64,000 nt of DNA, taken from assembly GCF_014636315.1 (NCBI RefSeq), contig NZ_BMED01000005.1, positions 434,001 to 498,000 on the forward strand, read 5' to 3'. The stretch's first letter is position 1; every line of letters starts with the position of its first letter. The notes beneath the pieces are model-generated. The model saw only the letters and a program-made list of their open reading frames with translations. It had not been told where the DNA came from and made no database searches. A program made the position numbers and the translations under genes. The stretch is from Parundibacterium terreum (GTDB lineage: Bacteria; Pseudomonadota; Gammaproteobacteria; Burkholderiales; Burkholderiaceae_D). Of this stretch, positions 1 through 64,000 are shown piece after piece.

Positions 1-2
1 TC

Positions 3-953
3 ACTAGTATCGTTGATCGAGGTGGCCGGGTTGTCGCTCGCTCGGTTGATATCGAGCGTTATATCGGAACCGAGATCAATCCGCAAGCAATGAAGTTGAT
101 GCTAAATAAGTCCGAAGCGGCCTTTGAAACACAGGCATTTGACGGTACGCCGATGTTGGCGGTAATGGTACGCGCAGCAAATTCCGGCTGGACTGTGGCG
201 ATAGGCATTCCTTTGAATCAGCTGAAAGTCGACATGTGGCGCAAGCTGTGGTCACTAGTCCTGGCCACAGTGGTGATTTTAGGCGTTGGCTTGCTGTTTG
301 CTTGGAAAATAGGCACTAAGATACGTAATTCGATGCGCGGGTTGATTGAGCCTGCGCTAGCCTTAGGGAGCGGCAAGCCAGTGAAATTCGTGTCAAATGG
401 TGTACGTGAGGCCGACGAAGTGAGCGAGGCTTTGGTTAATGCATGGGACATGCTTCAGCACGCTCAGTATCAAGCCACGCATGATGTCCTGACCGGCATC
501 GGCAACCGTGCCATGTTTCATGCTTTCCTGGAGCGGGAGCTGGCCGCAGCTGATCGCGCTCACGGTACGTTATCGGTGCTGTATCTCGATCTCGACAATT
601 TCAAACCTATTAACGATACTTACGGCCATGCGATCGGAGACAAACTGCTGATCGAAGCTTCCCTGCGCCTTACGTCGCAATTAAGGAAATCAGACATTGC
701 CGCGCGGCTTGGCGGTGACGAATTTGCGATTGTGCTGTCAGGCGGCATAGATGAAACCGCTTTTGTGGCCGAGAAACTAAGCAGACTGATGTCCCAACCC
801 TACCTGATTGAAGGGAATGAGCTGTTTGCCGAGGCAAGCATAGGGACTGCCACTTATCCAGAGTGCGGCCGCAGCATTGACAGTTTGCTTGCCGCGGCCG
901 ACAAAGCGATGTACCGCGCAAAAACCATGCGCAAAAAAGCTAGAAAATCTTAA
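3..953 (+). CDS. Membrane diguanylate cyclase (GGDEF), 5' end outside window
   Basis: The reading frame is open to the window edge, so the N-terminus is missing. The visible part starts in what looks like the end of a periplasmic dCache-type sensor domain (VDRGGRVVARS, then SGWTVAIGIP), followed by one transmembrane helix (about 237-320) and a complete GGDEF domain. The catalytic GGDEF signature is intact at 711-725. An RxxD motif (RKSD) lies five residues before it, which is the product-inhibition I-site of the family. The protein should therefore make c-di-GMP at the inner membrane in response to an external signal and be feedback-inhibited. No EAL domain follows; the gene stops shortly after the GGDEF domain. 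The ligand cannot be told from this fragment. Confidence 0.92.
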   Translation, partial: TSIVDRGGRVVARSVDIERYIGTEINPQAMKLMLNKSEAAFETQAFDGTPMLAVMVRAANSGWTVAIGIPLNQLKVDMWRKLWSLVLATVVILGVGLLFAWKIGTKIRNSMRGLIEPALALGSGKPVKFVSNGVREADEVSEALVNAWDMLQHAQYQATHDVLTGIGNRAMFHAFLERELAAADRAHGTLSVLYLDLDNFKPINDTYGHAIGDKLLIEASLRLTSQLRKSDIAARLGGDEFAIVLSGGIDETAFVAEKLSRLMSQPYLIEGNELFAEASIGTATYPECGRSIDSLLAAADKAMYRAKTMRKKARKS

Positions 954-989
954 GTAGATTTTTCTTTCTGCGTCAATGGTCTGACCGGC

Positions 990-1313
990 AATCAGATGTG
1001 TGGTCGGCAGTCCTATTGCAATTCAGTCAGCGTGTTTATAAGGCCGGACCCATTCCGATCGAAAAACCGTCAATATTCCTACTGCTGCACAGTTCCGATG
1101 CACGATATGTCAGACGACACGCGCGACTTGGTGTGCGGAGCCTTCATGGGCCTGAAGTGCATCTATCGAGCCGGCTACAAATACAAGAAGGTGGCCGTTA
1201 TGCTGATGAGCCTCTCAACCGAGCGTGCTAGACAGGGTACTTTGTTTGAGGAAGCCAGTGAATTGGCGAGTCTGTTCCGAATTAATGCGCTGCGCGTTGT
1301 GGGAGCTGGCTAG
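990..1313 (+). pseudogene. umuC remnant (C-terminal part of a Y-family polymerase)
   Basis: This frame encodes a stretch that looks like the UmuC little-finger/C-terminal region: SYCNSVSVFIRPDPFR, then DDTRDLVCGAFMGLKCIYRAGYKYKK, then VAVMLMSL and RQGTLFEE. Intact UmuC is about 420 residues; only about 105 remain. The palm and finger domains with the catalytic carboxylates are absent, and the region begins right after the stop of the upstream cyclase. The end (ASLFRINALRVVGAG) looks like a shortened form of the usual UmuC C-terminus. It overlaps the 3' end of the convergent tetR gene by 32 bp. No umuD is visible. I read it as a decayed fragment; the family call rests on motif recall, not a search. 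Confidence 0.72.
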
Positions 1314-1914
1314 CTGGCTGATCATGCAAGGTATCTTCTACACTATTTTGCTGGCCTGAGGTCTTTCCCAGCCATGCCAGCGTATCCGCCAGCAGCCGGT
1401 CGGATAATTCCGGGTCGTCGACTATCCTTGCCAGCATGGCGGCGCCTATCATTGTTGCCCAACTGCCGGTAGCGGCCTGCCTGCGTTCTTCTGCGTCGTT
1501 GCCGGGCATACCCTTGCTGAATATGTCGATACGGCTGCGGACATTCGCGGTCATTGCGTGCCGTGCCTCTACCGATGCGCGCGCAGCTTCCGTGCCCAGG
1601 GTGGAGTACAGGCAGGCTGTGGCGCGCTCGTCGCGCTGCTTTGCGCTCAGGTAGATCTCGGCGAAATCCATCATCCGTTCGGGCAGGGCGCTTTCCCTCG
1701 TTCCATCTCCCGGCATCAGCACATGGGCAAAGGTCTGGGCGATCAGGTCTTCCTTCGATGTGAAATGGCCATAGAACGCGCCATGCGTCAGGTCTGCTGC
1801 ATGCATGATTTCCGCCACGGTCACGCCGTCAAAGCCGCGTTCGCGAAATAGACACGCGGCGGCTTCCAGTATGCGCGTGCGATTGATGGCTACTTGTTCA
1901 CGGCTGATTTTCAT
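1282..1914 (-). CDS. TetR/AcrR family transcriptional regulator
   Basis: 210 residues. The N-terminal helix-turn-helix is typical of TetR proteins (TRILEAAACLFRERGFDGVT, then AEIMHAADLTHGAFYGHF, then SKEDL, about residues 13-58). The C-terminal ligand domain is diverse, as usual. The start is supported by AAGGAG five bases upstream of the ATG. It is divergent from the SDR gene at 2050, and a perfect 14-bp palindrome lies between them, so local repression of the SDR and/or itself is the simplest inference. The ligand is unknown. The 3' end overlaps the umuC remnant. Confidence 0.9.
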   Translation of the reverse strand: MKISREQVAINRTRILEAAACLFRERGFDGVTVAEIMHAADLTHGAFYGHFTSKEDLIAQTFAHVLMPGDGTRESALPERMMDFAEIYLSAKQRDERATACLYSTLGTEAARASVEARHAMTANVRSRIDIFSKGMPGNDAEERRQAATGSWATMIGAAMLARIVDDPELSDRLLADTLAWLGKTSGQQNSVEDTLHDQPASQLPQRAAH

Positions 1915-1984
1915 CGTGACTCCTTCATTACCTCTTTTAATCGATGCTTGACATTATACCTGATCGCCATCATGATTATTAATG

Positions 1985-1998
1985 CTGATGATCATCAG
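1985..1998. promoter_or_regulatory. Perfect 14-bp palindrome, candidate TetR operator
   Basis: CTGATGATCATCAG reads the same on both strands and lies between the divergent tetR (start 1914) and SDR (start 2050) genes. TetR-family repressors bind such inverted repeats. A TTGACA hexamer lies upstream at 1948-1953, but no well-placed -10 goes with it. Binding is inference. Confidence 0.4.
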
Positions 1999-2049
1999 GA
2001 ATAAAAAGGCGAGCATTTCTTTCATTTATATACATTATTGAGGTTGCAC

Positions 2050-2841
2050 ATGAGTAATAACACTAAAGCTACTGCGCTGATTACCGGCGCCTCCACAGGT
2101 ATAGGCGCGGTCTATGCGGATCGCTTTGCGCGTCGCGGATACGACCTGGTGCTGGTGGCGCGCGACCAGGCCCGCATGGAAACCCTGGCTGCACGCTTGC
2201 GTGCGGAAACCGGGGTCAAGGTCGATATCATTGCCGCCGATCTGACCTCAACCGCCGACCTGGGAAAAGTGGAGGCTCGCTTGCGCGATGACGCCGCTAT
2301 CAGCGTGCTGGTAAACAACGCCGGTGCAGCAAATCCAGGTGGCTTTGAAGTGGGCGACGTAGAAGCCCAGGACCGCCTGATACGCCTGAATGTCACTGCG
2401 GTGACGCGGCTCAGCGCTGCGGTGATCCCGCGTTTCCTGGCGGGCGGCAAGGGCGCCATTGTCAATATCGCATCCGTTGTGGCGCTGGCGCCTGAATTCC
2501 CGCTGGGTATGTATGGCGCGACCAAGGCTTATGTACTGGCTTATTCGCAGGCTTTGCATGCAGAACTGGGTGCGCGTGGCATTTATGTGCAGGCAGTGCT
2601 GCCTGCGGCTACCCGCACCGAGATCTGGGAGCGTTCAGGCCGCGATGTGAATGCTATGCAGGGCGTGATGGATGTCGCAGAAATGGTGGATGCCGCACTG
2701 GTCGGTTTTGATCGCCGTGAGCTGGTGACGATACCTTCATTGCCGGATGCTGCACAGTGGGATGCCTATGCGGCTGCCCGCGTGGCAATGTTGCCGAATT
2801 TTGCGCAGGAGCATGCGGCTGAACGTTACAAAGCCTCTTAA
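2050..2841 (+). CDS. SDR family NAD(P)-dependent oxidoreductase
   Basis: 263 residues of the classical short-chain dehydrogenase fold. Seen: cofactor loop GASTGIG near residue 14, NNAG, the catalytic serine in NIASVVAL, and the YGATK active-site Tyr/Lys pair. An in-frame TTG lies 12 bases upstream, but the ATG at 2050 has a Shine-Dalgarno (TGAGG) about seven bases before it and fits the family N-terminus. Substrate unknown. The gene faces the TetR regulator across a palindrome, the common arrangement of an inducible small-molecule reductase with its repressor. Confidence 0.9.
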   Translation: MSNNTKATALITGASTGIGAVYADRFARRGYDLVLVARDQARMETLAARLRAETGVKVDIIAADLTSTADLGKVEARLRDDAAISVLVNNAGAANPGGFEVGDVEAQDRLIRLNVTAVTRLSAAVIPRFLAGGKGAIVNIASVVALAPEFPLGMYGATKAYVLAYSQALHAELGARGIYVQAVLPAATRTEIWERSGRDVNAMQGVMDVAEMVDAALVGFDRRELVTIPSLPDAAQWDAYAAARVAMLPNFAQEHAAERYKAS

Positions 2842-3354
2842 AACCGGTGGAGGGTTCGCGAAGTTGCGGTATTTCGGCGCGAACCTGGTATTTCGGGCTT
2901 GTTTTGTTAATGCATGCTTGCGTTGATGCCGGCATTCCCATAGCCGCGTAGCTATGGGGCAGGGGTGCATGCAGCGTTTGACAGAGGTGCAAGCTCCTCC
3001 TGAATATGTGTAATGCATGAATATTCCATTGCGTATGCCCAGGCTTTTTTAGTCGCCTGCAGCCGGGGACTGACGAGTGGGGGACATTGCTGTATACTTG
3101 CGTCAGTTGATCATCCAGCTGTGGCGACGCCTCCTGATATCCGTTCAGACTCACCCTTCCATTTTCCGCGCCGGCGAGAACGCCCCGGCCAGGCGAAAAT
3201 GATGATAAAACACCATGCAGTTTGAAGACCGGCCGTGCTTTCATGTTCCCACGCAGGCCGGAAAGCTGATTGATTTTTAAGCAAAACAAAGTAAATAAAC
3301 AAGAGTTCGGAAGTGCTGCCAGGTTTGCCGGGTGCTTCCTCGTTGGGGTATGTA
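2842..3354. other. Intergenic region between SDR and queE
   Basis: About 510 bases with no convincing gene; the open frames here lack family features and ribosome sites. It holds a perfect 8-bp-stem hairpin at 2937-2958 (CCCATAGC/GCTATGGG, 6-base loop, no U-run) flanked by two copies of TGCATGC. The 9-mer TAATGCATG occurs before and after it. A promoter-like pair lies at 3070-3098. No preQ1 aptamer was recognised ahead of the queuosine gene. Confidence 0.5.
3070..3098 (+). promoter_or_regulatory. Candidate sigma-70 promoter for queE-queD-tadA
   Basis: CTGACG (3070-3075) and TATACT (3093-3098) are separated by 17 bases, matching the housekeeping -35 (4/6) and -10 (5/6) hexamers. It lies about 255 bases before queE, so the leader would be long. 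Pattern match only. Confidence 0.3.
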
Positions 3355-3990
3355 GTGACTTATAGCATTAAAGAGATTTTTTATACTTTGCAGGGCGAGG
3401 GCAATCATGCCGGGCGCCCGGCTGTGTTTTGCCGTTTTTCCGGCTGCAATCTATGGACAGGCCGGGAAGCCGACAGGTCCACCGCGGTTTGCCAGTTTTG
3501 CGATACCGACTTTGTCGGCACCGATGGCGAGCGCGGCGGCAAGTTCAAGGACAGCGATGCGCTGGCGGCGGTGATTGACAGCTTATGGCCGGATACCTAT
3601 GCCGCCAGCAAGTATGTTGTGTTTACAGGCGGCGAGCCTTTGCTGCAATTGGATGCCGCGCTGATCGACAGCATGCACAAGGCTGGGTTTGAAATCGCTA
3701 TCGAAACCAATGGTACCTTGCCGGTACCGGATGGTGTGGACTGGATCTGCGTCAGCCCCAAGATGGGTTCCGAATTGGTCGTGCGCAAGGGCAGTGAGCT
3801 GAAGGTCGTGATCCCTCAGTTCAAGCAAGTGTTGCGCGACTATGAGTCGCTGGATTTTGAACACTTCTTCGTGCAGGCGATGGATGGCCCGGATCTGCAA
3901 AAAAATCTGCAGCTCGCGATTGAACATTGCAAGCAGAATCCGAAATGGAAGCTGAGCCTGCAGACGCACAAGCTGCTGCAAATTCCCTGA
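3355..3990 (+). CDS. queE: 7-carboxy-7-deazaguanine synthase (radical SAM)
   Basis: QueE converts 6-carboxytetrahydropterin to 7-carboxy-7-deazaguanine, the second dedicated step of preQ0/queuosine synthesis. The family N-terminus is at the GTG at 3355 (TYSIKEIFYTLQGEG), with GGGG about seven bases before it; the frame stays open to a GTG at 3313, but that adds an unconserved extension. The three cluster cysteines (about C31, C46, C49 from this start) form a CX14CX2C loop rather than the usual CX3CX2C, as known for Burkholderia-type QueE. A GGEPLL motif for SAM binding follows. queD is immediately downstream. Confidence 0.95.
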   Translation: MTYSIKEIFYTLQGEGNHAGRPAVFCRFSGCNLWTGREADRSTAVCQFCDTDFVGTDGERGGKFKDSDALAAVIDSLWPDTYAASKYVVFTGGEPLLQLDAALIDSMHKAGFEIAIETNGTLPVPDGVDWICVSPKMGSELVVRKGSELKVVIPQFKQVLRDYESLDFEHFFVQAMDGPDLQKNLQLAIEHCKQNPKWKLSLQTHKLLQIP

Positions 3991-4045
3991 TCTTCTGCCG
4001 GTATGCCCGGCTGCTTTTTTACTCTCTTTTTTGGCTTTACCCCAG

Positions 4046-5006
<961 letters not shown>

Positions 5007-5051
5007 CCTATAATTTCCGTTGAATATTTAAACAGTCAATGGAAACAGATT

Positions 5052-5960
5052 TTGAATTCTCCTCTCGGTATTGCCATCTTCGCCCCCAGCAGCGGCCCCT
5101 TGGACGACAGCGTCATACAACGCGGCCTGCTCAAGTTGGAAGAGCTGGGTTTTTCAGTCCATAACTACTATCAGCCTGAACAACGGTACCAGCGTTTTGG
5201 CGCCAGCGACGCGCAACGCGCTGCGCAGATCCATATGGCGGCAGAGAATCCTGATGTGCAGATCGTGATGGCGCTGCGCGGCGGCTATGGCTTGAGCCGT
5301 TTGCTGCCTGAGCTGGATTTTCAGCGCCTGGCCGAAAGCGGCAAATGCTTTGTCGGCCATAGCGATTTCACCGCTTTCCAGCTTGCCTTACTGGCCAAGA
5401 CTGGCAGCGCCAGTTTTACCGGGCCTATGCTATGCGATGATTTTACCCGCACGGAAACCAGCGATTTCACGATAGATAGTTTCCTCAACAGCCTGCGCGC
5501 GGACCGGCATGCGGTCAGCTTTTCGTCTGCAGGTGGCCTGGATATCAAGGTCACCGGAAAACTATGGGGTAGCAACCTGGCCATGCTGACGCATCTGATT
5601 GGTACGCCTTACTTCCCTGATGTGGAAGGCGGCATTCTGTTTGTAGAAGATATTGCTGAACACCCTTACCGGGTAGAGCGCATGATGCTGCAATTGCACT
5701 ACGCAGGGATATTGCAAAAGCAAAAGGCCATCGTATTCGGCGATTTTTCCGGTTATCAGTTGGGCGCGAATGACAACGGCTATAACTTTGACGAGATGCT
5801 GCGCTACCTGCGCGCGACCATCCCCGTTCCCATGCTGACTGGCTTGCCGTTTGGCCATATCAAAGACAAGGCGACGCTGGTTTTTGGCGCCGATGCAGAA
5901 TTGAGCTGCGTTGACGGTCAGGCAGAAATAAGGATGCCTGGCTGGCCAGCGCTGAAGTAA
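5052..5960 (+). CDS. ldcA: LD-carboxypeptidase (muramoyltetrapeptide carboxypeptidase)
   Basis: 302 residues, S66 peptidase family, cytoplasmic (no signal peptide). LdcA removes the terminal D-Ala from recycled murein tetrapeptides. Seen: ALRGGYG near residue 75, the nucleophile S104 in GHSDFTA, the acidic segment FVEDIAEHPYRVERM, and the His of GLPFGHIKDK. The start is a TTG at 5052 with GGAAA about seven bases upstream; no ATG fits the conserved N-terminus. It follows tadA by 45 bases and ends before a strong terminator. A second, exported paralogue lies at 28732. Confidence 0.9.
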   Translation: MNSPLGIAIFAPSSGPLDDSVIQRGLLKLEELGFSVHNYYQPEQRYQRFGASDAQRAAQIHMAAENPDVQIVMALRGGYGLSRLLPELDFQRLAESGKCFVGHSDFTAFQLALLAKTGSASFTGPMLCDDFTRTETSDFTIDSFLNSLRADRHAVSFSSAGGLDIKVTGKLWGSNLAMLTHLIGTPYFPDVEGGILFVEDIAEHPYRVERMMLQLHYAGILQKQKAIVFGDFSGYQLGANDNGYNFDEMLRYLRATIPVPMLTGLPFGHIKDKATLVFGADAELSCVDGQAEIRMPGWPALK

Positions 5961-5990
5961 AGCGAACGCCTAGCTTTTAGCTGGTACATA

Positions 5991-6018
5991 AAAAACCGCC
6001 GGACTTCGGCGGTTTTTT
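5991..6018 (+). terminator. Rho-independent terminator after ldcA
   Basis: CCGCCG/CGGCGG stem with a five-base loop, extended by A:T pairs, followed by six T. An A-run on the 5' side also makes it usable on the minus strand for the convergent transporter gene. Confidence 0.9.
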
Positions 6019-6025
6019 GTTTTGC

Positions 6026-6049
6026 CGGGACACCGTTGCCGGTGTCCCG
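6026..6049 (-). terminator. Second hairpin between convergent genes
   Basis: A perfect 10-bp stem CGGGACACCG/CGGTGTCCCG with a TTGC loop, 20 bases past the transporter stop. No U-run follows directly on either strand, so it probably works with the neighbouring terminator or protects the 3' end of the transporter mRNA. Confidence 0.5.
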
Positions 6050-6069
6050 TTTGCTTCTATCTAGCTGAA

Positions 6070-7752
6070 TCAGTCGGCAGCGTAGATGTTGTTGTCCTTG
6101 GTTTCAGGAACGAACAGCATACCGATGACAAAGGTGGCTGCAGCAATGATGATTGGGTACCACAGGCCGTAGTAGATATCGCCCTTGTACGCTACCAGTG
6201 CAAATGCTGTGGTTGGCAGCAAGCCGCCGAACCAGCCGTTACCGATATGGTAAGGCAGGGACATGGATGTGTAGCGGATACGGGTTGGGAACATTTCCAC
6301 CAGCATCGCTGCAATCGGACCATACACCATGGTGACATAGATCACCAGGATCAGCAGCAGTACAAACACCATAGGTTTGTTGATCTGTGCTGGATCCGCC
6401 TTGGCTGGATAGCCTGCAGCCTTGATCGCATCGCCCATTTCTTTCTTGAATGCCTTATCCTTGGCTGCAGCATCATCCTTGGACAAACCGCTGGCATCGT
6501 AACCCTGAATCACTTTTTCGCCGATCTTGATCGACGCTACCGAGCCAGCAGCAGCAGGTTCACTCGTGTAAGCGACTGATGCATTTGCCAGTACGGTACG
6601 GGCAATATCGCAGGAAGAAGTGAATTTCTTGGTACCGGTCGGGTTGAACAGGAACTGGCATTTTGCCGGATCTGCTGTCACTACCACTGGCGAGCTTTTG
6701 ATCGCAGCTTCCAGAGCAGGATTGGCATAGTGGGTCAATGCACCAAAGATAGGGAAGTAAGTGACGGCAGCGATCAGGCAGCCTGCCATGATGATAGGTT
6801 TGCGGCCAATTTTATCGGACAGCGAGCCGAATATGATGAAGAAAGGCGTGCCTACCAGCAGTGCTGCAGCGATCAGGATATTGGCCATTGCGCCATCTAC
6901 CTTCAGCGTTTGCTGCAGGAAGAACAGTGCGTAGAACTGGCCTGTGTACCAGACCACGGCTTGGCCGGCGGTCAGGCCGATCAGCGCCAGGATCACGATT
7001 TTCAGGTTTTTCCATTTGGCGAAAGCTTCTGTCAGCGGTGCCTTGGATGTCTTGCCTTCGGCCTTCATTTTAGCGAAGGCAGGGGATTCATTCATGGAAA
7101 GACGGATCCAGACCGATACTGCCAGCAGGAAGACGGAAACCAGGAAAGGAACGCGCCAGCCCCAGTCTGCAAAGGCTTCTTCGCCTATCGCTTCGCGTGT
7201 GCCGAGAATGACGATCAGCGACAGGAACAAGCCCAGCGTTGCCGTAGTCTGTATCCAGGCTGTGAATGCGCCGCGCTTGCCATGTGGTGCGTGTTCTGCC
7301 ACATAGGTTGCCGCACCGCCGTATTCACCGCCCAGTGCCAGACCCTGCAGAATACGCAAGGCGATCAGGATAACCGGAGCAGCAAGGCCGATGGTTGCGT
7401 AGTTAGGCAGCAGGCCCACGATGAAGGTGGATGAGCCCATGATCAGGATCGTCACCAGGAAAGTGTATTTGCGGCCTATCATGTCACCCAGGCGGCCGAA
7501 TACCAGCGCGCCGAAAGGACGGACGATGAAGCCGGCTGCAAAGGCCAGTAAGGCAAAAATGAATGCTGTGTTTGGATCGGTGCCGGCAAAGAATTGCTTG
7601 GCAATGATGGATGCGAGGGAGCCGTACAGATAAAAGTCATACCATTCAAAGACGGTGCCTAGTGAGGATGCAAAAATAACCTTGCGTTCCTCCGACGTCA
7701 TGCCGCCTGCGTCGGTCCGTATGCCGCCCGAGGCAATTGGTGCTGTTGCCAT
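6070..7752 (-). CDS. MFS transporter, metabolite:H+ symporter (MHS) type
   Basis: 560 residues, longer than the usual 430-450. The N-terminal half is typical MHS: SSLGTVFEWYDFYLYGSLA, then RPFGALVFGRLGDMIGRK, then QGLALGGEYGGAATYVAEHAP. The C-terminal half has GSLSDKIGRKP and ends PETKDNN. The extra length is a hydrophilic insertion of about 110 residues (about 345-455) between late membrane helices, with two cysteines (AKCQF, SSCDI) that could form a disulfide in the periplasm. The start has AAGGAGA six bases upstream. Likely substrates are carboxylates, but none can be assigned. It is divergent from the acyl-CoA cluster, so co-regulation is possible. Confidence 0.88.
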   Translation of the reverse strand: MATAPIASGGIRTDAGGMTSEERKVIFASSLGTVFEWYDFYLYGSLASIIAKQFFAGTDPNTAFIFALLAFAAGFIVRPFGALVFGRLGDMIGRKYTFLVTILIMGSSTFIVGLLPNYATIGLAAPVILIALRILQGLALGGEYGGAATYVAEHAPHGKRGAFTAWIQTTATLGLFLSLIVILGTREAIGEEAFADWGWRVPFLVSVFLLAVSVWIRLSMNESPAFAKMKAEGKTSKAPLTEAFAKWKNLKIVILALIGLTAGQAVVWYTGQFYALFFLQQTLKVDGAMANILIAAALLVGTPFFIIFGSLSDKIGRKPIIMAGCLIAAVTYFPIFGALTHYANPALEAAIKSSPVVVTADPAKCQFLFNPTGTKKFTSSCDIARTVLANASVAYTSEPAAAGSVASIKIGEKVIQGYDASGLSKDDAAAKDKAFKKEMGDAIKAAGYPAKADPAQINKPMVFVLLLILVIYVTMVYGPIAAMLVEMFPTRIRYTSMSLPYHIGNGWFGGLLPTTAFALVAYKGDIYYGLWYPIIIAAATFVIGMLFVPETKDNNIYAAD

Positions 7753-8195
7753 GCTTGTCTCCTTATAATGTTTTAAAGTATGTGCAAAGAAGGATAACCA
7801 ACAACCAATACCTTCCTTTTTGCGCCATCACAGTCTGCGATGCGAAACTTACATCATGCTGTCTTGAAACTTACAGAAGCTTACAAAAAGTTTAAGGATT
7901 TGCCGGTATGGGGATTTAACATTTGGGCCAAAGAGGTGCCGGAAAGCGCTGCAAAATAAGTTAATATTTTTGCGAACGGTCGTACTAAAAATATGTTATT
8001 CTGATATTCGTCCATGCATGCAAGCAGGTCGAAACTCTGCGGAATTGATGTTCGTTGGTGGTTTTCCCGTGTTGTTTGAGCACGCCTGCAAGTGATCATC
8101 GTTTAGTTTCGCATTTAGTTTGATCATTTAGTCTTAGCGCTTAGTGTTAGTAGAATTTTGTTAATAAATTAAATCAAATCCATTAGGAGACAAAA
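7753..8195. other. Divergent control region between transporter and thiolase cluster
   Basis: About 440 bases without a gene. It holds the transporter Shine-Dalgarno, a promoter/operator candidate at 7970-7997, and an AT-rich leader before the thiolase. Within that leader TTAGT recurs at 8103, 8115, 8128, 8141 and 8147. The thiolase Shine-Dalgarno AGGAGA is close to 8185. No known riboswitch was recognised. Confidence 0.5.
7970..7997 (+). promoter_or_regulatory. Candidate promoter with embedded operator for the acyl-CoA cluster
   Basis: TTGCGA (7970-7975) and TATGTT (7992-7997) are 16 bases apart and can serve as -35 and -10. Between them GAACG-GT-CGTAC (7974-7985) is a near-perfect inverted repeat, one base short of GAACGNNCGTTC. 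A repressor there would block the promoter. TetR-family fatty-acid regulators bind repeats of this general shape; which protein acts here is unknown. Confidence 0.4.
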
Positions 8196-9374
8196 ATGTC
8201 AGATGCAGTCATCGTATCCACCGCACGTACCGGCCTCGCAAAATCCTGGAAGGGTGCTTTTAATATGACGCATGGCGCGACCATGGGCGGCCACGTATTG
8301 AATGCGGCCATTCAACGCGCCAAGATCGAAGCGGGTGAGGTCGAAGACGTCATCATGGGTTGTGCAACACCGGAAGGTGCTACCGGCAGCAACATCGCGC
8401 GCCAGATCGCTCTGCGCGGCGGCTGCCCGGTTACCACGGCGGGCATGACCATCAACCGTTTCTGTTCTTCCGGCCTGCAGACCATTGCAACTGCTGCCCA
8501 GCGCATCATTGCAGGCGAAGGCGATATCTATGCCGCCGGCGGCGTTGAGTCGATTTCCTGCGTGCAGAATGAAGCCAATTCCCACATGATCGTGGAAACC
8601 TGGTTGAAAGAACACAAACCAGAAGTCTACTGGCCTATGCTGCAAACTGCAGAGACCGTAGCGAAGCGTTACAACATCTCGCGCGAGCGCCAGGATGAAT
8701 ACGGCGTGCAAAGCCAGTTGCGCGCTGCAGCAGCGCAGGCTGCCGGCTTGTTCAATGCCGAAATCGTTCCTATGACAACAATCATGGGCGTGGCTGATAA
8801 GGCGACCGGCATGCTGGTCAGCAAGGAAGTAACGATCTCCGCCGACGAAGGCATACGCGCCGATACGACCTATGAAGGCGTTTCGAAAATCCGTACAGCG
8901 GTACCAGGCGGTGTCATTAGTGCAGGCAATGCCAGCCAGTTTTCCGACGGTGCTTCTGTTGCCATCGTGATGAATAGCAAAGTGGCGGAAGCCAAAGGCC
9001 TGCAACCGCTTGGTATCTTCCGCGGTTTTGCGATCGCCGGTTGCGAGCCTGATGAAATGGGTATCGGCCCCGTGTTTGCCATTCCCAAACTGCTGAAAAA
9101 AGCCGGCCTGAAAGTGGAAGATATCGGCTTGTGGGAACTGAATGAAGCCTTTGCCGTGCAGGTATTGTATTGCGCTGACAAACTGGGTATCCCTATGGAT
9201 AAACTGAATGTCAACGGCGGTGCGATTGCCGTCGGCCATCCTTACGGCGTATCGGGTGCACGTCTGACAGGCCATGCACTGATAGAAGGCAAACGCCGCG
9301 GCGCGAAATATGTGGTCGTTACCATGTGTATCGGCGGCGGCCAGGGCGCAGCGGGCTTGTTCGAAGTCGTCTGA
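8196..9374 (+). CDS. Thiolase family protein (acetyl-CoA C-acyltransferase)
   Basis: 392 residues, full thiolase length. The nucleophile is C90 (NRFCSSGLQ); the acid/base residues are H348 ([12 protein letters not shown]) and C378 (CIGGGQGAA). All three active-site residues are present, so it should cleave 3-ketoacyl-CoA or condense acetyl-CoA. First gene of a long plus-strand cluster that also has an acyl-CoA dehydrogenase, SDRs and thioesterases, so beta-oxidation thiolysis is the more likely direction. Strong AGGAGA Shine-Dalgarno. Symbols such as fadA or phaA are not justified from sequence alone. Confidence 0.93.
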
Positions 9375-9533
9375 TCGCCTGATCAATAGAGAGAAAAACA
9401 GCTTCCGGGCTTAATCCGGAAGTTGCGGCCGGTAGGGAGAGCCATTGTCTCTTTCGTGCCGGTCGCATTTCGGTGCCGCCAATGTGTCAGCACCCTGTGT
9501 CCACTAAACCTCACGCTATTGAGCAGGCTAGCT

Positions 9534-11351
9534 ATGCAATCAAAAATCATCCCCAGGCGCGATCTCGATTTTTTGCTGTATGAATGGCTGAATGTCGAAT
9601 CCCTGACCGAGCGTCCCCGTTTTGCCGATCACAGCCGCGAAACCTTCAATGCCGCCATGGACACCTGCGAGCAGATCGCCAATGACCTGTTTGCGCCGCA
9701 TAACAAAAAAAACGACCAGAACGAACCGCATTTCGATGGTGAAGTCGTCCACATCATTCCCGAAGTAAAGACTGCGCTGAATGCTTTCTGCGAGGCCGGC
9801 CTGATGGCCGCAGGGCAGGATTTCGACGTCGGCGGCATGCAATTGCCTTGCGTAGTCGAGAAGGCCGGCTTTGCCTATTTCAAGGGCGCCAATGTCGGTA
9901 CCTCGTCCTATCCTTTCCTGACCATAGGCAATGCCAATACGCTGATGAAGTGCGGCACGCCCGAACAGAAGGAATTGTTTGCCAAACCTATGCTGGAAGG
10001 CCGCTTCTTCGGCACCATGTGCCTGTCCGAACCGCAGGCCGGCTCCAGCCTGTCTGATATATCCACCCGTGCTGAACCGCAAGCGGACGGCAGCTATCGC
10101 CTGACCGGCAACAAGATGTGGATCTCGGCCGGCGAGCATGAATTATCGGAAAACATCGTACATCTGGTGCTGGCCAAGGTGCCAGGCGAGGATGGCAAAT
10201 TGATCCCGGGCGTCAAAGGCATTTCGCTATTCATCGTACCGAAGAAACTGGTGAATGCAGACGGCTCGCTTGGCGAGCGCAATGACGTCGTGTTGGCCGG
10301 ATTGAACCACAAGATGGGCTACCGCGGCACCACGAATTGCCTGCTGAATTTTGGCGAGGGCAAGTTCAAGCCGCAAGGCAAGGCCGGTGCAATAGGTTAC
10401 CTCGTCGGCACCCTGCACAAGGGGCTGGCGAACATGTTCCATATGATGAACGAGGCCCGTATCGGCGTCGGTCTTGGTGCGGTAATGCTGGGTTACACCG
10501 GCTACCTGCATTCGCTGGACTATGCGCGCAACCGTCCGCAGGGACGCGCGCCGCAAGACAAGGATCCAGCGGCACCTCAGCTGCCCATCATCCAGCATAC
10601 TGACGTCAAGCGCATGCTGCTGGCACAAAAGGCCTATGTGGAAGGTGGCTTGGCGCTGAACCTGTATTGCGCAAGGCTGGTGGACGAGGAGCGTAGCGGC
10701 CTGACGCCGGAAGCCAGGGCGCATGCCTTGCTGCTGCTGGACATCCTGACGCCGGTCGCCAAGTCCTGGCCCTCGCAGTGGTGCCTGGAAGCCAATAACC
10801 TGGCGATACAGATCCACGGCGGCTATGGCTATACCCGCGAATACAATGTGGAACAGTTCTATCGGGACAATCGCCTGAACCCTATCCACGAAGGCACGCA
10901 CGGCATACAGGGCCTGGATTTGCTGGGCCGCAAAGTGACGATGCAAGATGGCGCGGCCTTCCAGGCACTGGGCGCAGAGATCCAGAAGACCATTGCCAAA
11001 GCAACGCTGGAGCCGCAACTGGCTGAATATGCGGCAGGACTGGCAAAAGCCTTGCAACGTATTGCCACGGTCACCAAGCAATTGTATGCGGCCGGAGACC
11101 TGAATAAGACGCTGGCCAATGCCTCGCTATACCTGGAAGCCTTCGGCCATACGGTAGTTGCCTGGATATGGCTGGAGCAGGCACTGCTGTCATTGAACAA
11201 GGCGCAGCAGCATGATGCCGATTTCTATGCGGGCAAACTGCAGGCATGTAAATATTTCTTCCATTGGGAATTGCCCAAGGTGCACCAGCAACTGGATCTG
11301 CTGGCCAGCATAGATACCACCACACTAGAGATGCAGGACGCGTGGTTTTGA
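9534..11351 (+). CDS. Acyl-CoA dehydrogenase, long form (AcdA/DmdC-like)
   Basis: 605 residues from the ATG at 9534; the frame extends upstream to a TTG at 9423, but the extra 37 residues look like untranslated sequence. Flavoenzyme that oxidises acyl-CoA to the 2-enoyl-CoA. Seen: the PRRDLDFLLYEWL N-terminus of this subfamily, MCLSEPQAGSSLSD and GNKMWISAGEHEL for FAD/substrate contact, and IHGGYGYTREYNVEQFYRDNR in the C-terminal helical domain. An extra C-terminal domain (about 480-605) marks the long form that includes 3-methylmercaptopropionyl-CoA dehydrogenases. A CTTCCGG/CCGGAAG hairpin (9402-9422) lies between the thiolase and this gene. The stop codon touches an inverted-repeat element. 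Confidence 0.92.
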   Translation: MQSKIIPRRDLDFLLYEWLNVESLTERPRFADHSRETFNAAMDTCEQIANDLFAPHNKKNDQNEPHFDGEVVHIIPEVKTALNAFCEAGLMAAGQDFDVGGMQLPCVVEKAGFAYFKGANVGTSSYPFLTIGNANTLMKCGTPEQKELFAKPMLEGRFFGTMCLSEPQAGSSLSDISTRAEPQADGSYRLTGNKMWISAGEHELSENIVHLVLAKVPGEDGKLIPGVKGISLFIVPKKLVNADGSLGERNDVVLAGLNHKMGYRGTTNCLLNFGEGKFKPQGKAGAIGYLVGTLHKGLANMFHMMNEARIGVGLGAVMLGYTGYLHSLDYARNRPQGRAPQDKDPAAPQLPIIQHTDVKRMLLAQKAYVEGGLALNLYCARLVDEERSGLTPEARAHALLLLDILTPVAKSWPSQWCLEANNLAIQIHGGYGYTREYNVEQFYRDNRLNPIHEGTHGIQGLDLLGRKVTMQDGAAFQALGAEIQKTIAKATLEPQLAEYAAGLAKALQRIATVTKQLYAAGDLNKTLANASLYLEAFGHTVVAWIWLEQALLSLNKAQQHDADFYAGKLQACKYFFHWELPKVHQQLDLLASIDTTTLEMQDAWF

Positions 11352-11494
11352 GAATCTGTTTAATATCTTACTGCGCGGACGTGATCGGGACTCATGCGCT
11401 GCTCAAGATGCTCACGTACCTAAAGTACGTTCCGCTCTTTGCGCTGCTCTTCGCCCCGCTGACGCCCGCTCGCTACAGATCTTAAACAGATTCT
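11351..11494. repeat. 144-bp inverted-repeat element (MITE- or BIME-like)
   Basis: The element is bounded by a perfect 13-bp terminal inverted repeat, AGAATCTGTTTAA at 11351-11363 and its complement at 11482-11494, with weaker pairing further in (ATCT blocks). An internal hairpin ACGTAC-CTAAA-GTACGT lies inside. It has no coding capacity of note and fills nearly all of the gap between the acyl-CoA dehydrogenase and the next SDR. Its first base is the last base of the dehydrogenase stop codon. No second copy was found in this window. Confidence 0.6.
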
Positions 11495-11530
11495 AAGACA
11501 ACATTACACTGAAAATAACAGGAGACAACA

Positions 11531-12322
11531 ATGACAACAGCACGCACCGTAAAACAATTATTCGACCTGACAGGCAAGACGGCACTGATCACCGGCGGCT
11601 CACGCGGCCTGGGTTTGCAGATGGCAGAGGCGCTGGGCGAGCAGGGCGCAAAAATCGTCTTGTCCTCACGCAAGCAGTCTGACCTGGACGAGGCTGTCGC
11701 GCATTTGAAGAGCCGCGGCGTAGATGCCAGCGCCATCGCTGCCGACCTGTCCAAAGAAGCTGCGATCAAGCCCCTGGTTGATGAAGCGCTGCAACGCCTG
11801 GGGCATATCGACATCCTGATCAACAATGCCGGCGCTACCTGGGGCGCTCCTGCGGAAGATCATCCGGTGGAAGCTTGGGACAAGGTGATGAACCTGAATG
11901 TACGCAGCATCTTCCTGGTGTCGCAAGAAGTGGGCAAGCGTTCCATGCTGCCGCGCAAGCAAGGCCGTATCATCAACATCGCATCGATTGCCGGCCTGGC
12001 CGGCAATGGCCCGGGCACGATGAAGACTATCGCCTATAACACGTCGAAAGCGGCGGTCATCAACTTTACCCGCGCACTGGCTGGTGAATGGGGACCATAC
12101 GGCATTACCGTGAATGCGATTGCGCCGGGCTTCTTCCCCTCCAAGATGACCAAGGGTCTCCTGGAGCAACTGGGTGAGGAAAAACTGTCCAGGGAAGCAC
12201 CGTTGCAGCGCATAGGCGATGATGAAGACTTGAAAGGTATCGCGATGCTGTTCGCGTCTGATGCCGGCAAACATATTACCGGCCAGACTTTGGCGGTGGA
12301 TGGCGGCGTCTCCGCAGTATAA
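11531..12322 (+). CDS. SDR family oxidoreductase (3-oxoacyl reductase/gluconate dehydrogenase-like)
   Basis: 263 residues, classical SDR: TGGSRGLG cofactor loop near residue 21, NNAGATWG, catalytic Ser in NIASIAGLAG, active-site YNTSK, and the NAIAPGFFPSKM and TGQTLAVDGG segments typical of the FabG/Gno branch. GGAGA lies about eight bases before the ATG. In this cluster it could oxidise a 3-hydroxyacyl-CoA to the 3-keto form that the thiolase needs, but the substrate is an inference. Confidence 0.9.
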   Translation: MTTARTVKQLFDLTGKTALITGGSRGLGLQMAEALGEQGAKIVLSSRKQSDLDEAVAHLKSRGVDASAIAADLSKEAAIKPLVDEALQRLGHIDILINNAGATWGAPAEDHPVEAWDKVMNLNVRSIFLVSQEVGKRSMLPRKQGRIINIASIAGLAGNGPGTMKTIAYNTSKAAVINFTRALAGEWGPYGITVNAIAPGFFPSKMTKGLLEQLGEEKLSREAPLQRIGDDEDLKGIAMLFASDAGKHITGQTLAVDGGVSAV

Positions 12323-12337
12323 GCGAGGCACCATACC

Positions 12338-12796
12338 ATGAGCGAAACCACGAGTTTGCCCATTGCCCAGCCTACGCAAGTCCTGAACCCGTTCTTGCAT
12401 GACATGGGGGTCGAGTTTCTGGAAATGGAAAACGGCCGCGCCAGGCTGGCGCTGGACCTGACTGGGCGCCATATGAACAGCTGGCAGGTAACGCATGGCG
12501 GAGTCACGATGACGATGCTGGATGTCGTGATGGCGATGGCAGGCCGTTCGCTGAGCGACGACCTGAAAGGCGTCGTCACTGTCGAGATGAAGACTACCTT
12601 CCTGCAACCGGGCGGTGTGCCCGGCGGGCGCATAGAAGCAAGGGGGCATGCCTTCCATCGCTCTTCCACCATGTGTTTTTGCGAAGGCGAAGTCTGGAAT
12701 GGCGACAAGCTGATCGCCAAGGCCATGGGGACGTTCAAATATTTGCGGCGCCTGAAGTCGGGCGAAAACATGAAGAAGCTTTACGGCAGCGATTAA
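12338..12796 (+). CDS. PaaI-type hotdog thioesterase
   Basis: 152 residues of hotdog fold. NSWQVTHGGVTMTMLDVVMA contains the HGG segment and the following acidic residue that form the PaaI-type active site; VEMKTTFLQPG follows as in the family. It should hydrolyse an acyl- or aryl-CoA ester. It begins 15 bases after the preceding SDR stop and is followed by a terminator, so the two probably end one transcript. Confidence 0.88.
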   Translation: MSETTSLPIAQPTQVLNPFLHDMGVEFLEMENGRARLALDLTGRHMNSWQVTHGGVTMTMLDVVMAMAGRSLSDDLKGVVTVEMKTTFLQPGGVPGGRIEARGHAFHRSSTMCFCEGEVWNGDKLIAKAMGTFKYLRRLKSGENMKKLYGSD

Positions 12797-12810
12797 TTGC
12801 AATACCGATG

Positions 12811-12847
12811 AAACGCCGGTGGTGATGCCTATGCCGGCCGGCGTTTT
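12811..12847 (+). terminator. Probable terminator after the PaaI-type thioesterase
   Basis: AAACGCCGG/CCGGCGTTT stem (9 bp) with a 17-base loop, ending in TTTT. The loop is long, so efficiency may be moderate. Confidence 0.6.
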
Positions 12848-12924
12848 AATCTTCTATCCAATGCAGGTATCAAGTGCCCGCAGCTCAGCGAAGCCAGGCA
12901 CGCAACCAAAGAAATGAGACCATC

Positions 12925-13923
12925 ATGACAGCTAGCTATCAACGTATCGTATTGGCATCCCGCCCTAAAGGCGCGGTCGTTCCTGAAAACTTCCGCCTGG
13001 AGACGGTGCCGGTTCCGGAATTGAAAGAGGGTGAGGTACTGGTTCGCAACCATTATCTGTCGCTGGACCCGTATATGCGCGGACGCATGGAGGATGCAAA
13101 GAGCTATGCTGTGCCGCAGCCTATAGGCGAAACGATGATAGGCGGCACAGTCGGTGAAATCGTTGCCACTAAAAATCCAAAATTTACAGTCGGCGACAAA
13201 GTGGTGGGTATGCTGGGCTGGTCGGAAATGGGTGTTTCTGATGGTGTGCTGCTGCGCAAAATCGATACAACACATATTCCGCTGTCCGCCTATCTGGGCT
13301 CGGTAGGCATGCCGGGCATGACAGCCTGGTACGGCCTGACGCAAATCATGCAGCCTAAAGCGGGTGAAACCGTTGTTGTATCGGCCGCCAGTGGCGCGGT
13401 AGGCAGCGTAGTCGGCCAACTGGCAAAGCAGATGGGTTGCCGCGTGGTGGGTATCGCCGGCGGTGCGGACAAATGTGCCTACGTTGTCAATGAACTGGGT
13501 TTTGATGCCTGTGTGGATTATAAGGCTGGCCAACTGAAGGCAGACCTTGCGGCAGCAACACCGAATGGCATCGACGCGGTATTTGAAAACGTCGGTGGCG
13601 AGATCTTTGATGCCGCGCTGGAACGCATGAATGCATTTGGCCGTATCGCCTTGTGCGGCATGATCGCCGGCTACGACGGCCAGCCTGTGGCAATCAATAA
13701 TGCCAGGGTATTCTTGACCATGCGCCTGAGCATGCGCGGCTTCATCGTGTCCGAACATATGGACCTGTGGCCTAAAGGCCTGAGCGAACTGGGCGCGCTG
13801 GTCGCTACCGGTAAGCTGAAGTTCCGCGAGTCCGTCGCGCCGGATCTGGCCGCTGCACCGGAAGCTTTCATGGGCCTGCTGAAAGGGAAGAACTTCGGCA
13901 AGCAGCTGGTCAAGCTGATCTGA
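12925..13923 (+). CDS. NADP-dependent MDR oxidoreductase (PTGR/curcumin-reductase-like)
   Basis: 332 residues from the ATG at 12925; an upstream in-frame GTG at 12874 would add 17 unconserved residues. Zinc-free medium-chain reductase: GroES-like N-terminal half with NHYLSLDPYMRGRM, GMPGMTAWYGL, then the Rossmann segment SAASGAVGSVVGQLAK near residue 150, and LCGMIAGYD. The family reduces the double bond of 2-enones and 2-alkenals with NADPH. No zinc cysteine cluster is present. Its neighbours suggest that it handles unsaturated carbonyl intermediates or toxic enals. Confidence 0.9.
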   Translation: MTASYQRIVLASRPKGAVVPENFRLETVPVPELKEGEVLVRNHYLSLDPYMRGRMEDAKSYAVPQPIGETMIGGTVGEIVATKNPKFTVGDKVVGMLGWSEMGVSDGVLLRKIDTTHIPLSAYLGSVGMPGMTAWYGLTQIMQPKAGETVVVSAASGAVGSVVGQLAKQMGCRVVGIAGGADKCAYVVNELGFDACVDYKAGQLKADLAAATPNGIDAVFENVGGEIFDAALERMNAFGRIALCGMIAGYDGQPVAINNARVFLTMRLSMRGFIVSEHMDLWPKGLSELGALVATGKLKFRESVAPDLAAAPEAFMGLLKGKNFGKQLVKLI

Positions 13924-13930
13924 GGCTGAC

Positions 13931-14863
13931 ATGGCAGATCTTATTTTTCACCATTATCCGGTTTCGCCATTCTCGGAAAAAGTCCGCCTGATTTTCGGTT
14001 TCAAGCAACTGGCCTGGAAGTCGGTGATGATTCCCTCCATCATGCCCAAGCCGGATGTGGTGGCGCTGACCGGCGGTTACCGCCGTACCCCGGTATTGCA
14101 GATCGGTGCGGACATCTATTGCGATACTCCTTTGATTGCCGACGTGTTGGAAAAATTGGCTCCGACGCCGTCGCTATATCCTGCGGCCGTCGCCGGCCTA
14201 GGCAGGACCCTGGCGCAGTGGGCGGACACAACACTCTTCTGGACTGCGATTGCCTATACCTTCCAGCCTAGCGCGATCACCGGGATTCTGGGCGACATCA
14301 CGCCGGAACAGATGAAGGCCTTCAGCATGGACAGGGCGGCGATGCGCGCCAATGCACCGCGCATGAGCCTGCCGGAAGCTGCCGGGCAACTGATGGAATA
14401 TCTGCGCCGCCTGGAAGACATGCTGGCGTCGGGTTCGACTTTTTTGCTGGGTGAGGCTGCCAGCATTGCCGATTTCTCTGTTTATCATGCGCTATGGTTT
14501 GTGCGCCGGGTTCCTGCGGTAGCAGGTATTCTGGATGCCTATCCGACCGTGCTGGCATGGATGGACAAGATTGCTGCGTTTGGCCATTACCAAAAAGAAA
14601 AAATGACCAGCGAGCAGGCGATAGAGCAGGCGCGCAATTCCACACCTGCCGATACTTCAGGCTACGCGTTTGTCGATACGCATGGCATTGCGCTGGGAGA
14701 GCCCGTATCTGTCATGCCGACCGACTATGCATTCGATCCGGTAGTCGGCGAGCTGGTGATATGCAGCAGCAATGAATTTGCCATCAAGCGCAACGACGAA
14801 CGCGCAGGCACGGTCGTTGTGCATTTCCCTCGCGTGGGTTTTCAAATGAAGCGTGCCGAATAA
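13931..14863 (+). CDS. Glutathione S-transferase-like protein with C-terminal extension
   Basis: 310 residues against about 200-230 for a simple GST. The N-terminal thioredoxin-fold part begins FHHYPVSPFSEKVRLIF, with serines where GSTs place the catalytic residue, and the cis-Pro segment is RRTPVLQIG. The helical domain contains the family segment FLLGEAASIADFSVYHALWF. About 85 further residues (from about 225) form an extension I do not recognise. It starts 7 bases after the MDR gene, so the two are probably co-transcribed; conjugation or glutathione-assisted handling of reactive carbonyls is an inference. Confidence 0.82.
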   Translation: MADLIFHHYPVSPFSEKVRLIFGFKQLAWKSVMIPSIMPKPDVVALTGGYRRTPVLQIGADIYCDTPLIADVLEKLAPTPSLYPAAVAGLGRTLAQWADTTLFWTAIAYTFQPSAITGILGDITPEQMKAFSMDRAAMRANAPRMSLPEAAGQLMEYLRRLEDMLASGSTFLLGEAASIADFSVYHALWFVRRVPAVAGILDAYPTVLAWMDKIAAFGHYQKEKMTSEQAIEQARNSTPADTSGYAFVDTHGIALGEPVSVMPTDYAFDPVVGELVICSSNEFAIKRNDERAGTVVVHFPRVGFQMKRAE

Positions 14864-14919
14864 GCCGCACAGTGAATAATAAATAAAATCCAGTACCGAT
14901 ATTCAAAACAGGAGACAAG

Positions 14920-15822
14920 ATGAAAAATTTCAAAGACAGGGTAGCAGTCATCACCGGCGGCGGCAGCGGCTTTGGCCGTGAATTCGCCAACATCGGTGCG
15001 CGGCTGGGCATGAAGCTGGTATTGGCCGATGTGCAGCAGGATGCGCTGGACAAAGCGAAAGCGGAACTGGAAGCACAGGGCGCTCAAGTACTGGCAATGC
15101 GCTGCGATGTGCGCCACGCGGAAGAAGTGCAGGCGCTGGCGGATGCGACGATGCAACGCTTTGGCTCCGTGCATCTGGTCTTCAATAATGCCGGTGTAGG
15201 CTCAGGCGGCCTGGTTTGGGAAAACACCCAGGCCGATTGGGAATGGGTGCTGGGTGTGAACCTGTGGGGCGTGATCCATGGCGTGCGCATCTTTACTAAC
15301 CTGATGCTGGAATGCGCGAAGAAGGAAGCAGACTACGAGGGCCATATCGTCAATACGGCATCCATGGCCGGCTTGTTGAATGCGCCGACGATGGGGGTCT
15401 ACAACGTCTCCAAGCACGCGGTCGTGTCCCTGTCCGAGACTTTGTTCCAGGATCTGGATCTGGTGCAGGCCCCGATAGGCGCATCGGTACTGTGTCCTTA
15501 CTTTGTTCCTACCGGTATCAGCCAGTCTCAAAGGAATCGCCCTGGCGATGTTGCTGCCTCTGCACCGACTGCCAGCCAGCGCGCAGCGCAGGCCATGTCG
15601 GACAAGGCAGTTTCGTCCGGCAAGGTCAGCGCGGTCGATGTGGCCGAGATGACTTTCAACGCCATCCGCGACAAGCAGTTCTATATCTACTCGCATCCCG
15701 GCGCGCTGGGCAATGTGCAGGAAAGAATGGAAGCGATCATCACGCAAACCAATCCTGGCGATCCGTACAAGGCTGCTCCGCATATCCGCGACATCCTGCG
15801 GGAAAAGCTGAAAGCCGGCTAA
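14920..15822 (+). CDS. SDR family NAD(P)-dependent oxidoreductase
   Basis: 300 residues, longer than a core SDR. Seen: GGGSGFG cofactor loop near residue 13, NNAGVGSGG, NTASMAGLL with the catalytic Ser, and YNVSKHAV. The C-terminal extension (FYIYSHPGALGNVQERME) matches the subgroup of 290-300-residue SDRs often found beside acyl-CoA genes. Good Shine-Dalgarno (CAGGAGA). Followed by short direct repeats and a terminator. Confidence 0.9.
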   Translation: MKNFKDRVAVITGGGSGFGREFANIGARLGMKLVLADVQQDALDKAKAELEAQGAQVLAMRCDVRHAEEVQALADATMQRFGSVHLVFNNAGVGSGGLVWENTQADWEWVLGVNLWGVIHGVRIFTNLMLECAKKEADYEGHIVNTASMAGLLNAPTMGVYNVSKHAVVSLSETLFQDLDLVQAPIGASVLCPYFVPTGISQSQRNRPGDVAASAPTASQRAAQAMSDKAVSSGKVSAVDVAEMTFNAIRDKQFYIYSHPGALGNVQERMEAIITQTNPGDPYKAAPHIRDILREKLKAG

Positions 15823-15832
15823 GACCGACGCT

Positions 15833-15865
15833 GTTGATTGTTCGTTGATTGTTTGTTGATATTGA
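15833..15865 (+). repeat. Three 11-bp direct repeats after the SDR gene
   Basis: GTTGATTGTTC, GTTGATTGTTT and a degenerate GTTGATATTGA follow one another without a gap, just before the terminator at 15868. Probably slippage-derived; no function is evident. Confidence 0.5.
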
Positions 15866-15867
15866 TG

Positions 15868-15906
15868 GGCATGTGCCGGCTTGCCGTCCACATGCCTGTT
15901 TTTTTT
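15868..15906 (+). terminator. Rho-independent terminator between SDR and hydrolase
   Basis: GGCATGTG/CACATGCC stem with additional CGGC/GCCG pairing in the loop, followed by TGTTTTTTTT. It ends only 27 bases before the next start codon. Confidence 0.85.
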
Positions 15907-15932
15907 GATTGGCCGGGAGCACGGGAGCACCT

Positions 15933-16829
15933 ATGAGCACTATGATCAAATCGAATCAATTCGCATCTTTATCCAATGGCACGCGCCTGCACTATGCCAG
16001 CGCTGGTGAACAGGGCAAGCCATTAATCCTTTTCGTGCATGGTTTTCCAGAGTTCTGGTATGAATGGGCGGCCCAGTTGCCGGAATTCGGCAAGGACCAT
16101 TTTGCCGTGGCGCCCGACCTCAGGGGCTTCAACCTGTCCGACATGCCTGCCGACCTGTCCGCCTATAAGGCAAAGCACATCGTAGATGACCTGCGGCTGC
16201 TGGCGGCACATCTGGGATACGAAAAATTTGTCCTGGTCGCGCATGACTGGGGCGGGGCAATTGCCTGGAACCTGGCCATCGCCTTGCCGCAGTTAGTGCA
16301 CAAGCTGATCATCATCAATTCCCCGCACCCGTATTTGTTCATGCAGGCGCTGACAGGGGATTCTTCCCAGAAGTCTGCCAGCGGATACATGAACTGGCTA
16401 CGGGCAGAGGGAGCGGAAGCGGCGCTCGCCAAAGATGATTTCGTGCTGATGGATGGTTTCTTCAATGGCATGGGACAGCCGCCTGCGGATTGGTATGACA
16501 AAGCTACCCAGGCCAAATACCACGAATGCTGGTCGCGCGGCTTGAGCGGCGGCGTCAATTACTACCGCGCCTCGCCTTTGCATCCGCCTACCGATGACAA
16601 CAAGGGGCCATTGCAATTGAACTTGAAACCCGAAGACTTCAGGGTAAATGTGCCGGTGCGCGTGATCTGGGGCGAAAACGATAAGGCGCTTCCAGCCAGC
16701 CTGCTGAACGGCCTGGATACGTTTATCCCGGATCTGGAAGTTGTCCGCATCCCTGAAGGCACGCACTGGATCATCCATGAGCAGCCGGATAGGGTGAATG
16801 CGCTGATCCGCGGTTTTGTAGAGGCGTAA
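15933..16829 (+). CDS. Alpha/beta hydrolase, epoxide-hydrolase type
   Basis: 298 residues. HGFPEFWYEW carries the HGxP oxyanion motif, and the nucleophile elbow VAHDWGGAIAW has Asp rather than Ser, as in epoxide hydrolases and haloalkane dehalogenases. The acid is in WGENDKALP and the His in EGTHWIIHEQP. HGxP and the tyrosines of the cap favour epoxide hydrolase. The ATG at 15933 has GGGAG five bases before it; an in-frame TTG at 15909 is less likely. A terminator directly upstream suggests read-through or its own promoter. Confidence 0.85.
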   Translation: MSTMIKSNQFASLSNGTRLHYASAGEQGKPLILFVHGFPEFWYEWAAQLPEFGKDHFAVAPDLRGFNLSDMPADLSAYKAKHIVDDLRLLAAHLGYEKFVLVAHDWGGAIAWNLAIALPQLVHKLIIINSPHPYLFMQALTGDSSQKSASGYMNWLRAEGAEAALAKDDFVLMDGFFNGMGQPPADWYDKATQAKYHECWSRGLSGGVNYYRASPLHPPTDDNKGPLQLNLKPEDFRVNVPVRVIWGENDKALPASLLNGLDTFIPDLEVVRIPEGTHWIIHEQPDRVNALIRGFVEA

Positions 16830-16834
16830 ACCAT

Positions 16835-17287
16835 ATGGCACGTTCAGATTTTAAATTTTTCCATTCTTTGCGGGTGCGCTGGGCTGAAGTGGACATGCAA
16901 GCCATCGTTTTTAATGGCCATTACCTGACCTATTTTGACGTCGCTTTCACCGAGTACTGGCGGGCCACCGGTTTGCCGAATGCAATGGAGCAGGCTGCCG
17001 ACGGCAAGGAGATGTTCGCCCGCAAGGCGACGATAGAATATATGGCTCCGGCGCGTTTTGACGATGTGCTGGATATAGGCGTGCGCTGCGCGGGAATAGG
17101 GCGCTCGTCGATACGTTTTCTGGTCGAAATCCATCTGGGCGACCAGCACCTGATTTCCGGTGAGTTGTCATATGTATATGCCGATACGGCCGTGCGTAAA
17201 GGCGTTGCAATACCTGGCCGCTGGCGTGAGATAATAAATGCTCTGGAAACCATCAAGCCGGAGGACCTGTCTACCCAGACCAGGTAG
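16835..17287 (+). CDS. Acyl-CoA thioesterase, 4HBT/YbgC family
   Basis: 150 residues of hotdog fold. RVRWAEVDMQAIVFNGHYLTYFD contains the catalytic Asp of the 4-hydroxybenzoyl-CoA thioesterase/YbgC group, near residue 20. It starts 5 bases after the hydrolase stop, so the two are co-translated. The cluster thus has two hotdog thioesterases of different subfamilies, likely with different acyl-CoA preferences. Confidence 0.87.
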   Translation: MARSDFKFFHSLRVRWAEVDMQAIVFNGHYLTYFDVAFTEYWRATGLPNAMEQAADGKEMFARKATIEYMAPARFDDVLDIGVRCAGIGRSSIRFLVEIHLGDQHLISGELSYVYADTAVRKGVAIPGRWREIINALETIKPEDLSTQTR

Positions 17288-17332
17288 CCGGCCGTTGTTC
17301 ATCAAACTGAGTAAGACTGCGAATAAAGCATC

Positions 17333-17764
17333 ATGAATACAGAACTACATGTGAAACTGGGCGATTGGTCCAGCCTGCAAACAGACGCACAGGCGATACG
17401 CTATAAGGTCTTTGTCGTTGAACAAAAAATTCCTGCTGAGCTGGAATGGGATGTCAAGGATGCAGAATGCCTGCATGCTGTCGCCTATGACTCGCAACAG
17501 CAAGCGCTGGGCACTGGGCGCCTGTTGCCGGACGGGCATATAGGCCGCATGGCCGTTCTGGAATCTGCGCGCGGCCAGGGAGTCGGCGTGGCGATTCTGC
17601 AGGCCTTGATGCAGCAGGCCAGATTGCGCGGCGATGCCGAGGTCAAACTGAATGCCCAGGTGTCTGCCGAGAATTTCTATGGGCGCAATGGCTTTGTGCG
17701 TGACGGCGATGTGTTTGAAGAGGCCGGCATTCCCCATCTGCATATGCACCATCAATTCCCCTGA
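17333..17764 (+). CDS. GNAT family N-acetyltransferase
   Basis: 143 residues, ElaA/GNAT type. RYKVFVVEQKIPAELEWD is the usual N-terminal segment, GRLLPDGHIGRMAV leads into the acetyl-CoA loop RGQGVGVAIL, and NFYGRNGFV closes the domain. The substrate is unknown. Last gene of the plus-strand run before a strong terminator. Confidence 0.87.
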   Translation: MNTELHVKLGDWSSLQTDAQAIRYKVFVVEQKIPAELEWDVKDAECLHAVAYDSQQQALGTGRLLPDGHIGRMAVLESARGQGVGVAILQALMQQARLRGDAEVKLNAQVSAENFYGRNGFVRDGDVFEEAGIPHLHMHHQFP

Positions 17765-17898
17765 TTTTTTTGCGGTAGCTAGTGGTGGCGGCTAGCGCAG
17801 CTTGATTGCGCAGGCCTGGATTGCTCAGCATTTCTGTGTGAGCTTTAGCATGTATCTCTATGCTGTTACTTCTACCAGGGTAACGGCGTCATTTGATT

Positions 17899-17950
17899 CC
17901 CCCGATTTTTGCACGTCTGACCGGCGTTCAAAACGGGGGTTTTCTTTTTG
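17899..17950 (+). terminator. Rho-independent terminator closing the acyl-CoA cluster
   Basis: CCCCCG...CGGGGG stem extended by TTTT/AAAA with one bulged A, followed by TTTTCTTTTT. Confidence 0.85.
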
Positions 17951-18247
17951 TGTTTCTTTTTACTAAAAATGTCAATCTGACATCGCAATTGCAAACGGCG
18001 TTAATAAAATGAATATACATATTTAGTATATAAATGTGAAATTCTCCTGGATGACCGTCGCTTTTTGTCGTCATCGGGAGTTATTGCCGCTTGGATAGCA
18101 ATCCCCGAGCGGTTTCGTTGTAGATCACCCCTAAGCACTCGCCAATTTCTTACGCGTTAGATCTTTGCGCAATATTCGTTTTGCACGTCCAGGCAGCGAA
18201 GCATCAGGCATCGTTCCAATTTGTTTGTTCGCCATCAGGGGAAAGGT
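17951..18247 (+). other. Leader region of the chemoreceptor gene
   Basis: About 300 bases without a gene. The first part is AT-rich, with TTGCAA (17989) and several TATA-like hexamers (18012-18034) as a loose promoter candidate; no flagellar sigma-28 pattern was found. A long imperfect hairpin spans 18044-18080 (CTCCT-GATGAC paired with GTCATC-GGGAG). The rest is unremarkable up to the Shine-Dalgarno. Confidence 0.45.
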
Positions 18248-19972
18248 ATGAATATGCAGAGTATGAAAGTGTCTACGCGTTTGAGCCTAGGATTCGGGCT
18301 TGTGCTGGTCATGCTGGTGATGGTCATATTCTTGTCTGTGAGCCGTATGGCGCAAATGCAGGACCGTATGGAAGAGATTGCCAATGTCAATAATGTGCAG
18401 TCCAAGTTTGCGTCCGCCATGTACCTGAGCATCACCGAGCGGGCGCTGGCTTTACGCAACCTGATACTGCTCAGTGAGGATGCCGAGATCCAGGTAGAGG
18501 TCAACCGCGTCAAAGTACAGGCAAAAAAATATGCCGACGCAGAGGATGCGCTGGCAAAAATGATGAGTGCCGATCGTAGCGCCAGCCGGGAGCAAACGGC
18601 CTTGTTTGACAATATCCGGACTCAGGCAAGGCTAGGCGATCCCTTGATCAATGCTGTACTCGACTTGGGCTTACAAAAGAAAAAAGATGAGGCATACAAG
18701 CTATTGCGCTCCGAATTCAGGCCGGTGCAAAAAAAATGGTGGGATTTGCTCAATGATTTTCTGGGCGTGGAAGAAAAGCAAAACGCTGAAGCCATACTGG
18801 AAGCTGAAAACGCCTACGCCAGCGCGCGCATCGTGGTATTTGTCTTCGGCGCTATCGCCTTGCTGGTGGGAGTCATGGCATCCGTAGGGATTACGCGCAG
18901 TCTTCTCAGACAGTTGGGCGGAGAGCCTGGGTATGCCGCCGACATTGCGGGGCGGATTGCTGCTGGCGACCTGGCCGTAGAGGTGATTGTTGCAGATAAG
19001 GACCACACCAGCCTGTTGTACGCGATGAGGGACATGCGGGACAAGCTGGCCAATATTGTCGGGCAGGTGCGCAGCGGCACCGATACAATTGCGACAGCCT
19101 CGCATCAGATTGCTTCCGGCAACCTCGACCTTTCTTCGCGCACGGAACAGCAGGCCGGCTCTCTGGAAGAAACGGCTTCCTCCATGGAGGAACTGACATC
19201 CACCGTAAGGCAGAACTCCGACCATGCGAAGCAGGCCAACCAGTTGGCGGTGTCTGCTTCTGAGGTTGCGGTGAAGGGCGGCACAGTCGTTGCCGAAGTG
19301 ATAGATACGATGGGCTCCATCAATGATTCATCCAAAAAAATCGTCGATATCATCGGTGTCATAGACGGTATCGCCTTCCAGACCAATATCCTGGCCTTGA
19401 ATGCTGCGGTGGAGGCGGCACGCGCCGGCGAGCAGGGACGGGGATTTGCCGTGGTCGCCAGCGAGGTGAGGAATCTTGCGCAGCGCTCGGCACAGGCGGC
19501 CAAGGAAATCAAGACATTGATCAATGACTCGGTACAGCAAGTCGACGTCGGCGCCAGGCTGGTTGATCAGGCCGGTGCGACCATGCAGGAGATCGTTGCC
19601 AGCATACGACGCGTGACCGATATCATGACCGAGATCATGTCCGCCACGCATGAACAAAGTTCGGGCATAGAGCAGATCAATCAGGCGGTCATGCAGATGG
19701 ATGACATGACGCAGCAAAATGCCGCGCTGGTAGAGGAGGCTGCTGCCGCCGCAGGTTCGCTGCAAAGCCAGGCGAACAGTCTGGCCGAGGTAGTCAGCGC
19801 ATTCAGGCTAAGTGGAATGCCCTCCGGGTACGCCGCAATTGAAAATGTCCGTCCGCTGCCACAAAAAGCAAGAGCAGCATTGCCGCATCCCTCTCCACGG
19901 CAAGTCAGGCAGGTGAAGAGCGGCAATGCCGGCATAAAGTCCAAGGCGGAAGAGGAATGGCAAACATTCTGA
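18248..19972 (+). CDS. Methyl-accepting chemotaxis protein
   Basis: 574 residues. An N-terminal helix (about 14-35) anchors a periplasmic four-helix-bundle sensor (about 36-190). A second helix ([19 protein letters not shown]) leads to HAMP and a full cytoplasmic hairpin whose tip reads [21 protein letters not shown]. The last five residues, EWQTF, resemble the NWETF pentapeptide that tethers CheR/CheB in Tar and Tsr, at the end of a flexible tail. It should report to CheA/CheW; the ligand is unknown. No che genes are nearby, so it is an orphan receptor. AGGGGA is five bases before the chosen ATG; a second ATG lies two codons later. Confidence 0.93.
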
Positions 19973-20046
19973 CGGCGCTTGAGTATTCCTGGCCTGGCCG
20001 GTAGACCTGCTTGAGATAAGCTGGCAACAATGTTCAATACAGATTC

Positions 20047-20071
20047 CGTCTCACTCGAGACAGTGAGTACG
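20047..20071 (+). other. Hairpin downstream of the chemoreceptor gene
   Basis: CGTCTCACT pairs with AGTGAG-T-ACG (one bulge) around a 6-base loop. No U-run follows, so it is not a standard terminator. Confidence 0.3.
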
Positions 20072-20118
20072 AGTTGTGTCAATATCTGACTAAGGATGGC
20101 TTTGTCAGGTGACTTTAC

Positions 20119-21129
20119 ATGGATTCAGAAAAGCAAACCGCAGGGTCGCAGGCATGCGATTTTGATGTGTTCAACGGCGATGCCGATGGCATCTGCGCCT
20201 TGCACCAGCTCAGGCTGGCCGCGCCGCGCGATGCGAGGCTGATTACCGGGGTCAAGCGCGACATACAGCTACTCTCCAACTTATTGCCATTGTCGATGTC
20301 GCGATATGCGTGTGTGAAAGGCAGCCATATTTGCGTGCTGGATATCTCGCTGGACAGCAATCTCGATGCAGTAAAGTGCCTGCTGGATCAGGGCATCAGC
20401 ATGACTTATTTTGATCACCACTCGGCGCCTGCAGGCTACGCCCATCCTTTGCTGGACCTGCACTGGGATGAGTCCCCAAATATCTGCACCAGCATTCTGG
20501 TTGACCGCTACCTGCAGGGCAGGTTCAGGCTATGGGCGATTACCGCTGCCTATGGCGATAATTTGTCCAGTGTTGCTGCCGGGATGGCAGCACAGGCCGG
20601 CTTGCCGGATGCCGCAAGCAAACAGCTATGCGAGCTGGGAAATTTGCTGAACTACAATGCCTACGGCGAGACCGAGGCAGATCTGCATATCGCTCCCGCC
20701 ACGCTGTATCAGGATTTGCATCAATATGCCGATCCCTTCGACTTTATTAACCACTCCGGCAATTTCAGTTTGCTTCAGCAAGCCTATGCGCAGGATATGT
20801 GCTTGCTGCAGGATGTGCAGCCGCGCTGGATAAAAGAAAGCGGCGCCATCTATGTGCTTCCCAATCAGGCTTGGGCGCGGCGCGTGTCGGGCTTGCTGGC
20901 CAATAAATTGCAGAGCGAATGTGTTGACCGCTCTTTTGCCGTCCTGACCGAGAAACCGGATGGCTGTTTTATTGCCAGTGTGAGGTCTTGTGCGCCGGGA
21001 CAAAAGACGGCACACGGCTTTTGTTCCTCTTTCGCCACTGGGGGAGGGAGGCAGGCCGCAGGCGGCATCAACCGCCTGGAGGCCTGTGATCTGGATAGTT
21101 TCGCCGCCAGATTTTTTGCCTATTTCTGA
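20119..21129 (+). CDS. DHH-family phosphoesterase-like protein
   Basis: 336 residues. The N-terminal DVFNGDADGICALHQL resembles the first DHH motif (DxDG), DISLD supplies a further acidic residue, and YFDHHSAP near residue 100 is the DHH motif itself. The C-terminal GGGRQAAGGINRL fits a DHHA1 domain. The order matches RecJ/NrnA-like phosphoesterases acting on short nucleic acids or dinucleotides, but it is much shorter than RecJ (present at 41847) and the spacing is unusual. No operon partner. The name is limited to the superfamily. Confidence 0.75.
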   Translation: MDSEKQTAGSQACDFDVFNGDADGICALHQLRLAAPRDARLITGVKRDIQLLSNLLPLSMSRYACVKGSHICVLDISLDSNLDAVKCLLDQGISMTYFDHHSAPAGYAHPLLDLHWDESPNICTSILVDRYLQGRFRLWAITAAYGDNLSSVAAGMAAQAGLPDAASKQLCELGNLLNYNAYGETEADLHIAPATLYQDLHQYADPFDFINHSGNFSLLQQAYAQDMCLLQDVQPRWIKESGAIYVLPNQAWARRVSGLLANKLQSECVDRSFAVLTEKPDGCFIASVRSCAPGQKTAHGFCSSFATGGGRQAAGGINRLEACDLDSFAARFFAYF

Positions 21130-21147
21130 CAGGTCCGGCAGCCGGTT

Positions 21148-21462
21148 TCAGGCCGGCTGAAAAGCGATCTTCCCGGTTAACAATTGCCAGTACATGACCC
21201 AGTCGCCCATTAATGAATATAAAGGTTGCTTGAAGGAGGCGGGCTTGTTTTTTTCAAAAACGAAATGTCCCACCCAGGCGAATCCGTAGCCACAAAGCGG
21301 CGCCGCCAGTAGCCACCAGGCATTCCCTGTACTAAGGGCGAGCACGATGGTGCTCAATACGAGGCTGGAGCCGACAAAGTGCAATTGCCTGCAGGTACGG
21401 TTGGAATGCTCGCTCAGGTAAAAAGGATAAAACTCGGCAAAGCTGGTAAATTTTTTTGTCAT
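21148..21462 (-). CDS. DUF962/Mpo1-like membrane protein
   Basis: 104 residues. FYPFYLSEHSNRTCRQLHFVGSS is the family signature (EHxN...R..H..G), with two hydrophobic helices and GHFVFEKNKPASFKQPLYSL after them. Homologues of Mpo1 act in 2-hydroxy fatty acid oxidation in yeast; the bacterial role is not established. Strong GGAGGAG Shine-Dalgarno. It is convergent with the DHH gene, with a short CAGCCGG/CCGGCTG hairpin across the junction (21139-21159). Confidence 0.85.
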   Translation of the reverse strand: MTKKFTSFAEFYPFYLSEHSNRTCRQLHFVGSSLVLSTIVLALSTGNAWWLLAAPLCGYGFAWVGHFVFEKNKPASFKQPLYSLMGDWVMYWQLLTGKIAFQPA

Positions 21463-21509
21463 GGCGTCTCCTCCATTTTGTTTTAAATTTTATAGCTCGA
21501 ATCTCTATT

Positions 21510-22133
21510 TTATACCGCAGCCACCAGTACGCCAGCCGCCAAGACCAGTGTACCGGCTATCCTTTCGGTAATCACGCTGTATTTAGGCTGCGTCGCCCAG
21601 TGGCTGGCCTTGCTCGCAAGCATGCCGTAACCAAGCAGGATAAAAAATTCCGGAATGATGGAGCAGGCTGCCAGTATGCTCATCTGCAAGCCTACCGGCT
21701 GCGATGGATCGATGAATTGCGGCAGGATCGCGACAAACATCAGCAAGGTCTTCGGGTTGGTCAGCTGTAGCATGACGGCGCCCGCGTAAATCTGCCTGCC
21801 GCTCAAAGGCTTGCCCTCCAGGCGTGACAGCGTGATCGGCGATGGCCTACCAAAAATTGCCGACAAGCCCAAATACACCAAATAAGCAGCACCTAGCCAT
21901 TTGATCGCGAGAAACAGTGTGGGAGAGGCCAGGATCAGTGAGCCTATGCCGGTTGCCGACAGCGCAAAATAAAGGGCATTGGCGCTCAGGATGCCCAGTG
22001 TTACAAACAGCGAAGTGCGCCACCCCCTGGAGATTCCATATGCCACTACCATCATCACCGCCGGCCCCGGCGACAGCGATAATGCTGCTTCCGTCGCCGT
22101 AAACAATAGCCAGCTTTGCATCGTCATTGCCAT
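21510..22133 (-). CDS. LysE/RhtB family amino-acid exporter
   Basis: 207 residues, about six membrane helices. LSPGPAVMMVVAYGISRGWR near residue 20 and LQLTNPKTLLMFVAILPQFI near residue 125 are hallmark segments of RhtB-type exporters. It lies 6 bases after the hydrolase, which itself lies 1 base after metY, so all three form one transcript. Export of homoserine, a derivative or another sulfur amino acid is a reasonable inference from this operon. Confidence 0.9.
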   Translation of the reverse strand: MAMTMQSWLLFTATEAALSLSPGPAVMMVVAYGISRGWRTSLFVTLGILSANALYFALSATGIGSLILASPTLFLAIKWLGAAYLVYLGLSAIFGRPSPITLSRLEGKPLSGRQIYAGAVMLQLTNPKTLLMFVAILPQFIDPSQPVGLQMSILAACSIIPEFFILLGYGMLASKASHWATQPKYSVITERIAGTLVLAAGVLVAAV

Positions 22134-22139
22134 GCCTGA

Positions 22140-22946
22140 TTACGCCTTTGCAAACGAAAACAGTGCAGACAGTACGGCATCCGGTTGTTCCGCCATCAGC
22201 GAGTGGCCGCAGTTATCCAGCAGTGTGATGCCGGCGTGCGGAATGGCCTTGCTCAGCGTCGACGTCGCTTTGGGTGGCGTCATCATGTCTTTTTTACCCA
22301 GCAGGAACAGGGTAGGGCAGCTTACCGCCTGCGCAGCCTGCTCGCCATTGGCATAGCTGTTGCAGGCCGCAAAATCCGTATAAAAGACCTTGTCAGGATT
22401 GATGCTGGAGATGCGTTGCATCAGGCGCTGGCTGCCGCCCATCACATAAAAGCCCGGCCCCGGGCTGGATGGCTTGTGTGCAATGCTGGTATGCGACCAG
22501 ATGTTGACCATGTCTATCGCCGTTTGTTCTTCATCCCTGGCGGCATTTAGCAGGGTATCGGATACCTTCATCGGATACGCGGTGCCCACCATGGCCAGTT
22601 TGCTAATGCGCTCACTGGCGCGGCCGCAGGTTTCCAGCGCAATCAGGGAGCCCATGCTGTGGCCCACCAGGCTGGCCTTTTGCACGCCTGCTGCATCCAG
22701 CAGCGCGATCAGCCAGTCGGACATCTGTTCCACGCTGGTCAGTGCCGCACCCTTGCTGCGGCCGTGTCCCGGCAAATCCACTGCCAGCACGCTGAAGCCG
22801 TGATGGGCAAAGTAGCGGGTTTGCAGTATCCACACGGAATGGTCGTTCTGTGCACCGTGGATAAAAACGACCGTAGGCAATTCCGGATTGAAGGCCTTGC
22901 CTCCTGTATAGCAATAAGCCTCATGTCCTTGTACATTCAATAGCAT
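22140..22946 (-). CDS. Alpha/beta hydrolase
   Basis: 268 residues. HGAQNDHSVW holds the oxyanion region, GHSMGSLIAL the serine nucleophile elbow, LFLLGKKDMMTPP the acid, and CGHSLMAEQPD the catalytic His. Without further motifs the substrate cannot be named; it is not MetX-like in length or motifs. It starts 1 base after the metY stop, with its Shine-Dalgarno (GGGG) inside metY. Confidence 0.87.
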   Translation of the reverse strand: MLLNVQGHEAYCYTGGKAFNPELPTVVFIHGAQNDHSVWILQTRYFAHHGFSVLAVDLPGHGRSKGAALTSVEQMSDWLIALLDAAGVQKASLVGHSMGSLIALETCGRASERISKLAMVGTAYPMKVSDTLLNAARDEEQTAIDMVNIWSHTSIAHKPSSPGPGFYVMGGSQRLMQRISSINPDKVFYTDFAACNSYANGEQAAQAVSCPTLFLLGKKDMMTPPKATSTLSKAIPHAGITLLDNCGHSLMAEQPDAVLSALFSFAKA

Positions 22947-22947
22947 T

Positions 22948-24258
22948 TCAAGCCCCTTTCTGGGCGGCTTTCAGGCCGCGCGCCAGATCTTCCAGCAGAT
23001 CGTCAATGTTCTCCAGGCCTACCGACAGGCGCATGGTGCCCTCAGTGATACCGGATGCAGCCAATTGCTCTGCCGGTACCCGGAAGTGCGTAGTGGAAGC
23101 AGGGTGGATAACCAGGGATTTGGCATCGCCTACGTTTGCCAGATGGGAGAATACGCCCAGCGATTCAACGAAACGCTGGCCCGCAGCGCGATTTCCCTTG
23201 ATGCTGAACGAGAATACGGCGCCGCAGCCTTTCGGCAGCAAGGTCTTGGCCAGTTCATAGTCGGGATGGGATTCCAGCTCCGGATAAGAGACTGATTCCA
23301 CTGCTGGATGGGCAACTAGGAATTCGACCACCTTGCGCGTATTCTGCACATGCCTGTCCATGCGCAGGCTCAGGGTTTCTATACCTTGCAGCACGGCAAA
23401 GGCATTATGCGGACTCATCACTGCACCGAAATCGCGCAGGCCTTCGCGCCTAGCACGCAAAGAGAAAGGCGCTACGGTGGATTCTTCGGCAAATACCATG
23501 CCGTGAAAACCGTCATACGGCTCGCACAGCTCGGCAAACCGGCCAGTTTTTTCATAGGCTTCTTGCCAGTTGAAGGTGCCGCCGTCCACCAGCAAGCCGC
23601 CGATTGCGGTGCCATGCCCGCACAGGAACTTGGTTGCGGAATGGAATACCAGGTCGGCGCCATGGTCGAAAGGGCGCAGCAAATAAGGGGTGGTGAAGGT
23701 GGAGTCCAGCATCAGCGGCAGGTAATGCTCATGTGCGATTGCAGCAACTTCAGGGATGTTCAATACGTCCAGGCCGGGATTGCCCAGGGTTTCGCCAAAC
23801 AAGACCTTGGTATTGGGGCGTATTGCACTGCGCCATGCATTCAGGTCGCGCGGGTCGACGAAGGTAGTTTCTATGCCGAAACGTTTCATCGTGTAGGCCA
23901 GCAGGTTCTGTGAGCCGCCGTACAGTGCGCGGGACGCAACTACATGCGAGCCGGCGCCGGCGATCGTCGCCAGGCCCAAATGCATGGCCGCCTGGCCGCT
24001 GGCGACGGCAATACCTGCTACGCCGCCTTCCAGCGCGGCGATGCGCTCTTCCAATACCGCGTTGGTCGGGTTGGATATGCGGGAATACACATGGCCGGCG
24101 CGTTCCATATTGAATAGCGAGGCCGCGTGATCGGAATCCTTGAATACAAAGGATGAAGTGAAATGAATAGGGGTCGCGCGTGCACCTGTTGCCGGATCGG
24201 GTGCGGCACCGGCATGCAGGGACAGGGTGTCAAAGCCTGGATAGTGAGGGGCGCTCAT
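22948..24258 (-). CDS. metY: O-acetylhomoserine aminocarboxypropyltransferase/sulfhydrylase
   Basis: 436 residues, PLP-dependent Cys/Met metabolism family. DTLSLHAGAAPDPATGARATP and YSRISNPTNAVLEERIAALE are the MetY-type N-terminal signatures. The PLP lysine is K210 in SATKFLCGHG, and the C-terminal SIGLE-like region reads MRLSVGLENIDDL. It should make homocysteine (or methionine) from O-acetylhomoserine and sulfide (or methanethiol). Length (over 420) and motifs favour MetY over the shorter MetZ/MetB. First gene of an operon with a hydrolase and a LysE-type exporter. AGGAG Shine-Dalgarno. Confidence 0.92.
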   Translation of the reverse strand: MSAPHYPGFDTLSLHAGAAPDPATGARATPIHFTSSFVFKDSDHAASLFNMERAGHVYSRISNPTNAVLEERIAALEGGVAGIAVASGQAAMHLGLATIAGAGSHVVASRALYGGSQNLLAYTMKRFGIETTFVDPRDLNAWRSAIRPNTKVLFGETLGNPGLDVLNIPEVAAIAHEHYLPLMLDSTFTTPYLLRPFDHGADLVFHSATKFLCGHGTAIGGLLVDGGTFNWQEAYEKTGRFAELCEPYDGFHGMVFAEESTVAPFSLRARREGLRDFGAVMSPHNAFAVLQGIETLSLRMDRHVQNTRKVVEFLVAHPAVESVSYPELESHPDYELAKTLLPKGCGAVFSFSIKGNRAAGQRFVESLGVFSHLANVGDAKSLVIHPASTTHFRVPAEQLAASGITEGTMRLSVGLENIDDLLEDLARGLKAAQKGA

Positions 24259-24563
24259 AATGATGTTATTCTCCTAATTGCAGTGCGCCAATGCTACCAT
24301 TTATTGTGCCGGTTTTGATGCGGTAAGCTGGCGGGCATCGCCCGGAAAGTTTTGGCAAACACGTGTAATATCAAGGGAATTCCTGCGCCGGCAGTTGCGG
24401 CGGGCAGTCTTCAAATGCCACGATTGGTGGTTGATTCGCGTTTGATTCGTGCCTGATTGCTGCTTTGGCGGGATTAGCGCTAGATTTTTTCAAGTGCTTG
24501 GGATACATTGGAATCAATACCTATAATAAATAAAGACGCTTAACGATGCGCAAAGGAGGAAAC
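24259..24563. other. Divergent intergenic region, metY / CBS gene
   Basis: About 305 bases. It holds the metY and CBS Shine-Dalgarno sites (AGGAG, and AAAGGAGG close to 24552). A short CGGGC-ATC-GCCCG hairpin lies about 80 bases upstream of metY. I looked for SAM-II and SAH aptamer patterns and did not see them. No further gene. Confidence 0.45.
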
Positions 24564-25013
24564 ATGAAAGTCTCTGAAATTCTTCAGGTGAAGGGCAATA
24601 TCCTGTTCACAGTGACTCCGGACACACCCATCGTGGAAGCTGTCAACGCGATGGAAGAAAAGGATATCGGTTCGCTGGTCGTGATGGAATATGGTGATCT
24701 GGTCGGTATGCTGACTTTCCGCGAAGTCATCAAGGCCATCCACCAAAATAACGGCGGATTGGGTACGGGTACCGTGCGCAAGCATATGGACGATGCTCCG
24801 CTGACTGTGACACCGGATACCGAAGTCAATGAAGTGCGCCGCATGATGCTGGAAAAGCATTCCCGCTACCTGCCGGTAATGAATGCCCGCACCTTGCTGG
24901 GCGTGATCTCGTTCTATGACGTCGCCAGGGCGGTATTGGAGGCGCAAAGCTTTGAAAATAAAATGCTGAAAGCCTACATCCGGGATTGGCCGGTTGAAGA
25001 GAATGAAGAATAA
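24564..25013 (+). CDS. Two-CBS-domain protein
   Basis: 149 residues made almost entirely of a CBS pair: first TPIVEAVNAMEEKDIGSLVV, second DTEVNEVRRMMLEKHSRYLPV. Such stand-alone Bateman modules bind adenine nucleotides and regulate partner proteins. The ATG at 24564 has an excellent AAAGGAGG site; an ATG 18 bases earlier lies before that site. No partner is evident. Ends before a strong terminator. Confidence 0.9.
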   Translation: MKVSEILQVKGNILFTVTPDTPIVEAVNAMEEKDIGSLVVMEYGDLVGMLTFREVIKAIHQNNGGLGTGTVRKHMDDAPLTVTPDTEVNEVRRMMLEKHSRYLPVMNARTLLGVISFYDVARAVLEAQSFENKMLKAYIRDWPVEENEE

Positions 25014-25052
25014 ACTGGCCGCATCAATCAACTGATGACAGTCAAATCCGAC

Positions 25053-25091
25053 AAAACCGCTCGCGGCGCTTAAATGCCCGAGCGGTTTTTT
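25053..25091 (+). terminator. Rho-independent terminator after the CBS gene
   Basis: A perfect 11-bp stem AAAACCGCTCG/CGAGCGGTTTT with a 15-base loop and a T-run. Confidence 0.9.
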
Positions 25092-25179
25092 GTTGCCGCC
25101 GTTTTTAGCATTCAGTATTGCACGCACATTGTGTATACATTCGCATATACCATTTGCACTCACATCCAGGACAGCCACC

Positions 25180-26175
25180 ATGCATATTGCCATCGTAGGA
25201 GCAGGTATTTCCGGTTTGACTTGTGCACGCCAACTGCAGTCGCTAGGGCATTCCGTCACCGTCTATGAAAAGAGCCACGGCGTCAGCGGGCGCATGAGCA
25301 CCCGCCAGACGGAGCTGGGCGGGTTTGATCACGGCGCCCAGTATTTCACGGCAACCACGGAGCGCTTCAAGAAAGAAGTCGCGGACTGGCGCAAGGTGGG
25401 CTGGATCGCGCCCTGGTCGGGCAAACTGGCCAGCCTGGATACGGGTGTCAGCAAGCCCGCGGGCAACGGTACGAAGCGTTTTGTGCCGGTGCCGGGCATG
25501 AGTTCACTCGGCAAGCGTCTTGCGCACGGGCTGGATGTCCGGCTGGAGCAGCAGGTGGTTGCGGTGGAACTGGCCGATAAACGCTGGCTGCTGTCGGTCA
25601 AGGCAGATACCTCTCCGGTTAATGCCACGGCCGGTCCTTTTGATGCGGTTGTACTGGCGATGCCGGCAGACCAGGCTATTCCCTTATTGAACTCGGCGCC
25701 TGCCTTTGCCAAACAGGCCCAGAAGGCCAGGCTGGCGCCTTGCTGGACCTTGATGCTGGGTTTCCAGGCACCTCTGGAACTGGAATATGACGGTGCATGG
25801 ATCAACCATTCCCGTCTCGGCTGGGTTGCGCGTGATACCGCCAAGCCTTCGCACCGGGCAGGCGAGCGCTGGGTTTGCCATGCCACTGCCGCCTGGAGCC
25901 TGAAGCATCTGGAAGACGACCCTGAAAGGGTGAAAGAAAAATTGACCAAGGCCTTCCACGAAGCGACCGGTTCGTATATCCAGCCCATTCATGCTGTGGT
26001 GCATCGCTGGCGTTATTCCCAGTCGGTACAGCCGTTGGCAGAAGATTGCATGTGGAATGGCAAGCAGCGCATAGGCGTCTGCGGCGACTGGTTTGCAGTC
26101 GGCCTGGACGGTAGCGGCAGGGTGGAGAATGCCTACCTGAGCGGCCTGGCGCTGGCGAAGGCTATAGGCAGCTAG
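25180..26175 (+). CDS. FAD-dependent amine oxidase/renalase-like protein
   Basis: 331 residues. The N-terminus HIAIVGAGISGLTCARQL is a Rossmann dinucleotide motif, and GHSVTVYEKSHGVSGRMSTR the following FAD segment; FDHGAQYFTA is typical of renalase-like proteins. The C-terminal IGVCGDWFAVGLDGSGRVEN closes the FAD site. Bacterial renalases oxidise wrongly reduced beta-dihydro-NAD(P) isomers; that activity is possible here but not shown. The ATG at 25180 starts at the FAD motif; the frame extends upstream without conservation, and the ribosome site is weak. Confidence 0.85.
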   Translation: MHIAIVGAGISGLTCARQLQSLGHSVTVYEKSHGVSGRMSTRQTELGGFDHGAQYFTATTERFKKEVADWRKVGWIAPWSGKLASLDTGVSKPAGNGTKRFVPVPGMSSLGKRLAHGLDVRLEQQVVAVELADKRWLLSVKADTSPVNATAGPFDAVVLAMPADQAIPLLNSAPAFAKQAQKARLAPCWTLMLGFQAPLELEYDGAWINHSRLGWVARDTAKPSHRAGERWVCHATAAWSLKHLEDDPERVKEKLTKAFHEATGSYIQPIHAVVHRWRYSQSVQPLAEDCMWNGKQRIGVCGDWFAVGLDGSGRVENAYLSGLALAKAIGS

Positions 26176-26305
26176 CATCTTCGAGCGTGGTAGTCGCGAA
26201 GGCACTGGCGGTTTCAATTTGATGGGGAATATGCAAAAATTGCATTCCCTATTCATTCCCTATTAATTGTCCGCCACGACAAGCCACCAGCTAAGCACCA
26301 CAACT

Positions 26306-26926
26306 ATGCAGGAATTTCTCGCCGCCAGTAGCTACATAGACTGGCAACACCCCGCCGTAAACAGCAAGGCTGCAGAGCTTGCCCTGGCTGCTACTTCACA
26401 CACGGACTTGATCTCGCGCTGTTTTCATTTTGTCCGCGACGACATCAAGCACAGTTCCGATTATCAGATGAATCCTGTGACTTGCCGCGCATCCGACGTG
26501 CTGCACTACGGCACCGGCTATTGCTATGCAAAGAGCCATCTGCTGGCGGCATTGCTGCGCGCGAATGGGATACCGGCAGCCTTGTGCTACCAGCGTCTGG
26601 CGCTAGGTGCGGAAGGCCCGCCTTATTGCCTGCATGGCTTGAACGCCGTGTATCTGAAGGAGCATGGCTGGTACTGGATGGATGCGCGCGGCAACAAGCC
26701 GGGCGTCGATGCCCAATTTTGCCCGCCGCTGGAAAAATTGGCCTTTCCCGTCGTTTCTACCCAAGAGCGGGATCTGCCTGGGCGCTGGGCGGAGCCTCTG
26801 CCTGAAGTCGTGGCGGCGCTGACCGGTTATGCCACGGTACAGGAAGTGTATGAGCATCTTCCTGATCTGGATCCAGACAACTTAAATAGCCAGGCTCTGC
26901 CGTTCACCGGTTTGCAGGCGCCATAA
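26306..26926 (+). CDS. Transglutaminase-like cysteine protease-fold protein
   Basis: 206 residues, no signal peptide. Catalytic triad of the transglutaminase-like fold: Cys in GTGYCYAKSHLL, His in CLHGLNAVY, Asp in WYWMDARGN. Cytoplasmic members act as peptidases or amidases; the substrate is unknown. The ATG at 26306 is chosen over an in-frame TTG at 26267. Its last 45 bases overlap the end of the convergent ABC transporter gene. Confidence 0.85.
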   Translation: MQEFLAASSYIDWQHPAVNSKAAELALAATSHTDLISRCFHFVRDDIKHSSDYQMNPVTCRASDVLHYGTGYCYAKSHLLAALLRANGIPAALCYQRLALGAEGPPYCLHGLNAVYLKEHGWYWMDARGNKPGVDAQFCPPLEKLAFPVVSTQERDLPGRWAEPLPEVVAALTGYATVQEVYEHLPDLDPDNLNSQALPFTGLQAP

Positions 26927-28666
26927 GGCAGCATAGCTGCCATTCAGCGCCAGCAGTTCATCATGCGTGCCGCTTTCCATAATACTCCCGGCTTCCATCA
27001 GATGTATCGCATCCGCCTGCCTTACCGTCGACAAGCGGTGGGCGATAACTATCGTAGTACGGTTGCGGCTGACAATATCCAGGCTGCGCTGTATCGCCGC
27101 CTCGGTTTCATTGTCCACTGCGCTGGTCGCTTCATCCAGAATGAGAATGGCCGGGTCTTTCAATATTGCGCGCGCCAGGGCCAGGCGCTGACGCTGGCCG
27201 CCTGACAATTTCTGGCCGCGTTCGCCGATGCGGGTGGCAAAGCCCAGCGGCAGCTTCTGGATGAATTCGCTGGCTTCGGCCGCCTGTGCGGCAGCGGCAA
27301 TTGCTTCTTCACTGGCATTGCTGAGACCGTAGGCAATGTTTTCAGCGATGGTGCCATCGGTTAAAAAACTGTCCTGCGCGACATAGCCTATCGCGCGCCG
27401 TAAATCCTGCAGGTTCAATTCATCGATTGCTTGCCCGTCTATCAGGATGCGGCCTTTTTGCGCGGAATAAAAGCGCAGCAGCAGTTTCACCAGCGTTGAT
27501 TTTCCGGAGCCGGTGGAGCCGACAAAGGCCACGGTTTTGCCTGCCGGGATATTGATCTGGATATCATGCAGGGTGGGGCTATCTCCATAAGCAAAGCCCA
27601 CATGCTCAAAACTGAGTTCGCCCTTGACGCTGCCGGCGGCAAGATGGCGGCCTTCGTAAGGAATATTGATTTTAGTATTCAGCAAGCCCATTGCCCGGTC
27701 TATTGCCGACATGGAGCGCTGGTACATGTCGGCCACTTCTGCCAGGCCGGTCAGCGGCCACAGCAGGCGCTGGGTCAGGAACACCAGCACCGAATAGGCG
27801 CCGACTGCCAGTTCGCCATGCAAGACCAGCCAGCCGCCATACACCAGGGTGGCAGTGAAACCGGCCAGGATTGCCATGCGTATCACCGGGGTAATAGCTG
27901 AGCTGACGCCGATTGCGCGGCCATTGGCGGCCTTGTAGGCATTGCTGGCTTCCGCAATATGTTTCGCTTCAAAGGCTTCGGTGGCAAAGGCCTTGATGGT
28001 GGCCAGCCCCAGCAGGTTATTGTTCAGGCGCGCGCTGACATCCCCGGCTGCCTCCCGGACTTCCGCATAGCGCGGCTCAAGACGCCGCTGGAACCAGAAC
28101 GCGCCAATCAGGATGGCCGGTACCGGCAGCAGCGAAACGATGGCGAGAGAAGGCTGCAAGGCAAAGAAGACGGCGCTGACCATGATGGAGGAGCAGACCA
28201 CCTGGATGATCTGGTTGGCGCCGCCGTTCAGGAAGCGCTCCATCTGGTTGATGTCTTCATTTAGGATGGACATCAGATTGCCGGTGCGCTGGTTCTCGAA
28301 ATAGGCCATTTCCAGCTTTTGCACATGCTCATAGGTGTCCAGGCGCAGGTCATGCTGCAGGTTTTGCGCGAGCTTGCGCCATTTGATCGATAGCAAATAT
28401 TCAAACCAGGATTCTCCGCCCCAGATGATTACATTCAGTACGCCCAGCAAGATCAACTGGTGCCAGGTATCGGTAATGCCGAAGTTGCCCAGCACTTTCT
28501 TCGCCAGAAAACTCTTGTCGCCATTGACGACGATATCCACTGCGACACCAATCAATACCTCAGGCAGAACGTCGAAGAATTTATTCAGTATTGAATACAG
28601 CGTCGCCAGCCGGAAATCGCGGCGGTAAGCTTTGGCGTAGTGCAGCAGTTTTTTTAATGGATGCAT
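26882..28666 (-). CDS. ABC exporter, fused membrane and ATPase domains
   Basis: 594 residues, half-transporter that should work as a homodimer. About six membrane helices (1-310) precede an ATPase domain with Walker A GSTGSGKST, Q-loop YVAQDSF, signature LSGGQRQR, Walker B LILDEATSA and the H-loop IAHRLSTV. MsbA/lipid or multidrug exporter type; the substrate is not assignable. The gene begins 15 bases after a strong terminator hairpin, and no clear Shine-Dalgarno is seen. Its 3' end overlaps the transglutaminase-like gene by 45 bp. Confidence 0.92.
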   Translation of the reverse strand: MHPLKKLLHYAKAYRRDFRLATLYSILNKFFDVLPEVLIGVAVDIVVNGDKSFLAKKVLGNFGITDTWHQLILLGVLNVIIWGGESWFEYLLSIKWRKLAQNLQHDLRLDTYEHVQKLEMAYFENQRTGNLMSILNEDINQMERFLNGGANQIIQVVCSSIMVSAVFFALQPSLAIVSLLPVPAILIGAFWFQRRLEPRYAEVREAAGDVSARLNNNLLGLATIKAFATEAFEAKHIAEASNAYKAANGRAIGVSSAITPVIRMAILAGFTATLVYGGWLVLHGELAVGAYSVLVFLTQRLLWPLTGLAEVADMYQRSMSAIDRAMGLLNTKINIPYEGRHLAAGSVKGELSFEHVGFAYGDSPTLHDIQINIPAGKTVAFVGSTGSGKSTLVKLLLRFYSAQKGRILIDGQAIDELNLQDLRRAIGYVAQDSFLTDGTIAENIAYGLSNASEEAIAAAAQAAEASEFIQKLPLGFATRIGERGQKLSGGQRQRLALARAILKDPAILILDEATSAVDNETEAAIQRSLDIVSRNRTTIVIAHRLSTVRQADAIHLMEAGSIMESGTHDELLALNGSYAALWRLQTGERQSLAI

Positions 28667-28680
28667 AAAAATCTTCGGAG

Positions 28681-28711
28681 TAAAAAATACCGGGCCGCTT
28701 TGGCGGCCCGG
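28681..28711 (-). terminator. Terminator between LD-carboxypeptidase and ABC exporter
   Basis: On the minus strand CCGGGCCGC/GCGGCCCGG (9 bp, 4-base loop) is followed by TATTTTTT. It lies 21 bases past the LD-carboxypeptidase stop and 15 bases before the ABC gene start. Confidence 0.85.
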
Positions 28712-28731
28712 CCATAGTTGGTTGCCTGGGC

Positions 28732-29808
28732 TTAGAGGACGGCAGGGCGCAGCAATTGTATGCTGCCGGCATCCGCATCGATCTCTACTTCGCCGCCCAC
28801 AGGCACGGTAAATTTGAGCTTGATATGGCCTATCATCGCGCCGCTGAAGACCGGTATGTTCAGGGGTAGGAAGTAGTCGTCAAATACTTCGTCCAGCGTC
28901 AGCGTGCCGTAGCCTTCTCCGGGCGTGCATTTGGTAAACTTGCCGATCACGACGCCGCTGAGTTGCTGCAAAGCGCCGGCCAGGCGCAGTTGCGACAGCA
29001 TGCGGTCTACGCGATAGATGTATTCATTGACTTCTTCTATGAACAGGATCGCACCGCGAAAATCAGGCCAGTAGGCCGATCCGGCCAGCGACGTCAGTAC
29101 TGCCAGATTGCCGCCTATCAGCGGCCCGCGTGCACGCCCGCCGCGCAGCGTACGTATCCTATCCTGGGTTTGCACCAGATTGTCGCCGCGCTGCTTGACA
29201 TCGCTGGGGTTGCGCAGCAAGGCAGCCTGGCCTTCCATCACGACAGAGCGGAAGTGTGAGGTGCTGAACTCATTCCATTCGGACGCGCCCATGGGGCAGT
29301 GGAAGGTCACCAGACCGGTTTGCACCTGTATCGCATTCACCAGTGAGGTCAGGTCGCTGTAGCCGCCGAAAAATTTGGGATGTTTGCGTATCAGGGCATA
29401 GTCGAGCTTGTCGACGATACGATTGCAGCCGGAACCGCCAGTCATCGCCAGGATGCCGTCCACGCTGTCGTCGGCAAACATGCTGTTGATGCTCTCCGCG
29501 CGTTGCGCGTCGGTGCCTCCGAAGTGGCCGTAGCGGCCGCGCAGGTAAGGACTTTGCTTGACCTTGAAACCCAGCGCCTGCAGGCTTTCTATCGCGATAT
29601 CCACCGGTTCACGTTCATACGTCGCTGCGGCAGGGCTGACCAGGCCTATCGTGTCGCCAGCTTTCAGGCGTTTAGGGTAGATAGGGGCTAGCCGCGATGT
29701 AGCTTGAGTTTGAGAGGTTTGTGCAGAAGCGCTGCCGAGTGCGAGTGCGCCGGTTGCGGCGGCCAGGGTATGTGCAAATTGACGACGGGAAGGTGTCATG
29801 TTCTTCAA
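28732..29808 (-). CDS. Exported LD-carboxypeptidase (S66 family) with Tat-type signal
   Basis: 358 residues. The N-terminus MTPSRRQFAHTLAAATGALALGSASA has a twin-arginine motif (SRRQF), a mild hydrophobic core and an A-x-A cleavage site, so periplasmic delivery by Tat is likely. The mature part is S66 LD-carboxypeptidase: MTGGSGCNRIV, the nucleophile Ser in GGYSDLTSLV, the acidic segment FIEEVNEYIYRVDRM, and the His of GAMIGHIKLK. LdcA of E. coli works in the cytoplasm on recycled peptides; a periplasmic form could trim murein tetrapeptides in place. It differs from the cytoplasmic paralogue at 5052. Confidence 0.87.
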   Translation of the reverse strand: MKNMTPSRRQFAHTLAAATGALALGSASAQTSQTQATSRLAPIYPKRLKAGDTIGLVSPAAATYEREPVDIAIESLQALGFKVKQSPYLRGRYGHFGGTDAQRAESINSMFADDSVDGILAMTGGSGCNRIVDKLDYALIRKHPKFFGGYSDLTSLVNAIQVQTGLVTFHCPMGASEWNEFSTSHFRSVVMEGQAALLRNPSDVKQRGDNLVQTQDRIRTLRGGRARGPLIGGNLAVLTSLAGSAYWPDFRGAILFIEEVNEYIYRVDRMLSQLRLAGALQQLSGVVIGKFTKCTPGEGYGTLTLDEVFDDYFLPLNIPVFSGAMIGHIKLKFTVPVGGEVEIDADAGSIQLLRPAVL

Positions 29809-29904
29809 CTGGAATAGTGGGGGGCGGGCCGGATGCTGCCGGCCGTGCCGCTGAAGGCTGATATTCTAATTTAAGAAACGACGGCAGAGTGCTGTTTGGG
29901 GATC

Positions 29905-30375
29905 TTATTCCTGCAACGAGCTCATCAATTTGTCGTAGCTTGTCCGATCCTTGCGTTTTAAGGTTAGCAAGTCTGCCTTGATCCTGCCCAGCCTGTCGGT
30001 GATTGCTTCCAGCTTGGTAGCTTCAATTTTTTTCTGCAAGGCCAGCAGTTTCTTCAGCTTTTCCTTGTCATCCTTCGATATTGCCGCGCGGCCTGGGAGC
30101 TGCTCGCGTTCAATTAGTACCGTAACGGCATCCATCAGCGTACCTAGCTGGCGGCCATAGCTGTCTTTGGCTAGTATCTTGCCTTCCACGTCCGGAGCGC
30201 TGGAATTTTGCTCGGTCACGTTATACACATTGCTGAACGTCAGCGGCAGGATGGGCTGGTTCAAAGAGGAGATCAGGGGCGCAAAAAAAGATGCAGGATG
30301 AAACGCGTTCATCAACTCCAGCATAGACGAATAGGGGGATAGTAAATCTTGAACTGCGGACCCGTTGGTGGCCAT
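29905..30375 (-). CDS. Hypothetical protein
   Basis: 156 residues, family not recognised. The first 75 residues are rich in Ser, Pro and Phe (FHPASFFAPLISSLNQPILP); the rest is strongly charged and predicted helical (DDKEKLKKLLALQKKIEATK), probably a coiled coil. No signal peptide or membrane helix. A GGAGG site four bases before the ATG supports it as a real gene. It lies alone between the LD-carboxypeptidase and lysS. Confidence 0.7.
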   Translation of the reverse strand: MATNGSAVQDLLSPYSSMLELMNAFHPASFFAPLISSLNQPILPLTFSNVYNVTEQNSSAPDVEGKILAKDSYGRQLGTLMDAVTVLIEREQLPGRAAISKDDKEKLKKLLALQKKIEATKLEAITDRLGRIKADLLTLKRKDRTSYDKLMSSLQE

Positions 30376-30489
30376 ACTTCCTCCGACTATATCAAGCTTT
30401 CAAGTCTTCCAGGATTGATGATAACTTATTGATAATAATGGCATAAATATGGCAGCGCAGCAAAATAAATTTTCTATTGCTGCAAGCAA

Positions 30490-30517
30490 AGAAAAAGGGA
30501 CTGCAGTGCAGTCCCTT
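30490..30517 (-). terminator. Terminator downstream of lysS
   Basis: AAGGGACTG/CAGTCCCTT stem with a 5-base loop; on the minus strand it is followed by TTTTTC. Confidence 0.8.
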
Positions 30518-30553
30518 CGTTGATGCGTTCTGGCTGAATGCCTGAGCCCGAGT

Positions 30554-32098
30554 TTATTCTTCGCGGCGCAGGTGAGGGAACAGGATCACGTCACGGATAT
30601 TCGGCGAATCGGTGATCAACATCATCAGCCTGTCGATGCCTATGCCGCAGCCGCCGGTCGGAGGCATGCCGTATTCCAGTGCGCGGATAAAGTCGGCGTC
30701 GTAATACATCGCCTCTTCATCGCCTGCATCCTTGGCGGCAACCTGTGCCTGGAAGCGGGCTGCCTGGTCTTCTGCATCGTTCAACTCGGAGAAGCCGTTG
30801 GCGATTTCGCGGCCAGTCATGAACAGCTCAAAACGCTCGGTGATGCCGGCCACGCTATCGGAGGCGCGCGCCAGAGGAGATACTTCAACCGGGTAGTCGA
30901 TAATGAAAGTCGGCTCCCACAATTGCGCTTCAGCAGTTTCTTCAAACAGCGCCAATTGCAAGGCACCCAGGCCGGATGTGGAGAAGGGCTTCACGCCGAA
31001 CTTTTTCAGTTCTTCCTTGATGAAGGCCGCATCATGCAACTGCTCGTTGGTGTAATGCGGAGCGTACTGGTTGATCGCCTGCACAATAGTCATGCGGCGG
31101 AAAGGCTTGCTCAGGTCCAGCTCTTTGCCCTGGTAGGTCAATACTGCGGTGCCGTGCGCATCGACTGCGGCTTTGCGTATTACCTGCTCAGTGAAGTCCA
31201 TGATCCACTTGTATTCTACATAGGCGGCGTAGAATTCCATCATCGTGAATTCAGGATTATGGCGCGGTGATACACCTTCATTACGGAAGTTGCGGTTCAC
31301 CTCGAATACACGGTCAAAGCCGCCGACGACCAGGCGCTTCAGATACAGTTCAGGCGCGATACGCAGGTACATTTCCATGTCCAGCGCATTGTGGTGGGTA
31401 ATGAAAGGCTTGGCTGCTGCGCCGCCTGGAATCACGTGCAGCATAGGCGTTTCCACTTCCATGAAGTCATTGCTGGCCATGAAGTTGCGGATGGACGTCA
31501 TCGCAGCGGTACGTGCCTTGAACGTGCGGCGCGTATCTTCGCTCATGATCAGGTCAACATAGCGCTGCCGATATTTGGTTTCCTGATCGGACAGGCCGTG
31601 GAACTTGTCCGGCAACGGGCGCAGCGATTTGGTCAGCAGGCGCAGTGCCGTCACCTTCACCGTCAGTTCGTCGGTCTTGGTCTTGAACAGTGTACCTTCC
31701 ATGCCCAGGATGTCGCCCAGATCGTAGCGGCGGAAAGCCTCCATCTCGGCTTCGCCGGTTTTGTCTGTGGTGACGTAGAACTGGATGCGGCCGTCGGCCT
31801 TGCTGCCGGAGGCATCCTGCAATACGGCGAAAGCGGCTTTCTTGCCTGCTTCACGGCGCAGCATCATGCGGCCCGCAATCACTACCTGCACATTCATTTC
31901 TTCCAGCTCTTCACGGGTCTTGTCGCCGTACTGCTCTTTCAGTGCGGCTGCCTTGTGCTGTGGACGGAAGTCATTTGGAAATGCGATGCCGCCTTGGGCG
32001 CGGATGGCATCCAGCTTGGAGCGGCGCTCGGCAATGATGGAATTTTCATCTTGCGGTAGTTCGGCTGCGTCGTTTTGCGGAGTATTTTGTTCTGACAT
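30554..32098 (-). CDS. lysS: Lysyl-tRNA synthetase, class II
   Basis: 514 residues. An N-terminal OB-fold anticodon-binding domain (about 65-175, [15 protein letters not shown]) precedes the class II catalytic core. Motif 1 region is [19 protein letters not shown], motif 2 [21 protein letters not shown], motif 3 [15 protein letters not shown]. It charges tRNA-Lys. It lies 88 bases downstream of prfB on the same strand, an arrangement also found in E. coli, and ends before a terminator. Confidence 0.97.
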
Positions 32099-32186
32099 GG
32101 GATTATCGTTTTCTGCTTTGTATTCTGTGGGTTGCCGGCAGGGCGCAATACGTAGTGTACAGTGCGTGCGCCCTGGCTATCCTTGA

Positions 32187-33291
32187 TTAAACGCCTTGCT
32201 TCAGCGATGCGGCGATAAATTCGTCCAGATCGCCGTCCAGTACCGCCTTGGTGTTGCCGGTCTCAAAACTGGTACGCAAATCCTTGATGCGGGATTGATC
32301 CAGTACGTAGGAACGGATCTGATGACCCCAGCCTACATCGGTCTTGGTGTCTTCCAGCGACTGCTTTTCGCTCATGCGCTTGCGCAGTTCCAGTTCGAAT
32401 AGCTTAGCTTTCAGCATTTCCCAGGCTTCTGCTCGGTTGCGGTGCTGGCTGCGGTCATTCTGGCATTGCACGACAATGCCGGACGGGCCGTGGGTCAGGC
32501 GAACAGCGGAATCGGTTTTATTAATATGCTGACCACCGGCGCCGGAAGCACGGTAGGTATCCACACGCACATCAGCAGGGTTGATGTCGATATCAAAGGA
32601 TTCATCCACTTCAGGATAGACGAACAGGCTGGAGAAGGACGTGTGGCGGCCATTGGCAGAATCGAAAGGCGATTTGCGCACCAGGCGGTGTACGCCGGTT
32701 TCGGTGCGCAGGAAGCCATAGGCGTATTCGCCTTCCACTTTCAGCGTGGCGGTCTTGATGCCGGCAACCTCGCCGTCAGACTGTTCCAGGATTTCAACCT
32801 TGAAGCCCTTGCGCTCGCAATAACGCAGGTACTGGCGCAGCAGCATCGACGCCCAATCCTGCGCCTCGGTACCGCCGGCGCCGGCCTGGATATCGATGAA
32901 GCAATTGTTCGGATCCATGGGATTGTTGAACATGCGGCGGAACTCCATGCCTTCGACCAGTTCTTTCAGGCCTTGCGCATCTTGTTCTATTGCTTCCAGC
33001 GTATCTTCATCGCCTTCCTCGCGTGCCATGGCGAACAGGTCGCTGGTGTCGCGCAGATCGGTGTCGATCTTGGTCAGCGTAAAGACGATCGCTTCCAGCG
33101 ATTTCTTTTCCTTGCCCAGGTCCTGGGCGCGCTTGGGGTCGTTCCAGACCGTAGGGTCTTCCAGCTCGGCGTTGACTTGTTCCAGTTTCTCTGACTTTAC
33201 ATCGAAGTCAAAGATACCTCCGAAGTTCGGCTTCACGACCAGTCAGGTCGTTGAGCAGGGCGGACAGGCTATTTAGGCGTTCGGCTTCCAT
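32187..33291 (-). CDS. prfB: Peptide chain release factor 2, made by programmed +1 frameshift
   Basis: Release factor for UAA/UGA stops. The true start is the ATG at 33291 ([13 protein letters not shown]), which reads 27 codons and meets an in-frame TGA at 33210-33208. The sequence CGG AGG TAT CTT TGA C there matches the known prfB shift site; slipping +1 on CTT joins GAC TTC GAT and gives about 367 residues, the normal RF2 length. The SPF tripeptide ([11 protein letters not shown]) that reads stop codons and the GGQ loop (GAGGQHINK) for peptidyl hydrolysis are intact. RF2 levels set their own synthesis through the efficiency of the TGA. Upstream of lysS. Confidence 0.96.
33207..33222 (-). 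promoter_or_regulatory. prfB programmed +1 frameshift site
   Basis: Read on the minus strand: an internal Shine-Dalgarno-like CGGAGG, then TAT, the slippery CTT, the TGA stop and C. Spacing from GGAGG to CTT equals that of the E. coli site. Confidence 0.95.
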
Positions 33292-33430
33292 AATTCTTTT
33301 CGGTTGCAATCAAACCTTACATTATACCCGAGCTAGGGGCATACCTAAGCCGTTCTTGGCAAAAATGCCAAGAATAATTGCCCGCTGGCACGGAGGCGGT
33401 GCTGCGATATGGGCTGGTGTTGCTAATTGC

Positions 33431-33721
33431 TTACCAGACTGAACTTGTAACGGTTGGCTTGCTGTTCCTGTGCCCCTCAAACCATTTGCTCAGATGCTGT
33501 TTGAAGCAGGTGGGGCAGATGTGGTACTGGGTTTGTAGCGACTGGCCGCCGTCCGGGTAGGACTCTTCTTCTTCCAGTTGTACGGTTGTTATTATTTTTT
33601 CATGCGATTCGCTGCCCCAGTTTTCATCCCACTTCGACTCGGCGCCGCAGACATCGCAGGTCAGCTTGTCAAATACCTCTTCCGTGTGCTCCAGGATCAA
33701 TACCGTTTTCATGTGTTTCAT
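33431..33721 (-). CDS. Small zinc-ribbon-like hypothetical protein
   Basis: 96 residues from the ATG at 33721, which has GGAGA upstream; an open extension to 33859 looks non-coding. Two CxxC pairs (TCDVCGAES near residue 22 and HICPTCFKQH near residue 70) probably bind one zinc. Between them the sequence is acidic (LEEEESYPDGG). No function recognised. It stands alone downstream of the prfB promoter region. Confidence 0.7.
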   Translation of the reverse strand: MKHMKTVLILEHTEEVFDKLTCDVCGAESKWDENWGSESHEKIITTVQLEEEESYPDGGQSLQTQYHICPTCFKQHLSKWFEGHRNSKPTVTSSVW

Positions 33722-33834
33722 GATGTCTCCGATCTCGGTGGGGTAGTAATTCTTGTAATGGATGGAAAACTGCCGAAAGATCTGTGGAATGGCTGGTAAA
33801 TTGTACATCGGCAAGCCATAGAGCCCTTGTGCGG

Positions 33835-33875
33835 GAATAAAAAAAGGCTGCCGGAGCAAGCCCGGCAGCCTTTTT
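33835..33875 (-). terminator. Terminator downstream of the ygiQ-like gene
   Basis: GGCTGCCGG/CCGGCAGCC stem with A/T runs on both sides; on the minus strand it ends in seven T. It could also serve the plus strand. Confidence 0.88.
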
Positions 33876-33904
33876 GTTGTGAAATGCGCAGTGCTCGCAA
33901 TAAT

Positions 33905-36247
33905 CTATTTGCGGCCCGCTTTTGCCGGCGCAGCCTTCGGTTTGGCTGCGTTGTACGACAGCGAGGTAACGCGTGCCGGGTTTGCTGCGGCAGTAGTCCG
34001 TGGCACAGGCTTTTTGCCGAAGGTATTCATCTTCGGCGCAGCAATGCGCTTGCCGTTGGCAATACCGGTTGCGGTAGATGCTACTGGCAATAGCGGTTGC
34101 CGAGACGGGATCAAATGCCTGTCGCTGCTACCTATCAGGTCGCGGCGGCCCATGCGTATCAGTGCGTCGTGGATGATTTCCCAGTTTTCCGGCGCGTGGT
34201 AGCGCAGGAAGGCCTTGTGCAGCTTGCGCACCTTGCCGGCGCGTACGGTTTCCACCACTTCGGAATCAGCCGTGATCTTCTTCAGCGGATTCTTGCGGGT
34301 GTGGTACATCGTCGTTGCCAGTGCCATCGGTGTAGGCATGAAGGTCTGCACCTGGTCCAGCTTGAAATCGTACTTCTTCAGCCACAATGCCAGGTTCAGC
34401 ATGTCTTCATCGGTGGTGCCGGGGTGGGCAGCGATGAAGTAGGGGATCAGATACTGTTCCTTGCCCGCCTCTTTCGAGTATTTGTGGAACATAGCCTTGA
34501 ACTCGTCATAAGCACCCATGCCCGGCTTCATCATCTTGGACAGCGGGCCGGTTTCAGTATGCTCCGGCGCAATCTTCAGCAAGCCGCCTACGTGGTGCGT
34601 GACCAGTTCCTTTACATATTCCGGCGAGCGTACTGCCAGGTCATAGCGCAGGCCCGAGCTGACCAGAATTTTCTTTACGCCCGGAATGGCGCGTGCCTTG
34701 CGGTAAAGCGAAATCAGCTTGCTATGGTCGGTGCCCAGGTTGGAACAGATGCTAGGGTAAACGCAGGACAGGCGGCGGCAGGATTCTTCTATCTTCTTGT
34801 CTTTGCAGGCCAGGCGATACATATTGGCTGTCGGGCCGCCGAGGTCGGAAATGGTGCCGGTAAAGCCCTTGACCTTGTCGCGGATTTCTTCGATCTCGCG
34901 CAAAATGGACGGTTCGGAGCGGCTCTGGATGATGCGGCCTTCGTGCTCGGTAATCGAGCAGAAGGTGCAGCCGCCGAAACAGCCGCGCATGATATTGACT
35001 GAGAAACGTATCATTTCCCACGCCGGGATGCGTGCCTTGCCATAGCTGGGGTGCGGCGCGCGCGCATAGGCGCGGTCATATACGCCGTCCATCTCATCCA
35101 TTGCCAAAGGCAGCGGCGGCGGATTCAGCCAGACGTCGCGGTTGCCATGCGCCTGCACCAGGGCTTTTGCATTGCCCGGATTGGCTTCCAGATGGAATAC
35201 GCGCGAAGCATGGGCATACATCACAGGATCATCCTTGATGTCTTCATAAGACGGCAGGCGTATTACTGTTCTAAGATGCTTATCCTTCAGCATGGCCTGG
35301 CGCTCTTCGCGGCTCATGATGCGGATGGCCTGCTGCTTGACGACGTTGATGGCTGCGTCAGCATCTGCAGCGTTAATGACACCAGGAGTGCCCGCAATGC
35401 CCGGCATGCCAACCGGACCAGCCGCAGCATTTGCATTTGCTTCAGGCGCATCGGTAGAGCACTTGGCTTCTTTTTCTGGAATCATCGCATACGGATCGGT
35501 ATGCGCTTCCACCTTGCCGGGTGTATCCAGCTTGATGGAATTGGTTTCTTCCCAGTCTGCGGACGGTAGCCAGCCGGGCGGAGTCATGAACGCAGTGCCG
35601 CGCAGATCGCGGATGTCCTTGATATCTTCGCCCGCAGCCAGCCTGTGTGTCAGGTCTACCAGCGCGCGTTCTGCATTGCCAAACAGCAGGATGTCTGCCT
35701 TGGAATCAGGCAGCACCGAGCGCCTTACCTTGTCCGACCAGTAATCATAATGCGCAATGCGGCGCAGGCTGGCTTCTATGCTGCCGATCACGACATTGGT
35801 GTCCGGATAGGCCTCGCGTGCCCTTTGGGCATATACCACCAGGGCGCGGTCAGGGCGCTTGTTTGGATCGCCGTCCGGCGTATACGCATCTTCAGAACGT
35901 ATCTTGCGGTCCGACGTATAGCGGTTCACCATCGAATCCATATTGCCGGCAGTAACGCCGAAATACAGATTGGGCTTGCCGAGCACGCGGAATGCCTCTG
36001 CCGAATGCCAGTCCGGCTGGCTGATGATGCCTACGCGAAAACCCTGGTGCTCAAGCAGGCGGCCAACCAGGGCCATGCCGAAGCTGGGGTGGTCGATATA
36101 GGCATCGCCGGTCACCAGGATAACGTCGCAACTATCCCAGCCCAGCGTGTCCATCTCGGCGCGGGACATGGGCAGGAAGGGGGCCGGGGCTTTAGCCGCA
36201 GCGCGATGGCGCGGGTAGGAAAAGATGTTTTTTGGTGCGATATTCAT
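33905..36247 (-). CDS. YgiQ family radical SAM protein
   Basis: 780 residues from the ATG at 36247 ([15 protein letters not shown]); a GTG at 36271 and an ATG at 36256 are alternatives. The N-terminal domain begins [32 protein letters not shown], the hallmark of this family. The radical SAM cluster cysteines are in [17 protein letters not shown] (CxxxCxxC). A flexible linker (about 270-310, rich in Ala/Gly/Pro) splits the N-terminal part. The C-terminus is basic ([11 protein letters not shown]). Family function is unknown in detail. It is divergent from the traB/gumN-like gene and ends before a terminator. Confidence 0.92.
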
Positions 36248-36505
36248 GGCCCGCATTGTACCGGAAATCACAGTGCAGCGCCGGAGCGGAACTTGTTTTT
36301 CTTCGAATAATCAGGGAGTTGCGATGAAATTTGTCATTCAGTCATCCTGTTTTTTTGAGTAAATCAGGATTCTCCCTTTTATTCGCATGGTTTTTGCGGT
36401 CAAGTTCATAGAGTAGGTGTAAAAAACGGCACAAATTTACTCTTGCTGCATGTTGGGATAAGCTTGCGGCTCCTTGTCTTTCTGTTACTCCTCCTGGATT
36501 TGCAC

Positions 36506-37474
36506 ATGATGCGTTTGAACGCCCGCAATTTATATTCCCTTTTTCGTTCCTTTTTTGCCGTGCAATTGTTGCTGCTGGCGTTTCTCGGAGGGAGTGCGGC
36601 GGCGGAAGCAAAAGACCGGCAGCCGGCGTTGCAGGCCAGCCAGCTTCATCCCTTGTTGTGGGAAGTGAAAGGCGCCGGCAGCTCGGTGTTTTTATTCGGC
36701 TCCATCCATGTTGCGCGGCAGGACTTTTATCCTTTGCCTGATTATGTAGAAAAGGCCTACAAGGGGGCAGACATGCTGGCGGTTGAGGTGGATCCCAGTG
36801 CGCCGGATGTGGCCGGGCGGATGCTGCCATTCCTGACCTATGGTGCAAAGGACGATCTTCAGAAACACCTGAGCCCGGAAACATGGAAAAAGCTGTCGCA
36901 GAAGCTCGGGCCTTCCGTTGAGCAAATCAAAACCCTGAAACCGGCCATGCTGTCGGTGGTAATGGCGGTGGGGCTATACGGCGATCTTGGCTACAAGTCC
37001 GAGGCTGGCATAGACCTGCATTTCCTGTCGCGCGCCAAGGCAGACAAGAAAAATATCATTGAACTGGAATCGATAGAGTTTCAGGCATCGGTGCTGGGCG
37101 GCCTGGAAGACAAGGATGCGGAAGCGATGCTGGCCGATGTGCTGAACGGTTTTGAAACCGGCGAAGCTGCAGAGTATGTGAATAGCCTGGTCAAGGCGTG
37201 GAGCAGTGGCGATGCGGATGGTCTGATTGAATTGCTGGCAAAAGAGGCCGGCAAGGACCCCGGCTCGGCTCGGGTCATGAAGTTGCTGATTGAAGACCGC
37301 AATCCGCAGATGGCAAATAAAATCGGCCAGCTACTCAAGGACGGCAAGAATGTTTTTGTCGTCGTTGGCGCCGGCCATCTGGTGGGCAAGGGCAGCATTG
37401 TTGAGTTGCTGCAAAAGCAGGGGCTGAATGTCAAGCGTATCGAACAGATCGAGCAGATCGAACGAAGCAAATAG
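36506..37474 (+). CDS. TraB/GumN family protein, exported
   Basis: 322 residues from the ATG at 36506; the frame extends to a TTG at 36443. A signal peptide (FFAVQLLLLAFLGGSAAAEA) precedes the domain. LLWEVKGAGSSVFLFGSIHVA is the first conserved segment, with the GxxH His, and VVVGAGHLVGKGSIVELL the last. TraB/GumN proteins are predicted Tiki-like metalloproteases. Substrate unknown. It ends in a short repeat EQIEQIE. It faces msrA with 15 bases between the stops. Confidence 0.87.
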   Translation: MMRLNARNLYSLFRSFFAVQLLLLAFLGGSAAAEAKDRQPALQASQLHPLLWEVKGAGSSVFLFGSIHVARQDFYPLPDYVEKAYKGADMLAVEVDPSAPDVAGRMLPFLTYGAKDDLQKHLSPETWKKLSQKLGPSVEQIKTLKPAMLSVVMAVGLYGDLGYKSEAGIDLHFLSRAKADKKNIIELESIEFQASVLGGLEDKDAEAMLADVLNGFETGEAAEYVNSLVKAWSSGDADGLIELLAKEAGKDPGSARVMKLLIEDRNPQMANKIGQLLKDGKNVFVVVGAGHLVGKGSIVELLQKQGLNVKRIEQIEQIERSK

Positions 37475-37489
37475 CCCCTTCAGCAAGAC

Positions 37490-37993
37490 CTATCTTGCCG
37501 GCAGCTTCCAGTCCGGCCGGATAAAATGGCAGGTATAGCCGTTAGGGATGCGTTCGAGGTAGTCCTGATGTTCCGGCTCTGCTTCCCAGAAAGGGCCTAC
37601 TGCCGCCAGTTCCGTCACTACTTTTCCTGGCCATAGTCCACTGGCATCCACATCGGCGATGGTATTTTCAGCGGTTTTTTTCTGTTCTTCGCTGGCATAA
37701 AAAATTGCCGAACGATAGCTCATGCCACGGTCGTTGCCTTGCCTGTCCTTGGTCGTTGGGTCATGGATCTGGAAGAAAAATTCCAGCAGCTTTCGGTAGC
37801 TGATTCTTTGCGGATCGAAAATGATTTCAATGGCTTCAGCATGGGTGCCGTGATTGCGATAGGTGGCGTTTGCAACATCGCCGCCTGAATAACCAACCCG
37901 CGTGGAGATCACTCCATCGTATTTGCGGATCAGATCCTGCATTCCCCAAAAGCAACCTCCGGCGAATACTGCACGTTCAGTTTGCGTAGTCAT
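37490..37993 (-). CDS. msrA: Peptide methionine-S-sulfoxide reductase
   Basis: 167 residues from the ATG at 37993, which has GGAAG upstream; the longer frame to 38053 is not conserved. The catalytic Cys is in [11 protein letters not shown] near residue 13. [13 protein letters not shown] and [11 protein letters not shown] are the substrate-site segments. It repairs S-methionine sulfoxide in proteins with thioredoxin. No recycling CxxC at the C-terminus is seen. Single-gene unit. Confidence 0.95.
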
Positions 37994-38405
37994 ATCACTT
38001 CCATTCTCTGATTGATTAAAACGATTAAACTCCTGCATTTTCCAGCTCGGCACCCAGGTTAAGGTGCCTCGTCACAGTCTTCGGCTGATGTCATCGGGCC
38101 CAGGTATCTTACCCTGTTCAATAGATGCGCATCTATCTGCGGGCGCTTTGTCAGGGGCTGGAGCAAGCCGTAGAGTGCCATCTGCTAAAACATGGACCAG
38201 AAAACACCTTCTGCCGAGTGGCTAATCTGGGTCCGTTCCGCAAGAATTTCAAGCCTGCCGGCCCTGCAGTTCACCGGAAAATGCAGGCTTTTATACGAAA
38301 AATGATGCACAGATGAGCGGTCTGCTTATATTGAATACAATGCTGCATATGGGAATCCCGTTTTGGGTCCATCGTTTTTAGTTTTACTATTTTTAAGGTT
38401 AGCTC
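37994..38405. other. Intergenic region between msrA and polB
   Basis: About 410 bases with no recognisable gene. It contains a perfect 12-bp palindrome AGATGCGCATCT close to 38123 and a terminator-like stem AAGCCTGC/GCAGGCTT (38251-38290) followed by TT. An unremarkable 63-codon frame overlaps these. No LexA box (CTG-N10-CAG) was found before polB, although polB is SOS-controlled in E. coli. Confidence 0.4.
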
Positions 38406-40775
38406 TTGGCTTCGTCTTTGCAACAAGGATTCATTCTTACCCGCCATTGGCGGGATACCTCCGCCGGAACTGAAATTGAGTTCTGGGTCGTGACGGACGA
38501 CGGCCCCCGCAAAATTTTGCTCAGGGCCCAGACTTCCGTGGCCTTTGCAAAAGCGGCGCAAGGCGCTGCGATAGAACCCTTGTTGTCCCGCATTCCCGGC
38601 GTCAAATTGCAGGATCTGCCGCTGAAGACCTTTCATCAGGAACCGGTGCTCGGCGTTTATTGCAAACAATATAAGCAATTGCTGCGCTTGGAAAAAACGC
38701 TGAAAGAAAACGGTATCCCAATGTTTGAAGCAGATGTCAGGCCTGCGGAGCGTTATCTGATGGAGCGCTTCATCACTGCCTCGGTGCAGATCGAGGGCGG
38801 GCAACCGGATGGCATGACGATACTGGATTGCAAGTTAAAGCCGGACATTGACTACCGGCCCACGCTGAAAATGGTTTCTCTGGACATAGAAACCAGTGCG
38901 CATGAGGATTTGTATTCGATCGCGGTGGAGGGGTGCGGCGACCGGCGGGTTTTCATGATAGGCCCGGCACCCGGTGAACAGCCGGCCCTGGATTTTGCGC
39001 TCGAATACTGCGACGGGCCGCAGGAGCTGATAGAAAAACTCAATGCCTGGTTTGTGGAGTACGACCCGGACGTGATTGCCGGCTGGAGCCTGATACAGTT
39101 TGATCTTCGCGTGTTGCAAAAGCAGGCGGACAAATTCAAAGTGCCTTTGTTACTGGGCCGGGAGGGGCGACCGACAGAGTGGCGGCAGCACGGCACGCGA
39201 AAAGGGCATCTGTTCGCGCCGACGCCGGGACGCATGGTGATAGACGGGATAGAGGCTTTAAGAAGTGCCAACTGGACCTTTCCTTCGTTCAGCCTGGAAA
39301 ACGTATCCCAGACCATGCTGGGAGAGGGGAAGTCCATCGATAATCCCTATGACAGGATGGATGAAATCGAGCGGCGTTTTCATCAGGATAAAACTGCGCT
39401 GGCCCGCTACAACCTGAAAGACTGCGAGCTGGTGACCCGCATATTTGCCAAGGCAAAACTGCTGGAATTCCTGATAGAACGCGCGAATGTGACCGGGCTG
39501 CAGGCAGACCACTTCGGCGGCTCCATTGCGGCGTTCAGCCATCATTATCTGCCCCGCATGCATCGGGAGGGCTATGTGGCGCCTAATACCGGGGAAATTG
39601 CCGCAAGCTCGTATCCCGGCGGTTTTGTGATGGATTCTCAGCCGGGGCTCTATGACTCCGTCATGGTACTGGATTACAAAAGCCTGTACGCATCCATCAT
39701 CCGTACCTTCCTGGTTGATCCTATCGGCCTGGCCGAGGGAGCGGTCGCGACGGATGCGGTGACGACAGTGCCCGGGCCCAAGGGTACGCTCTTTTCCCGT
39801 GACAAACATTGCCTGCCCGCGATCGTGGCGGAAATCTGGCGGCGCAGGGATATTGCAAAACAGCAGAAAAATGAGCCTTTGTCGCAAACCCTGAAGTTGT
39901 TGATGAATTCTTTCAGCGGCGTGCTCGGGGCCAGCGATTGCCGTTTTTTTAATCCCGACCTGGTATCGGCCATCACCTTGCGGGGCCATGAAATCATGAA
40001 GCAGACCAGGTTGCTGGTCGAGGCGCAGGGCTATGACGTCATCTATGGCGACACCGATTCCATCTTCGTTTCCCTGAAGCAGAGGCATAGCGAACCTGAT
40101 GCTCTGAAGATAGGGCAAGGTTTGGCCGAGAATATCAATCAGTGGTGGAAGCAAAGCCTGAAAGAAAATCTGGGGCTGGAAAGCTGGCTGGACCTGGAAG
40201 TGGATACGCATTACCAGCGATTTTTCATGCCGACGATACGCGGCGAGGAATATGGCAGCAAGAAAAGATATGCCGGCCTGGTGACGACCCCATCAGGCAA
40301 GGAGGAGATCGTCTTTCGTGGCCTGGAAAACGTGCGTAGCGACTGGACGCCGCTGGCACAAAGGTTTCAGCAGGAGTTGCTGATGCGGATTTTTAAATCC
40401 GAACCGTATCAGGACTTTGTGCGTGATTATGCGCATAAAACGCTGAAGGGCGAATTCGATGATCAGCTTGTGTATCGCAAACGGCTGCGCCGGCGGCTCG
40501 ATGAATATCAAACCCATGTGCCGCCGCATGTGCGTGCTGCCCGGCTGGCGGATGAATTCAACCAGAAACGCCACAGGCCGCTGCAATACCAGAATGGCGG
40601 CTGGATCAATTATGTGATTACACTCAGCGGCCCGGAACCGCTGGAAATAATCGGCTCAAGAATAGACTACGACCATTACCTGAACCGGCAATTGAAGCCG
40701 ATTGCCGATGCCATCCTGACCCCGATGAATGACAGCTTCAGCAATCTCACAACGGCGCAAGCCAGCCTTTTTTAA
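38406..40775 (+). CDS. polB: Family-B DNA polymerase (DNA polymerase II type)
   Basis: 789 residues, normal Pol II length. The start is a TTG with AAGG about seven bases upstream. Exo I is DIETS (D160, E162), Exo III is YNLKDCELV, and the palm carboxylates of motif C are present in YGDTDSIFV (D549, D551); KKRYAGL follows. Three conserved positions differ from the pattern I expect: Exo II reads GWSLIQFDL (S228 for Asn; D233 kept), motif A reads [10 protein letters not shown] (A429 for Pro), and motif B reads NSFSGVLG (S504 for Tyr). The catalytic metal ligands survive, so activity is possible, but fidelity or processivity may be altered. It is a stand-alone gene next to an AHSA1 protein. Confidence 0.92.
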
Positions 40776-40784
40776 GCGGAGGGG

Positions 40785-41294
40785 CTAACTGGATTGCCTT
40801 TGCAAATACTCTGTCAACTGGTCGAAGGTGCCGCCATAGCCTTCACCCAATGACGCATGCAACTCTTCAAAGTAGGTGCGTTCCGCTTGCGTCGCGCCAA
40901 AGGGTTCTACCCTTAGCGTTACCGTGGTTTGTCCGGCGTGTTCGGTGAAGCTGACGGAATTCTGGATTTCCATCGGACACACATCACTGAAAGGCGCGCG
41001 TGCGATACCGCAATCTTCGTTGGCGAAAGAATTCAGCCAGACCATGCCTTGCTGCGCATTGATTTCCCGGTAATTGAAGCGGCCCCACATCGGCGGTGCG
41101 CCGTCGAAATTCATTGCATAGTGGAAGAAGCCTCCCGGCCTGAATTCAAAGCGTTTGATGTCCAGAGTGCAGCCCTTGGGCCCCCACCAGTGCTGAAGCT
41201 GCTCAGGATCGCTCCAGGCCTGCCATACGATAGCCAACGGCAGCTTGAACTGGCGCGTAATAACGAAAGTGCTGCGGTCATCAACTGCGGACAT
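40785..41294 (-). CDS. SRPBCC/AHSA1 domain protein
   Basis: 169 residues of the Bet v1-like AHSA1 fold: RQFKLPLAIVWQAWSDPEQLQHWWGPKG is the family start, GGFFHYAMNFDG and a C-terminal amphipathic helix (LGEGYGGTFDQLTEYL) follow. A hydrophobic cavity for a small ligand is expected. It overlaps the ArsR-type regulator by 14 bp, the usual paired arrangement, so both are translated together from the palindrome-bearing promoter. Confidence 0.88.
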   Translation of the reverse strand: MSAVDDRSTFVITRQFKLPLAIVWQAWSDPEQLQHWWGPKGCTLDIKRFEFRPGGFFHYAMNFDGAPPMWGRFNYREINAQQGMVWLNSFANEDCGIARAPFSDVCPMEIQNSVSFTEHAGQTTVTLRVEPFGATQAERTYFEELHASLGEGYGGTFDQLTEYLQRQSS

Positions 41295-41640
41295 TTTTCT
41301 TTCCTTTCATAGCGGGTACCTGGGTGGATTGTAAAAATGCATCCAGCCGTTCAAAGCTGTCTTCCCATAGATTACGATAGGCCTCCAGCCAGCGCGCGAC
41401 ATCTTGCAGGCGTGCAGCTTCCAGGCGGCATGGGCGTGATTGTGCTGCCCTGGCGCGTGAAATCAGGCCGGCATGCTCTAGTACTTTCAGATGCTTGGAA
41501 ATGGCAGGCTGCGTCATATCAAACGGTTCTGCCAACTCGTTAACTGTTGCCTCTCCGGCAGCGAGCCGCGCCAGTATTGCGCGTCGCGTGGGGTCGGAGA
41601 GCGCGGCGAATGCCAGGTCAAGTTTGTCGGAGTGATTCAT
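41281..41640 (-). CDS. ArsR family transcriptional regulator
   Basis: 119 residues. Winged helix: LSDPTRRAILARLAAGEATVNELAEPF, then MTQPAISKHLKVLEHAGLI as recognition helix, then the wing with RPCRLEA. The ELCVCDL metal box of arsenic/cadmium sensors is absent, so this is the non-metal subgroup that accompanies AHSA1 proteins. A perfect palindrome sits 21 bases upstream of its start. Confidence 0.9.
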   Translation of the reverse strand: MNHSDKLDLAFAALSDPTRRAILARLAAGEATVNELAEPFDMTQPAISKHLKVLEHAGLISRARAAQSRPCRLEAARLQDVARWLEAYRNLWEDSFERLDAFLQSTQVPAMKGKKNVRS

Positions 41641-41660
41641 GCGGCCTTAATATAGCTTTT

Positions 41661-41674
41661 TAGTTATATAACTA
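41661..41674. promoter_or_regulatory. Perfect palindrome, candidate ArsR operator
   Basis: TAGTTATATAACTA is self-complementary over 14 bases and lies just upstream of the arsR-AHSA1 start. ArsR-type dimers bind AT-rich inverted repeats of this sort; autorepression is inferred. Confidence 0.5.
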
Positions 41675-41846
41675 CTTGGTAATATAGTGCACGCACATTC
41701 AAATGTCAATGATGAGCTGGGAGTAAACCAGGTACAGGAAGATACGTTGTTGAGATGGGGGGGCTGGGAAGCATGCCGTCCGCTCCGTCAAGCGGGCGGC
41801 ATCACCTTATATAGAGCGCTGCGGAGTAGGGGAGCTTTCTTAGGGC

Positions 41847-43535
41847 TTACTCCACATGCTCCACCATCAGTTGCACCCGTGTTACGCCATTGTATTCATT
41901 GGCATCCAGGCGGAAGGCGACTCTGACGGTGCCGGCGAGCGTATCTGTGTGGCCGAACCAGATCGCATCATAGCGCTGGCCGTTTTTTTCCAGCAATAGT
42001 TTCAGATGGCGCTCTTTCAGGATGCGCTGCGAAACCAGTTTGAACTCGTCGCAAAAAATCGGCGGCGCAAATCCTTGGCCCCAGACCTGGCTATCCAGCA
42101 GGCTGATGAAATCCGTCGTGTAATACGCGTCTTCCAGTGCGCCGTCGGTCTCGACGACTCTTTCAAGCTGGTGCTGCTGCAGCCAGCTCTTGCCTACCGC
42201 CTCGAACGCTGCCTGGAAGGCTGGCAAATCGTCCGCGCGTATTGTCAAGCCGGCAGCCATTGCGTGGCCGCCGAATTTCTGGATCAGGCTGGGCGCATGC
42301 TTGGACACCAGGTCCAGCGCATCACGCAGATGAAAGCCCGGAATGGAGCGGCCCGAGCCTTTGATCAAGCCATCGCCGCCGGGCGCGAAGGTGATAGTCG
42401 GGCGGTAGAATTTATCTTTCAGGCGCGAGGCCACGATGCCTATCACGCCCTGGTGCCAGCCCTCATCAAAAACGGTGATCGTGCAACTGTCCTGCGGCTT
42501 GAAGTCGTCCAGCAGGGCCAGGGCGGTGTCCTGCATTTCTGCTTCAATTTCGCGGCGGTCGCGGTTGATGGTGTCCAATTGCTGAGCAATACCCCAGGCG
42601 CGGCCTTCATCGTCGGTCGTCAGGCATTCTATGCCCAGCGCCATGTCGGCCAGCCGGCCGGCCGCGTTCAGGCGCGGGCCCAGCGCAAAACCAAGGTCAA
42701 ATGGGCTGGCATTGCGCGCTTCACGGCTGGCAGCGCGGAACAGGGCTGCGATTCCGGCATGCATGCGGCCGGCGCGCATGCGTTTGATGCCCTGTGCCAC
42801 CAGGATGCGGTTATTGGCATCCAGTTTGACGACGTCGGCAACGGTGCCCAATGCAACCAGATCAAGCAAGGTATCGAGCTTGGGCTGGTTTTGTAAATCG
42901 AAGATGCCGCGTTTGCGCATCTCCGCGCGCAAGGCTAGCAAGACATAAAACATCACGCCTACACCGGCCAGGTTCTTGCTGGGGAAGGCGCAATCCGGCT
43001 GATTGGGATTCACGATAACGCGCGCCTGCGGCAAAGTATCTGCTGGCAAATGGTGATCGGTAACGACGACCTCTATACCTAGCGCATTGGCTGCCGCCAC
43101 GCCGTCTATGCTGGCGATGCCGTTATCGACAGTGACGATGATGTCGGGCGACTTTTCCTTGACAGTGAGTGCGACGATTTCCGGCGTCAGGCCGTAGCCG
43201 TATTCGAAACGGTTGGGCACGATATAGTCCACCTCGGCCCCCAGCATGCGCAAACCGCGCAGGCCGACAGCGCAGGCGGTGGCGCCGTCGCAATCATAGT
43301 CGGCAACGATCACCATGCGTTTGTGCTGCGCAATGGCGTCGGCCAGGAACACGGCTGCCTTGTCTATATGCAGCAAGCCCGTGGGGGGTATCAGCGAATT
43401 CAGCTCAGTCGCCAGTTCTGCTGTTTCTTTAGTGCCGCGTGCAGCGTACAGCCTTGCCAGCACAGGATGGATGCCGTTCTGGCGCAACATTTCCGAGTCG
43501 CGCAGCGAATAAGGGCGAGTAGTGATGCGTGTCAT
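41847..43535 (-). CDS. recJ: Single-stranded-DNA-specific exonuclease RecJ
   Basis: 562 residues from the ATG at 43535. 5'-3' exonuclease of recombination and mismatch repair. DHH-domain motifs VADYDCDGATA, VTVDNGIAS and VTDHHLPAD supply the metal ligands; GGHAMAAGLTI is the DHHA1 motif, and the OB-fold domain ends the protein. Its ATG overlaps the stop of the upstream rpfE-like gene (ATGA), indicating coupling. Downstream, a 12-bp-stem hairpin (41773-41802) without a U-run lies about 45 bases after the stop. Confidence 0.95.
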   Translation of the reverse strand: MTRITTRPYSLRDSEMLRQNGIHPVLARLYAARGTKETAELATELNSLIPPTGLLHIDKAAVFLADAIAQHKRMVIVADYDCDGATACAVGLRGLRMLGAEVDYIVPNRFEYGYGLTPEIVALTVKEKSPDIIVTVDNGIASIDGVAAANALGIEVVVTDHHLPADTLPQARVIVNPNQPDCAFPSKNLAGVGVMFYVLLALRAEMRKRGIFDLQNQPKLDTLLDLVALGTVADVVKLDANNRILVAQGIKRMRAGRMHAGIAALFRAASREARNASPFDLGFALGPRLNAAGRLADMALGIECLTTDDEGRAWGIAQQLDTINRDRREIEAEMQDTALALLDDFKPQDSCTITVFDEGWHQGVIGIVASRLKDKFYRPTITFAPGGDGLIKGSGRSIPGFHLRDALDLVSKHAPSLIQKFGGHAMAAGLTIRADDLPAFQAAFEAVGKSWLQQHQLERVVETDGALEDAYYTTDFISLLDSQVWGQGFAPPIFCDEFKLVSQRILKERHLKLLLEKNGQRYDAIWFGHTDTLAGTVRVAFRLDANEYNGVTRVQLMVEHVE

Positions 43536-44554
43536 TGGCTGGCCAGCGAAGTAAGCGGTTTCAGGGAGGGTTTGATCCAGAATTTGCGCAGCGACCACGG
43601 GCTGACGGAAAATTCCGCGAGGGTGGTGGCATCGCTGACCTGCAAATTCAGGCTGGATAACTGGCCGCCTTGCAATGCCGCCGCCAGCGGCACAAACCAG
43701 GATGCTTCCAGTGCATGCATCTGGTCCAGCCAGGAGGCCCAGTCTTCGTTGAGCGCAGGCTCCAGCAATTGATCCAGCAAGATGGATTTATCTTTTGTCG
43801 CCAGCGCGCTCTCCAGGCTGGAATGAGGGCGGTATATCGCCTGGCGTTCAAGGGCGCGCGAACTGCCTCCCCATAGCCAGACTGAATTGACCGGCCTCAT
43901 GCCTTGCATTTCGCGATCGGTGTTGACCTTGTCGGTGAACCACTGCATCTGGATTTCATTTTGCAGCTTGCGCCACTGCAGCTCATTGTCTCCCTTGGCC
44001 ATCCAGATATCGATATTGTGGCCGCAGGCCGCGTCGGGTGTCGCGGTTTGCATGCCTGCCCATTCATCGGCGCGCAGGAACCAGGTCGTGGCGTTGCCAT
44101 ATACCAGTTCCTTACCCAGTTCATTGCAAATGACCAGCGCTGACGCAAACAAGGCTTTGGATTCAACGTCAGCCAGTTCCAGGCGACGCTGATCTGTCAG
44201 CACCAGATGGTCGCGGGCGATATGGATGTGCATGGGGCTGAGGGTAAACCAATGCCCGTCGGCGGGATTCAGGCCCAGCGCATGCATTTTGTCGTGCGTG
44301 TCCGCCGGCCCCGAGGTGGCAAATTCTTGTACTTGCCCGGAGCCGCGGTTGCCGCCTGTGCTGCTTGCAAACTGTCCCGACAGGACTGCCTCATGCGGCA
44401 ATTGCCGCGAAAATTCTTCAAATTGATGCGTATTGATCGCTTTTGTACGTGAGATCAGCAAAGAAAGTGCCGGGACTTTCAATTCTCGCACCAGATCCGG
44501 CGCAAGGGGCAGAGGGGGGATCGCAAAAGGCAGTACTAATTCTATATGTTTCAT
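43532..44554 (-). CDS. Conserved hypothetical protein upstream of recJ (RpfE-like)
   Basis: 340 residues, no signal peptide or membrane helix. The N-terminus LVLPFAIPPLPLAPDLVREL and the middle GHWFTLSPMHIHIARDHL match a family usually found before recJ in beta- and gammaproteobacteria, sometimes labelled regulatory protein RpfE; some annotate it as a phosphoglycerate-mutase-like protein. No catalytic motif was recognised. The ATGA overlap with recJ is the main functional clue. Confidence 0.75.
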   Translation of the reverse strand: MKHIELVLPFAIPPLPLAPDLVRELKVPALSLLISRTKAINTHQFEEFSRQLPHEAVLSGQFASSTGGNRGSGQVQEFATSGPADTHDKMHALGLNPADGHWFTLSPMHIHIARDHLVLTDQRRLELADVESKALFASALVICNELGKELVYGNATTWFLRADEWAGMQTATPDAACGHNIDIWMAKGDNELQWRKLQNEIQMQWFTDKVNTDREMQGMRPVNSVWLWGGSSRALERQAIYRPHSSLESALATKDKSILLDQLLEPALNEDWASWLDQMHALEASWFVPLAAALQGGQLSSLNLQVSDATTLAEFSVSPWSLRKFWIKPSLKPLTSLASQ

Positions 44555-44645
44555 GCCGCCATTTTAGGGCAAACGGCGGAGCTAGTCTAAAAATCTGCCG
44601 CAAAGACCGGCCTGGGCGATCTCTGTGACAGATTTTTCTTTGTTT

Positions 44646-45299
44646 TCAGTCGCTTACCGCAAACAAGCCCAATGTCGCGATAGGCAGCAACGAGGCCCAG
44701 AAATGAAAGTGCACATAGCCATAGGCGCCGCCGATTGCACCCAGCCCAAAGGCGACAATAGGCCACAGGAACTTGCTGATCCTGCCTCGCACTGCTGTGT
44801 CGGCGCTGCCGCGCAAGATGTCCACCAGGTCAATCACCAGTTGCGTCACATTGCCTGTCATGACCGTGGTGGGTGCGATATCGCTCAGCACGAGCCTGCT
44901 GGCTGCATTTTGCACGCCCATCGCTGCTGCGCCGGACATGCCGGCAAGCAGCACTACCAAGGTGTCGTTTGACTGGAGCGGCAGCGCAAAATATCCCAGC
45001 AGCATGAATGCCGTCAGAAAGGCAATCTGCACTGCAAACAAGGTGCGTACAGGGGCCTTGCCGCTGCGCTCCAGCCAGATCACGATCATCCGCGTCAAAG
45101 CCACGGCGCCAACAAAGGACGGGAATGCCAGGAATTTGATCAGCACACCGTGCGAGGGCCGGGCAAGCTCACTGCCTATTAGTACAAAGTTGCCTGTGAC
45201 GTGGGCGGTGAACAGGCCAAATAGCGACACGAAACCCAGGGTATCCACATAGCCGGCGGTAAATCCCAGGCCTATGCCCAGCGCTTTATTCTGGCTCAT
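44646..45299 (-). CDS. DUF1275 (YoaK-type) membrane protein
   Basis: 217 residues, about six hydrophobic helices. GFTAGYVDTLGFVSLFGLFTAHVTGN is the family signature and APTTVMTGNVTQLVIDL the second conserved part. Function unknown. Its ATG overlaps the DoxX stop by 4 bp; it is the last gene of the run starting at 48780. Confidence 0.88.
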   Translation of the reverse strand: MSQNKALGIGLGFTAGYVDTLGFVSLFGLFTAHVTGNFVLIGSELARPSHGVLIKFLAFPSFVGAVALTRMIVIWLERSGKAPVRTLFAVQIAFLTAFMLLGYFALPLQSNDTLVVLLAGMSGAAAMGVQNAASRLVLSDIAPTTVMTGNVTQLVIDLVDILRGSADTAVRGRISKFLWPIVAFGLGAIGGAYGYVHFHFWASLLPIATLGLFAVSD

Positions 45300-45715
45300 G
45301 CGCGGCCCCTTTGTGCGTCGATGGAATAGCGGCCAGGGCCTGCCAGCGCAATGGCGCCAAATACGATCAACAGCAGCCAGCCGAATTGGCCTTCTGCGAT
45401 ACTCCAGTCAGGATGCACGGCCAGCATTGCCACCGCCAGCAAGCCAATGACCGGCAGCGCCGCCAGACGGGTCAGCACGCCAAGTGCAATCAATATCGGG
45501 CAAAACACTTCGGCAAAGATGGCGAACCACAGTGAAAAGGCGCGCCCCATATTGAACGGGTCTTCTATATGCTGCAGCTCGGTGCTGTAGTGCAGGACCT
45601 TGGGCAGGCCGTGCACGTAAAACAGCAGCAAGGCGCCTGTGAGGCGTAAATACAGCAGGCCGAGGTCAGGGCTGGAGAAAATCGGATTTTTTTGTATTCT
45701 GGATGCGGTTTGCAT
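45296..45715 (-). CDS. DoxX family membrane protein
   Basis: 139 residues with four predicted helices. LLYLRLTGALLLFYVHGLPKV and LWFAIFAEVFCPILIALGVLTR are typical DoxX segments. Some relatives take part in redox or thiosulfate metabolism; the role here is unknown. Located between XapX and DUF1275 genes in a tight operon. Confidence 0.87.
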   Translation of the reverse strand: MQTASRIQKNPIFSSPDLGLLYLRLTGALLLFYVHGLPKVLHYSTELQHIEDPFNMGRAFSLWFAIFAEVFCPILIALGVLTRLAALPVIGLLAVAMLAVHPDWSIAEGQFGWLLLIVFGAIALAGPGRYSIDAQRGRA

Positions 45716-45732
45716 GTAAATGTTCTCTCAGT

Positions 45733-45885
45733 TCAGGTGAAATTTCCGGCGATGACAAAGCCTGCGGTCATCGCGACTACCAGCAGTGCGCCTATAGGCG
45801 TGGGAGGAGCTGGGGAGGGGATGTCCAGCCAGCGGCACAATGCGCCTATCGCCAAACCCAAAATGCCTCCTATCAGTACGTCCAT
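45733..45885 (-). CDS. XapX domain protein (DUF1427)
   Basis: 50 residues from the ATG at 45885 (GAGAGGA upstream). Two short helices, VLIGGILGLAIGALCRWLDI and PTPIGALLVVAMTAGFVIAG, joined by the PSPAPP turn that defines XapX. Function unknown. Two bases separate it from a second XapX gene. Confidence 0.85.
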   Translation of the reverse strand: MDVLIGGILGLAIGALCRWLDIPSPAPPTPIGALLVVAMTAGFVIAGNFT

Positions 45886-45887
45886 GA

Positions 45888-46112
45888 TTATTTCCTCTCT
45901 TTTTCTATTGCGTGCCCGGCGCACAGCGATTTGTTTTTTGCGGCGTTTGCAGCGCAGTAGCGATCAACCAGCCAATAGCCGAGGCTCATCGTGAACACCA
46001 GCAAAGCGCCGGTCAGTACCGGTGGCGAAGGCACGGGAATATGCAGTAGTTTGCAGCCCACGCCTGTCACAAACGAAATGATCAAGCCCAGCAATACTTT
46101 GGAATAAGACAT
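45888..46112 (-). CDS. XapX domain protein with C-terminal tail
   Basis: 74 residues. Same layout as its neighbour: KVLLGLIISFVTGVGCKLLHI, the PVPSPP turn, then LTGALLVFTMSLGYWLVD. It adds a charged tail with two cysteines (RYCAANAAKNKSLCAGH). The pair probably arose by tandem duplication and may form a hetero-oligomer in the membrane. Confidence 0.83.
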   Translation of the reverse strand: MSYSKVLLGLIISFVTGVGCKLLHIPVPSPPVLTGALLVFTMSLGYWLVDRYCAANAAKNKSLCAGHAIEKERK

Positions 46113-46124
46113 GACGGCCCCCGG

Positions 46125-47987
46125 TTAAAAAGCGAAACAACTGCAGCCCAGCGCACCCCAGAAACCGGCAAACTCCGAGACCGGTACCGAAGAGCGCCTA
46201 GCCTTGTCATGCGAGTGTCCATGCACACCGCATGAACCTATGCACTGGTGCGGCAGCATGGTTTTTTGCTGCTGCTTTTGCTGGCCGCTGACAGCCCTGT
46301 AGTGACCGGGCACCTTGGCAACCGGAGACCAGTCTGGCAGCACCGGAATCGGTGGCGGCGCCAGCGGTGTGAATTCTGCTGCGCCGTAGACGATCCTGCC
46401 GTCCACCATCGTCAATACCGATTCAATGGACTTGATGCTGTCTTCATCCACGCTGAAATAATCTGCGGACAACACAGCCAGGTCTGCCAATTGGCCGGCC
46501 TTGATCTGGCCTTTCTTGCCTTGCTCATTGGAGAACCAGCTACTGCCGGTAGTCCACAATTCCAGCGCGGTATCGCGTGACAATCTGGCTGCCTGCTCGG
46601 CGATCCGCATGCCGCCTACCGTGCGGCCCGACACCAGCCAGTAAAGCGCCGTCCATGGGTTGTAGCTGGCGACGCGGGTGGCGTCGGTGCCGGCGCCCAC
46701 AGGCACTCCCATGTCCAGCATGCGGGCGATGGGTGGCGTGGCTTTGGCTGCATCGGCGCCATAGCGCTCGACGAAATATTCTCCCTGGAAAGCCATCCTG
46801 TGCTGGATCGCTATGCCGCCGCCCAGTTCGCGCACACGTTCTATGTTGCGCGGTGAAATGGTTTCCGCATGGTCAAACATCCAGTGCAGGCCGTCGAAAG
46901 GAATGTCCCGGTTCACTTTTTCAAACACATCCAGCATGCGGTCTATCGACTCATCATAGGTGGCGTGCAGCCGGAACGGCCAGCGCTGGCTGACCAGGTG
47001 GCGCACCACCTTTTCCAGTTCATCTTCCATGCCTGCAGCCAGATCGGGGCGCGGTTCCAGGAAGTCTTCAAAGTCGGCAGCAGAAAACACCAGCATTTCG
47101 CCTGCGCCGTTATGACGGTAGAAATCGCTGCCATCGCCGGGCTTGACCATTTTCGTCCACCTCTGGAAGTCCTCCAGCTCTTGCCCCTTTTTCTGGGTGA
47201 ACAGGTTATAGGCAATACGTACCGTCAATTGGTTTTCCCGTGCCAGCTGATCGATGATCTGGTAATCCTCAGGATAATTCTGGAAGCCGCCGCCGGCGTC
47301 GATGGCGCTGGTCAGGCCCAGCCGATTCAGTTCGCGCATGAACTGGCGGGTGGAGTTGACTTGCAGTTCAAGCGGCAATGACGGTCCTTTGGCCAGGGTG
47401 GCATACAAGATCATGGCATTCGGGCGGGCGATCAGCATGCCGGTGGGATTGCCGGAGGCATCGCGCTGGATTTCGCCGCCGGGTGGGTTGGGCGTGTCTT
47501 TTGTATAGCCTACTGCGGCCAATGCCGCACGGTTGAGCAGGGCGCGGTCATACAGGTGCAGGATGAAGACCGGGGTGTCGGGTGCTGCGGCATTGATCTC
47601 GTCCAGGGTCGGCAGACGTTTCTCTGCGAACTGGAATTCCGTCCATCCGCCCACCACGCGTACCCATTGTGGATGCGGCGTGCGCAGCGCTTGTTCCTTC
47701 AGCATGCGCAAGGCATCGGCTAGCGATGGAACGCCTTCCCAGCGCAGTTCCAGGTTGTAATTCAGGCCGCCGCGGATCAGGTGGATGTGAGAATCGTTCA
47801 GGCCAGGAATGGCAGTGCGTCCTTGCAGGTCGACCATCTTGGTTGTGCTTGCCTGGTGTTGCTGCATTTCTTCCATGTTGCCGACTGCCAGGAATTTGCC
47901 ATCCTTGATGGCGACTGCGCTGGCCAGTGGTTGTTGCCGGTTGACCGTGTGGATGCGGCCGTTAAAGAGTATGGTGTCTGCGCTCAT
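46125..47987 (-). CDS. Amidohydrolase family protein (YtcJ-like)
   Basis: 620 residues from the ATG at 47987 (AGGAG upstream). Metal-dependent amidohydrolase: composite beta-domain start DTILFNGRIHTVNR, metal-binding GLNDSHIHLIRGGLN, later LHATYDES and WMFDHAET with further His ligands, and GAGTDATRVASYNPW with the catalytic Asp. The last 50 residues form a Cys/His-rich tail (CIGSCGVHGHSHDK, GALGCSCFAF) outside the usual fold. Substrate unknown. It is followed closely by the XapX, DoxX and DUF1275 genes. Confidence 0.88.
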   Translation of the reverse strand: MSADTILFNGRIHTVNRQQPLASAVAIKDGKFLAVGNMEEMQQHQASTTKMVDLQGRTAIPGLNDSHIHLIRGGLNYNLELRWEGVPSLADALRMLKEQALRTPHPQWVRVVGGWTEFQFAEKRLPTLDEINAAAPDTPVFILHLYDRALLNRAALAAVGYTKDTPNPPGGEIQRDASGNPTGMLIARPNAMILYATLAKGPSLPLELQVNSTRQFMRELNRLGLTSAIDAGGGFQNYPEDYQIIDQLARENQLTVRIAYNLFTQKKGQELEDFQRWTKMVKPGDGSDFYRHNGAGEMLVFSAADFEDFLEPRPDLAAGMEDELEKVVRHLVSQRWPFRLHATYDESIDRMLDVFEKVNRDIPFDGLHWMFDHAETISPRNIERVRELGGGIAIQHRMAFQGEYFVERYGADAAKATPPIARMLDMGVPVGAGTDATRVASYNPWTALYWLVSGRTVGGMRIAEQAARLSRDTALELWTTGSSWFSNEQGKKGQIKAGQLADLAVLSADYFSVDEDSIKSIESVLTMVDGRIVYGAAEFTPLAPPPIPVLPDWSPVAKVPGHYRAVSGQQKQQQKTMLPHQCIGSCGVHGHSHDKARRSSVPVSEFAGFWGALGCSCFAF

Positions 47988-48035
47988 GTTTGCTCCTGCT
48001 TTTTCTTTAAGTGGCAATAAGTGGCAATTTAAATA

Positions 48036-48110
48036 CATGGATAAGCAGTCCCTGCCTGCTTATCCATGAACTCGGATGGTTCAGTGTGGCCCGCAATGTA
48101 TTGCGGGCCA
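48036..48110. other. Two perfect hairpins between isochorismatase-like and amidohydrolase genes
   Basis: CATGGATAAGCAG pairs with CTGCTTATCCATG (13 bp, 48036-48068), and TGGCCCGCAA with TTGCGGGCCA (10 bp, 48087-48110). Neither has a good U-run on the minus strand. Just beside them GTGGCAAT occurs twice (48011-48028). They may be an mRNA processing or stabilising site within the operon, or a weak attenuator. Confidence 0.6.
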
Positions 48111-48126
48111 TTTCATGGAAATAATG

Positions 48127-48780
48127 CTAGTGGCCTTCGCTCGCATTGAACATGGATTTTGCGTAGATTAGGCCCAGGCCGTAGCCGCCGCCATTGGTGA
48201 TTGCGGTTGCGACTGTTTCATTATAGGTTTCGCCGCGCGCCCAGTCGCGTTGCAGTTCCAGCAGGTATTGCAGCGAAGTCATGGGGCGGGCGCCCGCTTG
48301 TATCATGCGTTCCATCGCGCGTTGATGGGCTTCGTCCGATACGTCGCCGCTGGCGTCTGCAATCACATACACTTCAAAGCCCTGATCCAGAGCAGAGAGT
48401 GCTGGGCCGACGATGCATACCGATGTCCACAGGCCGGCCAGTACGATCTTGTCTTTGCCTATGGCGTTGACGCGGTCGGCGATGCGGCTGTCTTCCCAGG
48501 TGTTCATCGTGGTACGGTCGATTACGGTTTCATTCGGGAATACGGACTTGATTTCGTCGAACATGGGGCCGGAGAAGGACTTTTCTGCCACGGTAGTCAG
48601 TATCGTGGAAACCTTGAACTCTTTCGCTGCCTTGGCAACCAGTGCTGCATTATTGCGCAGCAAGACCGGATCTATGGACTTGGTGGCGAAAGACATCTGG
48701 GACTGATGGTCAATCATGATCAGTGTGTGGTTGCTGCCGTCGAGCAAAGTTTTGCCTGGTTGTGCTTTTGCGATTGCCAT
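48127..48780 (-). CDS. Isochorismatase-family cysteine hydrolase
   Basis: 217 residues. The triad Asp is D24 in LIMIDHQSQM and the Cys is C122 in GLWTSVCIVGPALSAL; the matching Lys is likely in KDKIVL or the AEKS segment. YcaC-like hydrolases of this group act on small amides or related compounds; the substrate is unknown. First gene of the minus-strand run to 44646, with a duplicated operator-like block about 200 bases upstream. Confidence 0.88.
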   Translation of the reverse strand: MAIAKAQPGKTLLDGSNHTLIMIDHQSQMSFATKSIDPVLLRNNAALVAKAAKEFKVSTILTTVAEKSFSGPMFDEIKSVFPNETVIDRTTMNTWEDSRIADRVNAIGKDKIVLAGLWTSVCIVGPALSALDQGFEVYVIADASGDVSDEAHQRAMERMIQAGARPMTSLQYLLELQRDWARGETYNETVATAITNGGGYGLGLIYAKSMFNASEGH

Positions 48781-48982
48781 GTTGTTCTCCTTGAGTTTAA
48801 CGAAGTAGGTAAAAGTTTAATTTTCGGATGCAGCGTTATTGCCTGATAAATATCGTTTTCTTGCCTTTAGTCAATTCAATTGCAATATTTTCGAAGTTTG
48901 TATTGCGGACAAAAAATTTCGTTTCTCTGGCTAATTTGTTTGTCTTGAGCTGATGTGTGTAGTATGTACGTATAATTTAAGA

Positions 48983-49026
48983 AAGAAAAACGGAAAATTT
49001 ACGGATTTATTATCGAAATTATCGAA
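48983..49026. promoter_or_regulatory. Operator-like block, copy 1 (upstream of hydrolase gene)
   Basis: A 44-bp block that matches 51061-51104 at 39 positions: the first 20 bases are identical, then 13 and 6 more in register around short mismatches. It ends in TATCGAAATTATCGAA, whose first 14 bases recur inverted at 50944-50957. AT-rich DNA alone does not explain a 20-base identity including ACGG. Confidence 0.6.
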
Positions 49027-49284
49027 AATTAAAATAATAAGAAAAAATACACTCCAGGAATAGAGAAATTGGTAAGGGAAATCGCTGGCGACATGCTTGA
49101 GTGTTGCAGCGTTGTTGCCTGTGGTCTTGGATGATCGGGCGCTTTTGCTGTGGCGCGCAGGCTGGTCAGTGACGCGCGCAGCGCAAACCTTAGAGGGTAA
49201 GGGGTAGGCGGCAGCACGAACAGGTGTGCCTTAAAAATCGCTTTGTGCTTTTTGAAGGGGGGTATTTCGGAAGGGGGGAATGAC

Positions 49285-49311
49285 AAAGGGATGCTCAGAG
49301 AGCATCCCTTT
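49285..49311 (-). terminator. Hairpin at the 3' end of azoR
   Basis: AAAGGGATGCTC/GAGCATCCCTTT, 12 bp with a 3-base loop, 45 bases past the azoR stop. The following T-stretch is weak on the minus strand (TTTGTC) and somewhat better on the plus strand. Confidence 0.55.
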
Positions 49312-49356
49312 GTTTATTGCGATATTGCTGATACTGGCGTGTTGCCAGTCTTGCGC

Positions 49357-49971
49357 TTAAGCAGCCAGCAAATCACCGATCGCAGTGCGCGATGCCAATA
49401 CTGCTTTGGCCGTGGCTTCTTCGCCCATTCCTACGCCTTCGGTGTGGATGAACTGGATGTCGGTGATGCCCAGGAAGCCCAATACTGCGCGCAGATAGGT
49501 TTCATGGAAGTCCATGCCTTTGGCTGGGCCTTCGCTATATACGCCGCCGCGGGAGGTGAAGATATAGACTTTCTTGCCTGTGACCAGTCCGACTGGACCG
49601 GTTTCTGTGTATTTGAATGTCAGGCCTACGCGCGCAACGTGGTCTATCCATGCTTTCAATGTAGAGCTGACGGAGAAATTGTACATTGGCGAGCCGATGA
49701 CGATGACGTCAGATTCCAGCAGCTGGGCTACCAGGTTGTCGGACAGCGCTACGGTAGCAGCCTGCTCAGGCGTGCGCTTGTCGGCTGGTGTAAAAAAGGC
49801 GCCCATCATTTGCTCGGTCAGGTGAGGCACAGGATTTTTCGCCAGGTCCAGTTCGCTGATGGTGTCGGATGGGTGGGTCGCTTGCCAGCGGTTCAGAAAT
49901 TCGCCGGTCAGTTGGCGGGACAGGGAGCCATTGCCGCGAACGCTGCTGTTGATATGGAGAAGTTTAGACAT
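49357..49971 (-). CDS. azoR: FMN-dependent NADH-azoreductase
   Basis: 204 residues, flavodoxin-like fold. The phosphate-binding start is LLHINSSVRGNGSLSRQL, the FMN segment GSPMYNFSVSSTLKAWIDHV, and SRGGVYSEG the second flavin loop. It reduces quinones and azo dyes by two electrons with NADH; a quinone-detoxifying role is usual. AAGG precedes the ATG. A terminator upstream separates it from the pirin gene, so it has its own promoter. Confidence 0.94.
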   Translation of the reverse strand: MSKLLHINSSVRGNGSLSRQLTGEFLNRWQATHPSDTISELDLAKNPVPHLTEQMMGAFFTPADKRTPEQAATVALSDNLVAQLLESDVIVIGSPMYNFSVSSTLKAWIDHVARVGLTFKYTETGPVGLVTGKKVYIFTSRGGVYSEGPAKGMDFHETYLRAVLGFLGITDIQFIHTEGVGMGEEATAKAVLASRTAIGDLLAA

Positions 49972-50090
49972 GATGTAATCCTTAGGTTAAATGCTGCTTT
50001 GCGGTTTTATGCAAGGCGTTGAATCGGGTGCAGCTAATTTTGCGTGTAACTAATTGGAGAGGTAATTCAATTTGGCCGAATCGCGCGACG

Positions 50091-50124
50091 AAAAGCGCAT
50101 CACACTGCTAAGAGTGCAATGCGC
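50091..50124 (-). terminator. Terminator downstream of the pirin gene
   Basis: On the minus strand GCGCAT-TG-CACT pairs with AGTG-TG-ATGCGC (two mismatched positions) and is followed by TTTTC. An outer GAATCGCGC/GCGCGATTC pairing encloses it. Confidence 0.75.
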
Positions 50125-50136
50125 GATTCGCTGCGA

Positions 50137-50838
50137 TCAGTAAGGCAGATCGAACAGCAGGACTTCTGCCGCTTCAGCCTGCTTTAGGCTCACCAGGTTT
50201 TCCTTGGTGATTTTCAGTGCGTCGCCGCCGGTGAGGGCAATGCCATTGACTTCGACCTTGCCGCGTATGACGTGTACATAGGCGGTACGGCCGTTTGTCA
50301 GTGCATGCTCCAGTTGATCCGCTCCATTCAGTATCGATGCGTAGATGCTGGCATCCTGGTGTATCAATACCGATCCTTCACGGCCATCGGACGAGGCGAT
50401 CAGCCGCAGCTGGCCTTGTTTTGTTTCCGGTGCGAAGTGCTTTTCCTCGTAGCTGGGAGGAATGCCCTGTACATTCGGCTGTATCCAGATCTGCAGGAAA
50501 TGCAGGCCTTCGGTGGCCGAGTGATTGAATTCACTGTGGCGCACGCCGGTGCCGGCACTCATGCGCTGTACATCGCCGTAATGCAATACTGAGCCGGTGC
50601 CCATGCTGTCCTTGTGTTCCAGCGCGCCGTCCAGCACGTAGGAGATGATCTCCATATCGCGGTGGCCGTGAGTGCCGAAACCGCGGCTGGATTCCACGCG
50701 ATCTTCATTGATCACCAGCAGTGGGCCGAAACCTGTATGCAAGGGGTCGTGGTAGTGGCCAAATGAAAAGCTGTGATTGGAATTCAGCCATCCGTGATTG
50801 GCGATGCCGCGTTCTGTGCTTTTGCGAACTTCTAACAT
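50137..50838 (-). CDS. Pirin family protein (YhaK-type)
   Basis: 233 residues from the ATG at 50838, which has GGAGAG upstream; an earlier in-frame start at 50856 lies before it. Bicupin: NHSFSFGHYHDP, metal ligands in GFGTHGHRDMEIISYVLDG and GTGVRHSEFNHS. Pirins of this type bind iron or nickel and some are quercetin 2,3-dioxygenases. It is divergent from the LysR gene; the 14-bp repeat core lies about 105 bases upstream. Confidence 0.92.
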   Translation of the reverse strand: MLEVRKSTERGIANHGWLNSNHSFSFGHYHDPLHTGFGPLLVINEDRVESSRGFGTHGHRDMEIISYVLDGALEHKDSMGTGSVLHYGDVQRMSAGTGVRHSEFNHSATEGLHFLQIWIQPNVQGIPPSYEEKHFAPETKQGQLRLIASSDGREGSVLIHQDASIYASILNGADQLEHALTNGRTAYVHVIRGKVEVNGIALTGGDALKITKENLVSLKQAEAAEVLLFDLPY

Positions 50839-50943
50839 GATGCTCTCCATTCTCACTGTGCCTGGGCGAAATGCCTTGGGCCATCTGGTTTAATTGCTTT
50901 AAAGAAAATATTGCCTTGCAAGCGAGCCGATATCGGTAATGTG

Positions 50944-50957
50944 CGATAATTTCGATA
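50944..50957. promoter_or_regulatory. Operator-like core, inverted copy
   Basis: CGATAATTTCGATA is the exact reverse complement of the 14 bases at 49011-49024. It lies in the 265-bp gap between the divergent pirin and lysR genes. Confidence 0.55.
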
Positions 50958-51060
50958 GTCGATTGCGTTGATGTTTTCTACTCTTGCCAAATCCCTTGTT
51001 TTGCTAGGTATTTGCTGTTGTTTGCATCAATGGATCGAAGTATGCACGTATTTCATTGTC

Positions 51061-51104
51061 AAGAAAAACGGAAAATTTACCCTTTTATTATCGAAAAAAT
51101 CGAA
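51061..51104. promoter_or_regulatory. Operator-like block, copy 2 (abuts the LysR start)
   Basis: It matches 48983-49026 at 39 of 44 positions. Its last base is the A of the LysR ATG, so the block covers the ribosome-binding region of the regulator gene. A protein bound there would block initiation, the expected position for autorepression. Confidence 0.6.
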
Positions 51105-52030
51105 TGCTACGAATAAGCCTGGATGCCCTGCAAATCCTCGATGCGATAGACCGGCGCGGCTCTTTTTCTGCCGCCGGCAATGAATTGCACCGGGTGCCAT
51201 CGACGATTTCCTATACCGTTTCCAAGCTGGAGGATGATCTTGGGGTGCAGGTATTTGATAGAAACGGCCCCAAGGTCAGCCTGACGCGCGCCGGGCAGGA
51301 GCTGTTGAAGGAGGGGCGTTACCTGCTAAAGGCGGCGGAAGACCTGGAGCATCGCGTCCGGCGGGTAGCATCAGGCTGGGAAACCGAGCTGGGCCTGGGC
51401 ATGGATTCGCTGTTTTCACCGATCTCGCTGCTGGAGGATATTCGAGCTTTCTACACGGTAGCCGATCGTACCCGCCTGAAAATAGGCCAGGACGCGATAT
51501 CCGGCACCTGGGAGGCCTTGCTGGACAGGCGCGTAGATCTGCTGATTGGTGCTGTAGGTGAAGGGCCTTCCGGCGGCGGCTATAACGCAGTCCCCCTGGG
51601 TAAAATCCCATTTTTGTTTGCAGTGGCGCCCAGCCATCCTTTGGCGGCGATAGACCGGCCTTTGACCAAGGCAGACCTGCATCCTTATCGTGCGATTGCC
51701 GTTGGCGATTCTGCGCGTACCTTGCGGCCCCGCACGGTAGGCCTGTTATTCGGCCAGGATGCGCTGACCATTCCTGATATGCGCAGTAAATATTTGTTTC
51801 AACTGGCCGGGCTAGGCTTTGGCTTTTTGCCCGAGCCTTGCGCGCGCGCTGCATTGGCAGCGGGCAGCCTGATCCAGAAGCTGGTGGAGGAGCCGCGTAC
51901 CGATGAGCCTGTATTCCTGGCCTGGCGTACTGGCGAGAATGGCGCGGCCTTGAGCTGGTGGATCAGCCGCATGCGCCAGCCGGGCGTGCTGGAACAACTG
52001 GCGCAATCCGTGCCTGGCGCTGTGCTCTGA
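51104..52030 (+). CDS. LysR family transcriptional regulator
   Basis: 308 residues from the ATG at 51104. Winged HTH: LDALQILDAIDRRGSFSAAGNELHRVPSTISYTVSKLEDDLGVQVF, then the effector domain (about 90-295, FLFAVAPSHPLAAIDRPL). The frame extends upstream to a TTG at 51056, but those codons lie in the repeat block and are not LysR-like. Divergent from pirin. No Shine-Dalgarno is obvious, since the block occupies that position. The shared block makes it the likely regulator of pirin and the hydrolase operon. Confidence 0.91.
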   Translation: MLRISLDALQILDAIDRRGSFSAAGNELHRVPSTISYTVSKLEDDLGVQVFDRNGPKVSLTRAGQELLKEGRYLLKAAEDLEHRVRRVASGWETELGLGMDSLFSPISLLEDIRAFYTVADRTRLKIGQDAISGTWEALLDRRVDLLIGAVGEGPSGGGYNAVPLGKIPFLFAVAPSHPLAAIDRPLTKADLHPYRAIAVGDSARTLRPRTVGLLFGQDALTIPDMRSKYLFQLAGLGFGFLPEPCARAALAAGSLIQKLVEEPRTDEPVFLAWRTGENGAALSWWISRMRQPGVLEQLAQSVPGAVL

Positions 52031-52218
52031 ATTTTGACTTTTGATTTTTACATATTGATACGTATGGTACGTAGCCGTACATAAATCCTCCCCAGCTTCG
52101 GTACAATGCGGCTGCAATATGGAACTGTTCCGGTGGCAGAACTGTCTTTAGCTGCACTACTGTGGCAAACTGCGTGCTGCTTTGAACCATGAATAAAAAA
52201 ACAGGATAAAAACAGGTA

Positions 52219-53475
52219 ATGAAAAATCTGCCTTTTGAATGGCTGGTAGGCTTGCGGTACACGCGGGCAGGGCGACGCAGCGGTCGCAATAGTTTCATCT
52301 CCTTTATCTCACTGATCTCGATGGCGGGCATCTCGCTGGGTGTTGCAGCGCTGATCGTCGTGCTGTCGGTGATGAATGGCTTCCAAAAGGAAGTGCGGGA
52401 CCGCATGCTGTCGGTGTTGTCGCACATAGAAATCTCGGATGGCTCGGGCTCCATGCAGAACTGGCAGGAAGTGGCTCTGCAGGCCAAGAAGCATCCAGAG
52501 GTCAGGGGATCTGCGCCCTACGTGGAGGCCCAATCCATCATGCTGCACGACGAGGCGATGCGCGGCGTGGTCCTGCGTGGCGTGCTGCCGGATCAGGAGC
52601 CGAATGTCTCGGATGTATCCAAGAAGCTGGTTGCAGGTAAGTTTTCCGATCTGCGCGCCGGTGAGTTCAATATCGTGGTCGGCAAGGAGCTGGCGCGGCT
52701 GATGCACGTGAATGTCGGCAGCAAGGTGAATTTGCTGGTGCCGCAGGAACAGATGACGCCTTTTGGCGCCATACCGCGCCCGAAGACATTTACAGTAGTC
52801 GGCATATTCGAGGCTGGGCACTATGAGTTTGATTCGGGCCTGGCCTTTATCCAGATTGAAGATGCGGAAAAACTGATGCGCCTGACCGGGCCTTCCGGCT
52901 TGCGCCTGCGTATTGATGACATGCTCAAGGCGCCGCAGGTAGCGCGCGACCTGTCCAAGATGTTGCAGGGTAATCTGTATATCAGCAACTGGTCCGATAC
53001 CAACCGTATCTACTTTGCGGCGGTCAAGTCTGAAAAAACCATGATGTTCATTATCCTGACGCTGATCATTGCTGTGGCGGCCTTTAATCTGGTTTCCACG
53101 CTGGTGATGACAGTGACCGACAAGCAGGCAGACATCGCCATCCTGCGCACGCTGGGCGCATCGCCAAAATCGATCATGAAGATTTTCATGATACAAGGCG
53201 CGCTGGTCGGCTTGCTGGGCACCGGCCTTGGTGTCGGCGGCGGCGTGCTGGTGGCGCTGAATATCGATGTGATCGTGCCTTTCATTGAAAGGCTGCTGGG
53301 CATCCATTTCCTGGCAAAAGAAATTTATGTGATCAGTTCTCTGCCTTCCGATCTGCACTGGTCCGACGTTGGTTTCATTGGTGGCGTTGCGGTGGTGCTT
53401 GCCTTCCTGGCGACTATTTATCCTAGCTGGCGTGCTGCCCGCGTAAAACCTGCGGAGGCTCTGCGCTATGAGTGA
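52219..53475 (+). CDS. lolC: Lipoprotein-releasing ABC system permease (LolC/LolE type)
   Basis: 418 residues. An N-terminal helix ([23 protein letters not shown]) precedes a large periplasmic domain (about 45-270) and three further helices ([19 protein letters not shown] onward). The end reads [18 protein letters not shown], as in the family. It extracts lipoproteins from the inner membrane for LolA. Only one permease gene is present next to lolD, so it may act as a homodimer (LolF-like), unless a second gene lies elsewhere. It overlaps lolD by 8 bp. Confidence 0.92.
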
Positions 53476-54151
53476 TCTGGTTCTTTCATGTAGTGACCTT
53501 GGCAAAACATTTACCCAGGGTTCCTATTCGGTCAAGGTATTGAGCGGGATTGATCTCGCCGTCAACAAGGGTGAACGTCTGGCGATCATCGGCGCCTCCG
53601 GCTCCGGAAAATCCACGCTACTGCATTTGCTGGGCGGCCTGGATACGCCGACAACCGGTAATGTAGTGTTGAAGGACAAGGACTTTGCCAGCCTGAATGA
53701 GGCTGAGCGTGGCGATTTGCGCAATTATTCACTTGGCTTTGTTTATCAGTTCCACCATTTGCTGCCGGAATTTTCTGCGCTGGATAATGTGGCGATGCCT
53801 TTGATGATACGCCGGGTGCCGCGCAAGGAAGCGCAGGAAGCAGCGCAGGAAATATTGGCGAGGGTAGGTCTGGGACATCGTGTGATCCACGTACCCGGCG
53901 AACTCTCCGGTGGCGAGCGGCAAAGGGTGGCGCTGGCAAGGGCGCTGGTGACACAGCCTGCCTGTGTGCTGGCAGATGAGCCCACCGGCAACCTGGATCG
54001 GGGAACGGCACAGCAAATCTTCGACCTGATGCTGGAATTGTCGCGCACTCTGGGAACCGCCTTTGTGATCGTGACCCATGATGCAGAATTGGCCGGCCGC
54101 TGTGACCGTGTTTTGCGCCTGACCGATCAAGGTTTGCAAAAAACGGACTGA
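53468..54151 (+). CDS. lolD: Lipoprotein-releasing system ATP-binding protein
   Basis: 227 residues. Walker [11 protein letters not shown]-loop [11 protein letters not shown], signature [15 protein letters not shown], Walker [13 protein letters not shown]-loop VTHDAEL. The MacB/LolD branch is indicated by the [13 protein letters not shown] segment. It powers lipoprotein release with the permease encoded just upstream. A terminator follows. Confidence 0.95.
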
Positions 54152-54196
54152 TCCTTGCAGATTCGCGCGGATATTGCTATAAACATTGCCGCAAAC

Positions 54197-54233
54197 AAAA
54201 CCGCATGACTCTGCAAGGAGTTGTGCGGTTTTT
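54197..54233 (+). terminator. Rho-independent terminator after lolD
   Basis: AAAACCGCA/TGCGGTTTT outer stem with an inner GACTC/GAGTT pairing, ending in TTTTT. Confidence 0.88.
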
Positions 54234-54378
54234 CATTTCAAGCTTGGCAAAAGCACAAAAATGTTGGATATTGCTTGCTGTGTCACGAGAATAAGCCTGC
54301 TCTCTGGTTAGCTTATTGTCCCGACGATGGTAAACATGCTTTTTTAAAAGCGCACCTCTAATTTTTGATCGTATCTCC

Positions 54379-56265
54379 ATGAGCCAAAAAAGCCAGTTCA
54401 GCCTGCTTGCACAACGCCGCTTCGCCCCATTTTTCTGGACCCAGTTTCTCGGAGCTTTTAACGACAATGTTTTCAAGACGGCCTTGCTGACCATCCTGAC
54501 TTACGATGCGATGCATTGGACCAATGTCGATGTTGGCTTGCTCAACAACCTGATCCCAGGCCTGTTCATTTTGCCCTTCCTGCTGTTTTCGGCGACGTCG
54601 GGGCAATTGGCCGATAAATTCGAAAAGGGCGCCTTGGCGCGGAATGTGAAACTGCTGGAAATCGTGATCATGCTGATCGCGGGCGCCGGATGGATGACAC
54701 ACAACCTGTGGCTGCTGATCGGTGCCGTGGCCGGCATGGGCATCCATTCGACGCTGTTTGGCCCGGTCAAATATGCCTACCTGCCGCAGCACCTGAAAAC
54801 AGAGGAGTTGGTCGGCGGTAACGGCGTGATCGAAATGGGCACCTTTGTCGGCATCCTGCTGGGAGAAATCCTGGGGGCGGTTCTGGTCGTACACAAGCCC
54901 TGGGGCCTGGAACTGGTTGCCGGCGGCACGCTTGCCATAGCCATCCTGGGCTGGATCACCAGCCTGCGCATACCCTTGTCGCCGGCGGCGGCGCCTGAGC
55001 TGAAGATCAACTGGAACCCGGCAACGGAGACAATACGCAATATCAGTTTCAGCAGCAAGAATCGCCCGGTGTTCTTGTCTTTGTTGGGGAATTCCTGGTT
55101 TTGGTTCTATGGCGCGATAGTGCTGGCGCAGTTTCCTTTATATGCAAAAAATTACCTGCACGGCGATCACGAAGTTTTCGTACTGCTGCTGACAGTGTTT
55201 TCCTTCGGCATCGGTACCGGCTCCCTGCTGTGCGAACGCCTGTCGGGTCACAAGGTGGAAATCGGCCTGGTGCCTTTCGGCGCGATAGGCTTGTCGGTAT
55301 TCGGCTTTGAACTGTACCTGGCCAGCGAGGCTTATCACAGCGTTGCCACTGTAGATATGATGGGCTTCATCCACCAGGCCGGCAGCCACAGGATCATGTT
55401 CGATATCGTGATGATAGGTATATTCGGCGGCCTGTATATCGTGCCTCTGTTTGCGCTGATACAGACTCGCTGCGATCCCAAACATTTGTCCCGCACTATC
55501 GCCGGTATGAATATCATGAATGCCCTGTTCATGGTGGTGGCGACCGGTTTTGCGATCCTGATGCTGAAGCTGAATTTTACGATTCCGCAAATCTTCATGG
55601 CCACGGCGATACTGAACGCAATCGTTGCGATCTATATCTTCAGCCTGGTGCCGGAATTCCTGCTGCGCTTTATCGCGTGGCTGCTGATACATACCATCTA
55701 CAGGATACGCGGCGTTAATACCAACCGTATTCCTGACGAAGGTGCTGCAGTGCTGGTATGCAACCATGTCAGCTACATGGATGCCATCGTGATCATGGGG
55801 TCCAGTCCGCGGCCGATACGCTTTGTGATGGATCATCGCATCTTCAAGATACCGTTTTTGTCCTGGATATTCCGCACGGCGAAGGCTATCCCCATTGCTC
55901 CCGCCAAGGAAGATCCATGGCTGATGGAAAAAGCCTATGTCGATATTGCCCAGGCTTTGCATGAGGGAGATCTGGTTTGTATCTTCCCCGAAGGTAAATT
56001 GACCGCCACCGGCGAAATGAACGAATTCAAGGGTGGCGTCATGAAAATACTGGACCGCTCGCCGGTGCCGGTGTTTCCGCTCGCCTTGCGCGGCTTGTGG
56101 GGCAGTTTCCTGAGCCGTGACAAGAGCAATGTGTTTGAGCGCTCATTCAGCCGCGGACCATTTTCCAAGCTGGAACTGGTGGTTGGCGAGGCGCTGGAAC
56201 CGGGCAGCGTAACGCCTGAAATACTGCAGGAAAAAGTGAAAACTCTGCGCGGTGAGTGGAAATAA
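54379..56265 (+). CDS. LplT-like MFS transporter fused to a PlsC-type acyltransferase
   Basis: 628 residues. The N-terminal part (1-425) is a lysophospholipid transporter-like MFS domain (FWTQFLGAFNDNVFKTAL, about 12 helices). The C-terminal part is an acyltransferase with the HX4D motif NHVSYMDAI near residue 458 and FPEGKLTATGEMNEFKGG near residue 540. LplT-Aas fusions in other bacteria carry a further AMP-binding acyl-ACP synthetase domain, which is missing here. It may import lysophospholipid and re-acylate it from a thioester donor. The following gap and start belong to a separate gene. Confidence 0.9.
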   Translation: MSQKSQFSLLAQRRFAPFFWTQFLGAFNDNVFKTALLTILTYDAMHWTNVDVGLLNNLIPGLFILPFLLFSATSGQLADKFEKGALARNVKLLEIVIMLIAGAGWMTHNLWLLIGAVAGMGIHSTLFGPVKYAYLPQHLKTEELVGGNGVIEMGTFVGILLGEILGAVLVVHKPWGLELVAGGTLAIAILGWITSLRIPLSPAAAPELKINWNPATETIRNISFSSKNRPVFLSLLGNSWFWFYGAIVLAQFPLYAKNYLHGDHEVFVLLLTVFSFGIGTGSLLCERLSGHKVEIGLVPFGAIGLSVFGFELYLASEAYHSVATVDMMGFIHQAGSHRIMFDIVMIGIFGGLYIVPLFALIQTRCDPKHLSRTIAGMNIMNALFMVVATGFAILMLKLNFTIPQIFMATAILNAIVAIYIFSLVPEFLLRFIAWLLIHTIYRIRGVNTNRIPDEGAAVLVCNHVSYMDAIVIMGSSPRPIRFVMDHRIFKIPFLSWIFRTAKAIPIAPAKEDPWLMEKAYVDIAQALHEGDLVCIFPEGKLTATGEMNEFKGGVMKILDRSPVPVFPLALRGLWGSFLSRDKSNVFERSFSRGPFSKLELVVGEALEPGSVTPEILQEKVKTLRGEWK

Positions 56266-56337
56266 GCAGAGATAGTCGGAACAAGCGCAAAACTGCACTG
56301 AACTAAAGCCAGCCTGCGCTGGCTTGAGGAGATTGGT

Positions 56338-59300
56338 ATGTCTGTATTGACAAGAGTGCTGGCCTGCGGCCTGCTGTATTTAGCTGGACAGGTTCAGGCG
56401 GATGCCGCGGCAATCAGCCGCTTTTCTCCCCAGGGCGAGGTTGCACAGGTCAGGCAGGTGAGGGCCAGTTTTTCCGAGTCCGCTATCCAGTTTGGTGACC
56501 CTAAAGCGCCTGCCCCGTTTGACGTGAACTGCTCCGAAGCAGGAACAGCGCGCTGGGCGGACGATAAAAACTGGATTTTCGATTTCGTCCGCGACCTGCC
56601 GCCAGGTACCAAATGCAGCTTCAGCCTGAAGTCAGGCTTCAAGACCCTTGCCGGCAACGCCATCAGCGGAAAAACTGCCTTCCAGTTCAATACCGGCGGC
56701 CCGGCAGTAGTGAATATCCAGCCCTACCAAGGCGAGGGCATTGATGAAGACCAGGCTTTCATCCTGACGCAGAATGGTGCCGCGACTGAAGCCAGCATAC
56801 GCGAGCATTTGTACTGCGAAATAGAAGGTGTACACGAGCGTGTGCCGGTAAAATTCGTTGCAGCCGATATGCGAGCCGCTTTGCTGAAGCAGTTTGCACA
56901 GAAGATAGAGGCGAGCCGCGTCACCATCGTGCAATGTCAGCAGCGCTTTCCCAACGAGGCCGCGGTAAGGCTGGTATGGGACAAAGGCATCGCAACGCCG
57001 TCCGGTATTGCCACGACGCAGGCGCAGAGTTTCAAGTTCAAGACACGCAAGGCCTTCACCGCGAGTTTCACCTGCCAGCGTGAAAATGCCAATAGCGCCT
57101 GCACGCCCATCTTGCCGGTGAACCTGTATTTCAGCTCTCCCATCACTCGCAAACTGGCGGAAGACATCGTCCTGAAAGGCGCCAGGGGCAATGTCAAGCC
57201 GGATTTTGCCAAGGACAATAAAGAAGAGATGGTTTCCAATGTCAGCTTCAAACCGCCGCTGGCGGAAAAGGCTGAGTATTCCATCGTCCTGCCGAATGGT
57301 TTAAAGGATGAAAATGGGCGGACACTGAGCAATGCGGCACAGTTCCCGTTGAAGTTTACGACAGCAGACTTTCCGCCGCTGGCCAAATTTCCTTCTGCAC
57401 CTTTCGGCATCATTGAGCTGAACGCCGATGCCACGCTGCCTGTCACTTTGCGCAATGTGGAGAACAGCATGGTAGTGCGCAGCGCCAATGGCAAAGCCTC
57501 GCCCGGCAAGCTGGCGGATGTGAAAGTGGATAGCGATGCCGGCATCATCGCCTGGATGGGTAAATTAAACCGCTATCATGAAAGTACCGTGCAAATCGGC
57601 GGCAAGCCGGTGGAGACGCGCAGCATAGGCCTGCTGGAAAAAGAACCGGGTGCGCGCAAGCTGGACCTGCCGCCATCATCGGATGCGCCAGGAGCTGCGT
57701 TACGGCCGTTTGAAGTGATAGGCATACCTTTCAAGGAGCCCGGCTTTCACGTTGTTGAGCTGGAGTCCAGACGTCTCGGTGCGGCCTTGCTGGACAAGCC
57801 GGTGCCTATGTTCGTACGTACCAGCGTGCTGGTGACCAATCTTGCAGTGCACCTGAAGCTGGGGCGGGAAAACGCGGCCGTGTGGGTCACAACGCTGGAT
57901 AATGCCAAGCCTGTTGCCGATGCGGATGTGCGTATTTCCGATTGCAAGGGCAAAGAATTGTGGCGCGGAAGGACAGACAAGAACGGTATCGCCTTATCGC
58001 CCAAACCCATAGAGGATAGTTGCGTAGACGGCGATTCGGGAGAGGGCCGTATCAGTGGCCTGTTCGCCAGCGCCCGCAAAACCGACGAAAAAGGCCGCGC
58101 CGACATGGCGTTTGCGCTGAGCTCATGGAATAGCGGCATAGAGTCGTTCCGTTTCAATCTCCCTTTGGATTTCAACAAATCATCGACAGTCAGGGCCCAT
58201 ACGATACTGGATCGCAGCCTGCTGCGCGCCGGTGAAACCGTTTCGATGAAGCATGTGATTCGCATAGAGAATATGCGCGGCTTCGGTTTACAGAAAAAGG
58301 ATTTGCTGCCTGATCGCGTACGCATCATCCACCAGGGCAGCAACCAGGAATTCCAGTTCCCGTTGGTCTGGCGCGGGCAAAACACGGCAGAGACAGTGTT
58401 TGCGATACCGAAGCAGGCCAAGCTGGGGCGTTACGACATCTTGCTGGATAAAGGCCAGGCGAATGCCAGCCCTGGTACTGACACGAATGCCGAGGCCAGT
58501 GCCGACGATCAGGGTGAAGAGCGCGACAACGAAAACACCTTGATGAGCGGTAGTTTCAGGGTGGAAGAGTTCCGCCTGCCTTTGCTGCAGGGACGCATAA
58601 CACCGCCCAAAACGGCGCAAATCAGTCCCAAGGAGTTGCCGCTGGATGTGCAACTCAATTATCTGAATGGCGGCGGCGCCTCCGGCTTGTCGGCGGAGGT
58701 CACCAGCTTGTTGCGTAACCGTGCGATTTCTTTCCCCGCCTATCAGGAATTTTCATTCGCCAGTTCCGGCGAATACGATGAAGAGCAAAAGATCGTCGCC
58801 AACAAGTTGCCGGTCACGCTGGACAAGAATGGCAGCGGGAAAACCGTGATCAAGGATTTGCCGGCCATCAAAAAGCCGCAGGAACTATTGTCGGAAATGA
58901 CCTATGCCGACCCGAATGGCGAGGTGCAGACCGTATCGGCAGTGACGCCCCTATGGCCTTCCGGGCTGGTGATAGGCGTAAAAGCCGGCGAGTGGGTTTC
59001 AGTCAAGAAAAAAATGACGCTGACTGCGATAGTGCTGGACACCAACGGCAAGCCGCAAGCGGATGTGAAGGTGGACTTTAGCGGGATTGCGAAGCAAACC
59101 AATTCTCACCGCAAGCGCATGGTAGGCGGCTTCTATGCCTATGAAAACGCGGAAGATACCAAGGACCTGGGTTCACTGTGCTCCGGCAAGTCGGATGCGC
59201 GCGGACTGGTGCTATGCGATGTGGAGTTGAGTGATCCGGGCAATATCGAAGTATTTGCCAGGGCCAAGGATGGCAGCGGCAACCTGTCGCAAGCGCGGAC

Positions 59301-62142
59301 GTCGGTATGGGTGACAAGGCAGGGAGAAATCTGGTTCGACGGTGAAAACCAGGACAGGATAGACATCCTGCCTGAAAAGAAACGTTATCAGGCTGGAGAA
59401 ACGGCCAAGTTCCAGGTGCGCATGCCTTTCCGTTTCGCGACAGCGCTAGTAGCGGTAGAGCGCGAGGGCATCATCGACACCATGGTGGTGCAACTGAATG
59501 GGCAGGACCCAACCATCAATCTGCCAATCAAGGCGGAATATGGGCCGAATGTGTTCGTCTCCGTGCTGGCTGTGCGCGGGCGCATGCGCGAAGTGCCATG
59601 GTATTCCTTCTTTACCTGGGGCTGGAAGGAACCGTTGAACTGGTGGCATGAGTTCCGCGAATACCAGGCGCCGGGCGCCATCGTGGATTTGTCCAAGCCG
59701 GCCTATAAGTATGGCATTGCCGAAATTTCGGTCGGCACCCAGGGCAACCAGCTTGGCGTGACGGTTACCAGTGACAAAAGCAGCTACCCGATACGTTCAA
59801 CTGCCAAGGTCAGCTTCCAGGTACTGCTGCCGAGCGGCAAGCCGGCTGCCGGAGCCGAGGTGGCGGTAGCAGCGGTCGACGAGGCCTTGCTGGAGCTGCA
59901 GCCAAATACCAGCTGGGATTTGCTGGCGGCGATGATACAGCGGCGCAGCTATGGCATAGAGACTTCAACGGCGCAGATGCAGGTGATAGGCAAGCGGCAC
60001 TACGGCCGCAAGGCCGTCGCGGCCGGTGGCGGCGGTGGCAAATCGCCGACGCGCGAGCTGTTTGATACGCTATTGCTGTGGCGGCCCAACGTGGTGCTGG
60101 ATGCCAACGGCAGGGCGCAACTGGATGTGCCCTTAAACGATGCGCTAACCAGCTTCAAGATTGTGGCAGTAGCGCAAAGCGGGGAATCATTGTTCGGTAC
60201 CGGTTCCACCAGCATACGATCCACGCAAGATTTGCAACTGATTTCAGGTTTGCCGCCGCTAGTGCGCGAGGGCGACCGCTTCAATGCAATGCTGACGGTC
60301 AGAAACACGACTACACGGGCGATGCAGGTGGATGTGGCCGCAAAAGTTGGCGGCCTGGGCGCGGAGTTGAATGATCAGAAACTGAGCATTCCTGCAGGCG
60401 AGGCAAGAGAGCTTAGCTGGAGCGTCACTGCGCCGGTATCCGCGAATGGGGACGCGCAGCAATTGGCGTGGGAGGTGAAAGCGCAGGAGCAGGGCGGACA
60501 GGCAGTCAAGGATAGCCTTAAATTCAGCCAGCGCGTCGTGCCGGCGGTACCGGTCACGGTGCAGCAGGCGAGCCTGTTCCAGTTGGATAAGGCGACTTCC
60601 ATTGCCGTTTCCCAGCCTGCAGATGGATTGCCCGGGCGCGGCGGTCTGGCAATATCGCTGATGCCAAGTCTTGCCGGGCCAAGCGAAGGCCTGCGCCGTT
60701 TCTTTGCCGACTATCCCTATTCTTGCCTGGAGCAAAAGACTTCCAAGGCAATAGGCTTGCGTGATGCGGCAATGTGGGAGCGCGTGATGACGGAGCTGCC
60801 GACCTATCTGGATGATGACGGGCTGGCCTATTACTACCCGCCGAATGATGCCAGCAAGCGCCTCGGCAGCGACACCTTGACCGCCTATATCCTGGCGGCC
60901 AGCAATGAAGCCAGCTATGCCTTGCCGCAGCAAAGCCGCGACAAGATGCTGCGTGGTCTGGCTGCCTTTGTCGACGGAAAAATTACCCGCGATTTCTGGT
61001 CTCCGAAGAAAGATCTGGATGTCAGGAAAATAGCCGCGCTGGAGGCTTTGTCCCGCTATGGGCAAATGGATCCGCGCATGCTCGGTTCCATACAGATAGC
61101 GCCGAATCAATGGCCTACGTCGACCCTGCTGGACTGGACTGCGATACTGCAAAGAGTGGGCACGATACCGCAGCATGACAAGTATCTGAAAGAGGTTGAC
61201 CAGGTGCTCCGCTCGCGCCTGAACTATCAGGGCACCCGGATGGGATTTTCCACAGAGAGCGATGACTACTGGTGGTGGCTGATGTGGAATGGCGATGCGA
61301 ATGCCAACCGGCTGATCCTGGTAGCCCTGAACGACCCGGCCTGGCGCGAGGACATGCCCAAGCTGATCAACGGCGCCATACAGCGCCAGCAGCGCGGGCG
61401 CTGGGCATCTACGACAGCCAATGTCTGGGGCACACTGGCACTGGAAAAGTTTGCACAGAAATTTGAAACCGAAAAAGTCAGTGGAACGACCAAGGCTGCG
61501 TTGGCCGCTGCAAGCCAGTCTTTCAATTGGCCTGCAAGCGGTGGCGGCAAATTGTCCTTGCCCTGGCCTGCAGGTGCAGTCAAAGCGGCTCCTGCGGCTT
61601 CTGCCGCGCCTTCTCCGGCAACGGCGCCGGATGGCTTGAAATTGACGCACGATGGGCGCGGCAAACCTTGGGTGACGCTACAAAGCCTGGCCGCCGTAGC
61701 CTTGAAAGCGCCTTTCTCCAGCGGCTATCGCATCACCAAGACGCTGGTACCTGTCGAGCAAAAAGAAAAAGGGAAATACAGTCGTGGCGACGTCGTGCGC
61801 GTGGAGCTTGAAGTTGATGCGCAAACCGATATGACCTGGGTGGTAGTGTCGGATCCTGTCCCTGCCGGCGCGAGCTTGTTGGGCTCAGGGCTGGGGCGCG
61901 ACTCTGCGATAGCCAGCAGCGGCGAGCGTTCTGCAGGTAGTGCCTGGCCTGCCTATGAAGAAAGAAGTTTTGAAGCCTATCGCAGCTACTATCAGTTCGT
62001 GCCCAAAGGAAAATTCAAGCTGTCCTATACGATGCGACTGAACAATGCAGGGGAATTCAACCTGCCACAAACCAGAGTGGAGGCCATGTATGCATCTGAG
62101 ATGTTTGGTGAAATTCCCAATGCGCCGCTGAATGTGAAGTGA
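56338..62142 (+). CDS. Alpha-2-macroglobulin family protein
   Basis: 1934 residues. Signal peptide in the first 23 residues (ending near QVQADA). Macroglobulin-like domains make up the first 1200 residues. The thioester motif C1463-L-E-Q1466 lies in YPYSCLEQKTSKAI, and the bait/junction region RELFDTLLLWRPNVVLDANG comes before it. Bacterial A2Ms trap proteases in the periplasm and covalently hold them through the thioester. E. coli YfhM is a lipoprotein; a VLAC is present at residues 7-10, but the preceding segment is too short for a lipobox. pbpC follows with a 1-bp overlap, as in the yfhM-pbpC unit. Confidence 0.94.
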   Translation: MSVLTRVLACGLLYLAGQVQADAAAISRFSPQGEVAQVRQVRASFSESAIQFGDPKAPAPFDVNCSEAGTARWADDKNWIFDFVRDLPPGTKCSFSLKSGFKTLAGNAISGKTAFQFNTGGPAVVNIQPYQGEGIDEDQAFILTQNGAATEASIREHLYCEIEGVHERVPVKFVAADMRAALLKQFAQKIEASRVTIVQCQQRFPNEAAVRLVWDKGIATPSGIATTQAQSFKFKTRKAFTASFTCQRENANSACTPILPVNLYFSSPITRKLAEDIVLKGARGNVKPDFAKDNKEEMVSNVSFKPPLAEKAEYSIVLPNGLKDENGRTLSNAAQFPLKFTTADFPPLAKFPSAPFGIIELNADATLPVTLRNVENSMVVRSANGKASPGKLADVKVDSDAGIIAWMGKLNRYHESTVQIGGKPVETRSIGLLEKEPGARKLDLPPSSDAPGAALRPFEVIGIPFKEPGFHVVELESRRLGAALLDKPVPMFVRTSVLVTNLAVHLKLGRENAAVWVTTLDNAKPVADADVRISDCKGKELWRGRTDKNGIALSPKPIEDSCVDGDSGEGRISGLFASARKTDEKGRADMAFALSSWNSGIESFRFNLPLDFNKSSTVRAHTILDRSLLRAGETVSMKHVIRIENMRGFGLQKKDLLPDRVRIIHQGSNQEFQFPLVWRGQNTAETVFAIPKQAKLGRYDILLDKGQANASPGTDTNAEASADDQGEERDNENTLMSGSFRVEEFRLPLLQGRITPPKTAQISPKELPLDVQLNYLNGGGASGLSAEVTSLLRNRAISFPAYQEFSFASSGEYDEEQKIVANKLPVTLDKNGSGKTVIKDLPAIKKPQELLSEMTYADPNGEVQTVSAVTPLWPSGLVIGVKAGEWVSVKKKMTLTAIVLDTNGKPQADVKVDFSGIAKQTNSHRKRMVGGFYAYENAEDTKDLGSLCSGKSDARGLVLCDVELSDPGNIEVFARAKDGSGNLSQARTSVWVTRQGEIWFDGENQDRIDILPEKKRYQAGETAKFQVRMPFRFATALVAVEREGIIDTMVVQLNGQDPTINLPIKAEYGPNVFVSVLAVRGRMREVPWYSFFTWGWKEPLNWWHEFREYQAPGAIVDLSKPAYKYGIAEISVGTQGNQLGVTVTSDKSSYPIRSTAKVSFQVLLPSGKPAAGAEVAVAAVDEALLELQPNTSWDLLAAMIQRRSYGIETSTAQMQVIGKRHYGRKAVAAGGGGGKSPTRELFDTLLLWRPNVVLDANGRAQLDVPLNDALTSFKIVAVAQSGESLFGTGSTSIRSTQDLQLISGLPPLVREGDRFNAMLTVRNTTTRAMQVDVAAKVGGLGAELNDQKLSIPAGEARELSWSVTAPVSANGDAQQLAWEVKAQEQGGQAVKDSLKFSQRVVPAVPVTVQQASLFQLDKATSIAVSQPADGLPGRGGLAISLMPSLAGPSEGLRRFFADYPYSCLEQKTSKAIGLRDAAMWERVMTELPTYLDDDGLAYYYPPNDASKRLGSDTLTAYILAASNEASYALPQQSRDKMLRGLAAFVDGKITRDFWSPKKDLDVRKIAALEALSRYGQMDPRMLGSIQIAPNQWPTSTLLDWTAILQRVGTIPQHDKYLKEVDQVLRSRLNYQGTRMGFSTESDDYWWWLMWNGDANANRLILVALNDPAWREDMPKLINGAIQRQQRGRWASTTANVWGTLALEKFAQKFETEKVSGTTKAALAAASQSFNWPASGGGKLSLPWPAGAVKAAPAASAAPSPATAPDGLKLTHDGRGKPWVTLQSLAAVALKAPFSSGYRITKTLVPVEQKEKGKYSRGDVVRVELEVDAQTDMTWVVVSDPVPAGASLLGSGLGRDSAIASSGERSAGSAWPAYEERSFEAYRSYYQFVPKGKFKLSYTMRLNNAGEFNLPQTRVEAMYASEMFGEIPNAPLNVK

Positions 62143-64000
62143 TGTACACGCAGCAGCATGGGTTGAAAAACCTGATTTCCTATGTGGGCAGGTATGGCAA
62201 AAACCTGCTTGCCGGGCTGTTGCTATGCGTGACCAGCTTGACCGCCTGTGCTGTTCCCAGTTTTGCCGAGGTGCAGCAGGATTTCCGGTCCTCGGATTCC
62301 ATCCTGTATGACAGGAATGGCGTCGCCATCCATCAGCTCAGGTTGAACCCGAAAGAGCGCAAGCTGGCCTGGGTCAAGCTGGAGGATATATCGCCTGCGC
62401 TGAGAAACGCCTTGATTGCTTCCGAGGATAAACGTTTTTACCAGCATGGCGGCGTGGACTGGAACGCGGTTGCAGCCGCTGCCTGGGGTAATCTGTGGAA
62501 TACCCGCACCAGGGGGGCTTCGACGATTACCATGCAGCTTGCCGGCCTGCTGGAAGAAGATTTGCGCCGAAAAGCCGCACCGCGCAGCGCGACACAAAAA
62601 ATCAGCCAGGCCTTCATCGCAAAAGCACTGGAGCAGAGCTGGCGCAAGGATCAGATACTGGAAGCCTACTTAAACCTGGTGGCTTTCCGGGGTGAGCTGG
62701 TGGGAGTGCACGCCTTGTCCAGGGTCTTGTTCGACAAGCATCCCAGCGGATTGAACCAGGTAGAAGCAGCAATCGCTGTCGCCCTGATACGGGCGCCTAA
62801 TGCCAAGCCTGCAAGAGTGGCTGAGCGAGCCTGCCTTATCCTGAAAGAACAGGGCCTTGCCAGCTATTGCCAAAATCTGGCGGGCATCACCGAGCTGCGG
62901 TTTGCGCGCCTGACCGCAAAGTCTTCGCAGCTCAATGTTACGGCCGGCCCCCAGCTGGCCCCGCATCTGGCACGCAGACTGTTAAAGCTTGATGCAGAGG
63001 GCTCGCTCAACACAATGACGGTTGCCGCCAAGCCCACGGTCCGGAATGTGCGTTCGACGCTGGATGCAGCTACCCAGGCCTTTGCCCGGGATTCGCTGGT
63101 GCGCCAGCTATCAGCGCTGGTGGACAGGAATATCGAGGATGGTGCTGTAGTGGTGCTGGATAATGCCAGCGGCGATGTGCTGGCCTGGGTAGGTTCCAGC
63201 GGCAGCTTGTCCGATGCTTCACAGGTGGATGGTGTCGTGGCCTTGCGTCAGGCAGGTTCCACATTGAAACCTTTCCTGTACGAACTGGCGATAGAGAAAA
63301 AATGGCTGACTGCGGCATCGATACTGGATGACTCGGCGGTTAATTTACCGACAGCTTCTGGCCTCTACATACCGCAAAACTATGACAAACATTTCAAGGG
63401 ATTGGTCAGCGTGCGTACCGCACTGGGTTCTTCCTTGAATATTCCAGCGGTCCGCACGCTGGTAACGGTAACTCCGGATTTGTTTTTCCGCCGCTTGCAA
63501 AGCCTGGGCTTCCAGCTCAGGGAATCGGGTGATTATTACGGCTATAGCCTGGCGCTGGGCAGTGCCGATGTCAGTTTGCTGGCATTGACGAATGCCTATC
63601 GCAGCCTGGCAAACAAAGGGCGATATAGTACAGTGCGTACCAGCGTAAAAGATGCCGCAAGCCGTGATGTCGCCGTGATGGAACCGGCATCCAGCTTCAT
63701 CGTCGGCGATATACTGGCGGACCGTGCTGCGCGCGCCGTGACCTTTGGTCTGGAAAGTGCGCTGGCGACACGCTCCTGGACAGCGGTGAAGACCGGCACC
63801 TCCAAGGACATGCGGGACAACTGGTGTATCGGCTATTCCGACAGATACACGGTCGGCGTCTGGGTAGGCAATGCTTCTGGTTCACCGATGTGGGATGTGT
63901 CCGGCGTGACCGGTGCAGCGCCTGTGTGGCAAGAAGTGATGGCCTATCTGGAGGGCAGGAATAGAAGTGCGGCAGGAGTGAAAGCAAGAACATACGCACC
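62142..64000 (+). CDS. pbpC: Penicillin-binding protein 1C, 3' end outside window
   Basis: The ATG shares its A with the TGA of the A2M gene. 619 residues are visible. A short N-terminal membrane region (LLAGLLLCVTSLTACA) is followed by the glycosyltransferase domain, with EDKRFYQHGGVDW and RGASTITMQLAGLL. The transpeptidase domain has S373-T-L-K376, the SSLN motif and K550-TG. PBP1C makes peptidoglycan and is encoded next to A2M in many Gram-negatives, so that an attacked wall can be repaired while proteases are trapped. The usual biPBP C-terminal domain would lie beyond the window. Confidence 0.95.
   Translation, partial: MYTQQHGLKNLISYVGRYGKNLLAGLLLCVTSLTACAVPSFAEVQQDFRSSDSILYDRNGVAIHQLRLNPKERKLAWVKLEDISPALRNALIASEDKRFYQHGGVDWNAVAAAAWGNLWNTRTRGASTITMQLAGLLEEDLRRKAAPRSATQKISQAFIAKALEQSWRKDQILEAYLNLVAFRGELVGVHALSRVLFDKHPSGLNQVEAAIAVALIRAPNAKPARVAERACLILKEQGLASYCQNLAGITELRFARLTAKSSQLNVTAGPQLAPHLARRLLKLDAEGSLNTMTVAAKPTVRNVRSTLDAATQAFARDSLVRQLSALVDRNIEDGAVVVLDNASGDVLAWVGSSGSLSDASQVDGVVALRQAGSTLKPFLYELAIEKKWLTAASILDDSAVNLPTASGLYIPQNYDKHFKGLVSVRTALGSSLNIPAVRTLVTVTPDLFFRRLQSLGFQLRESGDYYGYSLALGSADVSLLALTNAYRSLANKGRYSTVRTSVKDAASRDVAVMEPASSFIVGDILADRAARAVTFGLESALATRSWTAVKTGTSKDMRDNWCIGYSDRYTVGVWVGNASGSPMWDVSGVTGAAPVWQEVMAYLEGRNRSAAGVKARTYA

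Follow-up and report, generated by a model that had tools for sequence, protein, structure and literature searches.

The nearest known regulator found for the locus described here is YhaJ of Escherichia coli, a LysR-type protein whose gene faces yhaK (a pirin-like bicupin), with yqjF (DoxX) nearby. According to the mutation and gel-shift work in the part of PMC5031710 cited here, YhaJ acts on yhaK, yqjF and other genes through TCA-N7-TGA; a single consensus-base change lowered yqjF induction by 98% and YhaJ gel shifts were positive on these promoters. LysR-type systems usually combine a strong recognition site with a weaker activation site, and the cited portion of a 2025 YhaJ paper describes the recognition and activation sites of the YhaJ promoter as not definitely assigned (both statements, PMC11739112). 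A likeness by description is offered by the BexR regulon of Pseudomonas aeruginosa, in which, according to the cited part of its account, a LysR regulator targets a predicted hydrolase operon with an FMN reductase and a pirin among its genes, positive autoregulation and bistability being features of BexR's own (PMC2796861). Alike in kind are also the hydrolase, quercetin dioxygenase, azoreductase, pirin and DoxX genes co-induced in Pseudomonas fluorescens In5 on meeting Rhizoctonia solani, which appear in the cited section without an assigned regulator or site (PMC5557065); a pirin gene is also among those repressed by another Pseudomonas regulator, PA3225 (PMC5527654, part cited). Among the literature matches listed, from a search with subscription journals mostly outside its range, no description of the present regulon was found.

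The window (the whole stretch of 64,000 nucleotides analysed, from Parundibacterium terreum) carries a LysR gene divergent from a pirin-type gene, as in the YhaJ regulon (yhaK, yqjF, yhhW, ybiJ, ygiD). The likeness extends to the pirin-type and DoxX-type targets, to a T-N11-A dyad, to a -10 placed 59 bases from the box start as at yhaK and yqjF, and to the closest solved structures, since the only solved chains matching the window LysR at E<=1e-15 are the YhaJ DBD (9irz) and the effector domain (8h58/8h5a). The protein, which has the N-terminal HTH_1 and C-terminal substrate domain of an LTTR, has 38% identity to E. coli YhaJ across 285 residues; PunR, the best NCBIfam match, is below cut-off for it and for YhaJ itself and was not used. 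Unlike that of YhaJ, the operator reads TCGA-N5-TCGA instead of TCA-N7-TGA, the regulator belongs to a separate clade, a YhaJ-type pair lies elsewhere in the same genome, and the regulon adds isochorismatase, amidohydrolase, XapX and DUF1275 proteins, with YceI in relatives. The circuit is YhaJ-like, with a changed operator. We consider it very likely that two repeated blocks in the window are regulator-dependent promoters of a single LysR regulon, with the box held at -65 and an inducer switching on pirin (with azoR) and the isochorismatase operon.

The 44-bp duplication reported in the initial annotation was borne out: positions 48983-49026 and 51061-51104 are identical at 39 of 44 bases, including a 20-base exact run, a likeness that on the comparisons below is not due to chance. 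It runs on leftward without a shift of register (AGTATGyACGTAT at 48961-48973 and 51039-51051), which brings the real block to about 66 bases. The core TATCGAAATTATCG at 49011-49024 does recur in inverted form at 50944-50957, as had been annotated. In a search of the whole genome, TTATCGAAAWWATCGA was found with at most one mismatch at two places only, both in the blocks. A sequence-only model (R1), made from an alignment of the LysR-pirin DNA of 19 relatives without the window sequence, matched the two blocks in the window (E = 1.3e-17 and 3.1e-15) and ranked them first and second in the 6.37-Mb genome (E = 1.3e-15 and 3.1e-13), where the next matches had E = 1.1e-4 and 0.26. At the third of these genome sites (G000:C1:1656731, L070, E=1.1e-4) the sense strand offers no target gene. 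The placement given in the initial annotation, against the LysR start and upstream of the isochorismatase operon and pirin, was right, with one correction: taken along the minus strand, each block has the look of a complete promoter, that of the genes to its left, and block 2 abuts the LysR start codon because pirin is divergent. The blocks were also considered as promoter of LysR only; this was rejected, as the -10 reads away from LysR and sites also precede genes far from any LysR.

A putative operator is indeed contained in each copy, as had been suggested, but it is not the 14-mer core. It is TCGA-N5-TCGA, present as TCGAAATTATCGA in block 1 and TCGAAAAAATCGA in block 2, both of which are also T-N11-A, the LysR-type dyad, inside the core; in the LTTR manner this dyad lies upstream of the targets and next to a divergent gene. 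The anatomy was counted in 89 promoters (59 of pirin, 15 of isochorismatase/amidohydrolase and 15 of YceI), the pirin group being 58 of the 76 R1 matches in named loci plus the pirin site of the window. Box start and central CG are 33 bases apart in 84 of them, that is, in every scorable one (5 not scored), and the step from the CG to the -10 is 26 bases in 73 and 27 in 3, the -10 pattern being unmatched in 13. Therefore, the box centre falls at a predicted -65. The -10 is spelled CATACT, TATACT, CATAAT and kin, and no TTGACA-like -35 is conserved across the 89 promoters. Since the column counts were aligned on CGTTTT (or CGCTTT, TGTTTT), this part of AAATTTTCCGTTTT looks invariant partly by construction; AAATTTTCCGTTTT is nearly invariant also in the plain alignment of the 19 relatives. 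R1 sites lean towards the pirin-side spacing because the model was trained on pirin-side sites. LysR recognition and activation sites have usual positions; AAATTTTCCGTTTT is a candidate activation site. The coordinates are collected in Table 1.

Table 1. Predicted promoter elements, regulator and putative target genes in the window
Feature	Position	Strand	Remarks
LysR box 2, TCGAAAAAATCGA	51091..51103	-	predicted -65 centre, pirin promoter; touches LysR ATG
Conserved AAATTTTCCGTTTT element, pirin promoter	51065..51078	-	candidate activation site, ~-46 to -33; name inferred
-10 CATACT, pirin promoter	51039..51044	-	59 bases from box start; predicted transcription start ~51032
LysR box 1, TCGAAATTATCGA	49013..49025	-	predicted -65 centre, isochorismatase operon promoter
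Conserved AAATTTTCCGTTTT element, promoter 1	48987..49000	-	conserved across aligned promoters
-10 CATACT, promoter 1	48961..48966	-	predicted transcription start ~48954
Third, inverted core copy, pirin leader	50944..50957	+	conserved; predicted accessory site
LysR-type regulator, YhaJ sister clade	51104..52030	+	HTH_1 + LysR_substrate
Pirin (quercetinase-like bicupin), target	50137..50841	-	PF02678, PF17954
azoR, FMN-dependent azoreductase/quinone reductase	49357..49971	-	Flavodoxin_2; azoreductase subfamily match below cut-off
Isochorismatase-family cysteine hydrolase (YcaC-like), first operon gene	48127..48780	-	PF00857; YcaC model match below cut-off
Amidohydrolase	46125..47987	-	Amidohydro_3
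XapX-domain protein	45888..46112	-	TIGR03510
Second XapX-domain protein	45733..45924	-	TIGR03510
DoxX-family protein	45296..45715	-	PF07681
DUF1275 protein	44646..45299	-	PF06912

A protein search with the window LysR in 145 genomes of the family returned 30 loci, the window's own included, and the block was seen at or near the LysR start in 20 of them, 19 of which, none from the window, make up the alignment behind R1. With a close orthologue defined by 60% identity or more and a strong site by R1 E<=1e-6, the site tracks the LysR gene in this family sample, being present in 46 of the 51 genomes with an orthologue versus 1 of the 94 without. No strong site at this threshold was found in the other five LysR-bearing genomes (G018, G075, G113, G125 and G126), and the one exception of the opposite kind (G102) shows fragmentary LysR matches only and a degraded pirin beside its site. 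Across the order (200 genomes sampled), a site at 1e-5 was seen in three, namely the genome of the window, G028 of the family and G257 of another family, in which the site sits between a LysR and a pirin. Named genomes were represented by the best 80 of a larger number of loci with a window-type LysR, spanning Duganella, Rugamonas, Janthinobacterium, Herbaspirillum, Massilia, Collimonas, Noviherbaspirillum, Methylotenera and several Xanthomonadaceae. In 57 of these 80 the box TCGA-N5-TCGA stands no more than 120 bases from the start of LysR; the remaining 23 include 19 whose R1 match precedes a distant pirin of the locus and one (L195) with an R1 match at the usual place and an imperfect box, while L169, L205 and L216 have neither an R1 match nor a pirin in the DNA examined there.

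The genes served by the sites were read at 45 of the 48 R1 matches of the family sample (E<=3e-4) that are not adjacent to LysR, block 1 of the window not counted; the other three are G083:C1:111713 (within L017), G092:C24:30777 and G109:C3:127288. Downstream of the promoter, the closest gene on the matching strand is pirin at 14 sites (degraded in L094), isochorismatase at 11, amidohydrolase at 3 and YceI at 15, with none clear at two (L070 and L107). YceI was identified through Pfam PF04264 in one locus and by likeness to it in the others. These 43 target genes start 27-184 bases beyond their site, which excludes the dispersed repeat named in the initial annotation as the finding that would overturn its reading. 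The search of this genome and its relatives proposed there places sites before pirin and isochorismatase/amidohydrolase genes in the relatives, and this comparison of site targets supports the claim that one LysR regulon joins pirin to the isochorismatase-amidohydrolase-XapX-DoxX-DUF1275 operon. That azoR has no copy of its own was confirmed in the R1 scan of the window (E up to 10), and the probable reason is co-transcription behind pirin; the order pirin then azoR on the same strand is shared by the window, L071, L080, L129, L164, L165 and L168. Of the sites in L226, one is directed at isochorismatase and another at azoR. The LysR-adjacent site of L071 (same contig as L224) faces a GST-fold protein, for which Pfam gives GST domains only and which we take to resemble a glutathionyl-hydroquinone reductase. 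As a group, the targets look like detoxification genes.

The same design is found a second time in this genome with another operator. E. coli YhaJ matches a LysR on contig C3 (C3:670036) first (42%) and the window LysR second (37%); the latter is not the top match, and it belongs to a sister clade and is not the YhaJ orthologue. The C3 LysR faces a pirin 61% identical to that of the window, and the pair is preceded by TCAGAATTTTTGA, an operator of the YhaJ type, TCA-N7-TGA. In a tree of 53 proteins (29 of the 81 window-type rows, all 22 YhaJ-type rows and 2 outgroups) the two types fall on either side of a single branch supported at 97/97, and the YhaJ-type rows form a clade with 90/88; E. coli YhaJ is a long row whose place is less sure. 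The operators divide in the same way. TCA-N7-TGA within 120 bases of the LysR start is absent from all 80 of the best named window-type loci and present in 16 of 21 YhaJ-type loci of the family, the exact box being absent over this distance in L139 and L153-L156, and TCGA-N5-TCGA was seen within 120 bases in none of the 21. A pirin match at E < 1e-80 lies upstream in 13 of the 21. A model of 15 YhaJ-type promoters (R2), run on the window, its own genome, L110 and L130, picked out the C3 pair (E 1.3e-9) as the sole match below 0.1 in that genome and gave no match in the window. In 22 YhaJ-type sources (the 21 loci and the E. coli yhaJ region) R1 had no match.

The spacing is common to both types. 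In YhaJ-type loci, found by protein alone and hence independent of R1, the -10 lies exactly at +59 from the start of the principal box in 15 of 16 and at +58 in one, a count that leaves out five extra TCA matches without a good -10 at +59 and a sixth (L154) too near the end; at E. coli yhaK and yqjF the -10 is also at 59. The window system has the same divergent pirin-type gene and, with 33 + 26 = 59 bases from box start to -10, therefore the same architecture in a different spelling. The half-sites, as far as the letters tell, differ symmetrically, TTCGA versus TTCA in the YhaJ type. All 81 window-type proteins have Thr at residue 34 of the recognition helix, where all 22 YhaJ-type proteins have Ala; residue 47 is Gly in 80 of 81 and Asp in 22 of 22, residue 56 is Pro throughout and His throughout, respectively, and residue 36 also differs by clade with the exception of E. 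coli YhaJ; position 34 presumably faces the DNA bases, as in other LysR structures. Both LysR types occur together in 11 of 51 window-type genomes (YhaJ type at E <= 1e-60), and 10 YhaJ-type loci from two-type genomes comprise 6 with the TCA-N7-TGA box and 4 without (L139, L153, L154 and L155). As the counts span related genomes, the operator difference probably reflects one event. We lean towards a scenario in which one lineage among the YhaJ-type regulators altered the spelling of its half-site through a symmetric A-to-G change while geometry was kept to the base, giving two LysR-pirin circuits of the same design with separate operators, residue 34 helping to set the spelling and AAATTTTCCGTTTT being the counterpart of the YhaJ activation site.

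Several other accounts of the blocks were weighed. Two near-identical copies 2 kb apart could be a recently duplicated or dispersed repeat devoid of regulatory meaning; with only two strong copies in the genome, such sites preceding matching genes in other genomes and families, and the identity concentrated in box, central element and -10, this is hardly credible. Nearly as improbable are unregulated constitutive promoters that carry an AT-rich element upstream, for which the fixed spacing of the -10 and the T-rich flanks could be adduced: a strict symmetric box stands 59 bases from the -10, a conserved TTGACA-like -35 is missing, and presence of the site is tied to one LysR gene. Operation by another regulator, such as the YhaJ-type LysR elsewhere in the genome, is slightly more plausible and still improbable, since the C3 pair also faces pirin and has the common promoter geometry, but its operator is TCA-N7-TGA, the R2 and R1 models are blank in each other's territory (the window and the 22 YhaJ-type sources), and the occurrence of the TCGA site follows that of the window-type LysR, whose gene it abuts. 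The regulon reading is the one that the sequence comparisons support.

As inducer, a quinone-like compound is suggested by analogy with YhaJ, by pirin and azoR among the targets and by the co-induction of the same gene kinds in Pseudomonas (PMC5557065, part cited). The regulon may be real and respond instead to something other than quinone-like aromatics, for instance reactive aldehydes or another stress; the identity to YhaJ of just 38% leaves room for this, as do Pseudomonas furan-tolerance mutations in a yhaJ-named LysR (PMC11840610, part cited), and against it stand targets that include pirin, azoR and, in L071, the GST-fold protein. We regard an inducer other than quinone-like aromatics as a possibility of some weight, short of probable.

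For the LysR regulon with a quinone-like inducer, binding, activation and autorepression are inferred as follows. LysR, probably as a tetramer, would sit on TCGA-N5-TCGA at -65 and touch AAATTTTCCGTTTT by the -35 region; an inducer, for which a quinone, a hydroquinone or another toxic aromatic compound is most likely, would make it activate, turning on pirin (with azoR) and the isochorismatase-amidohydrolase-XapX-DoxX-DUF1275 operon. Bound to its own upstream DNA it would probably repress lysR, because box 2 touches the start codon of that gene. With TTCGA versus TTCA half-sites, the window LysR and the YhaJ-type pair of the same genome would therefore share no sites. The sites, geometry, targets, clade and operator split, as read from the sequences, give a testable map of the regulon (box, second element, -10 and targets), and the geometry fixed across two clades makes the assignment of recognition and activation sites in YhaJ directly testable. 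The two parallel regulators, a natural pair in one genome with different operator spelling, could be of use in specificity studies and in biosensors for aromatic compounds.

Two smaller features of the LysR-pirin intergenic DNA were observed. A candidate LysR -10 (TA[TC]nAT) just upstream of the box occurs at 37 of 47 LysR-adjacent versus 15 of 37 other sites (three boxless sites dropped), a weak difference among related rows and only a suggestion. The third, inverted copy was tried as an activator site for LysR and rejected by eye, its spacing to a LysR-ward -10 being a misfit, and was left as accessory. CGA-N5-TCG recurs in the rest of this DNA in 31 of 55 relatives, the mean over base-composition shuffles being 0.76. 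Where present it mostly lies some 30 bases ahead of the pirin match, and in the window about 100 bases ahead of pirin; the copy, which is part of the pirin leader, probably serves as an accessory site for binding.

The operator runs directly into the LysR start codon (window 51080–51106), with no clear Shine-Dalgarno sequence before it in this interval, and in 52 of the 57 relatives whose box lies close to lysR, it stops exactly at the LysR start codon. Judged from this arrangement of the sequence, the lysR message may therefore be nearly leaderless.

The source genome contains a third site (scored with R1, the model built from LysR-pirin DNA of 19 relatives), in which the box, the AAATTT element and CATACT are all present. 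On one side it has a convergent transporter-like ORF and on the other the end of a further azoR gene, which shares 74% identity with the window azoR, and no target gene is found on its sense strand in the surrounding locus. Besides the window pair, this genome has a LysR-pirin pair of the YhaJ type, the sister LysR clade that includes E. coli YhaJ.

Features in the window and in other loci of its source genome (G000)
Feature	Position	Remark
Inverted repeat GAATCGCGC...GCGCGATTC	window 50078–50129	between pirin and azoR
Imperfect palindrome ATACGTATGGTACGTAGCCGTACATA	window 52058–52083	before ORF at 52219
Third genome site	L070:3232–3303 = G000:C1:1656731–1656802	R1, E 1.1e-4
Second divergent LysR-pirin pair, YhaJ type	L110 = G000:C3:667500–673500	TCA-N7-TGA operator

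In one Oxalobacteraceae genome two sites flank a GST-fold gene (L071:1689–2720), whose product we take to be glutathionyl-hydroquinone reductase-like, and the LysR-adjacent one faces it. In a Lysobacterales genome with no pirin within the locus DNA examined, the gene faced by the LysR-adjacent site (L199:3075–3707) encodes an NmrA-like, NAD(P)H-binding oxidoreductase. Locus L094 (G102:C117), from a 1.7 Mb genome, carries an R1 site beside a degraded pirin and LysR matches that are only fragments, and is perhaps a decaying copy of the LysR-pirin circuit.

The inverted repeat in the pirin-azoR gap has no clear T run and might serve there as a site of processing or attenuation. Downstream of lysR, the palindrome preceding a presumably LolC-like permease ORF is similar to the -10 island of the two blocks.
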